Below are positions 1-64,000 of a DNA stretch of 64,000 nucleotides, one piece after another. Both the position numbers and the translations under genes were made by a program. This stretch comes from an uncultured Bacteroidales bacterium. GTDB lineage: Bacteria; Bacteroidota; Bacteroidia; Bacteroidales; WCHB1-69. The notes under the pieces are model-generated. The model saw nothing but the letters and a program-made list of their open reading frames with translations. It was not told the DNA's origin and made no database searches. Every line of letters starts with the position of its first letter. Within the stretch, counting starts at the first letter, position 1. The stretch spans positions 1-64,000 of the forward strand of contig CAMKLG010000002.1 in the NCBI GenBank assembly GCA_946413585.1. The letters are read 5' to 3'.

Positions 1-395
1 CTCCCGTTACTTTCAGTAACGATGTGACGGCCGATTGTTACAGTCCCGGGCTGAGCAGCGCGGTCATCGCTTTGTATCACAACCCCGAGTTCGCCCAGCC
101 CTTCGTCCCCGACGACTCCGTGGGCGTCGACGAGTACTACCAGAACCGCGAGCGCGAGATCTACCTCTATCCCAACCCCACGGACGGACAGACCACCGTG
201 TGCGGCTACATGTACGGCTACCGCAGCATCGAGCTGCTCGACCTCCAGGGCCGCAAACTGGCCACCCTCTTAGATTCGCCCCACGGCACGGACGTACCCG
301 AAATCGACCTCTCGCCCTATCCCTCCGGCACATACCTCGTGAAGATCAACTTCGAACGAGGGGTGAGCGTGGTGAGGAAGGCAATTAAGAATTAA
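1..395 (+). CDS. C-terminal part of a secreted protein with T9SS type A sorting domain (5' end outside window)
   Basis: Frame is open to the window start; IYLYPNPTDGQ...IELLDLQGRKLATL...YPSGTYLVKI...VVRKAIKN is a typical T9SS C-terminal sorting domain. Confidence 0.85.
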   Translation, partial: PVTFSNDVTADCYSPGLSSAVIALYHNPEFAQPFVPDDSVGVDEYYQNREREIYLYPNPTDGQTTVCGYMYGYRSIELLDLQGRKLATLLDSPHGTDVPEIDLSPYPSGTYLVKINFERGVSVVRKAIKN

Positions 396-554
396 GAATG
401 CAGAATTAAGAATGATGAATGATGAGGCGTGAAATACGAGGAATGGAATTGCAGCGAATCGGAAAAAATGTATCTTTGCCGAATCGAAATGCGGCATCAC
501 GAATGTGATTCGTTGCCGCATTCATAGAAGGAACACGTATTAAAGACAAGAATT

Positions 555-746
555 ATGGAAGACATTGTATTATCCATTCCCTCAGCGGATTACAGTTTCT
601 TTGAGACGTTGGCCGCCCGGATGGGCTGGTCTGTCCGCACACGTCGCGCATCCGTGGAGCGTTTTCTCGAATCCTGCCCGAAAACCCCGCAAATGACTGA
701 CGAGGAAATAGCCGATGAAGTGAACGCTGTACGCTACGGGAAATGA
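555..746 (+). CDS. small antitoxin-like protein preceding a PIN-domain toxin
   Basis: 63 aa ORF; stop overlaps the ATG of the PIN ORF (ATGA-type overlap); TAnnTTTG promoter-like tatctttg about 80 nt upstream. Confidence 0.6.
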   Translation: MEDIVLSIPSADYSFFETLAARMGWSVRTRRASVERFLESCPKTPQMTDEEIADEVNAVRYGK

Positions 747-1155
747 AAATTCTGTTTGACACCAACCTTTGGATATTTTCATGATTGGCAAACGCCTCGC
801 ATCCATCAAGGAGGTGCTTTGCCGCCATGATGTGGAGGTGTATGTCTGTGAACAGCTGTTGGATGAAATCCACATGGTCATTTCACGCCCCAAATTCGAC
901 AACATCATTCCCCAGGAAACCCGCCGCCGTTTTTTCGAAATGGTGTATGATGTCTGCTATTTTACGGACATAACCGTGGATGCGACTTCGCCTATTCGTG
1001 ACATCAAAGACCTTTACCTGTTGGCAATGGCCGAAAGTGTGCCCGTGGATTACATCGTCAGCGGCGACAAAGACCTCACCGAACTTGGCGAGCACAAAGG
1101 CATCCCGATATTGACATACAATCAGTTGTTGGCTTTGTTGCAACCTGCAACATGA
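743..1155 (+). pseudogene. PIN-family toxin, frameshifted near the N-terminus
   Basis: ATG at 743 gives MKILFDTNLWIFS*; the frame from 769 continues ...FMIGKRLASIKEVLCRHDVEVYVCEQLLDEI...SGDKDLTELGEHKGIPILTYNQLLALL. One extra T in the tttt run (773-779) would give the continuous DTNLWIFFMIGKRL. Confidence 0.7.
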
Positions 1156-1353
1156 CACGCCCTTCTATCCTGTCGGCACATACAGCTGGTGGAGCTGAAA
1201 CATGCAGGGCGTTCAAAGAAGGGCATGTTGTGGAAGGATTATGGCGATTAAACGGTTTTGTGAGCCCACTTAATTTGAAATCAGGTGACAGATGGCGAGA
1301 TTTCCTATTCAACACAAAAGGAATGAATGCAGCCAAAAGATAATTCAATTATA

Positions 1354-1767
1354 ATGAAGAAATTCTTTTTATATTTTATTTTGGTTTTATTACTTATTTG
1401 GATTTTGTTACTAGGGGTACTATTTATATTCATAGCGTCCACCTTTAATTCAAGTGATAACGATATAGTTTATTCTAAATCCAGAAAAATTGGTGATAAC
1501 TTATTTGTTGAAGCATATCAGACGTATCATGGAGGTGTTTATGATGGAGATGCTTATGAAATATATCTTACGGACTCATTATTTTTTAGAAAAAAGCTGG
1601 GTGGCTATGATGACCATGATTGGCCAGATGTAACCGTAAGAGATGATTTAGTTATTGTTAAATGGAATGATTACAAAATCTTGAGAAACAGAACCCGAAA
1701 CTGTAAAATTTCCAAGCTTAAAGAAAAAGGGTATGATGACCTCTTAAAAAAGCCCTACGCACATTAA
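1354..1767 (+). CDS. hypothetical membrane-anchored protein
   Basis: Starts MKKFFLYFILVLLLIWILLLGVLFIFIAS, a single N-terminal TM helix; AT-rich compared with neighbours. Confidence 0.5.
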   Translation: MKKFFLYFILVLLLIWILLLGVLFIFIASTFNSSDNDIVYSKSRKIGDNLFVEAYQTYHGGVYDGDAYEIYLTDSLFFRKKLGGYDDHDWPDVTVRDDLVIVKWNDYKILRNRTRNCKISKLKEKGYDDLLKKPYAH

Positions 1768-2015
1768 ATATTATTTCAAACCAAATATTCCCCTTGATAA
1801 GAAATAGTTTTATTTCAATCTTTTTCAAGGGCGACAGGGCGCGCTATCCATTCAAACTTCGCGGCAAACCGCTCGTAACCATTGCAATCGTTGTCGCAGT
1901 ATTAGGGAAGATGAAAACCGCAGTCAAACAGCACGACAGCGGTTTCCCTTTGCCGTCCCTATTCGGGACGGACATTTAAAGCACCTTTGCCTCAAACTTA
2001 ACGTTTATGGCAAAG

Positions 2016-2693
2016 TCAAGCACCCGCAGGGTAACCATCTACATTCTCTGTCACCTTCTTTGATTTAATCTTCTGAAAATGATTCTCTTTGCAGTAGCAC
2101 TTGTCAATCATCCATGTAAAGAAAGCGCTGCCGTTCTTGATATAGTTGTTGTATGTCCGGGCGGAAATGTCCCCGCTGCGCCCGTCACGTTCCCGCTGGA
2201 TATAGTCCATAAACTGGACTATCATGCTATGGGAAACCATAGAGCAATAGATATTGGGAGACACTTTCGCAATCCATTCCCCGAATATTTTGGCAAAAGA
2301 AACGTAAGAATTGGCGGTGGATTTTCGGTGTTCTTTTGTCACTTCCTCTTTGTATTCCTCCAGAACATCAAGGAGCGGAGTGTAATAGCGGGATTCCTCT
2401 CCTTGGAAATAGGGATTCCAGCCAGTAGAGAGCTTCATATTCAAGGCCACGATGATGTTGTTGATGTGCTTTTTCGCTTCCCCTTTTGTGGAATAACGAT
2501 TGAGGAGGGGTTGCAGTTTGATTCTTTTTCGGGCTAATTCTTGAGTTTGTGGATTTTCCACGTAGTACTCGATGAGCCATCCCGATTTGTTTGTTTTGAG
2601 TGTCGCTGGCAGATAATTGACAGCTGAATACGCCGAAGATACGGCTAATCTGTTCGATGAATTTGACATTTTTTTGGGGGTCTTGCTCAGCAA
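2016..2693 (-). pseudogene. tyrosine recombinase/integrase, N-terminal (arm-binding and SAM-like) part only
   Basis: 225 aa with integrase N-terminal features (TNKSGWLIEYYV...ARTYNNYIKNGSAFFTWMIDKCYCKENHF); no catalytic R...HxxR...Y region follows; located about 105 bp from tRNA-His. Confidence 0.65.
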
Positions 2694-2797
2694 AACACAA
2701 AATATTAGTTTGTCCCGATTCTGTCCCGATTCAAACGCAAAAAATCAGCGGAAATTTACCGTAATCCGCTGATTTTTATTGTTTTGTGAGACTTTCG

Positions 2798-2872
2798 GGC
2801 GGCAGGTCGGATTCGAACCGACGACCCACGGAACCACAATCCGGTACTCTAACCAACTGAGCTACAACCGCC
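2798..2872 (-). tRNA. tRNA-His (GTG)
   Basis: Minus strand GGCGGTTGTAGCTCAGTTGGTTAGAGTACCGGATTGTGGTTCCGTGGGTCGTCGGTTCGAATCCGACCTGCCGCC; anticodon GTG; G-1:C73 as in tRNA-His. Confidence 0.9.
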
Positions 2873-2988
2873 ATGTTTGGTGTCTCAAAAAGACGTGGCA
2901 AAAATACACTTTTTTTGAATATCTACAACATGCCGCGAATTTTTTTTTATTATCGGAGCACCGATAATCGGAAATGGTGCCCTGCACT

Positions 2989-5295
2989 TTAGGATTTGAT
3001 GAACTGCATGCGCGCCACCGATTGCCCCTTTTTGTATAAAACGATAATGTAATTTCCTGAAGATAAGTTATTTACATTTATTTCGTGCACGTCTCCGCTG
3101 ATCTTGACGGTTTTGATTTTATGTCCCAAGGAATCAAAAAGAATCGCTTTGTCAACCTTGTCGGACTGCGTTCTCAGCGTGATAGTGTGCGTTGCGGGGT
3201 TGGGAGAGACGCTTATTCTGACCCGATTTTGGGATGAAATCGACACCTCTTCGTCCGCCATGGCGAAACAATATTGACCGGATAACATCTCGTGGGTGGA
3301 TATGAGTGCGTTGTATGGACTGCCTGTTCGGGTGTACGGTATCGGTGTCCATTCTGAATCGGCATTGGGGCGGTACATCAGTTTCAGATTGTCGTATGTG
3401 TCGCCGTCAGCGAATAGTTCGTAATCTTGTTGATTATTATTGCGCGCCACTCGGAATGTCCAGTGCCCGTTCACGATTCCGACGGTGGAGTTGACTGTCC
3501 AATAGTGCGTTGAAGAAAATTTGTGATAACCCTCGGGTAGGGCAGACGGCGCACTTGGTGCCACGTAGTGATGCTCTACGCGAATCAGTGCCGTATCGCT
3601 CATCTGTTCGATAGTTGCGTAGCATTTCGTTTCGCCGCAAGTGATCTCTTTCGGTGCATCCACTATGGCTGTGAAGTCGATGGTGGCGTCCGAAAGCTTG
3701 TCGTTGTAGTTGGCGATGGCGAATTCCGGCTGGAACGGTAGCAGAAACATCAGGTTAGAACTGTCGCCCGAAACATACTGACTTTCAGCAGTGTAGAACT
3801 CTCTGTTGGCGGAGACGAACGTGACTTCCACGGGAACGTCAGTGTAGGGGTGTTCCGTGCCGTAGCCTTTCTGTCGTACCGTCACCTCATAGTTGCCGCA
3901 GGATAGGGGTATAATTCGGTCAATGTTGAAGTCCGCAAAACCGGGCTGATGAATCCAATCTTCATAGAAATGCATTAAATTCATTCCGGAAACCTGAGTT
4001 AAATAGGTGAAAAACTCGTGAGAATTGATATTTTGGTAAGCGTATTGGTCCAAAAGTTGCCGCAGGCAACTGAAAAACAGCGAATCACCCATGTAGGTGC
4101 GCAGGGAATGGATGACCAATCCGCCTTTCTGGTAGGAGTGCATGCCGTACGTAAATTCTTGGGGCACATTGTCTAACGCGTACAAACCTTCGTCTCGGTT
4201 GACAATGGTTTGCAGGGTGTTGTCATGCATTGTCCGTATGTTGCTCAGATATTCGTCTGAGCTTTCCGTGGAATAGAGCCATCCCAGGACTAGAGATTCC
4301 GCATAATCCGCAAAACCTTCGTTAATCCACATTTCTTCGGGGCGTTCACAGGTGATAAGGTCGCCGAACCAATGGTGGAACAGCTCGTGCATGATCGTCC
4401 CCTCGTAAGCGAGTGTGCCGTTGACCGCCGCGTTGGGCAGGGCTATATTGGTGGCGTGCTCCATTGCGCCGCCGGTCATGCCCACGCACACGTAACCCAC
4501 GCGAGGCCAGCGATAAGGACCGAAGAATTCCTCATATTTGCGCAAAACCGGCTTCAGATGTACGAAAGAGGCCGGAATGTTGGGGTAAATGTTCGGAGCG
4601 GCGTAGATTTCGATGGGTATTACCCCGTTCATGCCGTGAAACGTGTCGGCGTAGCAGAGGTAGTCGCCCACCGCCATCGAGACCAGATAAGTGGGCACGG
4701 GCAGGTCGAGCGCCCAATCCCAGACGCGGGTTCCATCGGCGAGGGTGGTGGAGTCCGTCAGCATTCCGTTGCAGACCGCCTTTTTGCCGTTTTGGGTGCG
4801 AATATGGAAACTGTAGGTCGATTTGTCGGTGAACTCATCCATGCAGGGGAACCAGCAACGACCGTATGCGTGCGGTTGGTCGTAAAGCGCAACGCCCACG
4901 TTATACGCGTATTCGCCGTTGAAGTAGAATCCCCCGAAGGAAATGTCGTGAGGCGGAACGCCGTGGTAATACACGCGAACTTGCGCGGTGTCGCCGTTCT
5001 GCATCGTCGGCACATCAATGAAGATATCCTCCCCGACATGCGAGAAGTTCGCCGTTTGTTCGTTCATCTTCACCGAATCAGTGGTCAATCCCATCAAATC
5101 CAGTCGGAGTTGGCTGAGGTTGTTCACCTTCGCGACCACAGTGAGATCCGTATGACCTTCTACCACATGGTTGGTGAAATCGACTACAGAAAGGGAGAGG
5201 TCGTAATGCGCGATGTGTATAGAATCGGTGCGCTGCTGCGCGAATCCGAGGGCACAGAGCAGTGTTAAGGTTAGTAAGGTGATTGTTCTTTTCAT
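2989..5295 (-). CDS. M1-family aminopeptidase with T9SS C-terminal sorting domain
   Basis: HELFHHWFGDLITCERPEEMWINEGFADYAE (HExxH-x18-E), signal peptide, C-terminal VSPNPATHTITL...LSSGNYIIVLYKKGQ. Confidence 0.9.
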   Translation of the reverse strand: MKRTITLLTLTLLCALGFAQQRTDSIHIAHYDLSLSVVDFTNHVVEGHTDLTVVAKVNNLSQLRLDLMGLTTDSVKMNEQTANFSHVGEDIFIDVPTMQNGDTAQVRVYYHGVPPHDISFGGFYFNGEYAYNVGVALYDQPHAYGRCWFPCMDEFTDKSTYSFHIRTQNGKKAVCNGMLTDSTTLADGTRVWDWALDLPVPTYLVSMAVGDYLCYADTFHGMNGVIPIEIYAAPNIYPNIPASFVHLKPVLRKYEEFFGPYRWPRVGYVCVGMTGGAMEHATNIALPNAAVNGTLAYEGTIMHELFHHWFGDLITCERPEEMWINEGFADYAESLVLGWLYSTESSDEYLSNIRTMHDNTLQTIVNRDEGLYALDNVPQEFTYGMHSYQKGGLVIHSLRTYMGDSLFFSCLRQLLDQYAYQNINSHEFFTYLTQVSGMNLMHFYEDWIHQPGFADFNIDRIIPLSCGNYEVTVRQKGYGTEHPYTDVPVEVTFVSANREFYTAESQYVSGDSSNLMFLLPFQPEFAIANYNDKLSDATIDFTAIVDAPKEITCGETKCYATIEQMSDTALIRVEHHYVAPSAPSALPEGYHKFSSTHYWTVNSTVGIVNGHWTFRVARNNNQQDYELFADGDTYDNLKLMYRPNADSEWTPIPYTRTGSPYNALISTHEMLSGQYCFAMADEEVSISSQNRVRISVSPNPATHTITLRTQSDKVDKAILFDSLGHKIKTVKISGDVHEINVNNLSSGNYIIVLYKKGQSVARMQFIKS

Positions 5296-5395
5296 ATTAT
5301 TTAGATGTTTCGTTTTTTTTTGCGTGGGGTTTAGGGATTAGGGAGTAGGAAAGATGTTCTAAGTTCAAAGTCAGTGTGCGGCTAACTGCCAAGAG

Positions 5396-5761
5396 TTATT
5401 GGTCAACAGTTATGACGTTTTGTATTACCAGTCCGGCCAGCGTGAACCCGAAGATGGCGGTGATGTCCGCCTCTGGGTTGATGGTGAGCAGTCGTTCCTT
5501 GAGGGCATCTACTTTCAACTGTCCGAGAGTTTGTGTGGTGGCTTGGAGTTGTCGGTTGAGGTTGGTGGGGCACACCTGGTCGCTGTCCACAATGGTGAGA
5601 TGATTCACGCCGCTGCGGATCAGGCATTCGGCGCACCAGCTGCCCACTCCGCCGACTCCGAACAAGATGACGCGCGTGGCGGCGAGACGCTCCATGCCTG
5701 CGCTACCAAGCAACAGTTCCGTGCGGTTGAACAGGGCTTTGTTAGGTGACAGTTCTTCCAT
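5396..5761 (-). pseudogene. tcdA: ThiF/TcdA-like (tRNA threonylcarbamoyladenosine dehydratase) with apparent internal deletion
   Basis: FNRTELLLGSAGMERLAATRVILFGVGGVGSWCAECLIRSGVNHLTIVDSDQVCPTNLNRQLQA...INPEAD, then directly ITAIFGFTLAGLVIQNVI, which looks like the protein's C-terminal end; 121 aa instead of roughly 240. Confidence 0.55.
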
Positions 5762-5854
5762 CGCAATAGGTGATTATTTCCAAGGCCGCAAAAATATAAA
5801 ATATATGGTTCAAAACTATTGTCTTTTCCCTATTGCCTGTTGCCTAAATTTTTG

Positions 5855-5862
5855 TATTTTTG
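5855..5862 (+). promoter_or_regulatory. Bacteroidetes-type -7 promoter element (TATTTTTG) driving the TPP-riboswitch leader
   Basis: TAnnTTTG with an upstream TTG at 5833-5835, immediately before the riboswitch. Confidence 0.6.
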
Positions 5863-5871
5863 CCGCCGTTT

Positions 5872-5946
5872 TGAAAGGGGTGCCGAAAGGCTGAGATCAG
5901 ACCCGTTGAACCTGATGCGGATAATGCCGCCGTAGGGAGATAAACG
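5872..5946 (+). promoter_or_regulatory. TPP (thiamine pyrophosphate) riboswitch
   Basis: AGGGGTGCCGAAAGGCTGAGATCAGACCCGTTGAACCTGATGCGGATAATGCCGCCGTAGGGAGATAA: conserved GGGGTGC, CTGAGAT, ACCC, GAACCTGAT, GGATAATGCC, GTAGGGA. Confidence 0.95.
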
Positions 5947-6012
5947 CTTCTTCATTTCATTATCCCTCTTTCAGTGATGTTTTAATTTATTAATAACCAA
6001 ACTGTTAGAGTT

Positions 6013-8298
6013 ATGCTTAAAAATTTAAAGTTTAAAGTTTATGGTTTAAGGTTTAAGACAGTTGGTGCTGTGTTGGCCTTGGCAAGTTTTGTTTTCACTC
6101 CGGTAGCACTGTTCGCGCAGCAGCCGGACACCGTGCAAAGTGGTAAAGTCCAGGAGGTGACCATCGAGTTTGTGAGGCCCACGGTGCAGACTTCCGCGAA
6201 CGTCACCACGATGTCGATGCCGCAAATCCGCGCCCAGCAGGGTAACGGCAGCGTCAACAACCTGTTGGATATGATGCCCTCGGTGGTCACTACTTCCGAG
6301 TCTGGTAACGGCCTCGGCGCCACCTACCTGTTCATCCGCGGCATCGACCAAACCCGTATCAACACTACCCTCAACGGCGTGACGATCAACAACGCCGAGT
6401 CGCAGGGTTCCTGGTTGGTGAACCTTCCCGACATGGCCACCTACATAGAGAGGGTGAGCTTGCAGAGCGGTGCCAACACCACTATCGGTAGCACTTCCTA
6501 CGGCGCCCGTGTGGATTTCGTGACGCGCGACATCCCTGAGAAACCCTTCGCGGAGGCGCGTACCGCGTATGGCTCGTTCAACACCTTCGACAATATGGTG
6601 AGCGCGGGAACCGGCCTTATCGGCAAACGTTTCTCCATGCTGGCCTCCTTCTCCGACATCCGCAGCGACGGCTATATCGACCACTCCGGGGTGCGCCTGA
6701 ACTCGGGATTCCTCACGGCAAAACTCGACCTTCGTAATTTTAAGACGAACAAAGACAATGGAGAGTTGCGCTTCAACATGCTTTTTGGCAGGGAGAACTC
6801 CGGTCTGGCATGGAACGGCGTGCCTTACGACAGTCTCGCCACCAATCGCACCTACAATTCCTGCGGCGAGTATTACGACAACAACGGCGTGCGCCATTAT
6901 TATGAGAATTCCATGGATCATTATACCCAGACTTTCTATCAGCTGGAGTATCGGAAAACCTGGATGCGCGAACTCGGCAGGAAGTGGCATAATTTGCGCG
7001 TGATGCCTTATTTGACCCGCGGTTACGGCTACTACGAGCAGTATAAAGATGACAAGAAAATCTACAAATATGGTTTGGAACCCTTGCATGAAGACCAGAA
7101 CCGCACCGACCTTGTTACCCAGAAATACCTGGACAACTACTACTATGGTGTTCTTGCGGAATATTGGGGGAGTCTGCGATTTAAAAGCGAGGCGTCACAA
7201 GGTTTGCGCTGGGTGGCAGGCTTGGATGTGAGCAACTATATGGGCAACCATTACGGCGACATCGTGTGGGTGCAGCCTGACCGGGTGAAAGAGTGTCCGC
7301 CCATGTATGAATGGTATCGTGGCACGGGCGAGAAACTGCAGTCCAAGGCTTTTGGTGCGTTAAGTTACTGGATTAAAGACTTCTCCGTGAATGCTGAACT
7401 TCAGTATCGCCGCGTGGATTACGACATAAAGGGTGTTAACGACGAGCTGACCCCCATCCCGCAACAGTATCACTGGAACTTCGTGAACCCTAAAATCAGA
7501 TTGCATTATTTCCTGCAGCGTCCCAAGGTGAAACACAGCTTTGACCTCTCCTTTGCCACGGCCAACCGCGAGCCCACCCGCAACGACCTTGTGGGAGCTC
7601 CTGACGACCGCAAGCCGGTGCCTGAAACGCTCTACGACTTGGAATTCAGCTACATGAACTACAACGACAAGTACTTCTTCAACACCACCCTGTATGCCAT
7701 GTACTATAAGAACCAGTTGGTGCGCACCGGCGAGCTCGACCAGACCGGCGACCCCTTGATGGTCAATGTGGACAAGAGTTACCGCGTGGGTATCGAGCTG
7801 TCTGCCGCCTACCGTCCCGTGAGGTTCTTCACCTGGCACATCAACGGCGGTTTCAGCGTGAACCGCATCCTCAACTACACGCATTACATTGAGGATTGGG
7901 AGAACGGCGGCTATGTGGAGCAGCAGCTCGGCAACACCCCCATTGCCTACTCCCCGAATGTGGTGATCGGCAACACCTTCACCTTCACCCCGTTGAAGGA
8001 CTTCAACATCGACCTTCTCACCAAATTCGTGAGCAAGCAGTATTTGGACAACTCCGGTGACGAGGCATACGTGTTGAAACCTTACAGCTACACTAACTTG
8101 CGTCTCTCATACACCTTCCATTTCAAGGTTTTGAAGGATTTGGAGCTCTTCCTGAACGTCAACAACCTCTTCAACGCGAAGTATGAGACCAATGCCGCGC
8201 TTTACACGGGCATGATCGGTGACGAGAAGTACTACGACGCCTACTATTTCCCGCAGGCGGGGATTAACTTGCTCGGCGGTGTGCGTGTGAAATTCTAA
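6013..8298 (+). CDS. TonB-dependent outer membrane receptor, predicted thiamine/thiamine-precursor transporter
   Basis: Plug and beta-barrel motifs (NLLDMMPSVVTTSESGNGLGATYLFIRGIDQTRINTTLNGVTINNAESQG; FLNVNNLFNAKYETNAALYTG); downstream of TPP riboswitch. Confidence 0.88.
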   Translation: MLKNLKFKVYGLRFKTVGAVLALASFVFTPVALFAQQPDTVQSGKVQEVTIEFVRPTVQTSANVTTMSMPQIRAQQGNGSVNNLLDMMPSVVTTSESGNGLGATYLFIRGIDQTRINTTLNGVTINNAESQGSWLVNLPDMATYIERVSLQSGANTTIGSTSYGARVDFVTRDIPEKPFAEARTAYGSFNTFDNMVSAGTGLIGKRFSMLASFSDIRSDGYIDHSGVRLNSGFLTAKLDLRNFKTNKDNGELRFNMLFGRENSGLAWNGVPYDSLATNRTYNSCGEYYDNNGVRHYYENSMDHYTQTFYQLEYRKTWMRELGRKWHNLRVMPYLTRGYGYYEQYKDDKKIYKYGLEPLHEDQNRTDLVTQKYLDNYYYGVLAEYWGSLRFKSEASQGLRWVAGLDVSNYMGNHYGDIVWVQPDRVKECPPMYEWYRGTGEKLQSKAFGALSYWIKDFSVNAELQYRRVDYDIKGVNDELTPIPQQYHWNFVNPKIRLHYFLQRPKVKHSFDLSFATANREPTRNDLVGAPDDRKPVPETLYDLEFSYMNYNDKYFFNTTLYAMYYKNQLVRTGELDQTGDPLMVNVDKSYRVGIELSAAYRPVRFFTWHINGGFSVNRILNYTHYIEDWENGGYVEQQLGNTPIAYSPNVVIGNTFTFTPLKDFNIDLLTKFVSKQYLDNSGDEAYVLKPYSYTNLRLSYTFHFKVLKDLELFLNVNNLFNAKYETNAALYTGMIGDEKYYDAYYFPQAGINLLGGVRVKF

Positions 8299-8807
8299 CC
8301 TATAATGTGGTGAATAGCTTCCTCTAGAGAAACTTCATTCTCGGACAAGCGGGCGGGGATGTAGCCCATTTCGCGCGCTTTCTCGCCCGTATATACGAAA
8401 TAGGTACAGGTGCATTCGGCACAGCATTGACCATCGGGGTTTAAAATTTCCCCACGAACGATGGCGATGTTGTGCCGTTGCTCTATCAGCTTGGCATTCA
8501 GCCGGATGTAGGGCCAAAGCGTGCTGACGGGCTTGCGGTAGCGCATCTCCATCTTGGCGGTCACCCCGGAGGTCTGTAGTTGGTAGAAGACCACCCAGCC
8601 GCAGATTTCGTCTAGCAAAGTGGCCTGGATGCCGCCGTGCAGCGTGTCGATCCAGCTCACGAAATTCGGGTTCGCCTTCCAGATGGAGACCACCTGTTCG
8701 CCATCCCAGTAAAAGTGCATATGTACGCCCTGAGGGTTGTCAGGATTGCAACCGAAACAGTTGTAACCCATTGTATTTCCGATCCAAGGATTGATAATTG
8801 CTCGCAT
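8295..8807 (-). CDS. PaaI-family thioesterase (hotdog fold)
   Basis: NFVSWIDTLHGGIQATLLDEICGWV...RYRKPVS motif; convergent with the TonB gene, stop codons overlapping. Confidence 0.8.
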   Translation of the reverse strand: MRAIINPWIGNTMGYNCFGCNPDNPQGVHMHFYWDGEQVVSIWKANPNFVSWIDTLHGGIQATLLDEICGWVVFYQLQTSGVTAKMEMRYRKPVSTLWPYIRLNAKLIEQRHNIAIVRGEILNPDGQCCAECTCTYFVYTGEKAREMGYIPARLSENEVSLEEAIHHIIG

Positions 8808-8811
8808 ATTT

Positions 8812-8958
8812 GGTTTAGGGTTTAGGGTTTGTAGTTTAGGGTTTATAGTTTATAGTTTATAGTTTAGGGTTTATAGTTTAGGGTTTATAGTTTATAGTTT
8901 AGGGTTTAGGGAGTAGGGAGTAGTTCAAAGTTCAAAGTCCAAAGTTCAAAGTCCAAAA
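8812..8958. repeat. heptamer array, 21 contiguous 7-nt units (GGTTTAG / AGTTTAT / GGAGTAG / TTCAAAG types)
   Basis: Direct parse: ggtttag ggtttag ggtttgt agtttag ggtttat agtttat agtttat agtttag ... ggtttag ggagtag ggagtag ttcaaag ttcaaag tccaaag ttcaaag tccaaaa, no phase break. Confidence 0.95.
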
Positions 8959-9034
8959 ACGGCGGCGAAAATACAAAAAATGTGAGGTGTCTTGAAAAAT
9001 ATTATCTTTGCCGCTCAATTTTTATCGAAAGAAT

Positions 9035-9709
9035 ATGGATGATAACCTATGTAAATTATTGATTACCAAGGGGTCGTTGAAGCAAGACATCTTCGAGAGA
9101 ACGATGGAGACTATGCAACTTTTCAAAGATGCGGCCAAGAGTTTCGAGGAGTTCTATCGCGAAAATTACGCTGACGACCACGACAACATCCCCGTGTTGT
9201 TCACCAACAAGAACCAGTATCAGTTCATGCTCAAGTTCGGCGGCGACGTGCTGATTTTCCTGATGCACACCAACGTTTTTGAGTTTTCGCGCGACCACGA
9301 GGTGATGCGCACACCTTACATTAAGGAGAATCGTGACCGTTCTTATTGTGGTATGATTCAGATTTTCAACTTCTTAGGTGATTCTTTGAAATATGACCGC
9401 GTGAATGACTTGGGTTATATGATTGGTCGTATTTTCATCAACAAAGAACGTCATTATTATATTGAAGGCAAACGAGAGCTGGCGCAGGTCATCAACAATT
9501 TCAGCAGCAACGAAATTTCACCGGAAGCGGTCAACGAAATCCTCAGCTCAGCCATTCAATATACGCTGAATTTTGACCTTTTGGTGCCAAATTATGAGGA
9601 TATGAAGATCATTACGGTGAACGATATCCTTCAATTGGAAGAACAAACGAACCTGATGAGAACTGGTAAACGCTTGGGATTCAGGTTTGAACAAGATAAA
9701 ACGGAATAG
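9035..9709 (+). CDS. conserved hypothetical protein
   Basis: 225 aa ORF MDDNLCKLLITKGSLKQDIFERTMETMQLF...; tatctttg promoter element at 9003-9010. Confidence 0.7.
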   Translation: MDDNLCKLLITKGSLKQDIFERTMETMQLFKDAAKSFEEFYRENYADDHDNIPVLFTNKNQYQFMLKFGGDVLIFLMHTNVFEFSRDHEVMRTPYIKENRDRSYCGMIQIFNFLGDSLKYDRVNDLGYMIGRIFINKERHYYIEGKRELAQVINNFSSNEISPEAVNEILSSAIQYTLNFDLLVPNYEDMKIITVNDILQLEEQTNLMRTGKRLGFRFEQDKTE

Positions 9710-9754
9710 AGAAAAATTTTTTTCAGAATTTGGCGGTGCATATTAAAAAAAATG

Positions 9755-9762
9755 TATTTTTG
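9755..9762 (+). promoter_or_regulatory. TATTTTTG promoter element upstream of tRNA-Glu
   Basis: TAnnTTTG 24 nt before the tRNA 5' end; upstream TTTGG around 9729. Confidence 0.6.
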
Positions 9763-9785
9763 CACCGTCAAATTTGACACCTGAT

Positions 9786-9860
9786 GCCGGGTTCGTCTAG
9801 TCGGCCTAGGACGTAAGATTTTCATTCTTAAAATCAGGGGTTCGAATCCCCTACCCGGTA
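9786..9860 (+). tRNA. tRNA-Glu (TTC)
   Basis: GCCGGGTTCGTCTAGTCGGCCTAGGACGTAAGATTTTCATTCTTAAAATCAGGGGTTCGAATCCCCTACCCGGTA; anticodon stem TAAGA/TCTTA, loop TTTTCAT. Confidence 0.9.
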
Positions 9861-9865
9861 CAAAA

Positions 9866-9892
9866 AACAACCTCAAAGGGTTGTTTTTTTTT
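9866..9892 (+). terminator. rho-independent terminator after tRNA-Glu
   Basis: AACAACCtcaaaGGGTTGTT followed by a T tract. Confidence 0.8.
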
Positions 9893-9898
9893 GCCCTT

Positions 9899-10864
9899 AT
9901 GTCAACAAGCTATCGAGTCATACCCGTGTTTCTGCCGATGCTGGCTTGCCCGCACCGTTGCATCTATTGCAACCAGTTTGTGATTTCTGGACAGCAGAAA
10001 CTTCCTGATGTCCAGGATGTTGTTTCGCTGATTGAGCGCAATTTGGCCACGATGCCTGTCGGGGCTCATAAGCGCGTCGCTTTCTTCGGGGGGAGCTTTA
10101 CCTGTTTGCCCATGTCCATTCAGAACCGCTATCTTGACGTGGTTCAACCTTATCTCCAATCTTGTCGGATTGAGGGTGTCCAGCTTTCCACACGTCCCGA
10201 CTATATCGACGATGCAATCCTGCAAAATCTTAAGAACAAGGGGGTTACATTGATAGAGCTCGGTGCCCAATCGCTGGATGACGACATTCTGAAACGTTGC
10301 GGTCGTGGACACACCGTGGAGGATGTGCGCCGTGCGTCCGAGCGGATTCGCAACTACGATATGGATTTGGGCTTGCAGATGATGATTGGGTTGCCGGGCG
10401 ACACGCTCGAAACGGCCATGCGCACGGCGGAACAAATTGTGGCATTTGGGGCAAGCTGCACGCGCATCTACCCAACACTTGTGGTGGAAGGAACGGCACT
10501 GGCAGATGACTATCTATCAGGTGATTATGTGCCATTGACTTTGGAAGAGTCGGTGGAGTGGTGCAAAGAACTGTACTGTTATTATACCGCGCACAATGTG
10601 ACGATTTTACGGATGGGATTGCATCCGACACAGGACTTGCGCAGCGGCGAACATTTGTTGGCCGGACCGTTCCATATCTCCTTTAAGGAGTTGGTGCTCA
10701 CGGCATTGTGGCGCGATCGCATCGCCGCCCAAATCGCCGAAGAGGGTAGGGCAGATGTCACAGTGCTCGTGCCCCCCAGGGAGATGAACTATGCAGTGGG
10801 CTATGCCTCCGCCAACCGCAAAACGTTCCCCTCCATCAAATTCGAAATTTCTAATAGGCAATAG
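9899..10864 (+). CDS. radical SAM protein (Elp3-like family)
   Basis: MLACPHRCIYCNQFVISGQQ: CxxxCxxC motif; VAFFGGSFTCLP, GLQMMIGLPGDTLETAMRTAEQIV. Confidence 0.85.
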   Translation: MSTSYRVIPVFLPMLACPHRCIYCNQFVISGQQKLPDVQDVVSLIERNLATMPVGAHKRVAFFGGSFTCLPMSIQNRYLDVVQPYLQSCRIEGVQLSTRPDYIDDAILQNLKNKGVTLIELGAQSLDDDILKRCGRGHTVEDVRRASERIRNYDMDLGLQMMIGLPGDTLETAMRTAEQIVAFGASCTRIYPTLVVEGTALADDYLSGDYVPLTLEESVEWCKELYCYYTAHNVTILRMGLHPTQDLRSGEHLLAGPFHISFKELVLTALWRDRIAAQIAEEGRADVTVLVPPREMNYAVGYASANRKTFPSIKFEISNRQ

Positions 10865-11035
10865 GGAATAGGGAATAGGGAGTAGGGAGTAGTTTATAGT
10901 TCCAAGTTCCAAGTTCAAGGTTCAAGGTTCAAAGTTCAAGGTTCAAGGTTCAAAGTTCTATGTCTAAGTTCTATGTTTAAGTTGAAAAGCCAACCGCCAA
11001 CTGCTAACTGCTAACTACTAACTGCTAACTCTCAA
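10853..11035. repeat. long heptamer array (AATAGGG / CCAAGTT / CAAGGTT / ACTGCTA types), containing the stop of the radical SAM gene
   Basis: aataggc aataggg aataggg aataggg agtaggg agtagtt tatagtt ccaagtt ccaagtt caaggtt caaggtt caaagtt ... aaagcca accgcca actgcta actgcta actacta actgcta actctca: continuous 7-nt phase. Confidence 0.93.
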
Positions 11036-11162
11036 GCCCTCAGCCGCTTACAAAAAAAATCACATTCCCTCCCCACATCTTATTTATATATATTATATTT
11101 GCAGCCGCAAAAAAAATATTGTTTTTTGGCGTTAATATGTTTATAATTAAATAGTTAGATAT

Positions 11163-13631
11163 ATGAAGATTTCTTACAAGTGGCTGAAAGATTTATTAAA
11201 CTTCAACTTGACGGCGGAAGAAACCGCTGCGTACCTGACCGATTGCGGTCTTGAAGTGGAAGGCATCGAAACGTTTGAAACCGTCAAGGGCGGACTGCGC
11301 GGACTCAAGATTGGCGAGGTGCTGACCTGCGAGGCGCATCCCAACTCCGACCACCTGCATGTGACCACCGTCAATGTGGGCGAGGAAGAGCCTTTGCACA
11401 TCGTTTGCGGTGCTCCCAACGTGGCTGCCGGACAGAAAGTGGTGGTTGCCACCATCGGCACCGTGCTTTACAGCGGTGACGAGTCTTTCACCATCAAGAA
11501 ATCCAAATTGCGTGGCGAGCCTTCTGAAGGCATGATTTGCGCCGAAGACGAGATCGGTCTCGGCACCTCCCACGACGGCATCATGGTGCTGCCCGAGGAG
11601 GCCGTGCCCGGAACGCCTGCCGCTGAGTACTTCAAGGTAGAGTCTGACACGATTTTCGAGATTGGTCTGACCCCGAACCGTTGCGACGCCATCTGCCATT
11701 TCGGTGTGGCTCGCGACCTCTATGCCGCGCTCATGCAACACGGGGTGTCTTGTTCCACGCTCGTGCGTCGCAATGCCCGCGCCGTGCAACCCGTCGCCAG
11801 TGTGCATCCGCGTATCGACATCGTCATTGAGAACCAGAAAGATTGCCCGCGTTACTCCGGCGTGCTCATCGATGGCATCAAGGTGCAGGATTCGCCCGAA
11901 TGGATTCAGACCAAACTGAAATCCGTTGGCGTGCGTCCCATCAACAACATCGTCGATATCACTCAATACATCATGTTGGAGCTGGGTCAGCCGATGCACG
12001 CCTTCGATGCCGACAAGATTGAAGGCAACAAGGTGATTGTGAAGAATTTACCCGAAGGAACACCGTTCGTGACCCTTGATGGCAACGAAATCAAGCTCAG
12101 TGCCGACGATCTTATGATTTGCAACGAAAAAGAGGGTATGTGTCTGGCAGGTGTCTATGGTGGTCTGCACTCCGGCATCACCGAAAACACGACGCGCCTT
12201 TTCCTTGAAAGTGCATACTTCAACCCTGTGTGCATCCGCAAAACCGCTAAACGCCATGGTTTGAAAACGGACGCATCCTTCCGTTACGAGCGCGGTTGCG
12301 ACCCGTCCATCACGGTTTATGCCCTCCAACGCGCCGTGGAACTCATCATGGAATATGCAGGTGGCTATCCCGTAATGGATATCGTTGATCGCTATCCGAG
12401 CGAAATCATGCCAGCCCAAATCACTCTCTATTATGCAGATGTGAATAAAGTGGCTGGTAAAGTGATTGATAAACAGACGGTTACCAATATCCTGATGCTT
12501 CTGGATATGGAAGTGAAAGCCGTGGGTGAAGACAAAATCAACGTCACCGTGCCGCTCAACAAGGCTGATGTGGTTCGCCCGATAGACCTCATTGAGGAAA
12601 TCCTCCGTATTTACGGCTATAATAATATAGAGATTCCGACAACGCTGAACTATGACATGTCTTGTTTGCGTTCAAATGATGATCTTTACCGTTTCCAGAA
12701 CACAATATCCAAATATTTGGCTGACAATGGCTTCTATGAAGTTATGAACAACTCTTTGTCTAAGGCCGAATATGCGCAGCAGTTCGATTTCTTGGACGAG
12801 CGTGAGACGGTGAAGCTGTTGAATCCGCTGAGCAGTGAACTCAGCTCCATGCGTCAAACGTTGCTCTTTTCCGGTTTGGAAAATGTGGTGCGCAATGTGA
12901 ACAACAAAATGGCCGATTTAAGACTGTTCGAGTTCGGCAAGATTTACCGTCTGAATCCGCAAACTGTTGCGGGAGATGATGTTACGGTTCGTTATCAGGA
13001 ACGTTTGATGATGTCAATGTTCACGACGGGCAAGATTGGTGAGGACAGTTGGCAAGGAAAGGCTCCTGCAGCTGATTTCTTCTATTTGCGCAACATGGTC
13101 GAGAATTTCCTGGTGAAGATCAATTTCCCGATGGAAAAGATAGAGCTTGTGACCAACAGCGAGCCGCGCATGTTCGCGCAGCACGTCTCTTATAAGGTCG
13201 GCGATGCGATGCCGATTCATATCGGCGTTTTGCGTCCCGACATTTTGCGCGCGTTCGACATCAAGAAGCCGGTCTTTTATGCCGAGATTGACATGGAAAT
13301 GTTGAACGAGCTGACATGCAAGAAATCCGTTTCATATCAGCAAATCAACACCTTCCCGGCGGTGCGTCGCGACTTGGCGTTGGTGGTTGATCAGAACGTC
13401 AGCTACGACACTTTGGAGAAAATCGCTCACAAATACGCCTCTAAATTGTTGAAACAGGTGAACTTGTTTGACGTTTTCGAAGGTGCCGCTTTGGGAGATG
13501 GCAAAAAATCCTACGCGCTGAATTTCGTGCTGCAAAGTGCTGACAGAACATTGACGGATGAGGAAATCAACAAGGTGATGAACAAGCTGATTTCCGCATA
13601 CGAGCGTGAGGTGGGTGCGAAACTGCGTTAA
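11163..13631 (+). CDS. pheT: phenylalanine--tRNA ligase beta subunit
   Basis: 822 aa; MKISYKWLKDLLNFNLTAEETAAYLTDCGLEVEGIE, tRNA-binding and B3/B4 regions, C-terminal anticodon-binding FDX-ACB domain. Confidence 0.97.
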   Translation: MKISYKWLKDLLNFNLTAEETAAYLTDCGLEVEGIETFETVKGGLRGLKIGEVLTCEAHPNSDHLHVTTVNVGEEEPLHIVCGAPNVAAGQKVVVATIGTVLYSGDESFTIKKSKLRGEPSEGMICAEDEIGLGTSHDGIMVLPEEAVPGTPAAEYFKVESDTIFEIGLTPNRCDAICHFGVARDLYAALMQHGVSCSTLVRRNARAVQPVASVHPRIDIVIENQKDCPRYSGVLIDGIKVQDSPEWIQTKLKSVGVRPINNIVDITQYIMLELGQPMHAFDADKIEGNKVIVKNLPEGTPFVTLDGNEIKLSADDLMICNEKEGMCLAGVYGGLHSGITENTTRLFLESAYFNPVCIRKTAKRHGLKTDASFRYERGCDPSITVYALQRAVELIMEYAGGYPVMDIVDRYPSEIMPAQITLYYADVNKVAGKVIDKQTVTNILMLLDMEVKAVGEDKINVTVPLNKADVVRPIDLIEEILRIYGYNNIEIPTTLNYDMSCLRSNDDLYRFQNTISKYLADNGFYEVMNNSLSKAEYAQQFDFLDERETVKLLNPLSSELSSMRQTLLFSGLENVVRNVNNKMADLRLFEFGKIYRLNPQTVAGDDVTVRYQERLMMSMFTTGKIGEDSWQGKAPAADFFYLRNMVENFLVKINFPMEKIELVTNSEPRMFAQHVSYKVGDAMPIHIGVLRPDILRAFDIKKPVFYAEIDMEMLNELTCKKSVSYQQINTFPAVRRDLALVVDQNVSYDTLEKIAHKYASKLLKQVNLFDVFEGAALGDGKKSYALNFVLQSADRTLTDEEINKVMNKLISAYEREVGAKLR

Positions 13632-13645
13632 GACATATTTATAAC

Positions 13646-14227
13646 ATGCAGGTTTTTAATGGCATAGATCAGTTGCCGGTTTTGAAAAACCCGGTGGTCG
13701 CGGTTGGTGCATTCGACGGCGTTCATTTGGGTCATGCCCGCATTCTGCAATTTTTGACGCAACAGGCAGCGCAGGTGGACGGCACGAGTGTGGTGATAAC
13801 CTTTGATCCCCACCCGCGCACTGTTTTGCAACCCGATAGCGACTTCTTTACTATCAATATACTGCCAGAAAATCTGCGCCGGATTGAGCAGCAGGGCGTT
13901 GATGCCGTCATCGTCCTTCCGTTTACCGAAGCGTTTTCCCAAATGACCTACCAGCAGTTCGTGGAGGAAGTGCTGATTGGCAAGTTGCATGCCCACACTT
14001 TGGTGATGGGGCCTAACCACGCTTTTGGTCACCATCGCGAAGGTCACCACGACAATATCAAGAGGTTTTGTCAGGACCACGACCTGCAGGTGGTCGATAT
14101 TCCGGAAAAGATGTGGCATTCCGCGGGCGTGCATTCCGCGCTTATCCGAGAGCATATCCGCCAAAAGGACTGGGAAACCGTCAATGCGATGCTGGGGTAT
14201 GAGTATATAATGATGAATGATAAATGA
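13646..14227 (+). CDS. ribF: FAD synthetase (RibF) N-terminal FMN adenylyltransferase domain only; riboflavin kinase domain missing
   Basis: VVAVGAFDGVHLGHARIL...FDPHPRTVL...NHAFGHHREGHHDN...SALIREHIRQKDWETVNAMLGYEY, then IMMNDK* encoded by a repeat array; 193 aa instead of about 310. Confidence 0.8.
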   Translation: MQVFNGIDQLPVLKNPVVAVGAFDGVHLGHARILQFLTQQAAQVDGTSVVITFDPHPRTVLQPDSDFFTINILPENLRRIEQQGVDAVIVLPFTEAFSQMTYQQFVEEVLIGKLHAHTLVMGPNHAFGHHREGHHDNIKRFCQDHDLQVVDIPEKMWHSAGVHSALIREHIRQKDWETVNAMLGYEYIMMNDK

Positions 14228-14243
14228 TGAATGATGAATATAT
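14209..14243. repeat. heptamer array AATGATG x4-5 at the truncated end of ribF
   Basis: aatgatg aatgata aatgatg aatgatg aatatat. Confidence 0.85.
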
Positions 14244-14255
14244 TTTAAAACATCT

Positions 14256-14333
14256 TCCTTGAGCAGTCCCGAAGGGACAAAACGCACGAAGTGCAATTAA
14301 CCCCACACAAGCGAAGCGCAGTGTGGGGATGGT
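14256..14333. repeat. dispersed palindromic intergenic element, copy 1
   Basis: cttccttgagcaGTCCCgaaGGGACaaaacGCACgaaGTGCaattaaCCCCACACaagcgaagcgcaGTGTGGGG: three nested short hairpins; core shared with 35965 and 62348. Confidence 0.65.
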
Positions 14334-14365
14334 AGAATAAACGAAGAAATAAATGTAAATACTAT

Positions 14366-16861
14366 ATGAGCAAAAACTTAATCATCGTCGAGTCTCCGGC
14401 GAAGGCAAAAACCATTCAAAAGTTCATCGGGAAGGACTACACCGTGATTTCCAGTAAGGGTCACGTGCGCGACCTCCCCACCAAAGGCATGGGTATTGAT
14501 ATCGCCCACGACTTTGAGCCTCAGTATGAGGTGTTGGACGACAAGAAAGCACTGATTAATGACATCAAAAAGAAGGCGGCAGAGGCCGACACCATCTGGC
14601 TCGCAACCGATGATGACCGCGAGGGTGAGGCCATTTCGTGGCATTTGATGGAAGTGACCAATATGGATCCTGCAAAAGTGAAACGTATTGTGTTTCATGA
14701 AATTACAAAATCCGCTATTGAAGAGGCGTTGGCAAATCCCCGCACCTTGAATGTAGATTTGGTAAACGCTCAGCAGGCTCGTCGCGTGTTGGACCGCTTG
14801 GTCGGTTTCGAGTTGTCGCCGGTGCTTTGGCGCAAGGTCCGTCCGTCATTGTCGGCCGGCCGTGTGCAGTCTGTTGCTGTGAAACTCATTGTGGAGCGCG
14901 AGCACGAAATTGAGAAGTTCAACAGCTCGTCAGCATATCGTGTGGATGGCGTTTTTAATCCGTTACGTGACACCCAGGTCGAGCTATCGGCGGAGTTGAA
15001 CAAGCGTTTCCCCACCCGCGAGGAAGCAGAAGCCCTGCTGAATCATTGTCAAGGCGCGTCGTTCCATGTGGCGGCGGTTGAGAAAACCCCAGGCAAGAAA
15101 AGTCCGGCACCACCGTTTACCACCTCCACGTTGCAACAAGAGGCCGCCCGCAAGCTCGGTTTCACCGTGTCGAAAACCATGGTTGTGGCACAGCAGCTTT
15201 ACGAAGCCGGTTACATCACCTATATGCGTACCGACTCCGTGAACCTTTCCAATGTGGCGCTTGCTTCTGCCCATCAGGTGGTAGCCGCCAAGTACGGTGA
15301 GGAGTATGCTAAGACCCGCAAATACACGACGAAGTCCAAGGGTGCGCAGGAGGCCCACGAGGCTATCCGCCCGACCGATGTCTCCCGCGAGACCATCCCT
15401 GGTGATACTTTCTCCAAGAATTTGTACGAACTGATCTGGAAGCGCACCATCGCTTCTCAGATGAGCGATGCCAAGACGGAAAAGACGACCATTTCCATCC
15501 CGGTGGAAGGCCGCACGGAGAAGTTCGTGGCATCTGGCGAGGTGATTCTGTTCCCCGGCTTCTTGAAGGTCTATACCGAATCCCGCGACGATGAAAGCGA
15601 AGAAATCAAGGGCATGTTGCCGGCTATGGAGGTCGGTGAAGCATTGAATGCCAAGCAAATCACTGCTACGCAGCGTTATGCGCAGCCGCCTGTGCGCTAC
15701 ACGGAGGCGAGCCTCGTCAAGAAGTTGGAAGAGCTCGGCATCGGTCGTCCTTCTACGTATGCCCCCACCATCTCCACTATCCAGAAGCGCGAGTACGTGC
15801 GCAAGGCCACCCGCCAAGGCAAGGAACGCCAGTATGTGTGCCTCACGCTCACCGAAAATGGCATCAAGGAGGAGATCAAGAAGGAAAAATACGGCTATGA
15901 GAAGGATAAACTGATTCCCACCGACGTGGGCATTGTAGTCAATGATTATTTGCAGGAGAATTTCAAGGATATTATGGACTATGGCTTCACGGCAGACGTG
16001 GAGAAGGAGTTCGACGATATTGCGGAAGGAAAAGCAAACTGGCAGGAGATGATGCATCAGTTCTATGGCGACTTCCATCAACAAGTGGATACGGCCATCA
16101 ACTATTCGACCAAAGCCAGCGGGGAGCGTTTGCTCGGCTATGACCCCAAAACCAACGAAAAAGTGTTTGCTAAGCTCGGCAAATACGGTCCGATGGTACA
16201 AATTGGCGAATCTTACGCCGATGCAAAACCGCGTTATGCCCGTTTGCAGTCCGACCAGTTCATCGACAGCATCACTTTGGAGGAGGCTCTTGACCTCTTC
16301 CGTCTGCCTCGTACTTTGGGCGAGTGGAATGGCAAGGATGTGACTGTGGGCGTTGGCCGTTTTGGTCCTTACGTGCGTTGCGAGGACACTTTTGAGTCTG
16401 TGCCGAAGAACGAGGATCCTTATACGATTACTTTGGAACGTGGTATCGAGCTGTTAGAGAGTAAGATGAAGAAAACCGCCGAACGCACCCCACATTTGGT
16501 GGGTCATTACGAGGACAAGGAAATTCTCGCTGCCGCCGGTCGTTACGGCCCTTATATTAAATATGATGGCAAGAATTACACCTTGGACAAGAACGTTTCC
16601 CTCGACACGTTGACGGAAGAGGCGGCGATAGACATCATCAAAAACAAAGAGACTCGCAACGTGCTCGTCTCTTATGCTGAAGATGCCGATTTGAAGGTGA
16701 TGAACGGTCGTTATGGTCCGTATATCACCAACGGAACCGATAATTTCAAAATTCCTAAAGATATGGTTGCCAATAAGTTGACCTATCAAGAATGCTTGAA
16801 GATTATGCAGGAGAATGCACCTACCGCTAAAAAACGTATCGTTAGAAGGAAAAAAGCATAA
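14366..16861 (+). CDS. topA: DNA topoisomerase I
   Basis: MSKNLIIVESPAKAKTIQKFIGKDYTVISSKGHVRDLP; active site GYITYMRTDSVNLS. Confidence 0.97.
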   Translation: MSKNLIIVESPAKAKTIQKFIGKDYTVISSKGHVRDLPTKGMGIDIAHDFEPQYEVLDDKKALINDIKKKAAEADTIWLATDDDREGEAISWHLMEVTNMDPAKVKRIVFHEITKSAIEEALANPRTLNVDLVNAQQARRVLDRLVGFELSPVLWRKVRPSLSAGRVQSVAVKLIVEREHEIEKFNSSSAYRVDGVFNPLRDTQVELSAELNKRFPTREEAEALLNHCQGASFHVAAVEKTPGKKSPAPPFTTSTLQQEAARKLGFTVSKTMVVAQQLYEAGYITYMRTDSVNLSNVALASAHQVVAAKYGEEYAKTRKYTTKSKGAQEAHEAIRPTDVSRETIPGDTFSKNLYELIWKRTIASQMSDAKTEKTTISIPVEGRTEKFVASGEVILFPGFLKVYTESRDDESEEIKGMLPAMEVGEALNAKQITATQRYAQPPVRYTEASLVKKLEELGIGRPSTYAPTISTIQKREYVRKATRQGKERQYVCLTLTENGIKEEIKKEKYGYEKDKLIPTDVGIVVNDYLQENFKDIMDYGFTADVEKEFDDIAEGKANWQEMMHQFYGDFHQQVDTAINYSTKASGERLLGYDPKTNEKVFAKLGKYGPMVQIGESYADAKPRYARLQSDQFIDSITLEEALDLFRLPRTLGEWNGKDVTVGVGRFGPYVRCEDTFESVPKNEDPYTITLERGIELLESKMKKTAERTPHLVGHYEDKEILAAAGRYGPYIKYDGKNYTLDKNVSLDTLTEEAAIDIIKNKETRNVLVSYAEDADLKVMNGRYGPYITNGTDNFKIPKDMVANKLTYQECLKIMQENAPTAKKRIVRRKKA

Positions 16862-16863
16862 AC

Positions 16864-18039
16864 ATGGACTTGTCATTATATTTTGATCCCGTATCTGTGG
16901 ATGCGTTGCACATTCCGGATGCCGAAACGTTGACAGGCCGGTTGCTACATTACATATTAATGTATGACCCCGAGGCACCGTTGGACATTCAGGAGGCGGA
17001 CATGGCCATCATCGGTGTGCCAGAGTCGCGGAATGCCTACCTGAATCCCTCTTGTTCGTTGGCTCCTGATGAGATTCGCCGTCAATTCTATCAGCTTTAT
17101 AATTGGCGTAAGGATGTGAAAATCATTGATTTAGGGAATATACGAATTGGGAAAACCATTGAGGATACTTATCAGGTGATTTCCGAAGTGGTTGCCTATC
17201 TGGTTGAGAATAAGGTGATTCCGATTATCTTGGGGGGCAGTAACGATTTGGCTTTTGCCAATTATCGGGCTTATGAGCGTTTGGAGCGAGTGGCCAATGT
17301 GGTCGCCATCGACCCCTGTTTTGACCTGGGCGAAGAGAATGCTCCGATTCGTTCAGACGGTTATGTGACCAAAATGGTACTTCAACAGCCCAATTTCCTG
17401 CTGAATTACGCCAACATCGGCTATCAAAGCTACATGAATAGCCCGGAATCTGTGAATATGATGGAAAGTCTCTTCTTTGAGACCTACCGCGTGGGTATTA
17501 TGCGCATGAACATCGAAGAGGTGGAGCCGATTGTCCGTAATGCGGATATGGTGTCGTTGGACATTTCTGCGGTGCGCCGTCCTGACGCTCCCGGATGCCC
17601 GCATAGTTCCTCCAATGGCTTTTATGGCGAAGAAATTTGCCAAATTGCTAAATATGTGGGACTTAGCGACAAACTTTCCTCGTTTGGCATCTACGAATAT
17701 GACCCGACCCTCGACTTCAACAATCAGACCTCTCAGATGATTGCCCATATTTTGTGGTATTTCGTGGAAGGTTACCTTTTCCGTCAGAATGACGGGCAGT
17801 TCAAGAACAAAAACGACTACCGACAGTTCAACATCTCGGTGTCGGGCGCTTTGGATGAACTGGTCTTTTTCCATAGTAAGAAGTCTGGCCGTTGGTGGGT
17901 GGTAGTGCCTATCTATCAGAAAGATAAAGAGCAAGTACAGCAATATTATCTCCCCTGTTCACAACGTGATTACCAGCTGGCCTGCGAGGATAAAATCTCG
18001 GATCGTTGGTGGAGAACCTATCATAAGTTGAACCAGTAG
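16864..18039 (+). CDS. arginase/formimidoylglutamase-superfamily protein with degenerate metal site
   Basis: GVPESRNAYLN...IPIILGGSNDLAFANYRAYERLERVANVVAIDPCFDLGE...DMVSLDISAVRRPDAPG...NGFYGEEICQIAKYVGLSDKLSSFGIYEYDP. Confidence 0.8.
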   Translation: MDLSLYFDPVSVDALHIPDAETLTGRLLHYILMYDPEAPLDIQEADMAIIGVPESRNAYLNPSCSLAPDEIRRQFYQLYNWRKDVKIIDLGNIRIGKTIEDTYQVISEVVAYLVENKVIPIILGGSNDLAFANYRAYERLERVANVVAIDPCFDLGEENAPIRSDGYVTKMVLQQPNFLLNYANIGYQSYMNSPESVNMMESLFFETYRVGIMRMNIEEVEPIVRNADMVSLDISAVRRPDAPGCPHSSSNGFYGEEICQIAKYVGLSDKLSSFGIYEYDPTLDFNNQTSQMIAHILWYFVEGYLFRQNDGQFKNKNDYRQFNISVSGALDELVFFHSKKSGRWWVVVPIYQKDKEQVQQYYLPCSQRDYQLACEDKISDRWWRTYHKLNQ

Positions 18040-18091
18040 TCGATTTAAGTACTTGTGTTTTAGAAGTTTAATATAAATCAAATAATAAATT

Positions 18092-19114
18092 ATGAAGAAA
18101 AGATTTTTACTTTTTTGCACATGTGCAATGGCGTTTACGTTCGCATACGCACAGGTAGATGAAAAAACAGCGGCTGATCAGGCGCTGAAAACAAAGGTGA
18201 AATCCGCTGAAATTGACAGTGCCAAACATTGGAAGTTCACTGGCGTTACGGGTCTGAATGCAGCTCAAACAGGCCTGTTTAACTGGGCAGCGGGCGGTAA
18301 CAACAATGTGACCGGTTACGTTTTTGCCAATTTGACCCTCTCTTTCAAGAAAAACAAATGGACGTGGGACAGCAACCTGGACACCGAAATTGGTGAAATG
18401 TACTCTGGTGATTATCAGAGATACAAGTGGAGAAAAGCTACTGACAAAATCAATTTCACCACGAAGGTCGGTTATCAGATGCATCCACAGTTCTATGCGG
18501 TCTTGTTGGGAAGTTTCAGGTCGCAATATGCGCCTGGTTGGGACTACAAAGAAGTGGATGCCGGAACATTGGATGATGCCGGCAATCCTGTTGATCCTAA
18601 GTTGATTTCACAATGGTTGTCTCCTTCTTACACGGATTTGGCACTCGGTATCGAGTATCGTCCGAACGATATATTCACTATCGGTGTTTATCCGGTGGCA
18701 GGCCGTATGACCACGTGTCTTGAAGAGAGCCTTCGTGCCAGCTATGGTCTTTCCAAGCGTGATGACGGTACATACAAGCCTGTGATGCTGAACATGGGTC
18801 TCCGCATCAACGGCGGTATCAATTACACGCTGGTGAAGAATCTCAAGATAATCTCTACACTCACATTGTTCACACCTTATACCGCACGTATGCATGACGA
18901 AGACGGACAGAAATTCGGCAATTTCGATGTCGATTGGGATGTGGCTATTACTTACAACTTCCTTAAGGTCTTCAGTGTCAGCTTGATGACTTCTTTGAAG
19001 TATTATGATCAGGTGAAGATTGATGGTCCGGCGTGGGGTAAGTATGGAGAAGGTCCCCGCGCTCGCGTGCAGTTCAAGGAAGTGGTTGGTCTAGGTATTG
19101 GCTATAATTTCTAA
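18092..19114 (+). CDS. DUF3078-like outer membrane beta-barrel protein
   Basis: Signal peptide; WKFTGVTGLNAAQTGLFNWAAGGNNNVTGYVFANLTLSFKKNKWTWDSNLDTEIG. Confidence 0.8.
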   Translation: MKKRFLLFCTCAMAFTFAYAQVDEKTAADQALKTKVKSAEIDSAKHWKFTGVTGLNAAQTGLFNWAAGGNNNVTGYVFANLTLSFKKNKWTWDSNLDTEIGEMYSGDYQRYKWRKATDKINFTTKVGYQMHPQFYAVLLGSFRSQYAPGWDYKEVDAGTLDDAGNPVDPKLISQWLSPSYTDLALGIEYRPNDIFTIGVYPVAGRMTTCLEESLRASYGLSKRDDGTYKPVMLNMGLRINGGINYTLVKNLKIISTLTLFTPYTARMHDEDGQKFGNFDVDWDVAITYNFLKVFSVSLMTSLKYYDQVKIDGPAWGKYGEGPRARVQFKEVVGLGIGYNF

Positions 19115-19155
19115 AAGATTGATGGTTAACATAATACGTTTATAAATTTCGGATA

Positions 19156-20019
19156 ATGCGACAATTAAGAATAACAAAACAAGTCACGAACCGCAGCGAA
19201 ACGCCCTCTTTGGACAAGTACCTGCATGATATTGGTAAAGTTCCCCTGTTGACGGCGGATGAGGAGGCTGAATTGGCCCGTAGAATCCGCAACGGGGATC
19301 AAGATGCGTTGGAACGCCTTACCAATTCCAACTTGCGTTTTGTGGTATCAGTGGCAAAACAATATCAGAATCAGGGAATTACATTGTCAGACCTGATTAA
19401 CGAGGGAAATCTTGGATTGATTAAGGCTGCCCACCGTTTTGATGAGACCAAGGGCTTCAAGTTCATCTCTTTCGCCGTGTGGTGGATTCGTCAGGCTATT
19501 CTGCAAGCCATCGCGGAACAGTCGCGCATCGTGCGTCTGCCCATGAACAAAGTGGGTGTCATCAACAAGATTTACAAGACGATGGGCATTCTGGAGCAGG
19601 AACTTCAGCGTGAGCCGAAAGTCTCTGAAATTGCGGAGCGTTTGGGCATGACCGAAGAGGAAATCAAGGATTCGATGAAGAACTCCCCGAAACACCTTTC
19701 CATGGATGCCAGTCTTACTTCCGACGACGATACCAATATGTACGATGTGCTTCGCAACGAAGATACGGTTTCCCCTGACAAGGAACTGATTTACCAATCG
19801 TTGCAGCAGGAGCTTGGCACCATCATCGACACCCTTCCTTCTCGCGAGGCGGAAATCTTGAAGCTTTTTTACGGTCTGGGCAGCAAGCACCCGATGACTC
19901 TGGATGAGATCGGTGAGAAGTTCGACCTCTCCCGCGAGCGCGTCCGCCAAATCAAGGAGAAAGCCATTCGCCGCCTGCGCCATAATGCCAAATGCAAGTC
20001 GTTGCAAGCGTATCTTTAG
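19156..20019 (+). CDS. rpoD: primary-type sigma-70 factor (RpoD/SigA)
   Basis: MRQLRITKQVTNRSETPSLDKYLHDIGKVPLLTADEEAELARRIRNGDQDALERLTNSNLRFVVSVAKQYQNQGITLSDLINEGNLGL. Confidence 0.93.
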   Translation: MRQLRITKQVTNRSETPSLDKYLHDIGKVPLLTADEEAELARRIRNGDQDALERLTNSNLRFVVSVAKQYQNQGITLSDLINEGNLGLIKAAHRFDETKGFKFISFAVWWIRQAILQAIAEQSRIVRLPMNKVGVINKIYKTMGILEQELQREPKVSEIAERLGMTEEEIKDSMKNSPKHLSMDASLTSDDDTNMYDVLRNEDTVSPDKELIYQSLQQELGTIIDTLPSREAEILKLFYGLGSKHPMTLDEIGEKFDLSRERVRQIKEKAIRRLRHNAKCKSLQAYL

Positions 20020-20072
20020 CTTTTAGCCAACAGCCAATAGCCAACAGCTAACAGCCAACAGCCAATAACAAT
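20017..20072. repeat. heptamer array beginning at the rpoD stop codon (TAGCCAA/CAGCCAA)
   Basis: tagcttt tagccaa cagccaa tagccaa cagctaa cagccaa cagccaa taacaat; first TAG is the stop. Confidence 0.9.
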
Positions 20073-20101
20073 ACAAATAATTTAACGTAAATCAATTGAA
20101 T

Positions 20102-21499
20102 ATGAACAAACTTAGACTTAAAGATATCATTAAAACTCCCGAGGTTGTCGGTATTGGCAACCCCGTGGACGTGAAGGGTTGGGTGCGTACCAAACGCGGC
20201 AACAACTTCGTGCAGTTCATCGCCCTCAACGACGGTTCCATCGTCACCAACCTGCAGGTGGTGGCCGATACCGACAAGTTTGACGAGGCGTTGCTGAAAC
20301 AGATCACCACCGGTTCCTGTATCCATGTGACCGGCAAACTGGTAGAGTCACAAGGCAAGGGGCAAAATGTGGAGGTTCAGGCCGAGACGATTGAGGTTTA
20401 CGGTTCTGCTGATCCGGAATCTTATCCGTTGCAGAAAAAGGGACATTCCATGGAGTTCCTGCGCGAGATTGCTCACCTGCGTCCGCGTACCAACTACTTC
20501 GGCTGTGTGTTGCGTCTGCGCCACGCCATGGCTTTCGCCATCCATAAATACTTCAACGACAGAGGTTTCTTCTACCTCCATACCCCGTTGATTACCGCTT
20601 CCGATGCGGAGGGCGCTGGCGAGATGTTCAATGTCACCACCTTCGACCTGAACAACATCCCGCGCACCGAAGACGGACAAATTGATTACAAACAAGACTT
20701 CTTCGGCAAACATACCAACCTCACCGTTTCTGGTCAGCTGGAAGGCGAACTGGGCGCGATGGCTCTTGGCAATATCTACACTTTCGGACCGACATTCCGC
20801 GCTGAGAACAGCAATACACCGCGTCACTTGGCCGAATTCTGGATGATTGAACCAGAGATGGCTTTCTACGACATCAAGGACAATATGGACCTCGCAGAGG
20901 ATTTCATCAAGTATCTCGTTCAATATGCGTTGGACAACAACATGGACGACCTCAAGTTCCTCAACGACATGTTCGACAAGGAACTCATCGCTCGTTTGGA
21001 GTCCGTTACCAAGGTTGATTTCGTGCGTTTGGGCTACACGGAGGCCATCGACATCCTCTTGCAGGCTAAGAAAAAATTCGAATATCCTGTGAAATGGGGT
21101 ATTGATTTACAGTCTGAACACGAACGCTATCTTGTTGAGAATCACTTCAAAAAACCGGTAATCCTGACCGACTACCCGAAGGAAATCAAGGCGTTCTACA
21201 TGAAGCAGAACGACGACGGCAAGACTGTTCGCGCTATGGATGTGCTCTTCCCGACCATCGGCGAAATCATCGGTGGTTCCGAGCGTGAGGCGGACTATCA
21301 GAAACTGCTCAACCGTGTCCATGAGTTAGGCATGACGGAAGAGCAATATTGGTGGTATTTCGATACGCGCAAGTTCGGTTCAGCGCCGCACTCTGGCTTC
21401 GGCCTCGGTTTCGAACGTCTGCTGCTTTTCGTCACCGGCATGACTAATATCCGCGACGTGATTCCGTTCCCGCGTACACCACAAAATGCTGAATTTTAA
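20102..21499 (+). CDS. asnS: asparagine--tRNA ligase
   Basis: OB-fold N-terminus ([21 protein letters not shown]) and class II motifs ([53 protein letters not shown]). Confidence 0.96.
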
Positions 21500-21507
21500 T
21501 TGTTTAT

Positions 21508-23025
21508 ATGTCTTCCCAGAATAAAATCACATTAGAGCAGAAGAACGTCCAACGGCAAGTCGGCTTGCCGTTGACGTTGCAATTGATGCGACTTGTGGAG
21601 ATGCCCTACGCCTCTTTGGAGCAGGAAATCCGCAATGCCGTTGATGAAAACCCCGCGTTGGAAATCTATGATGAAAATGCTGGGGAGACCGAAAGCCATG
21701 AGGAATTCGCATCTGAGGAGTATGATGCCAACGGAGACCCTTTGGAACTTTCGAATGAGCAACTTCCTGAAGATGAAATATTTAAGGAAGACTACTATCG
21801 TGATAATGACGACTACGATGATGGGTTCTCCGACTTGCAGTTGGAGAACTACATCTCGAAGTTGAACGCCCCTGACGAGCTCCCGCGCAATCCTAAATCG
21901 GATGTCTATTACGCTTCGTTGCATGAACAGTGGCAGTTGCAGTTGGATGCCATGGAAATGACAGATAAACAGTCACAAATCGCCACTTACCTCACGGGTA
22001 CGTTAGATGATTCAGGCTATTTACAGGCTGATTTACAGGCGATTGTGAACGAACTGCTCTACACCGAATATATTCAGACAAATGTGGAAGAGGTGGAGTA
22101 TGTACTGACCCATTTTGTGCAGGAGTTGGATCCGCCGGGTGTCGGTGCTCGTAACTTGCAAGAGTGTCTTTTGCTGCAGTTAGACCGTCTGCCGGAGACA
22201 ACGCCCGCGCACACGTATGCCCGCGTGATCATCACCCAATATTTTGATCTGCTGACGAAAAGACACTACGATAAGATATTGTCTGCGATGGAACTCGCAG
22301 ATGAGGAGTTGAAGGCTGCTTTGGAGGTCATCCAAAAACTGGATCCGCGTCCAGTCTCTCAGGATGCCCCATTATTGAAAAATGCCGAAATCATCATTCC
22401 TGATTTTACCATTACCAATCAGGATGGAAAATTGACGCTGACCTTGAACAACCAATATGTTCCTAAGGTGCGGATTAACAAGGAGTTCAGTAATGAATAT
22501 CGTTTCCTCTCTAAAGAAGAGTACGATCGTCGGAAGTCAGAGGCTGAGCGTTTCATGAAGAAATATGTCGATGATGGAATGCAGTTTATCAAAACTTTGT
22601 CGTTGCGCGAGATGTTGCTCTACAACACGATGTATGCCATCATGCAGCATCAACGTGACTATTTCATGTCGGGTGATGATAAGGATCTTAAACCAATGAT
22701 ACTCAAAACGATAGCGCAGGAGGTTGGCGCGGATATCTCGACCATCTCGCGCGTGTCGAACAGCAAGTATGTGCAGACAGACTTCGGCATTGTCCCGCTT
22801 AAGCATCTCTTCTCCGAGGCTGTAAACGACGACGATGTCTCTTCCAAAGAGATTAAGAAGATGTTGGGCGACCTCATTTCCGCCGAAGACAAGAGAAAAC
22901 CGCTGTCTGACGATAAGATTTGTTCCATGTTACAGGAGAAAGGTTATAACATCGCCCGCCGCACCGTTGCGAAGTACCGCGAACAGATGAGTATCCCTGT
23001 GGCAAGGTTGAGGAAGGAGTTGTAG
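21508..23025 (+). CDS. rpoN: RNA polymerase sigma-54 factor
   Basis: QKNVQRQVGLPLTLQLMRLVEMPYASLEQEI...HFVQELDPPGVGARNLQECLLLQ...C-terminal ARRTVAKYREQMSIPVARLRKEL (RpoN box ARRTVAKYRE). Confidence 0.95.
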   Translation: MSSQNKITLEQKNVQRQVGLPLTLQLMRLVEMPYASLEQEIRNAVDENPALEIYDENAGETESHEEFASEEYDANGDPLELSNEQLPEDEIFKEDYYRDNDDYDDGFSDLQLENYISKLNAPDELPRNPKSDVYYASLHEQWQLQLDAMEMTDKQSQIATYLTGTLDDSGYLQADLQAIVNELLYTEYIQTNVEEVEYVLTHFVQELDPPGVGARNLQECLLLQLDRLPETTPAHTYARVIITQYFDLLTKRHYDKILSAMELADEELKAALEVIQKLDPRPVSQDAPLLKNAEIIIPDFTITNQDGKLTLTLNNQYVPKVRINKEFSNEYRFLSKEEYDRRKSEAERFMKKYVDDGMQFIKTLSLREMLLYNTMYAIMQHQRDYFMSGDDKDLKPMILKTIAQEVGADISTISRVSNSKYVQTDFGIVPLKHLFSEAVNDDDVSSKEIKKMLGDLISAEDKRKPLSDDKICSMLQEKGYNIARRTVAKYREQMSIPVARLRKEL

Positions 23026-23071
23026 GGTTTAGGGTTGAGAGTTTAGGGTTTAGAGTTTAGGGTTGAGTGGT
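23023..23071. repeat. heptamer array beginning at the rpoN stop codon
   Basis: tagggtt tagggtt gagagtt tagggtt tagagtt tagggtt gagtggt. Confidence 0.92.
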
Positions 23072-23203
23072 TATTATATTATACTTCTTTTGGAGCTTAG
23101 AGAGGATGGCATATTATAGATGGTGGCGGGAAGGCTAGAAAAAAACAACTTTTGTTTGTTGATCGGTTTTTATTCATTTGGAAATACATAAATCAATAAT
23201 AAT

Positions 23204-24772
23204 ATGAAAAAAATATTCGTTGCGTTGTTAATCAACATTTTATGGGTGGCAGTGCCGGTTGTCGTAATGGCGCAGAATGCCGCCGAATTGACCAATTTGG
23301 TCGTTTTTGTCCGTTTTGCGGATGATGCGGAAATCAATCGCCCTTTAGCACCCATAGACTCGATGTTTAATGGGAGAACGCCCGGTTACCTCAGTGTTTA
23401 TAATTTCTATGATGTGATGTCATACGGTAAAATACACTACAACACCGTTTACACGAATAATGTCCAAAACGGGGTGATAATATCTTACCAAGATCCCTAT
23501 CCACGAGGCTATTTCGAACCGTATAGTCCTTCAAACCCAATGGGTTACACGGAGCCGAATCCTTTCATGGGTGTTTCCATGCGAGAGGCAGAGCTGTTAG
23601 GCAGAATTGTGAGCTACGTGGATTCCGTGGGCTTGGTGGACGCCACGGTCGATTTGGACGGCAACGATGATGGTATGGTTGACAATGTCAGTTTCGTTGT
23701 GAAAGGCGGCACAGGCGCATGGGCCTCCATCCTTTGGCCTCACATGGAGTTTTTCCCGTACGATTCGCTTGATTATGAACCTCGTATCAATGGTTTGAAA
23801 CTTAATACGTTCAATTTTGAGTTCGAAGGCTCTGTTTCTTATTTCACACCTCATGTGTTCCGCCATGAAATGGGACATTCTTTGAGCCTTCCTGATTTGT
23901 ATCATTATATTAATTACCAAGATGTTACGCCTGCTGGAGATTGGGATATGATGTGCTCGAATACAGGAAACAACCATACAGCGGCCATCTTTAAAAACAA
24001 GATTTTGCATGTTTCTGACGACCCGATTGAGATCACGGAGAGCGGTGACTACACGTTGTTGAGTGTTGGCTCCAGCCCGTCGCGCAATTGCTACTACATC
24101 AAGTCCCATATTGACCCAACCCAGTGGTATGTGCTCGAATATCGGAGCCGGAACGACCTTTTTGATGAGTCTATTCCGGGGTCGGGGTTGATTGTTGCCC
24201 GTTGGAACGACACGGTTCCTCTCAATTACGAGGGCTTATACACTAATGGCTTCTTTGATTTCTACAATAGAGCCCATCAGTACTGGATTTTCCGTCCGGG
24301 AAGCAGCAGTGATATTGAAAATGGTTTGATAGACAGAGCTCATTTCAGTCAGCTCGTGGGTCGTACTTCTTTCGGTCCGACCACAGACCCGCATCCGTAT
24401 TTGACAGACGGAACACCCGAGACCTGTTTTAAGATCACGGGTATCTACGACCACGGCGACAGCCTCACTTTCCACGTCCACTTCTTTGATGCCGGAATTG
24501 AGGATAATCAACTGGCAGAGAGTATCATCGTCTATCCCAATCCCGCCACCGAGGTCGTTAATGTGGAATGTAGAATGCAGAATGAAGAATGGGCGGTGAC
24601 CAATATGGAGGTGTACGATGTTTATGGTAAGGTTATCCGCACTGCGGAGACGTTGCGCGCCACGTCTCCGCAAACCGCGCAAATCAACGTTTCCGGTCTC
24701 GCCGCAGGCATGTATTTCGTGCGTGTGACGACGGATAAAGGTGTGCTGACGAAGAGGTTTGTGAAGAGATAG
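23204..24772 (+). CDS. M6-like secreted metalloprotease with T9SS C-terminal domain (copy 1)
   Basis: VFRHEMGHSLSLPDLYHYINYQDVTPAGDWDMM (HExxH); SIIVYPNPATEVVNV...AAGMYFVRVTTDKGVLTKRFVKR. Confidence 0.88.
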   Translation: MKKIFVALLINILWVAVPVVVMAQNAAELTNLVVFVRFADDAEINRPLAPIDSMFNGRTPGYLSVYNFYDVMSYGKIHYNTVYTNNVQNGVIISYQDPYPRGYFEPYSPSNPMGYTEPNPFMGVSMREAELLGRIVSYVDSVGLVDATVDLDGNDDGMVDNVSFVVKGGTGAWASILWPHMEFFPYDSLDYEPRINGLKLNTFNFEFEGSVSYFTPHVFRHEMGHSLSLPDLYHYINYQDVTPAGDWDMMCSNTGNNHTAAIFKNKILHVSDDPIEITESGDYTLLSVGSSPSRNCYYIKSHIDPTQWYVLEYRSRNDLFDESIPGSGLIVARWNDTVPLNYEGLYTNGFFDFYNRAHQYWIFRPGSSSDIENGLIDRAHFSQLVGRTSFGPTTDPHPYLTDGTPETCFKITGIYDHGDSLTFHVHFFDAGIEDNQLAESIIVYPNPATEVVNVECRMQNEEWAVTNMEVYDVYGKVIRTAETLRATSPQTAQINVSGLAAGMYFVRVTTDKGVLTKRFVKR

Positions 24773-24993
24773 GGTTTAGAGTTTAGGGTTTAGGGTTTAG
24801 AGTTTAGAGTTTAGGGTTTAGGGTTTAGAGTTTAAGGTTTAGGGTTTAGAGTTTAAGGTTTTGGGTTTAGAGTTTAAGGTTTTGGGTTTAAGGTTTTGGG
24901 TTTAAGGTTTTGGGTTTAAGGTTTTGGGTTTAAGGTTTTGGGTTTAGGGTTTAAGGTTTAGGGTTTATGGTTTAGGGTTTATGGTTTTTGGGG
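24770..24993. repeat. heptamer array, about 31 units (TAGGGTT/TAGAGTT/TAAGGTT/TTGGGTT), beginning at the stop codon
   Basis: Parsed unit by unit without phase break; contains a 14-nt higher-order unit TAAGGTTTTGGGTT repeated several times. Confidence 0.95.
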
Positions 24994-25097
24994 AGGAGGA
25001 ACTATTGGTATGTAAAAGTGGGCGAAGGGAACCTCTGCGGAAATAATAGCACCCGTTAATCAATTTTGTCATTTTGATGATAAATAATCAATAAAAT

Positions 25098-26669
25098 ATG
25101 AAAAAAGCACTTGTTATATTGTTAGTCAATGTGTTGTGTGTGTTCGCGCCCATTGTGGTGATGGCGCAGTCCGCCACTGAACTGACCAATTTGGTCCTTT
25201 TCGTCCGTTTCGCGGATGATGCGGAAATCGACCATTCGTTTGCGTCAATTGATACGATGTTTAATGGTAAAACGCCTGGTTACCTCAGTGTCTATAATTT
25301 TTACGATGTAATGACATACGGGAGAATACATTACAACACCGTTTACACGAATAATGTCCAAAACGGGGTGATAATATCTTACCAAGATCCCTATCCACGA
25401 GGCTATTTCGAACCGTATAGTCCTTCAAACCCAATGGGTTACACGGAGCCGAATCCTTTCATGGGTGTTTCCATGCGAGAGGCAGAGCTGTTAGGCAGAA
25501 TTGTGAGCTACGTGGATTCCGTGGGCTTGGTGGACGCCACGGTCGATTTGGACGGCAACGATGATGGTATGGTTGACAATGTCAGTTTCGTTGTGAAAGG
25601 AGGCACAGGCGCATGGGCCTCCATCCTTTGGCCTCACATGGAGTATTTTCCGTATGACTCTCTTGATTATGAACCGCGTATCAATGGACAAAAAATATAT
25701 ACGTTCAATTTCGAGTTTGAGGGTGCGGATTCTACCTTGTTCAACGCCCTTGTTTTCCGTCATGAAATGGGACATTCGTTGGATCTTCCGGACCTTTACC
25801 ATTATATGTATTACGACGAGGTCACTCCTGCTGGCGCTTGGGACATGATGTGTTACGGCAGTTCCCTCAACCAAACAGCGGCCATTTACAGGAATAAGAT
25901 CCTGCACGTGTCGGACGACCCTGTTGAAATTACCGAGGACGGCGATTACACGTTGCTGAGCGTCGGCTCTAGTCCGTCGCAAAACTGCTACTACATCAAG
26001 TCGCACATAGACCCTACGCAGTGGTATGTGCTGGAATACCGCAACCAGAACGACCTTTTCGAAGAGGGTATTCCTGGTTCTGGTTTGTTGGTGGCGCGTT
26101 GGAACGACACGGTCACGTTGGACTACAAGGGTTTGTTTGCCAACTCCTTCTTCGATTTCTACAATCAGGCGCACCAGTATTGGATTTTCCGTCCGGGCAG
26201 CACTATCGATACCGTTAATGGAGACATTGATAATGCGCATTTCAGTCAGCTCGTGGGGCGTACTTCATTCGGTCCGTCCACCAACCCGCATCCCTATCTC
26301 ACCGATGGCACCCCTGAATCCAGCTTCGAAATTACGGACATATACGACCACGGAGATCACCTCACCTTCCACGTCCACTTCTTTGATGCCGGAATTGAGG
26401 ATAATCAACTGGCAGAAAGTTTCAGCGTCTATCCCAACCCCGCTACAGAGGTCATTAATGTTGAATGTAGAATGAAGAATGAAGAATGGGCGGTGACCAA
26501 TATGGAGTTGTACGATGTTTATGGTAAGGTTATCCGCACTGCAGAGACGTTGCGCGCCACGTCTCCGCAAACCGCACAAATCAACGTTTCCGGGCTTGCC
26601 GCAGGCATGTATTTCGTGCGTGTAACGACGGATCAAGGTGTGGTGACGAAGAGGTTTGTGAAGAGATAG
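25098..26669 (+). CDS. M6-like secreted metalloprotease with T9SS C-terminal domain (copy 2)
   Basis: VFRHEMGHSLDLPDLYHYMYYDEVTPAGAWDMM; paralogue of the preceding gene. Confidence 0.88.
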   Translation: MKKALVILLVNVLCVFAPIVVMAQSATELTNLVLFVRFADDAEIDHSFASIDTMFNGKTPGYLSVYNFYDVMTYGRIHYNTVYTNNVQNGVIISYQDPYPRGYFEPYSPSNPMGYTEPNPFMGVSMREAELLGRIVSYVDSVGLVDATVDLDGNDDGMVDNVSFVVKGGTGAWASILWPHMEYFPYDSLDYEPRINGQKIYTFNFEFEGADSTLFNALVFRHEMGHSLDLPDLYHYMYYDEVTPAGAWDMMCYGSSLNQTAAIYRNKILHVSDDPVEITEDGDYTLLSVGSSPSQNCYYIKSHIDPTQWYVLEYRNQNDLFEEGIPGSGLLVARWNDTVTLDYKGLFANSFFDFYNQAHQYWIFRPGSTIDTVNGDIDNAHFSQLVGRTSFGPSTNPHPYLTDGTPESSFEITDIYDHGDHLTFHVHFFDAGIEDNQLAESFSVYPNPATEVINVECRMKNEEWAVTNMELYDVYGKVIRTAETLRATSPQTAQINVSGLAAGMYFVRVTTDQGVVTKRFVKR

Positions 26670-26825
26670 GGAATAGGGAGTAGGGTTTACAGTTTACGGT
26701 TTACAGTTTATGTCTAAGTCTAAGTTTAAGTTTAAGTTTTAAGTTTAAGTTAAGTCTAGGTCAACTGCTAACTGCTAACTACTAACTGCTAACTGCCAAT
26801 AGCTAATAGCCAATAGTCAAAGTTA
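26667..26825. repeat. heptamer/hexamer array beginning at the stop codon of M6 copy 2
   Basis: tagggaa tagggag tagggtt tacagtt tacggtt tacagtt tatgtct, then a hexamer TAAGTT stretch, then ctaactg ctaactg ctaacta ctaactg ctaactg ccaatag ctaatag ccaatag. Confidence 0.9.
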
Positions 26826-26832
26826 AAACAAT

Positions 26833-27771
26833 ATGGAAAAAATTCTTGATGTATTAAAGTCCAAGAAGTTCTGGGTAGAACTGATTATCATGACCGTCGG
26901 TATGCTGATTACCGCCATCGCGGTCTATTATTTCCTGGTGCCGAGCAAGCTGATCATCGGTACCATTTCGGGTCTCTCCATCGTGATCAGCGGCGTTTCC
27001 GAGCAGTTGTTCGGGGTCGCGCTGCCGGTCTCCACGGTGATCCTGGTGGTGAACGCCATCCTTTTGGTGTTGGCGTATTTCTTGATTGGTAAGGAGTTCG
27101 GCATCAAGACCGTCTATACGGCTCTGATTTTAGGTCCGTTGATGGCTCTGTTGGAGAAGTATGTTCCCTACACAATGTTCCTGTCGGAGGGAACCACTTC
27201 CGTCATGGGTGACATTTGGTTCGATCTCTGCTGTTTCGTGTTGTTGCTTAGTGCGTCGCAGGCGGTGCTGTTCTCCATCAACGCCTCCACCGGTGGGTTG
27301 GACATTCTGGCCAAGATCGTTAACAAGTACCTGCACTTTGACATCGGCAAATCGGTGAGCATTGCAGGCGCGTGCATCTGCTGTACCGCCTTCGCCATCA
27401 ACCCGTTCCGCATGGTGGTCATTGGTTTGTTGGGCACCTGGATCAACGGTCTGGTGGTCGATTATTTTACTGCCAACCTCAACAATCGCAAGCGTGTCTG
27501 CATCGTTTCCAAGGATTGGGACCGCATCCGTCGCTACATCATCGACGACCTCGTGCGTGGTTGCACGCTGTATGAGGTTATCGGTGGCTATACCAACGAG
27601 AAGTCCATCGAGCTGGAGACCCTGCTCACGAAAGATGAATTTTCCAAACTGATGGAATACATTGGTAAAGAAGAGATTAAAGCCTTCATTACCGCTGGTA
27701 ACGTCAGTGAAGTCTATGGCCTTTGGTTCAAGGACAAAAAACGCGTGAAACAGCACGCGGAGATGCGGTAA
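26833..27771 (+). CDS. YitT-family membrane protein
   Basis: Multi-TM N-terminus (MTVGMLITAIAVYYFLVPSKLIIGTISGLSIVIS) and C-terminal DUF2179-like domain (DLVRGCTLYEVIGGYTNEKSIELETLLTKDEF). Confidence 0.88.
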   Translation: MEKILDVLKSKKFWVELIIMTVGMLITAIAVYYFLVPSKLIIGTISGLSIVISGVSEQLFGVALPVSTVILVVNAILLVLAYFLIGKEFGIKTVYTALILGPLMALLEKYVPYTMFLSEGTTSVMGDIWFDLCCFVLLLSASQAVLFSINASTGGLDILAKIVNKYLHFDIGKSVSIAGACICCTAFAINPFRMVVIGLLGTWINGLVVDYFTANLNNRKRVCIVSKDWDRIRRYIIDDLVRGCTLYEVIGGYTNEKSIELETLLTKDEFSKLMEYIGKEEIKAFITAGNVSEVYGLWFKDKKRVKQHAEMR

Positions 27772-27780
27772 GGCAATAGG

Positions 27781-27807
27781 GTAGGGGCGTGTCGCATACG
27801 CCCCTAC
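27781..27807. terminator. perfect 10-bp hairpin between convergent genes, probable bidirectional terminator
   Basis: GTAGGGGCGTgtcgcatACGCCCCTAC followed by ctttattt. Confidence 0.65.
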
Positions 27808-27809
27808 CT

Positions 27810-28997
27810 TTATTTGGTGTCTAGGGAAGAAAGAATCTTCTTGAGCTCTTTGCGTTGAAGACCTGACAGCTTTTCGTTTTTCAAGGCCCATTGGCAATAT
27901 TGCAAAACCAATGGATGTTGTTCGCAATTGCTGCGCATGGACCATGTCAGTGCGTTGTAAATCATTTCATTTATGGCATTTTGAACCTTCTTTTCGGGTA
28001 TATTCTCCAAACCGTCTGCCCACTTTACCTTCTTGAAAGAGCCTTTGTATTTGGCATAATCGAGCGTTTGAATTAATATTTTCACAGGTTCATATCCGCC
28101 TGAAGCCATGAATTTAGCCCAAAGGATGTCCAATTGTACAGGATCTGTGATGGAACCTCCAAGTTCGGGGAAAAGAGTCGCCTTAAGTGCGTCCATAACA
28201 AATGTCACCTCCTCTTCCATGGATTGGTCAAATGTAGGATTCTCGATTCCCAAACAATACATCAGCAGGTTAATAGCGAAAGTGTCTTCTTGATTCTCAT
28301 ACAATTGCGGATAGAGGAAACGGTTGTGCTGAAAGACTTCCACCATGAAGCCCAATAATGGGATAAACGCGGTTTCATTATCGCTATACTTCTGATATGC
28401 ATACAAATAATCGGCGGTTGCCCTTTCAGGATGCGGATTCAGGTAATAATGGTATGTCCGTTGTTCGAAATTATTGTTGTCGGTGACGAGATAGTGGTCG
28501 TATGGAGGAAGTCCCTTTAGCACGACCTGTGATTCCAACCGTTTGGTTTTGTTGGCTATTTTGTCAATAATGAGCACTTCGATTTGATAAGTTCCAAGCG
28601 GATCGCTCTTTTCAAACGAAAGATTGACAAAACCCCTGCTCATTTGGAACAAATGCGGATCTTTCACCTTCCCATTAATCAAAGGCAAACTGTCCACTAC
28701 GGTGTATATAGAATTGTCGGGACTCAGAATCCGCACAGAATAGACTATATCGGTGTATCCCTTTTTGTCCATTTGGTAATCACAAGCGATGGCCGCAATG
28801 TACAGCGTCTGCTCCGGGAATACTGTGTCGGTAGTAGGGATGATGGCGACGGCGGAACTGTTGGTGCACACCCACTTCTGTCTGACCGTATAGTCGATGG
28901 TTTGAATCAGAATCCCGTCGATGGCGTAGCCGGGGAGCGACATGGCCATGAAAAGAAAAGGTAATGTCCACTTAAATACGCGTTGTTTTATTTGCAT
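27810..28997 (-). CDS. hypothetical secreted protein
   Basis: 395 aa with signal peptide; family not recognised. Confidence 0.7.
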   Translation of the reverse strand: MQIKQRVFKWTLPFLFMAMSLPGYAIDGILIQTIDYTVRQKWVCTNSSAVAIIPTTDTVFPEQTLYIAAIACDYQMDKKGYTDIVYSVRILSPDNSIYTVVDSLPLINGKVKDPHLFQMSRGFVNLSFEKSDPLGTYQIEVLIIDKIANKTKRLESQVVLKGLPPYDHYLVTDNNNFEQRTYHYYLNPHPERATADYLYAYQKYSDNETAFIPLLGFMVEVFQHNRFLYPQLYENQEDTFAINLLMYCLGIENPTFDQSMEEEVTFVMDALKATLFPELGGSITDPVQLDILWAKFMASGGYEPVKILIQTLDYAKYKGSFKKVKWADGLENIPEKKVQNAINEMIYNALTWSMRSNCEQHPLVLQYCQWALKNEKLSGLQRKELKKILSSLDTK

Positions 28998-29033
28998 AGT
29001 TTTATAAACTATAATACGATTATACAGGTTTCA

Positions 29034-29148
29034 TTAATCTTTTCCTAAATAAATGATTTCCAACATTTCAGTAGGCGATACCACTTTGCTGACATGTGGA
29101 AAATGTTTGAGATTACCTGTCACAAGATAAGCATCTTCTTTAGATAAG
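29034..29148 (-). pseudogene. C-terminal remnant of a PIN-domain toxin
   Basis: Minus-strand translation LSKEDAYLVTGNLKHFPHVSKVVSPTEMLEIIYLGKD*, the end of a PIN toxin, abutting the antitoxin stop with no start codon or N-terminal domain. Confidence 0.7.
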
Positions 29149-29149
29149 G

Positions 29150-29437
29150 CTACTTCGCTTCTCTTGAAAGTCTGATTTCTTCGTTGATTTCTTCTAAACT
29201 CATTTCTGAAAGGCCATTTCGTGCGCTATTGGCACGCATTTCTTCGATTGCTCTCTTTGCGTTTTCCATCACCATGCTGGAAGAATTGAGGTCAATTCGG
29301 AATGGAATGGCCTGTTCGCGTAAAGATTTTTTAATGAATAAGTTAAATGCTGTGGAAACGCTCAATCCAAGCCGTTTGCATAGCAAATCAAATTGACTTT
29401 TGGTCTCGTTATCAATACGAATAGTATAAGCTGTCAT
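29150..29437 (-). CDS. RelB/DinJ-family antitoxin
   Basis: MTAYTIRIDNETKSQFDLLCKRLGLSVSTAFNLFIKKSLREQAIPFRI. Confidence 0.85.
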   Translation of the reverse strand: MTAYTIRIDNETKSQFDLLCKRLGLSVSTAFNLFIKKSLREQAIPFRIDLNSSSMVMENAKRAIEEMRANSARNGLSEMSLEEINEEIRLSREAK

Positions 29438-29452
29438 AATAATAATTTTGAC

Positions 29453-29500
29453 TGCAAAAATACAGTTTTTTGCAATACTATTGCATGTAAAATGCAAATA
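29453..29500 (-). promoter_or_regulatory. antitoxin promoter (TATTTTTG) with overlapping inverted repeats, likely autoregulatory operator
   Basis: Minus strand ATTTGCATTTTACATGCAATAGTATTGCAAAAAACTGTATTTTTGCAG. Confidence 0.5.
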
Positions 29501-29514
29501 TTTTTTTACATAGT

Positions 29515-31140
29515 TTACTTCTCCATCAGCCACTCCAGCGTGAAATTATAAAACCCCATTTCGTAGGTGTCGCCGCCGTTGGGATCCTCCTCCACGTACA
29601 TGCCGATGGTGCCGTCGGGGAGGATGCAAAGGGAGGAGTAGGCCGCGCTATAGGGCACAATCACGCGCCCGATGGACCAGCTTTTGCCCTCGTCATAGCT
29701 GAGCATCACCGCCACGTTTTCCCGTTTGTCGCCCAAAGGCAGGGAGTGGAGCAGCACGCTGGTGCCGTCTTGGCGGTCGTAGCGGAGGATGTCGCCGTTG
29801 CAGGCTGGGGCGGCAGGGAAGTTCGTCGCGAAGACCGTGTCGTGCCAGGTGACGCCGCCGTCTTCGGAGATGTTGAACCACCGCTCGCCGTTGTGGCGGA
29901 TGCTCATCAGGATGCGGCCGTCGCGGAGTTCCACCACCTTGGCCTCGTCTCCACCCTTGCAGGCACGTTGCGAGCATTGCCAGGTCTCGCCGTTGTCGTC
30001 GGAGTAGAGCACGTAGTCGTTCGCCGACCAAGCCTCGCCCTCACGCACAGCGGCCACGAATAGAATGCGACCAGTGGAAGTGAGCAGCCCGTTGCCGGAA
30101 GCGCAGAAAGCCCCCCACCATTGTCGGCGAACGGAATCTACGCAGTCGGGACCGTAGAGATAGTGGGTGATATCGACGGCGGGCGACCAGGAAAGACCGT
30201 TGTCGGTGCTGCGCCGGCAGTAGATGCGGAGCGGCTCGTCGGGTCGCGACTGCCAGAAGCCGACACCGCCCGGATATACTGCTATCAGCCCGCCCTCGTC
30301 GCGGGTGTGCGCCAAGGCACAGTCGCCGAACCCCTGCCCCTTGCCTCTTCCGACGGCGAGGAACTGCGGCCCCGACCAGAATCGGCCACCGTCAGTGCTG
30401 CGGTTGAGGATGATGTCGATGTCCTCGGGGAGGTCGGCATTGCTGTATTTGCGGCGGTCGCAGGCGGCCACCAAACTGCCGTCCTTGGCGGTGATGAGAG
30501 CGGGGATGCGGAAAAACTGCGAGTCGAAGTCGCCGGGTTGGTAGAGCACCTTCCGGCGCAGCAGAATCTCTCTTTCGGACGTTATGTCAATCGGGTAGAA
30601 CTCTTTGTTGGTTCGTAAATCTTTTAATGTCAAGACTATACGGTTGCCTTCTTGGGCGGTGTCGGTGATGTCGGCGGTGATCCAGAGATAGGTGGTGTCC
30701 GTTGAGAGACGAAAATGCAAGGGAATGTTGACATCTTCGGAGAAAGATGGTTTCAAGTCTTTGACCAGCACAGTTTGTAAGGGCCGGGGCTGTTCCCGTG
30801 GCGGATCATAAGTGGTGTTCTCCTGCAACACACTTTGCGGTCCGAGGCGAGTGGGCGCCGGGGAGTCTCCGGTAGAGAGTACTTCCAAGATGCGGACATC
30901 TCCCGCCTCTGTGCCTTGAAGGTTTATGGTCAAGGAGTTAAGTTCCGCTTCCGGTGTCTCCGCGCCGCGCACCACCTGTATGCGCATCAGCACCTCTCGG
31001 TGGTTCGACCGGCCGGTCATGCGCGTGTCGGGCGTAACGGAGATCTGCAGTCCGCCGCCGGGTTGCGCTATACCGGTCCAGCAGGACAAGATGAGCAGCA
31101 ATGCGAGCATAAAAGGGTATTTCCGATTAGACATTGACAT
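29515..31140 (-). CDS. nanH: exo-alpha-sialidase (neuraminidase)
   Basis: FRIPALITAKDGSLVAACDRRKY; Asp-box motifs STDGGRFWSG, STDNGLSWSP, SDDNGETWQC, SEDGGVTWHD, SYDEGKSWSI; signal peptide. Confidence 0.92.
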   Translation of the reverse strand: MSMSNRKYPFMLALLLILSCWTGIAQPGGGLQISVTPDTRMTGRSNHREVLMRIQVVRGAETPEAELNSLTINLQGTEAGDVRILEVLSTGDSPAPTRLGPQSVLQENTTYDPPREQPRPLQTVLVKDLKPSFSEDVNIPLHFRLSTDTTYLWITADITDTAQEGNRIVLTLKDLRTNKEFYPIDITSEREILLRRKVLYQPGDFDSQFFRIPALITAKDGSLVAACDRRKYSNADLPEDIDIILNRSTDGGRFWSGPQFLAVGRGKGQGFGDCALAHTRDEGGLIAVYPGGVGFWQSRPDEPLRIYCRRSTDNGLSWSPAVDITHYLYGPDCVDSVRRQWWGAFCASGNGLLTSTGRILFVAAVREGEAWSANDYVLYSDDNGETWQCSQRACKGGDEAKVVELRDGRILMSIRHNGERWFNISEDGGVTWHDTVFATNFPAAPACNGDILRYDRQDGTSVLLHSLPLGDKRENVAVMLSYDEGKSWSIGRVIVPYSAAYSSLCILPDGTIGMYVEEDPNGGDTYEMGFYNFTLEWLMEK

Positions 31141-31171
31141 GATATTATGGGATTTGTGATGACGAGGGAAT

Positions 31172-31768
31172 TCATTCGCAGAGTAAATGTTTGCGCAGTT
31201 CCAGTGCACTCTCCTTGGCGAGTTCCAAATCGTGTCCGGCTTTGATGAACACTTTCGGATGCTCGTCGTCGGTGGTGTTCAGCATGATTTCGTACTTCTC
31301 GGGAAATGTGAAATCTTGAATATGGTATAGAGGTCGTTCGTCGCGGTGGAAGGTGATGTCTGTGATATCCACTTTGTTGATTTGAAGATTGTCATAGCTA
31401 ATGAATCCTTTGTCATCGATTCCGCCGTGGTCATAGACCAGAACGGTGCAGTTGGGGGCCATCCCGCGCGTGCCGTCGGTGACGATGATGGCATCCGGTT
31501 CGCCGTACTTCCGCACCATCTCATCAATGCTGTTGGGGACTCCCTGAGGGTCGAAAAAATCCATGTCTATATCCTTTTCTTCGGATTCGCGTTTTTTGCG
31601 GCTCCTCTCCACGACCACGCCCCACAGAATGGTGAAACAAAAGCTGGACATGGTGGCTTCCCTGTAAATTGCGTATGTCATCCTAATTCCGGATGCAAGG
31701 TTGTACATGACGAAAAGCCCAAATGAGACAGCGAAAATGAGCGTGTACCGGAGGATTTTATTCTTCAT
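31172..31768 (-). CDS. hypothetical membrane-anchored protein
   Basis: Starts MKNKILRYTLIFAVSFGLFVMYNLASG; family not recognised. Confidence 0.6.
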   Translation of the reverse strand: MKNKILRYTLIFAVSFGLFVMYNLASGIRMTYAIYREATMSSFCFTILWGVVVERSRKKRESEEKDIDMDFFDPQGVPNSIDEMVRKYGEPDAIIVTDGTRGMAPNCTVLVYDHGGIDDKGFISYDNLQINKVDITDITFHRDERPLYHIQDFTFPEKYEIMLNTTDDEHPKVFIKAGHDLELAKESALELRKHLLCE

Positions 31769-31869
31769 AGGTGATGATTTTATAGGATGCAAATATACAT
31801 TTTTTTCAAAGTGCGGTATTGTCGGGAAAGTTCCTTTGAGGAAAAACCACATGCAAAGAGCTGAAGGAG

Positions 31870-32613
31870 GTGCGGCGGAAGATTGCCGACGCCAACGACA
31901 TCCCGCTGCAGGAGCGCGAGTGCACCCACACGGGCGACTGTGCGGGCACGTGCCCCTACTGCGAGTCGGAGGTGCGCTACCTCGAACGCGAGCTGTCGAA
32001 GCGCCGCGCCCTCGGCAAGGCCGTCGCGGTGGCGGGAATCGCGGTGGTGGCGGTGATGCCCGCGATGGCGCAGACACCGGAGAATACTACAGTGCCAGAT
32101 ACTATCGCGTTGTCAGATGTGAATTTGATCATGTCAAATGACAATCCTCCTATGATGGGTGAGACGATCAGAGTACGTCCTTGGAAGGCTCCTCATCGGC
32201 AAGAGTGGCGTTTTCCGCGAGAATATGGCTCTGTGAAATCATACGTAAAAAAGGAAATTAATAAGAACCCTGCTTTGCGACAGTGGATTGATGACAAACT
32301 TCAAACAGAAAGTCCTAAACAGAGTAAATCCGATAGAGATTCTAAGAAAGCGATTCCTAAAAGCGAACGTTGGTATTATGATAGGATCATCCCAAAGAAA
32401 GAACAAATAACCTTGTTTTTGGATGATGATGGACGAGTGACGGCTGCTCATGTTTTTGAGTTTTTGAAGAATCCAACAGATGACGACCTTATTATGATGG
32501 ACGAGTTGTCTCATATTTTCATAGGAATGCCTAGATGGGAGCATAATGACAAGGATTACCCTTCACCATATCAAATAGAGATAATTTCGTTGCCACATTC
32601 TATATTACGTTGA
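31870..32613 (+). CDS. 4-Cys N-terminal domain protein with TonB-C-like C-terminus, copy 1 (start codon unclear)
   Basis: RRKIADANDIPLQERECTHTGDCAGTCPYCESEVRYLERELSKRRALGKAVAVAGIAVVAV...C-terminal LFLDDDGRVTAAHVFEF...IGMPRWEHNDKD. In-frame TTCKELKEV lies upstream, after a TGA and without an ATG. Confidence 0.6.
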   Translation: MRRKIADANDIPLQERECTHTGDCAGTCPYCESEVRYLERELSKRRALGKAVAVAGIAVVAVMPAMAQTPENTTVPDTIALSDVNLIMSNDNPPMMGETIRVRPWKAPHRQEWRFPREYGSVKSYVKKEINKNPALRQWIDDKLQTESPKQSKSDRDSKKAIPKSERWYYDRIIPKKEQITLFLDDDGRVTAAHVFEFLKNPTDDDLIMMDELSHIFIGMPRWEHNDKDYPSPYQIEIISLPHSILR

Positions 32614-32719
32614 ATCACCTGTTTTGTTGATAACCCTGTTGATAAAAATATACAAAAGGATATTTTTATCAATATTCGTTTGTGTATTTTTGCAGCATCT
32701 GTTTAAACAAAGTAAAACG

Positions 32720-32911
32720 ATGAAAATAACCGAATTGAAAAGGAAATTGCGTGCAGCAGGATGTTACTTCGAATCTGACGGTAAGAACCATGAATGGTGG
32801 TGGAGTCCGATCACGGAACAGCGTTTTCAAGTGCCGCGCCACATGACGGCTGATGTAGGGAAGGAATTGTTGCGATATTTGAAAGACCAGTCGGGAGTTA
32901 AATTTAGATAG
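32720..32911 (+). CDS. hicA: HicA-family toxin
   Basis: MKITELKRKLRAAGCYFESDGKNHEWWWSPITEQRFQVPRHMTADVGKELLRYLKDQSGV. Confidence 0.88.
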   Translation: MKITELKRKLRAAGCYFESDGKNHEWWWSPITEQRFQVPRHMTADVGKELLRYLKDQSGVKFR

Positions 32912-32927
32912 CCAAAATAATTGATAT

Positions 32928-33317
32928 ATGGAAAAGATAATGGTAATCATAGAGAGAAACGACGACGGCACGTTTACTGCTGTGCCGCAGCATAACCAAA
33001 AGGTGGGGTTCATTGGAATGGGAAAGACGGTGGAAGAAACCATGTCGGATTTGCGGAACTCTTACAGCGAGGCCAAGGAGATGCTCCCCACATTGCCGGA
33101 GATGTCGTTCGAGTACAAGTTCGACACGGCCAGCTTTCTGCAATATATCAACGGTCGGCTGAACCTTGCGGATTTGCAGACCATCACGGGCATCAACCGT
33201 CACCAGCTCAGCCATTACGCCACGGGAAAAAGTCGCCCAACGGCCAAAACCGTTCAGCGCATCCAAGATGGCATCAGCAGATTTGCGGATACGTTGAAGC
33301 AGGTGCGGTTAGTGTGA
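32928..33317 (+). CDS. hicB: HicB-family antitoxin with HTH domain
   Basis: MEKIMVIIERNDDGTFTAVPQHNQKVGFIGMGKTVEETMSDL...LADLQTITGINRHQLSHYATGKSRPTAKTVQRIQDGI. Confidence 0.85.
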   Translation: MEKIMVIIERNDDGTFTAVPQHNQKVGFIGMGKTVEETMSDLRNSYSEAKEMLPTLPEMSFEYKFDTASFLQYINGRLNLADLQTITGINRHQLSHYATGKSRPTAKTVQRIQDGISRFADTLKQVRLV

Positions 33318-33353
33318 TTTTTGTATTTTCGCCCACTCAAATAATCCCGAACA

Positions 33354-34196
33354 ATGTCCCGAGGCAAAACCACATGCAAAGTCCTGAAAGAGGTGCGGCG
33401 GAAGATCGCCGACGCCAATGGTATCCCGTTGCAGGAGCGCGAGTGCACGCACACGGGCGACTGCGCGGGCACGTGTCCCTATTGCGAGTCGGAGGTGCGC
33501 TATCTCGAACGCGAACTTTCCAAACGCAAGAGCCTCGGCAAGGCAGTGGCGGTGGCGGGAATTGCGGTGGCGGCGGTGTCGATGGCGGGACAGGCTACCG
33601 CACAGCCAGTAAGCGCGCCTGCGGATAGTCAAATCCGGCAATGCGATACGATTCCGCCAATGATGGGGATTATACCTGTGGTGGTGGATACGACGAAAAC
33701 CGACAGCGATCTTGAGGCTCAGATAGATACAGTGAGTATCGAATTCACTCCACCAGAATTTTTATGGCAAGGGACTTCGTCGGCGATGATTAAAATCACC
33801 CGAAACCTTTGGCGTTTCCCTTCCGAGTATGGCACGCTGAGATCCTATTTACATAAAGAGCTGAAAAAGAACCCGGAATTGCGGGCTTGGTTCAAAGAAA
33901 AGGCAAAGCAGGAGCGATTGAAAAAGAATGACATCGAGGCAAGGATCATTGCCAAAGAAAATAAGAAGAATAGTCGTTTTAAATCCAAAGAAAACTCCTT
34001 TTTGTTGCAAATCAACCAAGAAGGGGAAGTCGTGGGTGTATGGTTGCGATATGACCGGGATAATGATGAAGATTGGCGGATGAGCGAAGCCTTTTACCGC
34101 ATCATCGACAATATGCCCCGCTGGACACTCAACCCCAGAAAATCCAAACCTACAGAAATAGTGGGACAAGAGTATTCCCGACGGATGTTGCGATAG
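33354..34196 (+). CDS. 4-Cys N-terminal domain protein with TonB-C-like C-terminus, copy 2 (intact)
   Basis: MSRGKTTCKVLKEVRRKIADANGIPLQERECTHTGDCAGTCPYCESEVRYLERELSKRKSLGKAVAVAGIAVAAV...FLLQINQEGEVVGVWLRYD...MSEAFYRIIDNMPRWTLNPRKSKPTEIV. Confidence 0.75.
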   Translation: MSRGKTTCKVLKEVRRKIADANGIPLQERECTHTGDCAGTCPYCESEVRYLERELSKRKSLGKAVAVAGIAVAAVSMAGQATAQPVSAPADSQIRQCDTIPPMMGIIPVVVDTTKTDSDLEAQIDTVSIEFTPPEFLWQGTSSAMIKITRNLWRFPSEYGTLRSYLHKELKKNPELRAWFKEKAKQERLKKNDIEARIIAKENKKNSRFKSKENSFLLQINQEGEVVGVWLRYDRDNDEDWRMSEAFYRIIDNMPRWTLNPRKSKPTEIVGQEYSRRMLR

Positions 34197-34221
34197 GGGG
34201 CATTTCCCCTGGTGTCGTCCT

Positions 34222-34300
34222 TCATCGCTTTTCATCGCTTTTCATCGCTTTTCATCGCTTTTCATCGCCCCTTCATCGTCCTTTCATCGCTTTTCATCGC
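34222..34300. repeat. tandem decamer TTTTCATCGC array
   Basis: cttcatcgcttttcatcgcttttcatcgcttttcatcgcttttcatcgccccttcatcgtcctttcatcgcttttcatcgc. Confidence 0.9.
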
Positions 34301-34714
34301 TTTCTTATCCTCCAATTCTCTTATCCTCTTATCCTCAAAGTCGATCTCAAACACCCTCTGTTCCACCCCGTTCGTGACGCACAGCAGCGGTGCCTTCAGG
34401 ATGCTGTTGTAGCGGCCGGCCTGCTCCACGACCTTTTGCGTGAGCTTTATGTGCGGGGCCTTGCACTCGACCACCATATACGGGTTCAGATCGTCGTCGA
34501 AGACCACAAGGTCGTAACGCTGGGTCATCCCGTTGACGGTCACAGCGTGCTCCACCGAGAGGTGCGAGAGTGGCAATCCCTTGACGTTTAGCAGGTAGAG
34601 GATGAAGACCTGCCGCACGCGCTCTTCGGGGGTCATCACGACCCACTTCTGCCGCACGGGGTCGAAAACCTCCTGCTGCGAACCGTTTTCCCGTATTTTC
34701 AATGTAAATGCCAT
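34262..34714 (-). CDS. type I restriction enzyme R N-terminal-like (HSDR_N) stand-alone protein
   Basis: VFDPVRQKWVVMTPEERVRQVFILYLL...YDLVVFDDDLNPYMVVECKAPHIKLTQKVVEQAGRYNSILKAPLLCVTNGVEQRVFEIDFE; tail EDKKAMKSDERTMKGR is encoded by tandem repeats. Confidence 0.85.
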   Translation of the reverse strand: MAFTLKIRENGSQQEVFDPVRQKWVVMTPEERVRQVFILYLLNVKGLPLSHLSVEHAVTVNGMTQRYDLVVFDDDLNPYMVVECKAPHIKLTQKVVEQAGRYNSILKAPLLCVTNGVEQRVFEIDFEDKRIRELEDKKAMKSDERTMKGR

Positions 34715-34790
34715 TTCTTGTTATAATTTACCTTCTACTTCTTCCTCCCTCTATCCTCTTTATTCATCATTCTTAATTCATAATTCTGAA

Positions 34791-35945
34791 TTATCCCAAC
34801 TTCGCCTTGTACGAAGCATAGTCCCCGGGTTGCGCCAACATTTCGAAATTGCCGTCTGTGTGGATGACCCCGATGGCGGGGTGCGCCACCCCGTTGAAAA
34901 AGGTGGTCTTCACCATCGTGTAGTGGATCATGTCGTCGAAGACAATGCGGTCGCCGATTTCCAACGGTTCGGGGAAGGCGAAGTCGCCCATGCCGATGAA
35001 GTCGCCGGCTAGACAGGAGCAGCCGCCCAGACGATAGACGTGCTTGCTGTTCTCGTCGGGTTCGGTGGCACCTAGCACCGTCGGCTTGTAGGGCATTTCC
35101 AGACAGTCGGGCATGTGGCAGGCGAAAGAGACGTTGAGCATCGCGATTTTGATGCCCTTGTTCTCCACGATATCCTCCACGGTGGAGGTGAGCACGCCGG
35201 TCTGCCAACCCACGGCCTCGCCTGGCTCGAGGATGACCTCCTCCAAGTTCGGGTAGCGGCTGCGGAAGTCCTGCAGCAGCCCGATGAGGTGCGGGATGTC
35301 GTAGTCGGCGCGGGTGATGTGGTGCCCGCCACCCATATTGAACCATTTACACTGCTTGATGAGGTCGGAGAACTTCTCCTCCGTGGCCTTCAGACAGCGT
35401 TCGAGGGCGTAGCTGTCGTTCTCGCAGAGCACGTGAAAGTGCAGTCCCTCGATGCCTTCGGGCAGCGTGTCGGGCATATCGTCGCGCAGGATGCCCAGGC
35501 GCGAGCCCGGTACAGCGGGGTTGTAGAGGTCGGTCTCGATTTCCGAATATTCGGGGTTGATGCGCAGACCGAGCGAGACCTTTTTGGGAAAGGCAGCGGC
35601 CTGCTCGCGGAACCGCTCGTACTGTCCCAACGAGTTGAACGTCAGGTGACTGCTGTACATCAGCAGCTGCTCGAAATCGTTGTCGGTATAGACGGGCGCG
35701 TAGGTATGCGCCTCGCAGCCCATCTCCTCGGCGATGAGCCGCGCCTCGTTCACGGAGCTGGCGGTGGCGCCGCTCAGCCACTCGTTGATGAGCGGGAACG
35801 ACGGCCAGAAGGCGTAGCCCTTGAGCGCGCAGATGATCTTCACGCCGGCCTCTTTCTGCACGAGGTCCAGCAGCTGCAGGTTTGCCAACAGAGCCTCTTC
35901 GGAGAGGATGTAGCAGGGGGAGGGGAGAGAGAGATACTGGTTCAT
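34791..35945 (-). CDS. nspC: carboxynorspermidine decarboxylase
   Basis: PCYILSEEALLANLQLLDLVQKEAGVKIICALKGYAFW...HFHVLCEND...KWFNMGGGHHITRADYD...ILEPGEAVGWQTG...CSCLAGDFIGMG. Confidence 0.93.
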   Translation of the reverse strand: MNQYLSLPSPCYILSEEALLANLQLLDLVQKEAGVKIICALKGYAFWPSFPLINEWLSGATASSVNEARLIAEEMGCEAHTYAPVYTDNDFEQLLMYSSHLTFNSLGQYERFREQAAAFPKKVSLGLRINPEYSEIETDLYNPAVPGSRLGILRDDMPDTLPEGIEGLHFHVLCENDSYALERCLKATEEKFSDLIKQCKWFNMGGGHHITRADYDIPHLIGLLQDFRSRYPNLEEVILEPGEAVGWQTGVLTSTVEDIVENKGIKIAMLNVSFACHMPDCLEMPYKPTVLGATEPDENSKHVYRLGGCSCLAGDFIGMGDFAFPEPLEIGDRIVFDDMIHYTMVKTTFFNGVAHPAIGVIHTDGNFEMLAQPGDYASYKAKLG

Positions 35946-35964
35946 AGTTTCAAGTTTCAGGTTT

Positions 35965-36050
35965 CTTCCTTGAACGGCCCCGTTAGGGGCAAGAGCTCGG
36001 TAGCCAAGGGTAAGGTGCAAGGAACGGGCGCCACAACCCTGGGGTCGAAC
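35965..36050. repeat. dispersed palindromic intergenic element, copy 2
   Basis: ttccttgaacgGCCCCgttaGGGGCaagagctcggtagccaagggtaaggtgcaagg... Confidence 0.65.
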
Positions 36051-36060
36051 GAATTATCCA

Positions 36061-36273
36061 TTACGAATTATTGTTCACGATTTTTCCGATGATGAAAAGC
36101 AGCATCCAACAGACGAGGGTGCTGCCGCCGATCATGGTCATCACGTTGCCGCCGGGCAATTTGCATAGCAAAAAGACAATGCCTAATCCGAAGACAATCA
36201 ATGCATAAACCAGCAGTTTTTTCATAAACGCCTTGTAACCGGCGGAGTTGATTATATCTTTAATACTGGCCAT
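36061..36273 (-). CDS. small membrane protein
   Basis: MASIKDIINSAGYKAFMKKLLVYALIVFGLGIVFLLCKLPGGNVMTMIGGSTLVCWMLLFIIGKIVNNNS. Confidence 0.65.
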   Translation of the reverse strand: MASIKDIINSAGYKAFMKKLLVYALIVFGLGIVFLLCKLPGGNVMTMIGGSTLVCWMLLFIIGKIVNNNS

Positions 36274-36348
36274 AATGATGTTTATTTTGAAAGCGCAAAA
36301 GTACAAAAAATAATTTTGTATCTTCGCGGCATCATTAAACCGCGGATT

Positions 36349-37947
36349 ATGAAAAAGTTTTTTCTGCTCCTTTTTGCGCTCGCAACGCTTGCCCTGCAGG
36401 GACAAACCCTCACGGAAAGGCTTTTGTGGGCTGACTCCTCGGGGACAGCTGACGAAATAGAACTGTACAATCATATGTTTTCATTTGACCGTGACGGGAA
36501 CTACTGCTTCTGCGTGAGCAAAGACGGCAATCGAACGGTGGTCGCGAGCAAAGCACCGATCGAGGGCCTCTGCTATGACGGAAGTGGTTACAGCAAAGGC
36601 TGCAATAGTCGGTACCTGCGTTTGTGCAATCAGAAAGATGCTGATTTTCTTTATGTTATGAATGAAGGTGCACCATATTTCTACGGCCCGATTGCTGGAA
36701 AGGTGCGAGGGTATCTCTCTGGAAACACCCGTCAGCATTTCGCGAACACGTCGGTCCGCAACGACACCGCCTTTTTCTATCTTGACGGCCGCTTGGTCTA
36801 TTCTTCACCCCTCGAAAGCATCAAAAAGTTTGATCTGGAGAATGAAGATTGGGTGGATTTCAGTGAAAATGGCAACGTGATCTATTATCTGGAGCAGAAT
36901 GGCCGTTTTGTGCTTTACGTCAATGACCAACCTGTCGACACTTCCGACCGTCATTTTAACGCCTTGGCTATCAACGACAAAGGGGATTATGTTTATGCTA
37001 CGTGTTATAAACCCGAGAATCCTGTCGGGAAGTACGACTATATGTTCTTTATCCATACCCAAGACACTGTATTTGATTATGTCAGATCTACTTGGAACTC
37101 AGCCCTGACGGAAAGTGGCGCGTACTATTTCAATGGCGACGATTGCGGACCCGACTATCTTTTGCTGAACGGACGATTGCGCAAGGGCATAGAGAGCTTC
37201 AAAAACATCACACTTGTTGACAGCAGGAATGCATTCTATACCTATGAAATAGACAAACAGCTCTATTTGAATGTGAACGGCAAGGATTATCCTGTTGATT
37301 TTGATGGGATATATAATCCTACGATGGACACCAATGGACATTTTGCCTATTTCGGAATCAAGGATTACTACCTATACAAGGTGGTGGACAATGTTAAAGT
37401 CGAAGAGCCGCTTTCGAAATACGGTGTCCGGGCGATGCCGATCTATATTTCACCCCAAGGCAGTTCATTGCATTATTTCAAGACGGACGATACTGTCTAT
37501 TTGTATAGGGATAACGAGTTGCTATTCAAACCGATACATGTATCGGGGACGATCACAGTACAGCCTTGGGATCATGTGTTGCCGCGTAATTATGCTTCCA
37601 AGCCACTGGAAAACGGTCATTCACTCGTTTGTCTCAACTATGGAGACTATGGCTATTTTGTGCTGGATGGTCAGCTCTCCGAGCCATTGCCGCCCCTTGC
37701 GGATTATCCATCATGGGGCGATTCGGGAAACGGAAATGTCGTGGAGGGCGTGTACAATGAGCACGGCTATTTTGCGGTTCTGAAAGTGGGCAAAGAGGAC
37801 TACCAACTGGTTGTGAACGGTCGGATTTGTAGAGAAATACATGATGTGGACAAGGTCTTTCCCAGAAAAGGATACCTTGACGCTCAGCAAGTGTCATTTT
37901 ATGGAATGAGAAACAATGCTATCTATCAATTTATTGTGACATTATGA
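36349..37947 (+). CDS. hypothetical secreted protein with repeated beta-strand units
   Basis: Signal peptide MKKFFLLLFALATLALQGQ; many internal Y-rich strand motifs. Confidence 0.7.
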   Translation: MKKFFLLLFALATLALQGQTLTERLLWADSSGTADEIELYNHMFSFDRDGNYCFCVSKDGNRTVVASKAPIEGLCYDGSGYSKGCNSRYLRLCNQKDADFLYVMNEGAPYFYGPIAGKVRGYLSGNTRQHFANTSVRNDTAFFYLDGRLVYSSPLESIKKFDLENEDWVDFSENGNVIYYLEQNGRFVLYVNDQPVDTSDRHFNALAINDKGDYVYATCYKPENPVGKYDYMFFIHTQDTVFDYVRSTWNSALTESGAYYFNGDDCGPDYLLLNGRLRKGIESFKNITLVDSRNAFYTYEIDKQLYLNVNGKDYPVDFDGIYNPTMDTNGHFAYFGIKDYYLYKVVDNVKVEEPLSKYGVRAMPIYISPQGSSLHYFKTDDTVYLYRDNELLFKPIHVSGTITVQPWDHVLPRNYASKPLENGHSLVCLNYGDYGYFVLDGQLSEPLPPLADYPSWGDSGNGNVVEGVYNEHGYFAVLKVGKEDYQLVVNGRICREIHDVDKVFPRKGYLDAQQVSFYGMRNNAIYQFIVTL

Positions 37948-38771
37948 AAATCAAGCTGATATTATCTCTGTTGTTGTTCGGTGTTGTTGCTTTCGGACAG
38001 AAAATGCCTTCCGACTATTTCCAAGAGGCTACCCGATATTTTAACGAAGGCGATATGGACAAGGCGTTGGAAGGATATCTCTACATCGTGGAGAATCATC
38101 CTCGCAACGAACTCTATCCGAGAGCGTTGCATAATGTAGGTTATGTCTATTTCTTGCAGAGAAAGTATCAGGAGTCGGTGGATGCCTACACCAAGCTGCT
38201 GAACGGGGGACATAACGAGCTTGAGCCGTTGGGCGGTGACATCATGGCCGATCCTTACACCAATTTTCGGCACAGAGCGGCGACCCAGATCAGCGATTGC
38301 TATTACGAGTTGGGACAATACGACTCCGCGCTGCATTACCTTGCGCTCTCCGACACTGTTTATAAGTACATAAGCACTTGCGGCAATGCCTACGCTGAGT
38401 ACTATATCCGGACCGCTCTGCGCTATGCCGACATCTACCAGAAGCTCGGACAACCCGACAAGGCCATCGGAAAGCTCCTTCCGCAGGTTTTCGACTCTGG
38501 ATTGGCGGATAATTCGAAAATCATCGCCGAATTGGAGAAACTGCTGAAAGGGAAGCCAAAGTTGCTCAAAAAGTTGGAGAAATCCATCGATGGCGTCTAT
38601 CTGAAGACGTTCACCTCGGATTACGGCGACTACGAACGCTATTGCATCCGATGGTTGGGCGTGGAGATCCGGTATCCGAATAAGTCTTGGGAACAAAACA
38701 CCAAAGAAGATGTCATGAGAAAAATGCGCGAAAGCGAATTCTACCAGATGATATTGCAAATGAAGCGATAA
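37944..38771 (+). CDS. tetratricopeptide repeat protein
   Basis: ATRYFNEGDMDKALEGYLYIVENHPRNELYPRALHNVGYVYFLQRKYQESVDAYTKLL; start overlaps the preceding stop. Confidence 0.8.
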   Translation: MKIKLILSLLLFGVVAFGQKMPSDYFQEATRYFNEGDMDKALEGYLYIVENHPRNELYPRALHNVGYVYFLQRKYQESVDAYTKLLNGGHNELEPLGGDIMADPYTNFRHRAATQISDCYYELGQYDSALHYLALSDTVYKYISTCGNAYAEYYIRTALRYADIYQKLGQPDKAIGKLLPQVFDSGLADNSKIIAELEKLLKGKPKLLKKLEKSIDGVYLKTFTSDYGDYERYCIRWLGVEIRYPNKSWEQNTKEDVMRKMRESEFYQMILQMKR

Positions 38772-38898
38772 TTATAGCTTTCACCATTAGAAATTAACAG
38801 TTAATTGTAAAGAAATGAAAATAAAAAATATTTTTCAAAAATAATTTTCGTATTGGGGAAAATATTATTTTTGCCGCTGTATTAAAAATTCAAAAATT

Positions 38899-39300
38899 AT
38901 GGAACAAAGTAACCCCATCGAAGAGGCACGGCGTTATGTGGCCAACGCGCAAGAGATCATACAAAAGTCCAAGTATGATCCCGTAACTAAGTTATATTTA
39001 GACAAGAAGTATGTCCGAATTGCGGGTGACACATTATGGAAAGGCTGTTTGATAGCATTGGATGCCGTGCTGAATGTGCGCCAAGGTAAAGGCCGTCCAT
39101 CAATCGAAAAGTATAGAAAGGCCGCCGCCCAGCGCGATGGAAGACTGTTGCAGCTTGTCAACACGGGCTATGAAACCATGCACTTGCACATGGGCTACGA
39201 CGGAACGAAAAACAAGAAGACCTGTGAAGGCGGTTTCGACATGGCAAACGACATCATTAACTATTGTGCTAAACTCTATCGCAACGTCGCCTGCGCGTAA
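38899..39300 (+). CDS. DUF5618-like protein
   Basis: MEQSNPIEEARRYVANAQEIIQKSKYDPVTKLYLDKKYVRIAGDTLWKGCLIALDAVL; TATTTTTG at 38866-38873. Confidence 0.75.
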   Translation: MEQSNPIEEARRYVANAQEIIQKSKYDPVTKLYLDKKYVRIAGDTLWKGCLIALDAVLNVRQGKGRPSIEKYRKAAAQRDGRLLQLVNTGYETMHLHMGYDGTKNKKTCEGGFDMANDIINYCAKLYRNVACA

Positions 39301-39312
39301 CTACTAACTTAA

Positions 39313-39338
39313 ACGGGGAACCCTTCCGAGTTCCCCGT
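39313..39338 (-). terminator. conserved-loop hairpin terminator, copy 1 (with flanking heptamers 39298-39365)
   Basis: Minus: ACGGGGAAC-TCGGAAGG-GTTCCCCGT then TTT; flanked by TAATGCA heptamers. Confidence 0.75.
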
Positions 39339-39354
39339 AATTATGCATTATGCA

Positions 39355-40416
39355 TTATGAATTAAGAATAAAGTACCCTCCTCTCTTTTTGCTGCCGGTG
39401 TATTCGATAAGCCCTTTCTTCTTGAGTTCAAAGAGGCAGCGATCCATGGTGGTCTGCGAATAGGAGGTGTGGGAAATGAGTTCCGTGGAGCGGCAACCGG
39501 GATGCTCTTTGATGTAGTTGAGTACAGCATCGAGCTTCTCTTTCGGCGGAACAGACGGGCCTTTTTTGCCTTTTTCTTCTTCGCTTTCCGGCTGTAACAC
39601 GTTCTTTTCTTCTATGTCAGCGTGCAGATATTCATCGATGGCAGCTGCAATCTGAGGGGCTCTTTTGGTGTCCAATGGGAATGAGAGGGGAACTTCTGTT
39701 CGAGACAGGTTCTTCAGGGTCACAGCCTTTCCGTCACATGAGGCAATGTACTGGTAAGGGACGATAACGGAGGCGGATATGCGGATAAACTCTTTGTCTC
39801 CAAGATGTTGCTCCAAGTATTTGATAGTACAATAGCGGGTGTATTTGATGCCATCAATCGTGTGGATTTCTGTTTCATTCCCATTTTTCTTACAGTAAAG
39901 GACCTTGTCTATGGGGATGTGCTGGCAGTTGTTTTTGTCATCGCAAACGTCAAGCATTCTGGCAAATTGATAGACAACCTTGCTCTCCGTTTCCAAAGAT
40001 TGTTGCAGTTGTTTTCTTTCTCTCAACACGTAAGCAAAGAGGTTGAAAGCGAGGTTGCGGAAAACAATGAGGGACAAAACCTCTGAAAAGAAATAAAAGG
40101 GACCAACTTTTTGGATGACTTGGGCACAACAATATGCGATAATTGTATGGCCAAGAGCCAGTTCAATGCTTCCTGCAACCAAACAAGCAATGACAACAGA
40201 AGACCAATACAGTGAAGTGTGGCTCCGATACAATTTTGGATAGAAAAGATAATAGTTGGCGTACAATGTGGCCAATAGCAATAATCCTGAGATATATTCC
40301 TTGGCCTGACTATCTAAAGGTGGACGAAGGAATGCGTTTCGGGGGAAGAACCACAGCAGTGCGGCGCAAAACAGGATATTCAGTAAAATGGTGACAATTG
40401 TTTTTTGCTGTTTCAT
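39355..40416 (-). CDS. membrane-anchored LytTR-domain regulator with C-terminal winged-helix-like domain
   Basis: Four predicted TM helices, LytTR-like VLYCKKNGNETEIHTIDGIKYTRYCTIKYLEQHLGDKEFIRISASVIVPYQYI, C-terminal LDAVLNYIKEHPGCRSTELISHTSYSQTTMDRCLFELKKKGLIEYTGSKKRGGYFI. Confidence 0.75.
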   Translation of the reverse strand: MKQQKTIVTILLNILFCAALLWFFPRNAFLRPPLDSQAKEYISGLLLLATLYANYYLFYPKLYRSHTSLYWSSVVIACLVAGSIELALGHTIIAYCCAQVIQKVGPFYFFSEVLSLIVFRNLAFNLFAYVLRERKQLQQSLETESKVVYQFARMLDVCDDKNNCQHIPIDKVLYCKKNGNETEIHTIDGIKYTRYCTIKYLEQHLGDKEFIRISASVIVPYQYIASCDGKAVTLKNLSRTEVPLSFPLDTKRAPQIAAAIDEYLHADIEEKNVLQPESEEEKGKKGPSVPPKEKLDAVLNYIKEHPGCRSTELISHTSYSQTTMDRCLFELKKKGLIEYTGSKKRGGYFILNS

Positions 40417-40462
40417 AATGTTGAACTTTGCAGTGGCAAAGATAGTCATTTTATTCCGTCTG

Positions 40463-40520
40463 TTAATACCCCAATATTCGTTTAATACCCCAAAATACCT
40501 CTTTGGTGTATTAAACGAAT
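40463..40520. promoter_or_regulatory. candidate operator: two direct copies and one inverted copy of TTAATACCCCAA
   Basis: TTAATACCCCAA at 40463-40474 and 40482-40493; ATTCGTTTAATACCCCAAA / TTTGGTGTATTAAACGAAT inverted repeat. Confidence 0.6.
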
Positions 40521-40694
40521 GTTTGTGCATAAGATGCTGATTGTCAAGTGCTAATCACCCCTATAAGGTTGTTGCATTTTGTTGAAACGTCATATTTTTG
40601 GTTGTGAGGGAACATATTTCTGCTGTGAAGGATAAAAATGTTCGGAGATATATGGTAATTTTGCGGCCGAAAAATCGAAAATTTTTTGTTGATT

Positions 40695-42167
40695 ATGAAA
40701 AAAAATAGAATCTTATTAGCTTTTCTGTTCCTGTTTTTCATGCTCCCGGGCCGCGCACAAACCCTTGTCCCGAATGGACCGGAAACCGAAATTGGCGACA
40801 ACACAATCGTCACGTTGATGTCTGAGGATGACAAATACCTCTATTTTTGTTCCAACGATAGGAATTATGATGACGATCTATGCATTACGGTATATGACAA
40901 AGAAAAAAATGCTGTCGTAAGAGAACATGAGATGGATGAAGATCTGCTGTTCAGAACCGCATATATGCAAGACAACAATGTAGTGCTAATGGGATCTAAA
41001 TATAACAATAAGACTAAAAGCATAGAGTATTTCCAGTGTTCATTCCCTGTTATGGGGAAAACGCCCCGTAAATTTATCAAAACAGTTACCTATAGCGTTC
41101 CTGCGGAGAACTCCAACCTCGTTTTTGCTGAAATCGTTTGGTCTCCCGACCACACAAAGATGGCATTTGTAACTTATACCCGTCCCAAAAGCAGCAAGAC
41201 GAAATCCTATTCGATAGATGTGAAAGTCTGTTCAACAGACGGAACCGAACTTATGAAAACCCAACGGCAACAGGATGGCGTTTGGCCCATGGGGAAAACA
41301 ATTTTTTTGACAAACAACGCCACAGCATACGTGATAGAAGAACGAACAATCAGCAAATTTGATGAAAACCCAAAAGAAGAATTGGGACTTGAAATCAAGA
41401 CAAAGGACCTTATTTACAGATATTTGACTATCACTTCCGATGGCGAATTCGCTCCGCCCGTATATTCAGACATCCAGATGATCAAACCGATTTCCGCTTT
41501 AACACCTAATGGTAATTTATACCTGTTCAGTGAGACCCCGTCGGGTGTGACAACTCTTGAGATAGACCAACAAGGGGAACTACTATGGCAGTATAGCTTC
41601 GACACAGAATTTCCCAAAGAGCCGGAAGGTATCACGTATGAAGATCGAGAAGAGGGGCTCTGTTTCGTTCCGATTCAAGTCCTGCCATTAAGTGATGGAC
41701 GGACAATCGTTTCCGGCACACAATACAAACGCCATGTTGAAAGTGGCGACCGTATTTACGTGTATTATGCAAACCAAAGCCTTATTTTATTCTTGTTCGA
41801 TAATAATGGAGAGATGAGTACGCAAGTGCTACCTTTTTCCTATTTGAGTTGGGATTTACAATTAAGCACTGACGTTCCATTGATAGAATGGGAAGGAAAC
41901 GCGTGGATAATGTATAATGGCCATAAAAACAATTATGGTCCTCAGAAAAGCAGTAAATGGGAAACACCGGACAAACACCAAAAATACTGTATCGCAATAA
42001 TAAAAATAGATGATGATTTGAATTGCGAATCATCAGCTCTCTACCTGCCCCCTAAAAACAACGTTGGCAATGAATATTATATGGGAATCATGCACGTCTC
42101 TGATGATGCCGTGTATTTTCTGAAGCATTGCTATGGGAACAATCGAATCGAAAAAATCATAAAATAG
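40695..42167 (+). CDS. hypothetical secreted protein
   Basis: Signal peptide MKKNRILLAFLFLFFMLPGRAQ; divergent from the LytTR gene. Confidence 0.7.
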   Translation: MKKNRILLAFLFLFFMLPGRAQTLVPNGPETEIGDNTIVTLMSEDDKYLYFCSNDRNYDDDLCITVYDKEKNAVVREHEMDEDLLFRTAYMQDNNVVLMGSKYNNKTKSIEYFQCSFPVMGKTPRKFIKTVTYSVPAENSNLVFAEIVWSPDHTKMAFVTYTRPKSSKTKSYSIDVKVCSTDGTELMKTQRQQDGVWPMGKTIFLTNNATAYVIEERTISKFDENPKEELGLEIKTKDLIYRYLTITSDGEFAPPVYSDIQMIKPISALTPNGNLYLFSETPSGVTTLEIDQQGELLWQYSFDTEFPKEPEGITYEDREEGLCFVPIQVLPLSDGRTIVSGTQYKRHVESGDRIYVYYANQSLILFLFDNNGEMSTQVLPFSYLSWDLQLSTDVPLIEWEGNAWIMYNGHKNNYGPQKSSKWETPDKHQKYCIAIIKIDDDLNCESSALYLPPKNNVGNEYYMGIMHVSDDAVYFLKHCYGNNRIEKIIK

Positions 42168-42180
42168 TGCGAGATTATAG

Positions 42181-42265
42181 TTTCCCCGCGTATCTTGCTT
42201 GATTATATCTCCGCGTATCTTGCTTGATTATATCTCCGCGTATCTCGCGTATCTACACGTATCTA
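42181..42265. repeat. about 25-nt tandem repeat CTCCGCGTATCTTGCTTGATTATAT with CGCGTATCT core
   Basis: ccccgcgtatcttgcttgattatat ctccgcgtatcttgcttgattatat ctccgcgtatctcgcgtatctacacgtatc. Confidence 0.85.
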
Positions 42266-42385
42266 TTAATAAAAAGCACTGAACCCATTAACGAAGGTGG
42301 TTGCCGATGTCTTCGTGACACGGACTTCCGCGAAGAGGATCACAATCATCTATATTATATCATCCAGAAGTCCTTTGAGAATAAA

Positions 42386-42604
42386 ATGAAAAAAGTATTG
42401 GTTTTAGTGTCCGCAGTTTTCATGCTGGCAGTTGTGTCCACCTCATGCAACAAAACGGGTTGCCATTGCTACGTCAAGACGGATGTCGCGCACATCACAC
42501 CACCCGCTTACGAAGATGAGACTTCAACCAAAGCTGAGTGCAAGGCCATGCAAGACAAGCTCAATGAAGAGGCAGGCATGGACTTCTACAGATGCAATCA
42601 GTAA
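42386..42604 (+). CDS. small lipoprotein
   Basis: MKKVLVLVSAVFMLAVVSTSCNKTGCHCYVKTD: lipobox STSC. Confidence 0.65.
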   Translation: MKKVLVLVSAVFMLAVVSTSCNKTGCHCYVKTDVAHITPPAYEDETSTKAECKAMQDKLNEEAGMDFYRCNQ

Positions 42605-42654
42605 CACAACGTATGACAGCGGCGGACGAAACTGACACGTCCGCCGCTTTTCTT

Positions 42655-42710
42655 TCCGCGTATCTCGCGTGGTTTTATCCCCGCGTATCTCGCGTATCTG
42701 CACGTATTGA
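42655..42710. repeat. second copy of the CCGCGTATCTCGCGTATCT(A/G)CACGTAT repeat
   Basis: ttccgcgtatctcgcgtggttttatccccgcgtatctcgcgtatctgcacgtat. Confidence 0.8.
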
Positions 42711-42762
42711 TGCTGCACCTTTCCAATCCCCGTAAACTACTAACTGCTAACTGCTAACTAAA

Positions 42763-42786
42763 ACGGGAGCCCTTCCGAGCCCCCGT
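42763..42786 (-). terminator. conserved-loop hairpin terminator, copy 2
   Basis: Minus: ACGGGGGC-TCGGAAGG-GCTCCCGT then TTTT; flanked by AACTGCT and CATTATG heptamers. Confidence 0.75.
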
Positions 42787-42823
42787 AATTATGCATTATG
42801 CATTATGCATTATGAATTATGAA

Positions 42824-43933
42824 TTACTCCCTCACTGCCACCTTCCTGAGGTAGCCGTCGCCGAGCTTCACTACGTAGGTGCCGCTGCTGACGGGGATGG
42901 CACAGGTGGTCGAGCCGTCGTCGGGACGGTGGGCGACCAAACGGCCTTGCATGTCATAGACCCAGATCGGTTTCGGGATCTCGACACTCACCATGATGGT
43001 CCCGGGACGGGTATAGACAAGGATGTTCTCCATCGAATAGTCCTCCACACCGTCGTTATAGGCGAAATAGGCCGTGAACGTGGTGTCGGAGGTAAGGACG
43101 ATGTTGCGCGGGTTCTCCGTGCTATTGTCGTTCCAATTCGTGAAGTGGTAGTTGGGGTGCGGTACCGCTTCGATGCTCACGGGATCGTCGTCTGGCCATA
43201 CGCCGCTGCCCGTCGCATAACCCATCGTCTCATCGGCGGATAGCACCGTCAGGGTGAAATATTGGGTGATATGCGTGCGCACGAACGTGTCGGTCTGCAT
43301 CACCGTCATCGGGGTGTTGGCACAGTTGGTGACGTAGTGGTCGATGGTGTGTGTGCCATCCGCTAATTCAAGCATGTCGAAGCTCATGGATACAGCGCCT
43401 CCTTGCGAGTTGAAGTCAACGGTCTGGAAATCACCGCCGTCGATACGGTAGTGGAAGGTGAAGGAGGTACACTGCGCAGGGACTGGCATCTTATAGAACA
43501 GGTGTTGCTCCACGCGGATGTCCGTGCCGACCATGCATTGGAGCGTGAGCGTATGCATGCCGACGGGCAGCGAGGAAGCGTTCAGCATCAGGGTGCCGTT
43601 GGTGAGTGTGACGTTTTGGGCATCCGCAGTGTTGTCGTCGAACCAGTATTTGTAGATGGCAGGGGCTGATGCAATGGAAGGAACGTGCAGGAAGAGGAAC
43701 GAACGGGGTGACGACCATACGCCGGCCGCGTCTTGGATGTGCAGGTTCAAGCAGTGCACTCCCTTGCTGAGCGTGGTGGCGTCAATTTGGAACTGCAGGG
43801 TGCTATTGCCGAGCGTTACCTCCTGAGCGGCGCTGTAGTTCTGGTCAAACCAGTACTTGCACCGCGTCAGGTTCTGCGCCGACAGCGTCCCCACGGCCAA
43901 CCATGCAACGATAAGGATAAATAATCGTTTCAT
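42824..43933 (-). CDS. secreted protein with InlB B-type repeat and T9SS-like C-terminus
   Basis: GSGVWPDDDPVSIEAVPHPNYHFTNWNDNSTENPRNIVLTSDTTFTAYF; C-terminal ILVYTRPGTIMVSVEIPKPIWVYDMQGRLVAHRP...VSSGTYVVKLGDGYLRKVAVRE. Confidence 0.75.
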   Translation of the reverse strand: MKRLFILIVAWLAVGTLSAQNLTRCKYWFDQNYSAAQEVTLGNSTLQFQIDATTLSKGVHCLNLHIQDAAGVWSSPRSFLFLHVPSIASAPAIYKYWFDDNTADAQNVTLTNGTLMLNASSLPVGMHTLTLQCMVGTDIRVEQHLFYKMPVPAQCTSFTFHYRIDGGDFQTVDFNSQGGAVSMSFDMLELADGTHTIDHYVTNCANTPMTVMQTDTFVRTHITQYFTLTVLSADETMGYATGSGVWPDDDPVSIEAVPHPNYHFTNWNDNSTENPRNIVLTSDTTFTAYFAYNDGVEDYSMENILVYTRPGTIMVSVEIPKPIWVYDMQGRLVAHRPDDGSTTCAIPVSSGTYVVKLGDGYLRKVAVRE

Positions 43934-43945
43934 AACGGCAGGAGA

Positions 43946-44978
43946 TTATTCGTTTACAACTTCGATGGTGACGGGGAGTTGACCCTGATCGTTGGTCTGA
44001 CCGCCGACGGTGATATGGCCGATGCTCGGGTTCAGGATTTTCGGATCAAACGGCATGGAACCACCATAGATGCCGATTTGCGTGCCGTCGCTGCCGAGAT
44101 AGGTGGTGGCCACGCCAGGAAGCAAGTGATAGTCGGCGTAAATAGTGACATCGAAATCGAAGCCGACAAACACTTGGTTGAAATTGCTGAAGTTGTACAG
44201 ATGATTTGCCTCCGCCGATCCTGCGGGATGGAAGAAATTGTTAGCATGGTGTGTGATGCCAATGCCATATTCGTGATGTGTGCAGGTGTTTTCTGGATCC
44301 GTGGCGATTGAAGACGAGGTGTCCCTAGGCACTAAAATACTATTAGTGGAATAGATCTGGTTGATGGCAGATGATCCCCAATAATTGTTGCAGTTGAATT
44401 TAATGATACAGTGGTCGAATACACATTCCCCTCCTGTAAAAGTAGTATAATAACTCGGATCGCAGACCACACTGTTGTAAAAATGGGCGTTTTGGAATTT
44501 AGATGCATTAAATGCCGGTATAATGCAGTGTACAATGTTGCAGTTGTTAATGCTTGCATTATAGTAGGGGACGTTGTCGAGACTAGCGATGAAGCACTTG
44601 GTGAATTGAAGATTCCATACGGTGTCGGGATGTACACCGTTGAGGTAGAGTCCTTCAAAAGCAACAGATTTTGTGGAATCAAAAATCTCAATTACGAAAT
44701 CGCCATTGATGAGCGTGCGGGTGACCCCAGTGGCGGTGTCGGTCATCATGCCAGCGCCGCGCACTGTGATGGCTTTGTGGGATGTCACAGGCGTTGAAGA
44801 CACCGGGTGAAAGGGTGATGATATCCTCGTCCTGGGCGGCATTGTAGGCGTTGATCAGCGCGTCATTGCCATAGAAAGGGGTCAAGTTCGTCCCATGTTG
44901 GAGCATGGCGATGGGCGCTTGCGCGTAAGTCAGTGCCATGCAGCAGATGGCCGCGAAAAGAAATAATGATTTTTTCAT
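43946..44978 (-). pseudogene. secreted right-handed beta-helix-like protein, frameshifted near residue 66
   Basis: Signal-peptide frame MKKSLFLFAAICCMALTYAQ...ITLSPGVFNACDI is joined to a different frame HKAITVRGAGMMTDTATGVTRTLINGDF; removing one base in GGG at 44779-44781 restores CDIHKAITVRGAGM. Confidence 0.65.
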
Positions 44979-45249
44979 ACTATTGATTTTTTAATGAATG
45001 GACTTCCTGTTTCGTCTGTTTCCCGCCCCATTATTTACAAAATTTGCAAAGTCCGTTAACAAAACATGAAAATGGAGCGTGTAAAAATACAAAAATTTGT
45101 GAATGCCAACAAATTTATTTTGTTTTATTGTAAATATCTGAAAATCAATGTTTTATATTGATTATTTCGGCACATGCAAGCTCAAGGGCGGCGAATTATC
45201 GGAAGATTTCTATATTCATCATTCATCATTCTGCATTCATAATTAAAAA

Positions 45250-45274
45250 ACGGGGAACCCTTCCGAGTCCCCCG
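45250..45274 (-). terminator. conserved-loop hairpin terminator, copy 3
   Basis: Minus: ACGGGGGAC-TCGGAAGG-GTTCCCCGT then TTTTTT; flanked by AATTATG and ATTCATC heptamers. Confidence 0.8.
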
Positions 45275-45310
45275 TAATTATGCATTATGAATTATGAATT
45301 ATGAATTAAA

Positions 45311-46621
45311 TCAGTGGTTTTCCTTAAACAGTTTCAGTCTTTCCTCCAAGATCGGGAACTGTCTGCGCGGGGTCAGGGAGACGCAGGCGCGGAGGCCTTC
45401 GCTGCGGTCGCTGCCGCAGGTGCTCAATGAGATGGCGCTGACACCGTAGTACAGGAATTCGTGCAGGAGTTCTTCGCTGCTCATGCCGGGATAGGCCACG
45501 GTGAAGTAGAAACCGTCGGCCAGCGGTTTGTCGCCGTCCTTGTCATAGACGATTTCGAAGCCGTTGTCTAAGAACATCTTCTTCATGATGGCGGCTTTTT
45601 CGCCGTATTCCTTCACGTCTTCGATGTAGTTGTAGGTGCCGTCGTTGCAGCCCTTGAGGATGGCGGCGAGGGCGTATTGTGCCGAATGGGCGACGCCGGA
45701 GCTGATGGCATAGACCGTGCCGTAGATGATGGCGCGACCCAGCTTCTTCATGCGGAAGTAGGGTTCCAGATCGTCGAATTCTCTGTTGTAGAGCTTTTTG
45801 GACATGATCATCAGGGCGATACGCTCACCGGCGTAGCTGAAGGCTTTCGAACCGGAGATCAGCAGGGCGTAGTTGTCGGTGTATTTGCCGACGCTCGGCT
45901 GGTAGGGCGGGATGCCCGGCGCGGAGATGTTCTGGCGGAAGTCCATGCCGAAATAGGCGAGGTCTTCGAACACGAACACGTCGTACTTGTTGGCCACGTC
46001 GCCGATGATTTGCAGTTCCTCTTCGGTGAAGCAGATCCACGACGGGTTGTTGGGGTTGGAGTACATAATGGTGTGGATGTTGCCCTTTTCGAGGTAACTC
46101 TCCAGCTTGGCTCTCAACTTCGGGCCGCGGTGTTCATACACGTCGAAAGTCTCGTATTTGAGACCCATGACGCGGTGCTGTTGTTTCTGCACGGGAAAAC
46201 CGGGGTCAATGAAGAGGGTGGTGTCGCGTTCTTTGCGGCAGCGCACGAAGGTCATGAAACCGGCCATGCCGCCCATCATGGAACCGACGGTCGGGATGCA
46301 GTTCTCGGGATCGACTTCAAGGTCGATGAAATTCTTGACAAAGCGTGCGGCTTCCTGCTTCAGGGCGGGGATGCCCTCGATGTCAGGGTAGATGGCGGCG
46401 ACGCCCTTCTTCAGGGCCTCGATCTGCGCCTCCACGCCCACGGAGCACGGCGGCAGTCCGGGAATGCCCATCTCCATGCGCACAAACTCCTTGCCTGAAG
46501 CTTGCTCGATTTCGTTGATCAGACGTTTCACCTCGCGGATGGAGGCTTTGCCAACGCTGCTGATGCCGCTTTCAGCGACTTTCTTGTCCACAATTTCTGC
46601 GGGAATCGGTGTGTTCTTCAT
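45311..46621 (-). CDS. PLP-dependent class I/II aminotransferase
   Basis: FVRMEMGIPGLPPCSVGVEAQIEALKKGVAAIYPDIEGIPALKQEAARF...YSNPNNPSWICFTEEEL...LLISGSKAFSYAGERIALMIMS. Confidence 0.88.
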   Translation of the reverse strand: MKNTPIPAEIVDKKVAESGISSVGKASIREVKRLINEIEQASGKEFVRMEMGIPGLPPCSVGVEAQIEALKKGVAAIYPDIEGIPALKQEAARFVKNFIDLEVDPENCIPTVGSMMGGMAGFMTFVRCRKERDTTLFIDPGFPVQKQQHRVMGLKYETFDVYEHRGPKLRAKLESYLEKGNIHTIMYSNPNNPSWICFTEEELQIIGDVANKYDVFVFEDLAYFGMDFRQNISAPGIPPYQPSVGKYTDNYALLISGSKAFSYAGERIALMIMSKKLYNREFDDLEPYFRMKKLGRAIIYGTVYAISSGVAHSAQYALAAILKGCNDGTYNYIEDVKEYGEKAAIMKKMFLDNGFEIVYDKDGDKPLADGFYFTVAYPGMSSEELLHEFLYYGVSAISLSTCGSDRSEGLRACVSLTPRRQFPILEERLKLFKENH

Positions 46622-46751
46622 ATTGATATTTAAGTGTTTATAACTTCAGAAAATTTTCGGCAAAGATACAAATTTTTCGGTAATACAACTGAACGCACTC
46701 TGGAGAGTATAAAATAAAACAACGTATAGGTTGATTATTCAGAAAAAAGTG

Positions 46752-46759
46752 TATCTTTG
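46752..46759 (+). promoter_or_regulatory. TATCTTTG promoter element for the toxin-like/XRE operon
   Basis: gtgtatctttgcagcg, 25 nt upstream of the ATG at 46784. Confidence 0.55.
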
Positions 46760-46783
46760 CAGCGATTATAAAAATTAAATATT

Positions 46784-47337
46784 ATGATGACTTTTGAAGA
46801 CATTAAACAAGACGGTCGTTTGTGGGCCGTACATTATGCTGACGAAGAGTTGAACGAATTGGACCGAGTTTTCACCCAATGGAATGATGCGTCATGGTTA
46901 TTAAACTTCTTCCGTGAAAACTTTAGTGACCTCGTGTCTTATTCAAAATAACAAAGCTGGATGAGGCGGTCTATGACACGATGGAAGATAGTGATGAGCT
47001 GGAATGCCTCATTTTGGATATCAACCCAGAGGCAAATTTGGACGAGCTCTTTCGCCCGCTTGAAAGTAGCCGTGCCACTGAAATGAAATTGGGAAGGGAA
47101 AAGGCTCGATTAAAAGACCGTTCAAACCATACCAGTTGGTTGCGCATCTATGCCATAAAACTAAACCCGGGCATATATGTTGTTACTGGTGGTGCAATAA
47201 AATTGACCCGCACGATGCAGGAACGTGAGCATACGCTCAAAGAACTGGTGAAGATGGAGAAGGTGCGGCAATATCTTGTCGCAAACAATGTGATTGATGA
47301 CGATAGTTTTACAGATTTCATCAAAGAAAAAGGATAA
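46784..47337 (+). pseudogene. putative toxin partner of an XRE antitoxin, frameshifted
   Basis: MMTFEDIKQDGRLWAVHYADEELNELDRVFTQWNDASWLLNFFRENFSDLVSYSK*, then in the next frame FKITKLDEAVYDTMEDSDELECLILDI...SWLRIYAIKLNPGIYVVTGGAIKLTRTMQEREHTLKELVKMEKVRQYL. One added T near 46942 restores SYFKITKLDEAV. Confidence 0.65.
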
Positions 47338-47341
47338 AATA

Positions 47342-47653
47342 ATGAAGACCGCAGCAGAACAAATAGAGTTTTTGGAAGAACATTCTTCGTCTGAACCTTC
47401 GAAGTGGCGCGAGAAGGCGGAATGGCGGAAGGCGAACCGCGACTGGCTCCGCTATTCGCAGAAAATCGCCATCGTTGTGGCCTTGTCTTTGGAAGAACTG
47501 AATATGTCCCAAAAGCAGTTGGCGGAACTTGTCGGCTGCTCCCCGCAATATGTTTCCCGACTGCTGAAGGGCGAGGAAAACCTTACTTTGGAGACGTTGT
47601 GCAAGTTGGAACGTGCATTGAACCGCCCCATTATGCAAAAGGTTTTTGCATAG
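47342..47653 (+). CDS. XRE-family HTH antitoxin/regulator
   Basis: LNMSQKQLAELVGCSPQYVSRLLKGEENLTLETLCKLERAL. Confidence 0.85.
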   Translation: MKTAAEQIEFLEEHSSSEPSKWREKAEWRKANRDWLRYSQKIAIVVALSLEELNMSQKQLAELVGCSPQYVSRLLKGEENLTLETLCKLERALNRPIMQKVFA

Positions 47654-47674
47654 CTTTATGGTGTTTTAAACAAA

Positions 47675-47700
47675 TAGAGACGTGCCATGGCACGTCTCTA
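47675..47700. repeat. perfect 26-bp palindrome TAGAGACGTGCCATGGCACGTCTCTA
   Basis: Reverse complement is identical; intergenic between convergent genes. Confidence 0.9.
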
Positions 47701-47734
47701 CATTGTTGAAAATCATTAAATTAAATCTCTTCTG

Positions 47735-49093
47735 TTATTCGCAGAAATGTTCGTAGAAGTGTGTGATCACCTCGATGCCTTTGCGGAAGTGGTCGAGTTT
47801 GTAGTTTTCGTTGGGAGAGTGGATGTTGTCCTCGGCGAGACCGAAGCCGCAGAGGATGGACTTCACGCCCAGCACCTTCTCGAAGTGCGCCACAATCGGG
47901 ATGCTGCCGCCGCTGTAGGTCGGGATGGGACGTTTGCCATAGACATCCATGTAAGCCTTCTCGGCCGCTTGGTAAGCGGGCACATCCACGCCGCAACGGT
48001 ATGCTTCGCCGCCGTGCGCGGGAATCACCTCCACCTTCACGTAGTCGGGCGCGATGTTCTCGAAATGTTTCTGGAACAGTTCCGCGATCTTGTGGGAATC
48101 CTGGTTGGCGACCAAGCGCATGGAGATGTTGGCGGAAGCCGTCGCGGGAAGCACGGTCTTGAATCCTTCGCCCGTATAGCCGCCCTCGATGCCGCACACG
48201 CCCAAGTTCGGACGGATGCCCGTGCGCTCGATGGTGCTGTATCCCTCTTCGCCAAATAATGCTTTGACATCCAGTGATTTCTTGTATTCCTCTTCGTTGA
48301 ACGGGGCTTGCGCGATGAGTTCGCGTTCCTCTTTGGAGAGCACCACCACGTCGTCGTAGAAACCGGGGATGGTCACCTCGCCCTTGTCGTTGATGAGTCC
48401 GCTGATGAGGTCGCAGAGCACGTTGATGGGGTTGGCGACCGCACCGCCGAAGATGCCGGAATGGAGGTCGCGGTTCGGACCGGTGACCTTCAAGATCATG
48501 TTGCACAAGCCGCGCAGACCGGCGGTGATGGAGGGCGTGTCGCTGGCAATCATGCCGGTGTCGGAGACGAGGATGACATCGCACTTGAGCAGGTCTTTGT
48601 GTTGCTCGCAGAAACTGTAGAGCTGCGTGCTGCCGATCTCCTCCTCACCTTCGAGCATGAACTTGACGTTGCACTTCAGGTTGCCGGATTTCACCATGTA
48701 CTCGAAGGCTTTCGCGTGCATGAACGACTGTCCCTTGTCGTCGTCGGCACCGCGTCCCCAAATCTTGCCCTCCTTGATGACGGGCTCGAAAGGCTCTGTG
48801 TTCCAGAGGTCAATGGGATCCACGGGCATCACGTCGTAGTGGCCATAGACCAGCACGGTCTTGGCGTTGGGATCGACCATCTTCTGTCCCACGACAATGG
48901 GGTTGCCCTCGGTGGGATAGACTTCGCATTGGTCAGCGCCGGCGGCCATGATCAGCTCTTTCCAACGCTCGGCGCAGCGCACCATGTCGCCTTTGTGCTC
49001 ACTCTCTGAACTGATCGACGGGATGCGCAACAGACTGAACAGTTCGTCTAAAAATCGGGTTTCGTTCTCTTGAATGTAATTTCTGATGTCCAT
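47735..49093 (-). CDS. M20-family dipeptidase
   Basis: KTVLVYGHYDVMPVDPIDLWNTEPFEPVIKEGKIWGRGADDDKGQ...LEGEEEIGS...YTGEGFKTVLPATASANISMRL. Confidence 0.92.
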   Translation of the reverse strand: MDIRNYIQENETRFLDELFSLLRIPSISSESEHKGDMVRCAERWKELIMAAGADQCEVYPTEGNPIVVGQKMVDPNAKTVLVYGHYDVMPVDPIDLWNTEPFEPVIKEGKIWGRGADDDKGQSFMHAKAFEYMVKSGNLKCNVKFMLEGEEEIGSTQLYSFCEQHKDLLKCDVILVSDTGMIASDTPSITAGLRGLCNMILKVTGPNRDLHSGIFGGAVANPINVLCDLISGLINDKGEVTIPGFYDDVVVLSKEERELIAQAPFNEEEYKKSLDVKALFGEEGYSTIERTGIRPNLGVCGIEGGYTGEGFKTVLPATASANISMRLVANQDSHKIAELFQKHFENIAPDYVKVEVIPAHGGEAYRCGVDVPAYQAAEKAYMDVYGKRPIPTYSGGSIPIVAHFEKVLGVKSILCGFGLAEDNIHSPNENYKLDHFRKGIEVITHFYEHFCE

Positions 49094-49177
49094 AATTTTT
49101 GTTCGTTTTGTTTGAAAGGGCAAAAATACAAAATTTCTTTTGGATTGGCAGATCGAATTGTAATTTGAAAATTTTGC

Positions 49178-49185
49178 TATTTTTG
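49178..49185 (+). promoter_or_regulatory. TATTTTTG promoter element upstream of the giant T9SS gene
   Basis: TAnnTTTG about 58 nt upstream of the ATG. Confidence 0.5.
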
Positions 49186-49242
49186 CACCTTTGACCGATC
49201 GATTTCCGGTCGGTGTTATCATGATTTTTAAAGCAAAAGAAT

Positions 49243-52200
49243 ATGAAAAAGATTATTACAACTGTGTTGATGCTTCTGACGCTCATGGCACCTCGGATCG
49301 GATACACACAGCAGTATTTGACAGTCCACGACGGGACAGACACCAGCGAGTATATTCCTGTTTATGGCTTTTTCGTGGATGATTATCTGAAAATGGAGAT
49401 GGTGTATCCGGCGCAGGAACTTTCCGTCATGAACGGAGCCAACCTCACCGGTATGAGTTTCTATGCTGAAGAATCCAGTTCAGATTGGGGCAATCCCACT
49501 TTCAGGGTTTTCCTCGCCGAGGTTTCCTCGCCGACAGTAAGTGCTTTTGTCGGTTCCGGAACTGTCGTTTTCGAGGGCACTTTGGAAATCAGCGGTGGGG
49601 TCATGACCGTTCTTTTTGACCAGCCCTTCACCTATCATGGGGGCAATCTGCTTGTCGGCATCTATGATATTCTCCCCGGAGACGATTTTTCCGACTCCCA
49701 TTGGTATGGGGAGGCGGTGAACGGTGCTGCTATATTGGGCTTGGCCAATAATGAAGAAGCGGACTTCCCAATGGATTTCCTGCCGAAGACCACCTTCCAG
49801 TACATACCTGCCGGTGTGTCGTCTTGTCTTCGTCCCACGAACCTCATGGCGAGCAATGTTTCCGCTCATTCCGTCACATTGGGCTGGACGGAAAATGGCT
49901 CAGCCTCGTCCTGGCAGATTTGTCTTAACGAGGATGAGGACAACCTCATTACGGTTACCAGCAACCCCTATACGTTGACGGGTCTCACTGCTGGCACGGA
50001 CTACAGTGTCAAAGTGCGTTCCAGATGTAATAACGGCGCCACTACCAGCACATGGTCGAACGCGATTAGCTTTTTGGCAACCGACGACGTGGTCATCGGT
50101 TACGGCGCCTCCTCAAGCAACAATCTTCCCAGCACTTCGTTCTACAAATATTCGTTGACCCAGCAGATTTACACAGCTGGAGAAATCGGGATGGCCGGTA
50201 CCATCAACAGTGTCGCCTTCTACAATCAAGGCTCGGAAAAGACCCGCAATTACGATATGTATATTGTCCATACTCCTAAGACCTCGTTTGCGTCCAACAA
50301 TGATTGGATACCGGTTACGGCCAGCGACAGGGTCTTTAGCGGGGAAGTGACGATGGCCGCCAATGCATGGACGGTCATCCAGATTGACGGTTTCGATTAT
50401 AATGGGACGAGCAACCTTGCCCTCGTCATGGATGACAATACCAATTCTTGGTCCGAAGGTATGTCTTGTCGCGTTTTCAGTGCCGCCAGCCAGGCTATAT
50501 TAGTTTACGCCGATGACACGAATTATGATCCTTGTGGTTCGTTGGGCTATTCCGGCACCGTTGCGAATATGAAAAACCAGATCGTGCTGGGCATTACGCC
50601 TGCCGGCATGGTCGCTTGCGCGAGACCGGCCACCTTTTCGGTGAACAATATCACCGCCCATTCGGCTGTGTTGTCATGGAGCGGCGGCAGCGGCACGTAC
50701 AATGTGGAATATAAAAAGGATGCCGACGAGGTTTGGTCCGTGTATGCGAATGGCGTTACCAGCACCAGCCTCAACATGAACAACCTTTCCCAGGCGACCC
50801 AATATGCGGTCCGGATTCAGTCGGTCTGCCCAGACAGCGTGAGTGGCTGGAAAAGCACCTTCTTCACCACACAGGTCGCCTGCACTGATCATATCTACGT
50901 GACCGAGAATGGTACGGGCGACGGGTCCAGTTGGGCGTTGGCGACGAGCGATCTGCAATCGGCGTTGAGTACCGCGCTGGACATCCGTAACGCCTACGGA
51001 TTAACCTTGGATGTTTGGGTGGCCAACGGTACCTACTACGGCGACATGATCGGTATCAATGCTTTCACCATGGTGGAGGGCGTGAACTTGTATGGCGGTT
51101 TTGCCGGCAACGAACCGGCCAGCTACAACCTGTTGTTGCGGAACTTCAATACCCACGCGACGATTCTGGACGGTGCTTCTTCGAGACGGGTGCTCTACCA
51201 GCCAACCGATTTCAACACCCTGACGACTTGGGACGGCTTCACGATCCAGCATGGTCAGATGGCCACTGACGGTGCCGGGGCTTTCTTGCGTGAAGGAAGC
51301 CGTTTGTCAAACTGCAAGATTTTAGACAATGTTTCATTGAGCGGCGATGGCGGCGGTGTGTATTGTGACGACCATGCCGTTTTGGAAAACTGTGATTTTG
51401 AGAGGAATACGGCATACTATTCCGGCGGCGGTGTCTATGCTTACCGCTCCACAGTCCGCAATTGTCGCATGGCGAACAACACGGCCAACAGAGGAGGTGG
51501 GGTGTATCTCTCCTACCAGTCCAATCTCGTCTCTTCTCGGATTAGTCATAACCAAGCTTATGAAGGTGGTGGAATTTACATGCTTTCACTTTCGCAGGTC
51601 CGCAACTGTTTGGTCGATAACAACACGGCGGATGCGTCGTCCTATAGTCTTGGTGGCGGCGGAATTTGTTGTGCCAGTACGGGCGCAGTCGTCAATACGA
51701 CCGTCGTGCGCAATGCCTCCACCGATGGCGGCGCCGGTGTTTCCGGGCAAGGCGGTGCTTCGCTGACCAACTGTATAGTGTGGGGTAACGAGCAGGACGG
51801 GAACCCCTCCAATGTCGTCGGCAACCTTGCCGTCTCGTTCTCTGCCGTGGAAGGCGGTTGCCCGGGCGATAGCATCATTGTACTCAACGATGTCAACCCG
51901 CCTCTGTTCGTGAACAGCTCTGCAACGGCAGGCGCGTCCGACAATTCTTCCGGTGCAGACTGGCATTTCCAGAACGGATCCCCTTGTGCCAATGCCGGCA
52001 ATAATGCTGCCGTGACGGACAGCCTCGACCTCGACGGCACGGCGCGTGTCAAACGCGACACGGTGGATTTGGGATGTTATGAGTCGAATTTCTACAGCGT
52101 GCCGGTCAGTTATTGCGTCACCGTTTATCATGAATTCTCTGACACGGCGTGTGTCAACTATACTTGGAATGACCGAACTTACTACTGGAGTGGTGACTAT

Positions 52201-55200
52201 ACCCAAACAATGGAACTTCCCAACGGCTGTGACTCCGTGGTGACATTGCATCTCACCATCAACCGCTCCGTTTCCACTTACGAATCTCTTTCTATTTGTG
52301 AAAGCGAACTGCCCTACACTTATTTGGATACGGTCTTCGATGTCGGCACCCCGCAGAATTCGTATTTCACTTTTCGGTTGATGGCGGATAACGGTTGCGA
52401 TTCTGTCATTCACCTCCACCTCACGGTACAGCCTTCCATCTTGGGGGCGTTTGGGGCCATGACTCCGACGAACAACTATACGGTCACCAACCAGGCGGTG
52501 CACTTCACCTGGGATGCGGTGGAGAATGCCACCGGTTACGCGCTCTACGTGTGGCCTGTGGGCGACCCCCAGCCGCAGCAGCCTGCCGTTTCCCAAGACT
52601 ACTGGACACAATGTGTGGTGACCAATCTGCAGAACCGCCGGGACTACCAATGGTTCCTGAAAGCCTATAGCGCTTGCGACACCACCGTGAGTGCGGTTCG
52701 CCAGTTCACGCTGAATGTGGCACCGGTGTTGACGATCAACAGTGGCGCTATCATGGATTTCGGCGAGATTCCGTTGGACAGTACCCGCAGCCGCTATTTC
52801 CAGGTGACGGGTACGGCCTTGACCAGTGCCATTTCCTACCAACTCTCAGGAACGGATGCCTCCTCCTTCTCCCTTAGTCCGTCCAGTTCGTGGAACAGCA
52901 TGACGGGCGGCGGAATGCAGATTTCCTTCCATCCCACGGTGCCTCAAAACGAATATGTCGCGCAGATTACCATACAGAGTGACACATTAGTGAGAACCTT
53001 TACGGTGAAAGGCTGTCTTTCCGGTTTCCTGACCTTTACCACCACCGTGGATGCCGATGTGTATGCCACCGACAGCGAGATACCCATCCATGGTCAGGTG
53101 ACGAACCTGCTCAACGATCCAGTTGCCGGACTGGATGTGGAAGTGTATGTGAAGGTGTTCGACCTTGTCCGCACGATTCCGGCCACCACAGATGCTAACG
53201 GGCTGTTCGAGGTCTCGTTCGTCCCGCAGCAGTCCGAGTCGGGCTACTACACGGTGGGTGCACGTCGGTTAGGTGCCGACGGCATGGCGGTGCACGACGC
53301 TTTCAACATCCCGGGCATGATGCTGCTCTCTTCCGACTGGATTCTCTGGAAGCCGAACACCGCGCAAGCGGATACGGGTACGATTGCCGTGCGCAACCGC
53401 AGCCAGGTCCCCCTCACGAACATCCAGGTCACCCCGGCATCGCTGCCCAATGGATGCACGGTGCAGTTCGAACCTCTGAATCTTGCCGGCTTGGCTACAG
53501 GCGAATTGCAGTATGTCGTCAGCGGCTCGGTGGCTTCCACGGGCGTGAACTACGAGGAGGTGCGCCTCAATGCTTTCAGTGACGAAGGAGCAGCCATGAA
53601 CTTCAGCGCATGGTACTACTGTATGCAACAACGTGCCGACTTGGATGTGATGCCCCTGTCGCTCACCAACACGATGAACCGTGGAAAGAGCAAAGTGGTG
53701 GATTTCAAGATTTTCAACAATGGCAATGGTCCGACAGGCAACATTTACGTCACGCTGCCTGACGTGCCGTGGATGTCGGTGGTCGGGAGTGACACGCTGC
53801 CCTCCCTGGGCGTGCATGATTCCGCATACGTCTCCATCCGTCTTTCCGCAGACAGCACCACCGCCCTCATCCGTTACACGGGCAACATCGCCATCAACTG
53901 TGAGCGCGGCGAGGGGGTGAGCATCCCCTACAGTATCACCGCCATTTCCGACTCCACGGGTGCGCTAATGGTGGACGTCACGGACGATTATACGTACAAC
54001 ACCAACAGCGGTAACGGCCCGCACCTCGCTGGTGCCGACGTGATCGTGAAAGGATACTATTCGTTGGAAACCGTTGCCACAGGGGTGACCGATTCCAACG
54101 GAGTTTTTGTGGCGGACAATCTGCCGGAAGGCTGGTACAAGCTCATCATCCGCGCCGACCGTCACGATGAGTACCAGAACAACCTCTATATCACGGCCGG
54201 AGAAACCAACCATCAGGACATTTTCATCCAGTTCCAGGCCATCACCTACTCTTGGGAGGTGGTGCCCACTGAAATCGGGGACGAATACACCTACGAGTTG
54301 GTGGTGAATTACGAAACGCATGTGCCGACCCCGGTGATTGTTTTGGAAATGCCCAGTGAACTTCCCGCTCTGCAGGAGGGCGAGAGTTACACCTTTGACT
54401 ATGTCTTGACCAACCACGGTCTGATTGCCGCTTTTGACGTGCAACTCTTCGCTCCGCAAAGCTCCCTCTATACGTTTACGCCGCTGTATGACCAGATGGA
54501 CAGCCTTCCCGCACAAACCTCGGTGTCAATTCCTTGTGTGATGAGTCGCCCCGTGCAAACCCGTTCAGCCAATAACGCTGCAGGTCTGAGATACGGCTCC
54601 GATGGGGATTGCCCGCATCTTATCAGGACCTCGGTAGTCGGTTATAAATTATGCGGCGGAGATAGATACCCGATTTGGGCGTACAAGATGGTGACCGACG
54701 GAACCTATGAGCCGTGTCCTACGTGGACGTCGATGCCGATGTACTACGGCGGAATTGCAGGAGGCACTTCCGTGTTGGCAGGAAATTACAGCTCCGAGCC
54801 ACTCACAACCCCGGTGGCAATATGTGAGTGCGAGGACGAAGTGGTGAGTTACGATACCACCCTCACCAATAAGTTGGACACCCTCTTCTTCGTCTTTATT
54901 AAGAATTTAAGAAACTGTGTCACTGGCGAACTCTATCAGATTCGTGATACGGTGCCGATTCTTGATGAAGATTGTGAGGTTACGGTTACCGTCAATCCTT
55001 TTAATAGACCCCTGTCTGGAGTGGGACGAATCGGCGTGGCCGCCGACGGCGCGTCTAAGATGTATATTTATGTCAAAAGCAATTGCCAATTGCTGTCATC
55101 ACAGCTTTTGTGGTCGTTGACTTATAATCATACGACGGATTCGACTATTGTGGGCTCCATCTCTCCCGAGATCGTTCAAGTGAATGACACCATGTTGATG

Positions 55201-58200
55201 ATGACCTATATTGCGCCATCGGAGTTCCCCGCCAATGTGGACAAAGCGTATGAGGTCACACTCACGGTGATGATGATTGTGGGGGACGGCGGCGAAGGTA
55301 CGGACGTTTTTAATGTGGTTTTCCCGATATCCATTGTTCGTCCGCCGGTGTTGTTGATTCATGGTTTGGGCAGTGACGCTGGCTGTTTTGCAGATTTGTA
55401 TGATATATTGAAATCGCAATATTATGATGAATGGCAGTTGAAGAAAGTGGATTACCATAGCACAAACAGCGATTATTTTTCGGAAAATGAAGGCGTAGTA
55501 CAGAGAAATTTGAACGACATCTTCTCCTTGTATAGAGAGCATGGATATGCTGTGTCGAAAGCGGATCTGGTGGGACACAGTATGGGCGGTATTTTGTCAA
55601 GATTGCACGTGGAATATGTGGACAGCAGCAACATCCATAAAGTGATAACGGTCAACACACCGCACTCGGGCGCTCACATTGCCGATATTGTGATAGGAAA
55701 TAAGTATTTAAGCAGTGCTGCACGTGTGAAATTTAAGATGGGAAAGTTCACGGAAAATATTTGGGACTGGACGATAGGTGCTGTGGAGGATTTGCGAGTG
55801 ACATCATCGGCTATCAGGACATATTTGAATAACAGGGCTAGATTGGATAGAATGAATAACATTCCTGTACACGCAATCGTGTCAACAGTAAATACAGGAG
55901 CTCCCAATCTTATTGATGCAGAACTGAAATCAGATATCATTTTTGAGCTTAAGCTTTGCTCGATGCTATGCCCAAATGATACTATTCGTCATCTTGCAGA
56001 TGATTTGTTACGTGGTGCTGCATTGTCAGAAGCGGCAGTGGATGCCTTGTTTTGTGGGTTGCAAAAGGTTCTGCATAATTATGTGTTCCATGAAGAAAGC
56101 GACTATGTGGTGCCGTTGAGAAGCCAGCAAGGAGGTTTGCCAGCGAATAATGTGACCCTGTTCGACAATAATGTTGCCGAAACTTCACATGTCGGTATCA
56201 CATCGTATGGACCTGCGATGAATAGAATCATTGAATTGTTGAAAGCCCCTACAACTAGTGATTTGTTTTGTATGACAGGATTCCGCCCTGACACGTTGCC
56301 TTATCCGTCAGTGGGACCTGAAGAATCCTACTCTGAATGTGTTCTGAATTTGATGCTTTCGCTTAATCAAACGGCAAGCCTCCATGAAGCGACGCACCCT
56401 TCGGGATTATCTGGCCGTGGGGCAGCTGTTAACTCTCGGAGCGGACAGTCTAGCGCTTCTTTGGCAGCAGAATATAATGATGCAAACCGCACGATTACAG
56501 CTACTTGCAACTATTCGGAAGATGTGGGCAATAGACTTGTGATGGCCTGTCTGTCCGATGGAAGAACCCTTCTCGCCTTCATGGATACTGCCCAAATTGA
56601 GATTCCTGCCACATACAAAGGACCTGTCAAGGTATTCGCCGTAGGGGAGATTGATGGTGGTAATGTCGTTACGGACTCTGTAACTGTGCAGATCGGCCAG
56701 TATGGGACGACCCCGCAGAGTATCCATTTTGTCAATGACACCCTTTATATACTTGAAAATGACACGATTTTGCCGATGGTGGAATGTGTCTGGACAACGG
56801 GGGACATTACCTACGTTACCCCTGTCTTCCAAGCCAATGACAGTGTCCTGTATGCTGCCAATGATTTGGTTGTAGGACGAAATGAGGGCACCTCGGGCCT
56901 GGTCGCTCACTTTGAAGGCCTGACAACGACGGCTCCTGTTTCCGTTTATGGTTTACGTCTCGATAATGATGATTTTTATAATGGCCAGGGGGGCGGCGGT
57001 ACCGGTGGCAACGAGAATGACACGTTGTCCCATTCCGGGGTCTGCGCCTCCATCACCGTGCAGTTCTCACAAAAGATGACCATGACCCGCGAGGCATTCG
57101 AGGGTACGCTCACCATCAATAACGGGCACGACAGCGACCCGATGCAGGACATCGATGTGGAGTTCGTCATCCGCGACGAGGCTGGTGTGGATTGCACGAA
57201 CCTCTTCCAAATCAACTTCTTGTCTTACAACAACATGACGGGCTCCAACGGCAGTGCGTCGTTGGCCGCTCAGAATGAGGGCAGCATCGTGGTGCAGTTC
57301 ATCCCCACCAAGCAGGCCGCTCCCGAAATCGCCAAGGTCTATTCCTTCGGCGGATCGTTCAGCTTCCTCGATCCCTTCTCAGGCGAAAGTGTGACCTACA
57401 ACCTCTTCCCGGTGGATATCACGGTGCATCCGAGCCCCGACCTCTATGTCAACTACTTCATGCAGCGCGACATCCTTGGCGATGACCCGCTCACCGAAGA
57501 TCGCGTGGAACCCATGGTTCCGGCTGAGTTGGGTGTGATCATCCATAACCGTGGCGCGGGTGTCGCCAAAAACGTTGTCTTGGAGACGGCTGAACCCCAG
57601 ATCGTCGATAACGACAAGGGACTGGCCGTCGATTTCGCCATGTGCGGAGCCTCCTTCAACGGCAGCGAGCGCCAGTTGGGCCTCATGGAAATTCCGTTCG
57701 GCAATATCGAACCGCACCATGCGGGGGTAGGAGAGTGGTGGTTCACCAGCACGCTCCTCGGACACTTCATCTCTTACGAGGCGCACGTGATTCACAACAA
57801 CAGCTTCGGCAACCCCAATCTCAGCTTGGTGAGCAGCCTCGACATCCACCCGCTCATCCATACCATCTATGCGTATGGCAATTTGGACGACGGCATCAAC
57901 GACTTCCTCGTGGATGATGTGGAGGACAACCTCAACTACCCCGACAGCCTCTACTTCTCTGATGGCAGTCGCACGGGCGTGGCCACCGCTGACAGTATCA
58001 GTTTCGACCACTACGTGACTCCGGAAGATACGGTGGTGATCCTTACGCTGGATCCGTCCCGTATCGGCTGGAACTACGAGCAGACTTGGGACCCCGGCCA
58101 AGGCCAGTACGAGCTTCTCAGCTGCACCCGCAACAGCGACCAACAGCTGATCCCGCTTAGCAATGTGTGGCAGACGTTCGTCACCCTTCCCGTTGGTGCG

Positions 58201-60333
58201 GACCCCGTCTATGAGAACAAACTGCATATCGTGGATACCCTCGACAATGACTTGCCCACCACCTATACGCTGGTGTTTGGCATAAAGGTGCAAGTGCTGG
58301 AGGTGGACACCATTCTCGACGTGCCGAACAACATTGTCACCGCTCCGTTGAGCGAAGTGACGGTGAAATTCAACAAACCCATCGTCGATTCCACGTTCGA
58401 TTATCAAGATATGAGCTTGAAATGCAATAATGGACAGAATCTGTTCGACGGAAACTTGATAGTGGAAAGAATCGATTCGATGACCTATAAACTGCATTTG
58501 GAGCCTTATACCCAGCTGTCTGGCTATTATGTGCTGAATATCCATACGCAGAACATCACGGATGTGAGCGGCTTTAACGGTTTCTATGGAAAACAGGCGG
58601 TTTGGACTCAGAACATCGCTTGTGATGCGGATTCTACGTCCATAACGGCAACAGCTTGCGACAGTTACACGTGGAATGGGTCGATTTATGACCATTCGGG
58701 CGTTTTTGAGCAGCATTTCACCAATGTTGACGGCTGCGACTCTGTGGTGACGTTGACGCTTACCATTTTGCATGGTGACTACACGGAAACCGCCGTTAGC
58801 AGTTGCGATGCCGGATACTATTGGGCTCTGGAGGGCATCACACTGACACAGCCGGGCACCTACTATCATTACAGCACGAATGCGAACGGTTGCACTGACA
58901 CTGCCGCCTTGGTGCTTTCGCTGTATTTGCCGGCCACGACGGAGATCATGGCGCAGATTTGCGAGGGTGAAGTGTATAACCAAAACGGCTTCAACGTCAG
59001 CACGGCGGGTGACCACCAGTTGAATCTGCAAACGGTTCACGGTTGCGACAGCACGGTCATTCTGCACCTGGCGATAGGCAATGAGCATGTCATGTATTAT
59101 GCCGCTTCTATTTGCGAAGGGGAGACCTTTAGTGACTACGGCTTTGACATCACGGCTCCCACGGCAGGCACCCACGTCTATTCCGACACAGTCGTGCGTC
59201 CGGGCACCTGTGACAGTGTCGTGGTTCTGACGCTGACGGTGAATGCAATCACGTATGGGGATACCACCGTGGTGGCGAACGGCAGCTTCGACTGGTACGA
59301 GTACACTAACCTCACGCAGAGCGGCGACTATACGCACACATTCACGAATGCCGCGGGTTGCGACTCGGTGGTGACCTTGCATCTGACGGTGAACGTCACC
59401 ATTTACACAGAGTTTACGGATGCCGCTTGCGACAGCTATGTGTGGAACAACGTGACTTATACGGCAAGCGGTGATTATATCCAGTCGTTCACGGTTGCGA
59501 ATGGCTGCGACTCCATTGTCACCTTGCATCTGACCATCTTCGAAAGCCCGGCCGTTCAAGCCATTTCGGGTGAAACAGAGCTGTGTCAGAACCAGTATGC
59601 TACCTACTATTACGATGTTTCGGATCCTAATTACCAGTATAAATGGTTTAAGGACAATGTGTTGTGGGCAACAGATGTTCCGGCGATGACCCTCCACGAG
59701 TTGACTTCGGGAACGGTGCTGCTGACGATGCAGGTGACGGATACACAATACGGATGTGCGGCAGATACTTCGTTGTCTGTACAGGTGGTCAACCGCATCG
59801 CGCCCGACACCACTGAGGTTCGCCTTATGGCGAATTCGAATATCCTGGTCTGTCAGCCAGTCAATTCCCAATATGGAGAAGTGCATTATCGTTGGGGTTA
59901 CACCGACCGCATGACCTCCGCTGAGGTGATAATGCCGGGTGACCATAATTACTGTCTCTATGACTTCGGTATTGACACCCTGTCGTTCCATTACTGGGTG
60001 GAGACCTATCTGAACACCGCAGTTGGGGAAGGCTGCGACAACCGCTCCTACTATGGGCACGGCAACGTCATGACCTTCACGCCCGATTATGGCGACAATG
60101 TCGTGGAGGCTTACCTCTCGAATGACCGTATTGTCTTGTATGTGAATGCGTTGTCGTCTGATCATGTGACGGCTGCCGTATATGATGTGAATGGCAAACT
60201 GTTGGTCACGAAGGGGTATGGAATCACGAATCAGGTCTCAGACATGATTCCGGTATCTATGGCACCGGGTGTCTATTTCCTGAGGGTAAGCATCGGCAGA
60301 CAACATTATTCCGTTAAATTATTGAAAATTTGA
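49243..60333 (+). CDS. giant (3,696 aa) secreted multidomain protein: Fn3 domains, right-handed beta-helix, carboxypeptidase-like/Ig-like domains, embedded alpha/beta-hydrolase (lipase/PGAP1-like), CDSVVTLHLTV repeats, T9SS C-terminus
   Basis: Signal peptide; Fn3 near 49825-50075 and 50618-50870; beta-helix 50881-52080; hydrolase 55342-56260 (PVLLIHGLGSDAG, VGHSMGG); CDSVVTLHLTV units 52118-52440 and 58632-59545; C-terminal AAVYDVNGKLLVTKGY...MAPGVYFLRVSIGRQHYSVKLLKI. Confidence 0.88.
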   Translation: MKKIITTVLMLLTLMAPRIGYTQQYLTVHDGTDTSEYIPVYGFFVDDYLKMEMVYPAQELSVMNGANLTGMSFYAEESSSDWGNPTFRVFLAEVSSPTVSAFVGSGTVVFEGTLEISGGVMTVLFDQPFTYHGGNLLVGIYDILPGDDFSDSHWYGEAVNGAAILGLANNEEADFPMDFLPKTTFQYIPAGVSSCLRPTNLMASNVSAHSVTLGWTENGSASSWQICLNEDEDNLITVTSNPYTLTGLTAGTDYSVKVRSRCNNGATTSTWSNAISFLATDDVVIGYGASSSNNLPSTSFYKYSLTQQIYTAGEIGMAGTINSVAFYNQGSEKTRNYDMYIVHTPKTSFASNNDWIPVTASDRVFSGEVTMAANAWTVIQIDGFDYNGTSNLALVMDDNTNSWSEGMSCRVFSAASQAILVYADDTNYDPCGSLGYSGTVANMKNQIVLGITPAGMVACARPATFSVNNITAHSAVLSWSGGSGTYNVEYKKDADEVWSVYANGVTSTSLNMNNLSQATQYAVRIQSVCPDSVSGWKSTFFTTQVACTDHIYVTENGTGDGSSWALATSDLQSALSTALDIRNAYGLTLDVWVANGTYYGDMIGINAFTMVEGVNLYGGFAGNEPASYNLLLRNFNTHATILDGASSRRVLYQPTDFNTLTTWDGFTIQHGQMATDGAGAFLREGSRLSNCKILDNVSLSGDGGGVYCDDHAVLENCDFERNTAYYSGGGVYAYRSTVRNCRMANNTANRGGGVYLSYQSNLVSSRISHNQAYEGGGIYMLSLSQVRNCLVDNNTADASSYSLGGGGICCASTGAVVNTTVVRNASTDGGAGVSGQGGASLTNCIVWGNEQDGNPSNVVGNLAVSFSAVEGGCPGDSIIVLNDVNPPLFVNSSATAGASDNSSGADWHFQNGSPCANAGNNAAVTDSLDLDGTARVKRDTVDLGCYESNFYSVPVSYCVTVYHEFSDTACVNYTWNDRTYYWSGDYTQTMELPNGCDSVVTLHLTINRSVSTYESLSICESELPYTYLDTVFDVGTPQNSYFTFRLMADNGCDSVIHLHLTVQPSILGAFGAMTPTNNYTVTNQAVHFTWDAVENATGYALYVWPVGDPQPQQPAVSQDYWTQCVVTNLQNRRDYQWFLKAYSACDTTVSAVRQFTLNVAPVLTINSGAIMDFGEIPLDSTRSRYFQVTGTALTSAISYQLSGTDASSFSLSPSSSWNSMTGGGMQISFHPTVPQNEYVAQITIQSDTLVRTFTVKGCLSGFLTFTTTVDADVYATDSEIPIHGQVTNLLNDPVAGLDVEVYVKVFDLVRTIPATTDANGLFEVSFVPQQSESGYYTVGARRLGADGMAVHDAFNIPGMMLLSSDWILWKPNTAQADTGTIAVRNRSQVPLTNIQVTPASLPNGCTVQFEPLNLAGLATGELQYVVSGSVASTGVNYEEVRLNAFSDEGAAMNFSAWYYCMQQRADLDVMPLSLTNTMNRGKSKVVDFKIFNNGNGPTGNIYVTLPDVPWMSVVGSDTLPSLGVHDSAYVSIRLSADSTTALIRYTGNIAINCERGEGVSIPYSITAISDSTGALMVDVTDDYTYNTNSGNGPHLAGADVIVKGYYSLETVATGVTDSNGVFVADNLPEGWYKLIIRADRHDEYQNNLYITAGETNHQDIFIQFQAITYSWEVVPTEIGDEYTYELVVNYETHVPTPVIVLEMPSELPALQEGESYTFDYVLTNHGLIAAFDVQLFAPQSSLYTFTPLYDQMDSLPAQTSVSIPCVMSRPVQTRSANNAAGLRYGSDGDCPHLIRTSVVGYKLCGGDRYPIWAYKMVTDGTYEPCPTWTSMPMYYGGIAGGTSVLAGNYSSEPLTTPVAICECEDEVVSYDTTLTNKLDTLFFVFIKNLRNCVTGELYQIRDTVPILDEDCEVTVTVNPFNRPLSGVGRIGVAADGASKMYIYVKSNCQLLSSQLLWSLTYNHTTDSTIVGSISPEIVQVNDTMLMMTYIAPSEFPANVDKAYEVTLTVMMIVGDGGEGTDVFNVVFPISIVRPPVLLIHGLGSDAGCFADLYDILKSQYYDEWQLKKVDYHSTNSDYFSENEGVVQRNLNDIFSLYREHGYAVSKADLVGHSMGGILSRLHVEYVDSSNIHKVITVNTPHSGAHIADIVIGNKYLSSAARVKFKMGKFTENIWDWTIGAVEDLRVTSSAIRTYLNNRARLDRMNNIPVHAIVSTVNTGAPNLIDAELKSDIIFELKLCSMLCPNDTIRHLADDLLRGAALSEAAVDALFCGLQKVLHNYVFHEESDYVVPLRSQQGGLPANNVTLFDNNVAETSHVGITSYGPAMNRIIELLKAPTTSDLFCMTGFRPDTLPYPSVGPEESYSECVLNLMLSLNQTASLHEATHPSGLSGRGAAVNSRSGQSSASLAAEYNDANRTITATCNYSEDVGNRLVMACLSDGRTLLAFMDTAQIEIPATYKGPVKVFAVGEIDGGNVVTDSVTVQIGQYGTTPQSIHFVNDTLYILENDTILPMVECVWTTGDITYVTPVFQANDSVLYAANDLVVGRNEGTSGLVAHFEGLTTTAPVSVYGLRLDNDDFYNGQGGGGTGGNENDTLSHSGVCASITVQFSQKMTMTREAFEGTLTINNGHDSDPMQDIDVEFVIRDEAGVDCTNLFQINFLSYNNMTGSNGSASLAAQNEGSIVVQFIPTKQAAPEIAKVYSFGGSFSFLDPFSGESVTYNLFPVDITVHPSPDLYVNYFMQRDILGDDPLTEDRVEPMVPAELGVIIHNRGAGVAKNVVLETAEPQIVDNDKGLAVDFAMCGASFNGSERQLGLMEIPFGNIEPHHAGVGEWWFTSTLLGHFISYEAHVIHNNSFGNPNLSLVSSLDIHPLIHTIYAYGNLDDGINDFLVDDVEDNLNYPDSLYFSDGSRTGVATADSISFDHYVTPEDTVVILTLDPSRIGWNYEQTWDPGQGQYELLSCTRNSDQQLIPLSNVWQTFVTLPVGADPVYENKLHIVDTLDNDLPTTYTLVFGIKVQVLEVDTILDVPNNIVTAPLSEVTVKFNKPIVDSTFDYQDMSLKCNNGQNLFDGNLIVERIDSMTYKLHLEPYTQLSGYYVLNIHTQNITDVSGFNGFYGKQAVWTQNIACDADSTSITATACDSYTWNGSIYDHSGVFEQHFTNVDGCDSVVTLTLTILHGDYTETAVSSCDAGYYWALEGITLTQPGTYYHYSTNANGCTDTAALVLSLYLPATTEIMAQICEGEVYNQNGFNVSTAGDHQLNLQTVHGCDSTVILHLAIGNEHVMYYAASICEGETFSDYGFDITAPTAGTHVYSDTVVRPGTCDSVVVLTLTVNAITYGDTTVVANGSFDWYEYTNLTQSGDYTHTFTNAAGCDSVVTLHLTVNVTIYTEFTDAACDSYVWNNVTYTASGDYIQSFTVANGCDSIVTLHLTIFESPAVQAISGETELCQNQYATYYYDVSDPNYQYKWFKDNVLWATDVPAMTLHELTSGTVLLTMQVTDTQYGCAADTSLSVQVVNRIAPDTTEVRLMANSNILVCQPVNSQYGEVHYRWGYTDRMTSAEVIMPGDHNYCLYDFGIDTLSFHYWVETYLNTAVGEGCDNRSYYGHGNVMTFTPDYGDNVVEAYLSNDRIVLYVNALSSDHVTAAVYDVNGKLLVTKGYGITNQVSDMIPVSMAPGVYFLRVSIGRQHYSVKLLKI

Positions 60334-60338
60334 GAATC

Positions 60339-61475
60339 ATGAATAGAAAAAGACTTTTAATAGCAGTTTTGTTCGTATGTTTTGGCCTTGCGGTGAGCGG
60401 TCAGGAGGATGCCTCTTCTGCTCCGCGGGCCTTGGCTCCGAATGAGGTGTATCTGCGCTTTGACGCGCTCTCTGGCGGGGGACCTAAGTGGCTGAGGGCG
60501 AAGGCGGTGTCTGAAGCCACGATGTCTGGCGCTTCTGTCAAAGTGGGGAGGGAATATGTGCGGGTTGACAAGCAGATTTTTGCCGACATGGAGCGGAAAA
60601 GCTCTGCTGCGTATTGGTATAATGTGCTTCAGGAAGAAGATTCCTTGCACTTCTTGGTGCATGCCCGGACAAGCAAGAACGCCATCGGAATCGGGAGCTC
60701 GTTTCTCTTCTATCCTGGAATCGTGCCCCATCGCAACTGGCTGCAAGATGAATATCAGAACAACTTCGAGGGTGCCGTTTTCAAGTTGCGGGACATCAGC
60801 GTGGGCTTGCTGTATGCTCGTCAGCTGTTTGGGGTGAACAGACACCGCATCGTTTTTGAAACGGAGCCTGGGTATCGGCAAATCCACCAGACTTTTTCTG
60901 CTGACCGTTATACGACATCTTATCCGGCGGTTGATCCAGCCGGCAACCCTTACGACCGTTTCATCACTGTCTCGAATTACAACGAAACGAGAGAACGGCA
61001 TTGTGTGGATATTCCTTTGGATGTGCGCTATGATATTTTTGTCATCAAGCAACTCTCGCTTTTTCTGGCGGGCGGCATAGACAATGTGTTCGTTGTCAGC
61101 GATAGGGGACAGGCCACCTTTGACGCTTCATACGCAGGACGTTATGGCGAGGACATGTTCAATGTGTTGATTGATGACAACGGGTATTATGATTTCGGAC
61201 ATTATCCGAGCATTAGTCTCACCCAGCAGGGCAAATTCGGTTATGGTCTGTACGGCATGGGCAAGTTCGGGGCGCAATATTTCGTGGGAACGGTCTTCTC
61301 TGTGGAACTGGCGTGCGTGTACATGAGATACTTGTGCGGGAACCTCCCGGATGGGAAAGGCGGGGACTTTTGCCTGTCTGAATCCGCTGACACCTATCAG
61401 AGCATGGCCGTCACCATGAAACCGACCACCCAACACCGCATCGGGATTAATTTGAATCTGAAGGTCAACTTCTGA
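60339..61475 (+). CDS. outer-membrane beta-barrel-like protein, probably cotranscribed with the giant gene
   Basis: Signal peptide MNRKRLLIAVLFVCFGLAVSGQ; starts 6 nt after the giant gene's stop; alternating beta-strand pattern and C-terminal aromatic HRIGINLNLKVNF. Confidence 0.65.
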   Translation: MNRKRLLIAVLFVCFGLAVSGQEDASSAPRALAPNEVYLRFDALSGGGPKWLRAKAVSEATMSGASVKVGREYVRVDKQIFADMERKSSAAYWYNVLQEEDSLHFLVHARTSKNAIGIGSSFLFYPGIVPHRNWLQDEYQNNFEGAVFKLRDISVGLLYARQLFGVNRHRIVFETEPGYRQIHQTFSADRYTTSYPAVDPAGNPYDRFITVSNYNETRERHCVDIPLDVRYDIFVIKQLSLFLAGGIDNVFVVSDRGQATFDASYAGRYGEDMFNVLIDDNGYYDFGHYPSISLTQQGKFGYGLYGMGKFGAQYFVGTVFSVELACVYMRYLCGNLPDGKGGDFCLSESADTYQSMAVTMKPTTQHRIGINLNLKVNF

Positions 61476-61652
61476 TGCCTGTTGTTGATGTTTTCAGGTC
61501 ACCTGTCGTCCGATTTTTTGTCTCTTTCTGCGATACAGATTGCAAATCAAGTTTGCGGAACTTAAATTACATTTTTTCACCAAAAATAATGTGTAAGTGC
61601 CAACACATTGTTAAAAGTTGTATTTTTGCGCGGTTTTTAGAATCATCGTGTA

Positions 61653-62324
61653 ATGGGAAACCAGTCGAACCAAGCCACTAAAAAAGGAATGCTCCTCCTG
61701 CTCGGTATTGTTATCGGGCTTCTGGTGGGCGTGCTTGTCGCTTTCACCATCGTGAAGATGCTCAATCTCAGGACACCACAGGAAAAAGAGGAGACGATTG
61801 TCCCCCCAACGTCAGCAGAAAAGGATACAATATATAAGTATATTGTGCATCGGTATGAACCTGCGGTTGCGGAGCGCGGAGAGGCTATGATGCCGGATTC
61901 CTTGGCCGCCGATACGATGTTTGCGGACGAAAGCAGTATGGACTATATGCTGGAAGATGATGTTTATCCCGGATATGCGGAAAACGATTACGCCAATACG
62001 AGCGCCAACATCTCTTCTGCGAAGCTGCTCAACAAGTACGAGGCCCCTATTCTCTACTTCGACGCCAACAAAAACGCGGTGGAAGCACCCGCCAACGCCC
62101 CGAAATTTGTCGAGGTCCAGTTCTGGAGCACCCCTATCCAAAATAAAATTTCCTATCAGTATAAGGACAATATTCTCAAAATAAAAGGACTGAAATATAA
62201 CGAAGTGTATGTCGTTCATTACAACAATCGTTATTATCTGAAGAGCGACAGACACGTCTATCAGATCCAGCAATCTAATGATTATCAGCGACTTGTGGAA
62301 ATTCACGATGTGCAGTTCTTCTGA
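61653..62324 (+). CDS. hypothetical single-TM protein
   Basis: KKGMLLLLGIVIGLLVGVLVAFTIVKML N-terminal TM; TATTTTTG at 61621-61628. Confidence 0.65.
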   Translation: MGNQSNQATKKGMLLLLGIVIGLLVGVLVAFTIVKMLNLRTPQEKEETIVPPTSAEKDTIYKYIVHRYEPAVAERGEAMMPDSLAADTMFADESSMDYMLEDDVYPGYAENDYANTSANISSAKLLNKYEAPILYFDANKNAVEAPANAPKFVEVQFWSTPIQNKISYQYKDNILKIKGLKYNEVYVVHYNNRYYLKSDRHVYQIQQSNDYQRLVEIHDVQFF

Positions 62325-62347
62325 TTTTCAGGCCTTATAAAAAAATA

Positions 62348-62400
62348 TTCCTTGAACAGCCCCGGCAGGGGCAAAAGCTCGGTAGCAAACAGCCCCGGCG
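62348..62400. repeat. dispersed palindromic intergenic element, copy 3
   Basis: ttccttgaacaGCCCCggcaGGGGCaaaagctcggtagcaaacagccccggcg. Confidence 0.65.
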
Positions 62401-62462
62401 AAAAAAAATTTCAAAAGTGTTGCACCGATTAAAAAAAAGTGTATTTTTGCAGCCGCATTTGA

Positions 62463-62537
62463 GGGACGTTAGCCCAGTCGGTTCAGAGCGCTGCCTTCAC
62501 ACGGCAGAGGTCACTGGTTCGAGTCCAGTACGTCCCA
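62463..62537 (+). tRNA. tRNA-Val (CAC)
   Basis: GGGACGTTAGCCCAGTCGGTTCAGAGCGCTGCCTTCACACGGCAGAGGTCACTGGTTCGAGTCCAGTACGTCCCA; anticodon CAC; TATTTTTG promoter at 62442-62449. Confidence 0.93.
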
Positions 62538-62540
62538 CAA

Positions 62541-62575
62541 GACAGACGGTTTTCGCAACCGTCTGTCTTTTTTTT
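62541..62575 (+). terminator. rho-independent terminator after tRNA-Val
   Basis: GACAGACGGTTttcgcAACCGTCTGTC followed by a T tract. Confidence 0.88.
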
Positions 62576-62675
62576 ACTTTTTACTTTTTACTTTTTACTT
62601 TTCACTTTTCACTGCTCACAACTAATCACTAATCACTAATCACTGATCACTAATCACTAATCACTAATCACAAGC
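62571..62675. repeat. heptamer array, 15 units (TTTTTAC / TTTTCAC / CACTAAT)
   Basis: tttttac tttttac tttttac tttttac ttttcac ttttcac tgctcac aactaat cactaat cactaat cactgat cactaat cactaat cactaat cacaagc; no phase break. Confidence 0.95.
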
Positions 62676-62741
62676 TTCAATAACCCATAACCCATAACCA
62701 TTAAAATTGTATCTTTGCCGCATTGATGTAAAATCCTGAAT

Positions 62742-64000
62742 ATGGCAATGGTACAACCCCATAAATCCCAATTGGTCAACAAAGACCCCTATTTGGAACC
62801 TTACAGCGAGGCGTTGCAGTGGCGGATGGATCATGCGCGGCTGCGGGAAATGCAGCTCACCGACGCTCGCTGTTCTCTTTCCGACATTGCTAACGGGCAT
62901 CTACACTATGGCTTACATAAAACGGCTGAGGGGTGGGTGCTCCGTGAGAAAGCCCCTAACGCTGTGGCGCTATACCTCTATGGTGATTTTTCGGAATGGC
63001 AGATTCGTCCCGAGTTCGCGCTGACGGCCGTCGGCAACGGCGACTGGGAAATCCGACTGCCTGAGGAGACTCTGAAGCATGGGATGCTCTACAAACTCTG
63101 GATGGTTTGGCATACGGGTGCGGATGAGCGTCTGCCCGCATACGTGCAACGCGTGGTGCAGGATGATGTCACCAAGGTCTTCTCCGCACAAGTTTGGGAA
63201 CCAGATGCTTACGAGTGGAAGAATCCGCTTCCGCCGAAACCGAGACACCCGCTCATCTACGAAGCGCACGTGGGCATGTCTTCGCAAGAGGCAAAAATCT
63301 CTTCTTACCACGAGTTTCAAGAAACGATTCTGCCTCGCATTAAAGAACTGGGTTACAATACGATACAGTTGATGGCCATCCAGGAACATCCCTATTATGG
63401 CTCCTTCGGCTATCAGGTTTCCAACTTTTTCGCCCCCTCGTTCCGTTTCGGTACGCCTGAGGAACTCATGGAACTGATTGATACAGCGCACGGTATGGGC
63501 ATCTCCGTTATCTTGGATGTGATTCATTCCCATGCTGTGAAGAACGAAAAGGAGGGCATCGGCGCTTTCGACGGCAGCGATTATCTATATACTCATCATG
63601 GCGAAAAAGGACACCATAGGGTCTGGGATTCCCGTTGTTTTGACTACGGAAAATCCGAAACTATCCATTTTCTGCTCTCCAACCTCAAATATTGGATGCA
63701 AAAATTCCATTTTGACGGTTTCCGTTTCGACGGGGTGACCAGTATGTGCTATTTCGACCATGGTCTTGGGGTGGATTTCCTCAGTTATGACCAATATTTC
63801 AACGAGAATGTAGATGAAAATGCCGTAACCTATCTGACGTTGGCCAACCGATTGGTGCGCGAGCTTCGTCCCGACGTGCTGACCATTGCGGAGGATGTGA
63901 GCGGAATGCCGGGCATGGCCTTCCCCACCGAGGAGGGCGGCATCGGCTTCGACTTCCGCATGTCGATGGGCATTGCCGATTTCTGGATTAAGACCCTCAA
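62742..64000 (+). CDS. glgB: 1,4-alpha-glucan branching enzyme (GH13), truncated by window end
   Basis: Open frame from ATG 62742 to window end: LYLYGDFSEWQIRPEF...HPLIYEAHVGMSSQE...ELGYNTIQLMAIQEHPYYGSFGYQVSNFFAPSFRFGTPEEL...VILDVIHSHAV...HFDGFRFDGVTSM; TATCTTTG at 62710-62717. Confidence 0.92.
   Translation, partial: MAMVQPHKSQLVNKDPYLEPYSEALQWRMDHARLREMQLTDARCSLSDIANGHLHYGLHKTAEGWVLREKAPNAVALYLYGDFSEWQIRPEFALTAVGNGDWEIRLPEETLKHGMLYKLWMVWHTGADERLPAYVQRVVQDDVTKVFSAQVWEPDAYEWKNPLPPKPRHPLIYEAHVGMSSQEAKISSYHEFQETILPRIKELGYNTIQLMAIQEHPYYGSFGYQVSNFFAPSFRFGTPEELMELIDTAHGMGISVILDVIHSHAVKNEKEGIGAFDGSDYLYTHHGEKGHHRVWDSRCFDYGKSETIHFLLSNLKYWMQKFHFDGFRFDGVTSMCYFDHGLGVDFLSYDQYFNENVDENAVTYLTLANRLVRELRPDVLTIAEDVSGMPGMAFPTEEGGIGFDFRMSMGIADFWIKTL

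Follow-up and report, generated by a model that had tools for sequence, protein, structure and literature searches.

Heptamer arrays in the window and its genome

The window, i.e., the whole stretch of 64,000 nt analyzed here, is C2:1-64000 of a 2.98-Mb draft genome. Pfam supports genes for RpoN, an RpoD-like sigma factor, a radical SAM protein, a protein with an Orn/DAP/Arg decarboxylase domain (nspC), DUF5618 and proteins with M6/T9SS tails. M6 copy 1 matched the T9SS tail only and is called M6 because it is a paralogue of copy 2. Tandem heptamer arrays lie beside these genes and elsewhere between genes (Table 1). Short heptamer runs (GAATGTA/GAATGAA) also occur within coding sequence, where they are translated; they lie in the T9SS tail region of each M6 paralogue (24560-24600 and 26460-26490). 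The nearest rpoN relatives belong to uncultured Bacteroidales, chiefly rumen or gut metagenome assemblies, and RUG312 is the closest (RpoN 96% identical, gene ends about 92% identical). The DNA analyzed comprised the window and 60 further stretches (together 1.264 Mb, 42% of the genome) as well as smaller samples from five congeners. Gene prediction relied on a hexamer-trained caller and gave 945 genes (87% coding), so that stop codons are fairly reliable and start codons approximate. Arrays may be shortened in draft assemblies.

Table 1. Heptamer arrays of the window, with the gene edge or region at which each is found.
Position	Strand	Array	Gene or region
8812-8957	+	TTTAGGG then GTTCAAA	Divergent intergenic region, distant from both starts
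10853-10958	+	GGGAATA then GTTCAAA	Radical SAM gene, from 9 nt inside it
10989-11030	-	AACTGCT arm, opposite polarity	Same intergenic region as the radical SAM array
20025-20068	-	AGCCAAC; sense strand C-rich	5 nt past the TAG stop (20017-20019) of the RpoD-like gene
23023-23064	+	TTTAGGG-type	rpoN (RpoN by Pfam); first three bases are its TAG stop
24770-24987	+	Long TTTAGGG/TTTAAGG	From the TAG stop of M6 copy 1 (T9SS tail)
26666-26710	+	GGGAATA then TTTACAG; root arm, G-rich outward	From the TAG stop of M6 copy 2
26763-26820	-	AACTGCT/TAGCCAA arm, opposite polarity	Pairs head-to-head with the M6 copy 2 array; root 12 nt upstream of the next start (26833)
34749-34793	-	GAATTAT/GAATGAT	Minus-strand nspC (PLP-dependent decarboxylase family), from base 2 of its TAA stop
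39340-39369	+	ATTATGC	Past the hairpin downstream of DUF5618
42740-42757	-	TTAGCAG	Across a terminator-like hairpin after the T9SS-type gene
42788-42826	-	TTCATAA/TGCATAA	Minus-strand T9SS-type gene, from its TAA stop

A period scan of the sampled DNA gave 217 arrays of period 7 against 1-14 at the other non-harmonic periods tested, the harmonic period 14 being the exception to these low counts, and third-order Markov sequence gave 0-1 period-7 arrays. Arrays cover 5.7% of non-coding but only 0.06% of coding bases. The arrays are thus far more numerous at period 7 than at other periods or by chance, and they are largely intergenic; both features place them among the heptanucleotide repeats known as STRR or LSSR. 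Approximately 63 canonical units were counted, of which TTTAGGG, TTAGCAG, GAATTAT, AATGATG, TTTAAGG, GGGAATA, TTGGCTG/A, and GGTTATT are the commonest. TTTAGGG is abundant in only this and one other of 41 genomes of the genus, the other apparently being RUG312 as judged from common contig positions, and TTAGYAG arrays were found in one of 77 genomes of other Bacteroidales families. TTTAGGG and GGGAATA arrays could form G-quadruplexes, but this is not a general property of the units since arrays rooted at gene edges include TTAGCAG, GGCTGTT, and GAATTAA, which lack G-runs of three. TTTAGGG, the main unit of the array at 24770-24987, is identical to the plant-type telomere repeat; as so many other units show the same polarity (see below) the match is probably a coincidence.

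Other repeats are also present. A 10-bp array of eight copies (34221-34303) and a perfect 25-bp repeat of 2.4 copies (42186-42245) are outside the heptamer system. A dispersed repeat with CCTTGAGCAGYCYCGRAG and CAATTAACCCCACACAAGCG at 14227-14310 recurs intergenically (27 motif copies in the sample), often after short GAATGAT arrays, and two other dispersed repeats, CTTGAGCAG... and GGGCTGAAAGCCC, are located downstream of stops.

Array boundaries and strand polarity at gene edges

The preliminary description held that arrays begin exactly at the stop codons of eight genes in the window, downstream of mostly non-repetitive coding sequence. An exact start at the stop was found for rpoN (23023), M6 copy 1 (24770), and the minus-strand T9SS-type gene (TAA from 42826), and a start within 1 nt of the stop for M6 copy 2 and nspC, so that five of the eight sites agree within 1 nt. 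At the RpoD-like gene the stop is in phase with the repeat (TAGCTTT-TAGCCAA), but the detected array starts 8 nt after the T of the TAG. The radical SAM array begins 9 nt inside the coding sequence (10853) and itself contributes the in-frame TAG (10862); the coding sequence upstream of that stop is therefore not free of repeats. The DUF5618 stop (39298) is followed by two partial TAACTAC units only, while the real array lies past a terminator-like hairpin, 42 nt away.

As a general statement the stop boundary is well supported. When array edges were surveyed against a null model of uniform placement inside each intergenic region, uniform placement was rejected; in G000, 62/190 stop-side edges were within 7 nt of the stop against 28.9±4.2 expected, and the enrichment is present in all six genomes. 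It is about two-fold without regard to polarity and five- to seven-fold at stops when the arrays are oriented first. How sharp the boundary is can be seen from a profile free of detection bias, in which only sequence that follows the stop was used to detect arrays. The self-match at a distance of 7 nt was 0.62, 0.64, and 0.79 for the first, second, and third base of the stop codon against 0.34-0.38 in other genes, and fell to 0.36 at the last coding base (0.33 in other genes). The stop thus belongs to the array while the last sense codon, on average, does not; in the relatives the match extends one or two codons further. TAG was the stop at 31/61 array ends against 209/883 others (p=1e-5).

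The exact stop boundary is, however, only part of a wider rule which applies to both gene edges. Read outward from the gene, arrays at most 12 nt from a stop are predominantly G-rich (151:34), and so are those at most 12 nt from a start (63:8), where the sense strand is consequently C-rich. The outward strand contains only 5-10% C. Adjacent arrays of opposite polarity are arranged head-to-head (58:2) independently of gene orientation, and the polarity is obeyed in convergent (48:14) as well as divergent (23:7) regions and has the same direction in all six genomes. There is hardly any skew at gene edges that lack arrays. The main families that hold stops in both orientations also obey (TTTAGGG 31:9, TTAGCAG 24:4), whereas the AATTATG family breaks the rule (6:15). 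For G000 arrays separated from the codon by 1-12 nt the polarity is weaker at stops (18:10), because stop codons, which lack C, can bias the arrays that overlap them, and remains strong at starts (32:1).

If the gene-side end of the G-rich strand is defined as the root of an array, 32/98 roots fall on stop bases 0-4 (null 4.8±2.1) and 30/97 fall 0-10 nt upstream of starts (null 16.3±3.1). The corresponding values for the five relatives are 35/117 (null 6.4) and 35/110 (17.0). The relatives are not fully independent because RUG312 and this genome share ancestry, but G014 alone yields the same result. The far ends, or tips, avoid both edges, e.g., none was found near starts where 8.1 were expected. 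The 32 stop-rooted arrays span 19 unit families, and the root enrichment survives stricter thresholds and also the exclusion of stop-codon and coding bases from the polarity score. Roots just before starts were found in 66/179 tandem regions but in only 4/30 of the divergent regions that bear promoters. At tRNA 3' ends arrays were found within 60 nt in 3/42 cases, a small count, none of them abutting. In the window TTTTTAC and ACTAATC arrays (62571-62671) lie 32 nt past a tRNA-Val gene, and in RUG312 two tRNA genes have arrays 40 and 58 nt downstream, neither of which abuts.

Array turnover between related genomes

Arrays at the same gene end frequently differ between relatives. RUG312 carries TTAGAAG/TTAGCAG arrays past rpoN and rpoD where the genome analyzed here has TTTAGGG and AGCCAAC, and other relatives too have differing arrays at these stops. 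A total of 109 orthologous gene ends was compared pairwise, i.e., unrooted with respect to array gain or loss. The stop codon differed in 8/14 pairs with an array in one genome only, against 13/85 pairs without arrays (Fisher p=0.0016), and in the equal-length subset in 5/11 discordant pairs against 10/80 without arrays (p=0.016). In equal-length discordant pairs identity was about 0.88 in the codons, 1.0/0.82/0.64 in the three stop bases, and about 0.35 thereafter, whereas it stayed near 0.8 past the stop in pairs without arrays. Discordant ortholog pairs numbered only 14. Alignments further reveal that whole intergenic segments have been exchanged between conserved flanks (flanking genes 87-98% identical), and on the start side homology ends at the start codon or a few bases away (two examples).

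Where both genomes have kept the same array the number of units varies with both ends fixed, as replication slippage would predict. The unit families succeed one another in a preferred outward order (TTTAGGG to GGGAATA 16:2, GGGAATA to GTTCAAA 12:0), the regions at C2:10865 and C2:72512 have the same unit order including one non-periodic junction, and GGTTATTGAAGCT is found at seven places. Ordered families and recurrent non-periodic junctions give modest support to the idea that composite arrays have been copied between loci.

Origin of the arrays and relation to known repeats

Our preferred reading, to which we assign a probability of about 0.58, is that the arrays are fast-turnover intergenic repeats of the STRR/LSSR kind that take the place of the DNA between genes as far as the coding limit and themselves provide the stop codon. 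Intergenic DNA would be overwritten by arrays again and again, each time until coding sequence is reached. As the last three bases of a gene need only spell a stop, and as most families hold TAG, TAA, or TGA, an array can supply it, and the boundary would settle at the stop codon; on the start side overwriting would halt about 3-9 nt short of the start codon. Copy number would change by replication slippage, composite arrays would be copied between loci, and purifying selection would set the coding edge as the limit. The barrier is leaky because about 35 arrays reach up to 30 nt inside genes. Turnover limited by coding sequence is the best-supported explanation for the exact boundary, the rewriting of stops, the scarcity of arrays at divergent starts, and the array swaps. 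Neither strand polarity nor the fact that far ends avoid gene edges is predicted by a pure barrier; the polarity could derive from directional outward synthesis, dispersal of head-to-head composites, or selection at the RNA level.

The preliminary description offered two possible causes for the boundary, namely that arrays are seeded at stop codons or that selection eliminates those extending further into genes. Selection at the coding boundary fits the data much better than seeding, although alone it explains neither the exact-edge position nor the polarity. Seeding, in which the stop codon and the next four bases are duplicated and amplified, would account for the stop being in phase with the array and for the enrichment of TAG. 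It is nevertheless very unlikely, as the units are drawn from a common genome-wide vocabulary and not from local sequence, the stop codon changes along with the array, relatives carry different arrays at the same stop (unrelated ones in RUG312 at rpoN and rpoD), and roots are also found before starts. The stop codon itself is not the signal. Head-to-head arms past a stop might also fold in the transcript into a hairpin by which the mRNA is terminated or protected, as such arms can pair and some regions are visibly palindromic. This is hardly credible in view of a comparison of folding and T-tracts with array-free genes, by which the arrays do not qualify as intrinsic terminators or REP-like hairpins; the mean z of folding for the first 100 nt past the stop is -2.17, barely stronger than the -1.81 of array-free genes, and T-tracts are less frequent (10/57 as opposed to 34/70). 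Moreover, only 2/60 opposite neighbors have a common unit family, and the reverse order, C-rich then G-rich, would fold equally well yet is nearly absent.

Selection at the RNA level would allow arrays to arise either way, with only one polarity surviving because RNA that is C-rich just past a stop, or G-rich just ahead of a start, would be harmful. The strong polarity of G000 arrays clear of the start codon is expected if leaders must be G-poor, and the avoidance of promoter-bearing divergent starts also fits. We consider it unlikely, since the polarity also holds in convergent regions, where no downstream gene could need protection, and in families with stops in both orientations and without ATG, while array-free edges have no skew and the nucleotide-exact roots are left unexplained. 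Avoidance of Rho sites was likewise disfavored, because convergent regions follow the polarity. It is also tempting to speculate that a 3' end is extended outward from the gene edge into intergenic space, e.g., during break repair, giving a G-rich, C-poor new strand, that two such extensions meet head-to-head and heal the break with converging arrays, and that this applies to Bacteroidales as well as to Xanthomonas and Nostoc. This would resemble the end-healing of telomeres, with which the array polarity is compatible, telomerase not being implied. Although outward synthesis would account for the root/tip asymmetry at stops and starts, the head-to-head order whatever the gene orientation, the low C content of the outward strand, and the polarity of convergent regions, it appears distinctly unlikely; about 63 different units exclude a single templated enzyme, unit similarity has no gradient from root to tip, and the same order would result if a composite that is symmetric under reverse complementation were dispersed as a block.

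The closest known counterparts are the GGGAATC and GGGGA(C/T)T heptamers of Xanthomonas and Nostoc, which are mostly intergenic, lie on the sense strand within 50 bp of stops, in some cases overlapping the stop, and on the antisense strand before starts, form convergent pairs in Xanthomonas, and are under-represented between divergent genes (Rehm et al., 2015; PMC4692102). The arrays described here share this sidedness near stops and starts, the overlap with stops, the convergent pairs, and the scarcity at divergent genes. That study considered one G-quadruplex unit per genome in 50-bp distance bins, whereas here there are about 63 units, mostly not quadruplex-forming, the roots are exact to the nucleotide, roots and tips were tested against a null model, and alleles were compared. 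Direct repeats of the heptamer TAACTGA are found in Beggiatoaceae, Cyanobacteria, and Bacteroidetes; 13 sets overlap the upstream stop codon, with stops in all frames, and the Bacteroidetes examples mix several heptamers and differ between close relatives (MacGregor, 2015; PMC4679880). They consist of a single unit in 2-6 copies, mostly directly upstream of starts, unlike the present arrays with many units at both gene edges and opposite polarity at each. An excess of heptanucleotide LSSR in bacteria was reported in 2007 with slippage proposed as its cause (Mrazek et al., 2007, as summarized in PMC4679880); the period-7 excess is common to both, while gene-edge anchoring and strand polarity do not appear in that summary, and none of the papers cited here demonstrates a mechanism. 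Of the archaeal Borg repeats about half are intergenic or have a first unit that falls wholly or partly inside a gene end, and they show strand composition bias and fast turnover (PMC9879509). They differ from the heptamers described here in being perfect, of other unit lengths, and carried on extrachromosomal elements.

As far as the related literature shows, nucleotide-exact anchoring, many units under one polarity, the root/tip distinction, and replacement through the stop are new. The gene-edge rule extends one that was partly described in plant-pathogenic bacteria and cyanobacteria. It suggests that turnover of neighboring DNA can rewrite stop codons and that repeats are laid down, or kept, unidirectionally from gene edges. 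Exact roots, a polarity that flips with the side of the gene, and swaps between genomes that are 92% identical strongly constrain any mechanism, and the question becomes testable with a close strain series of these rumen bacteria.

Arrays of another unit length were observed among the relatives. In two of them (L100 and L103) octamer arrays of the TGATGCGA type begin at the rpoN TGA stop, and in G002 there are 14 period-8 arrays against 29 of period 7, so that period 7 may not be the sole period to behave in this way.
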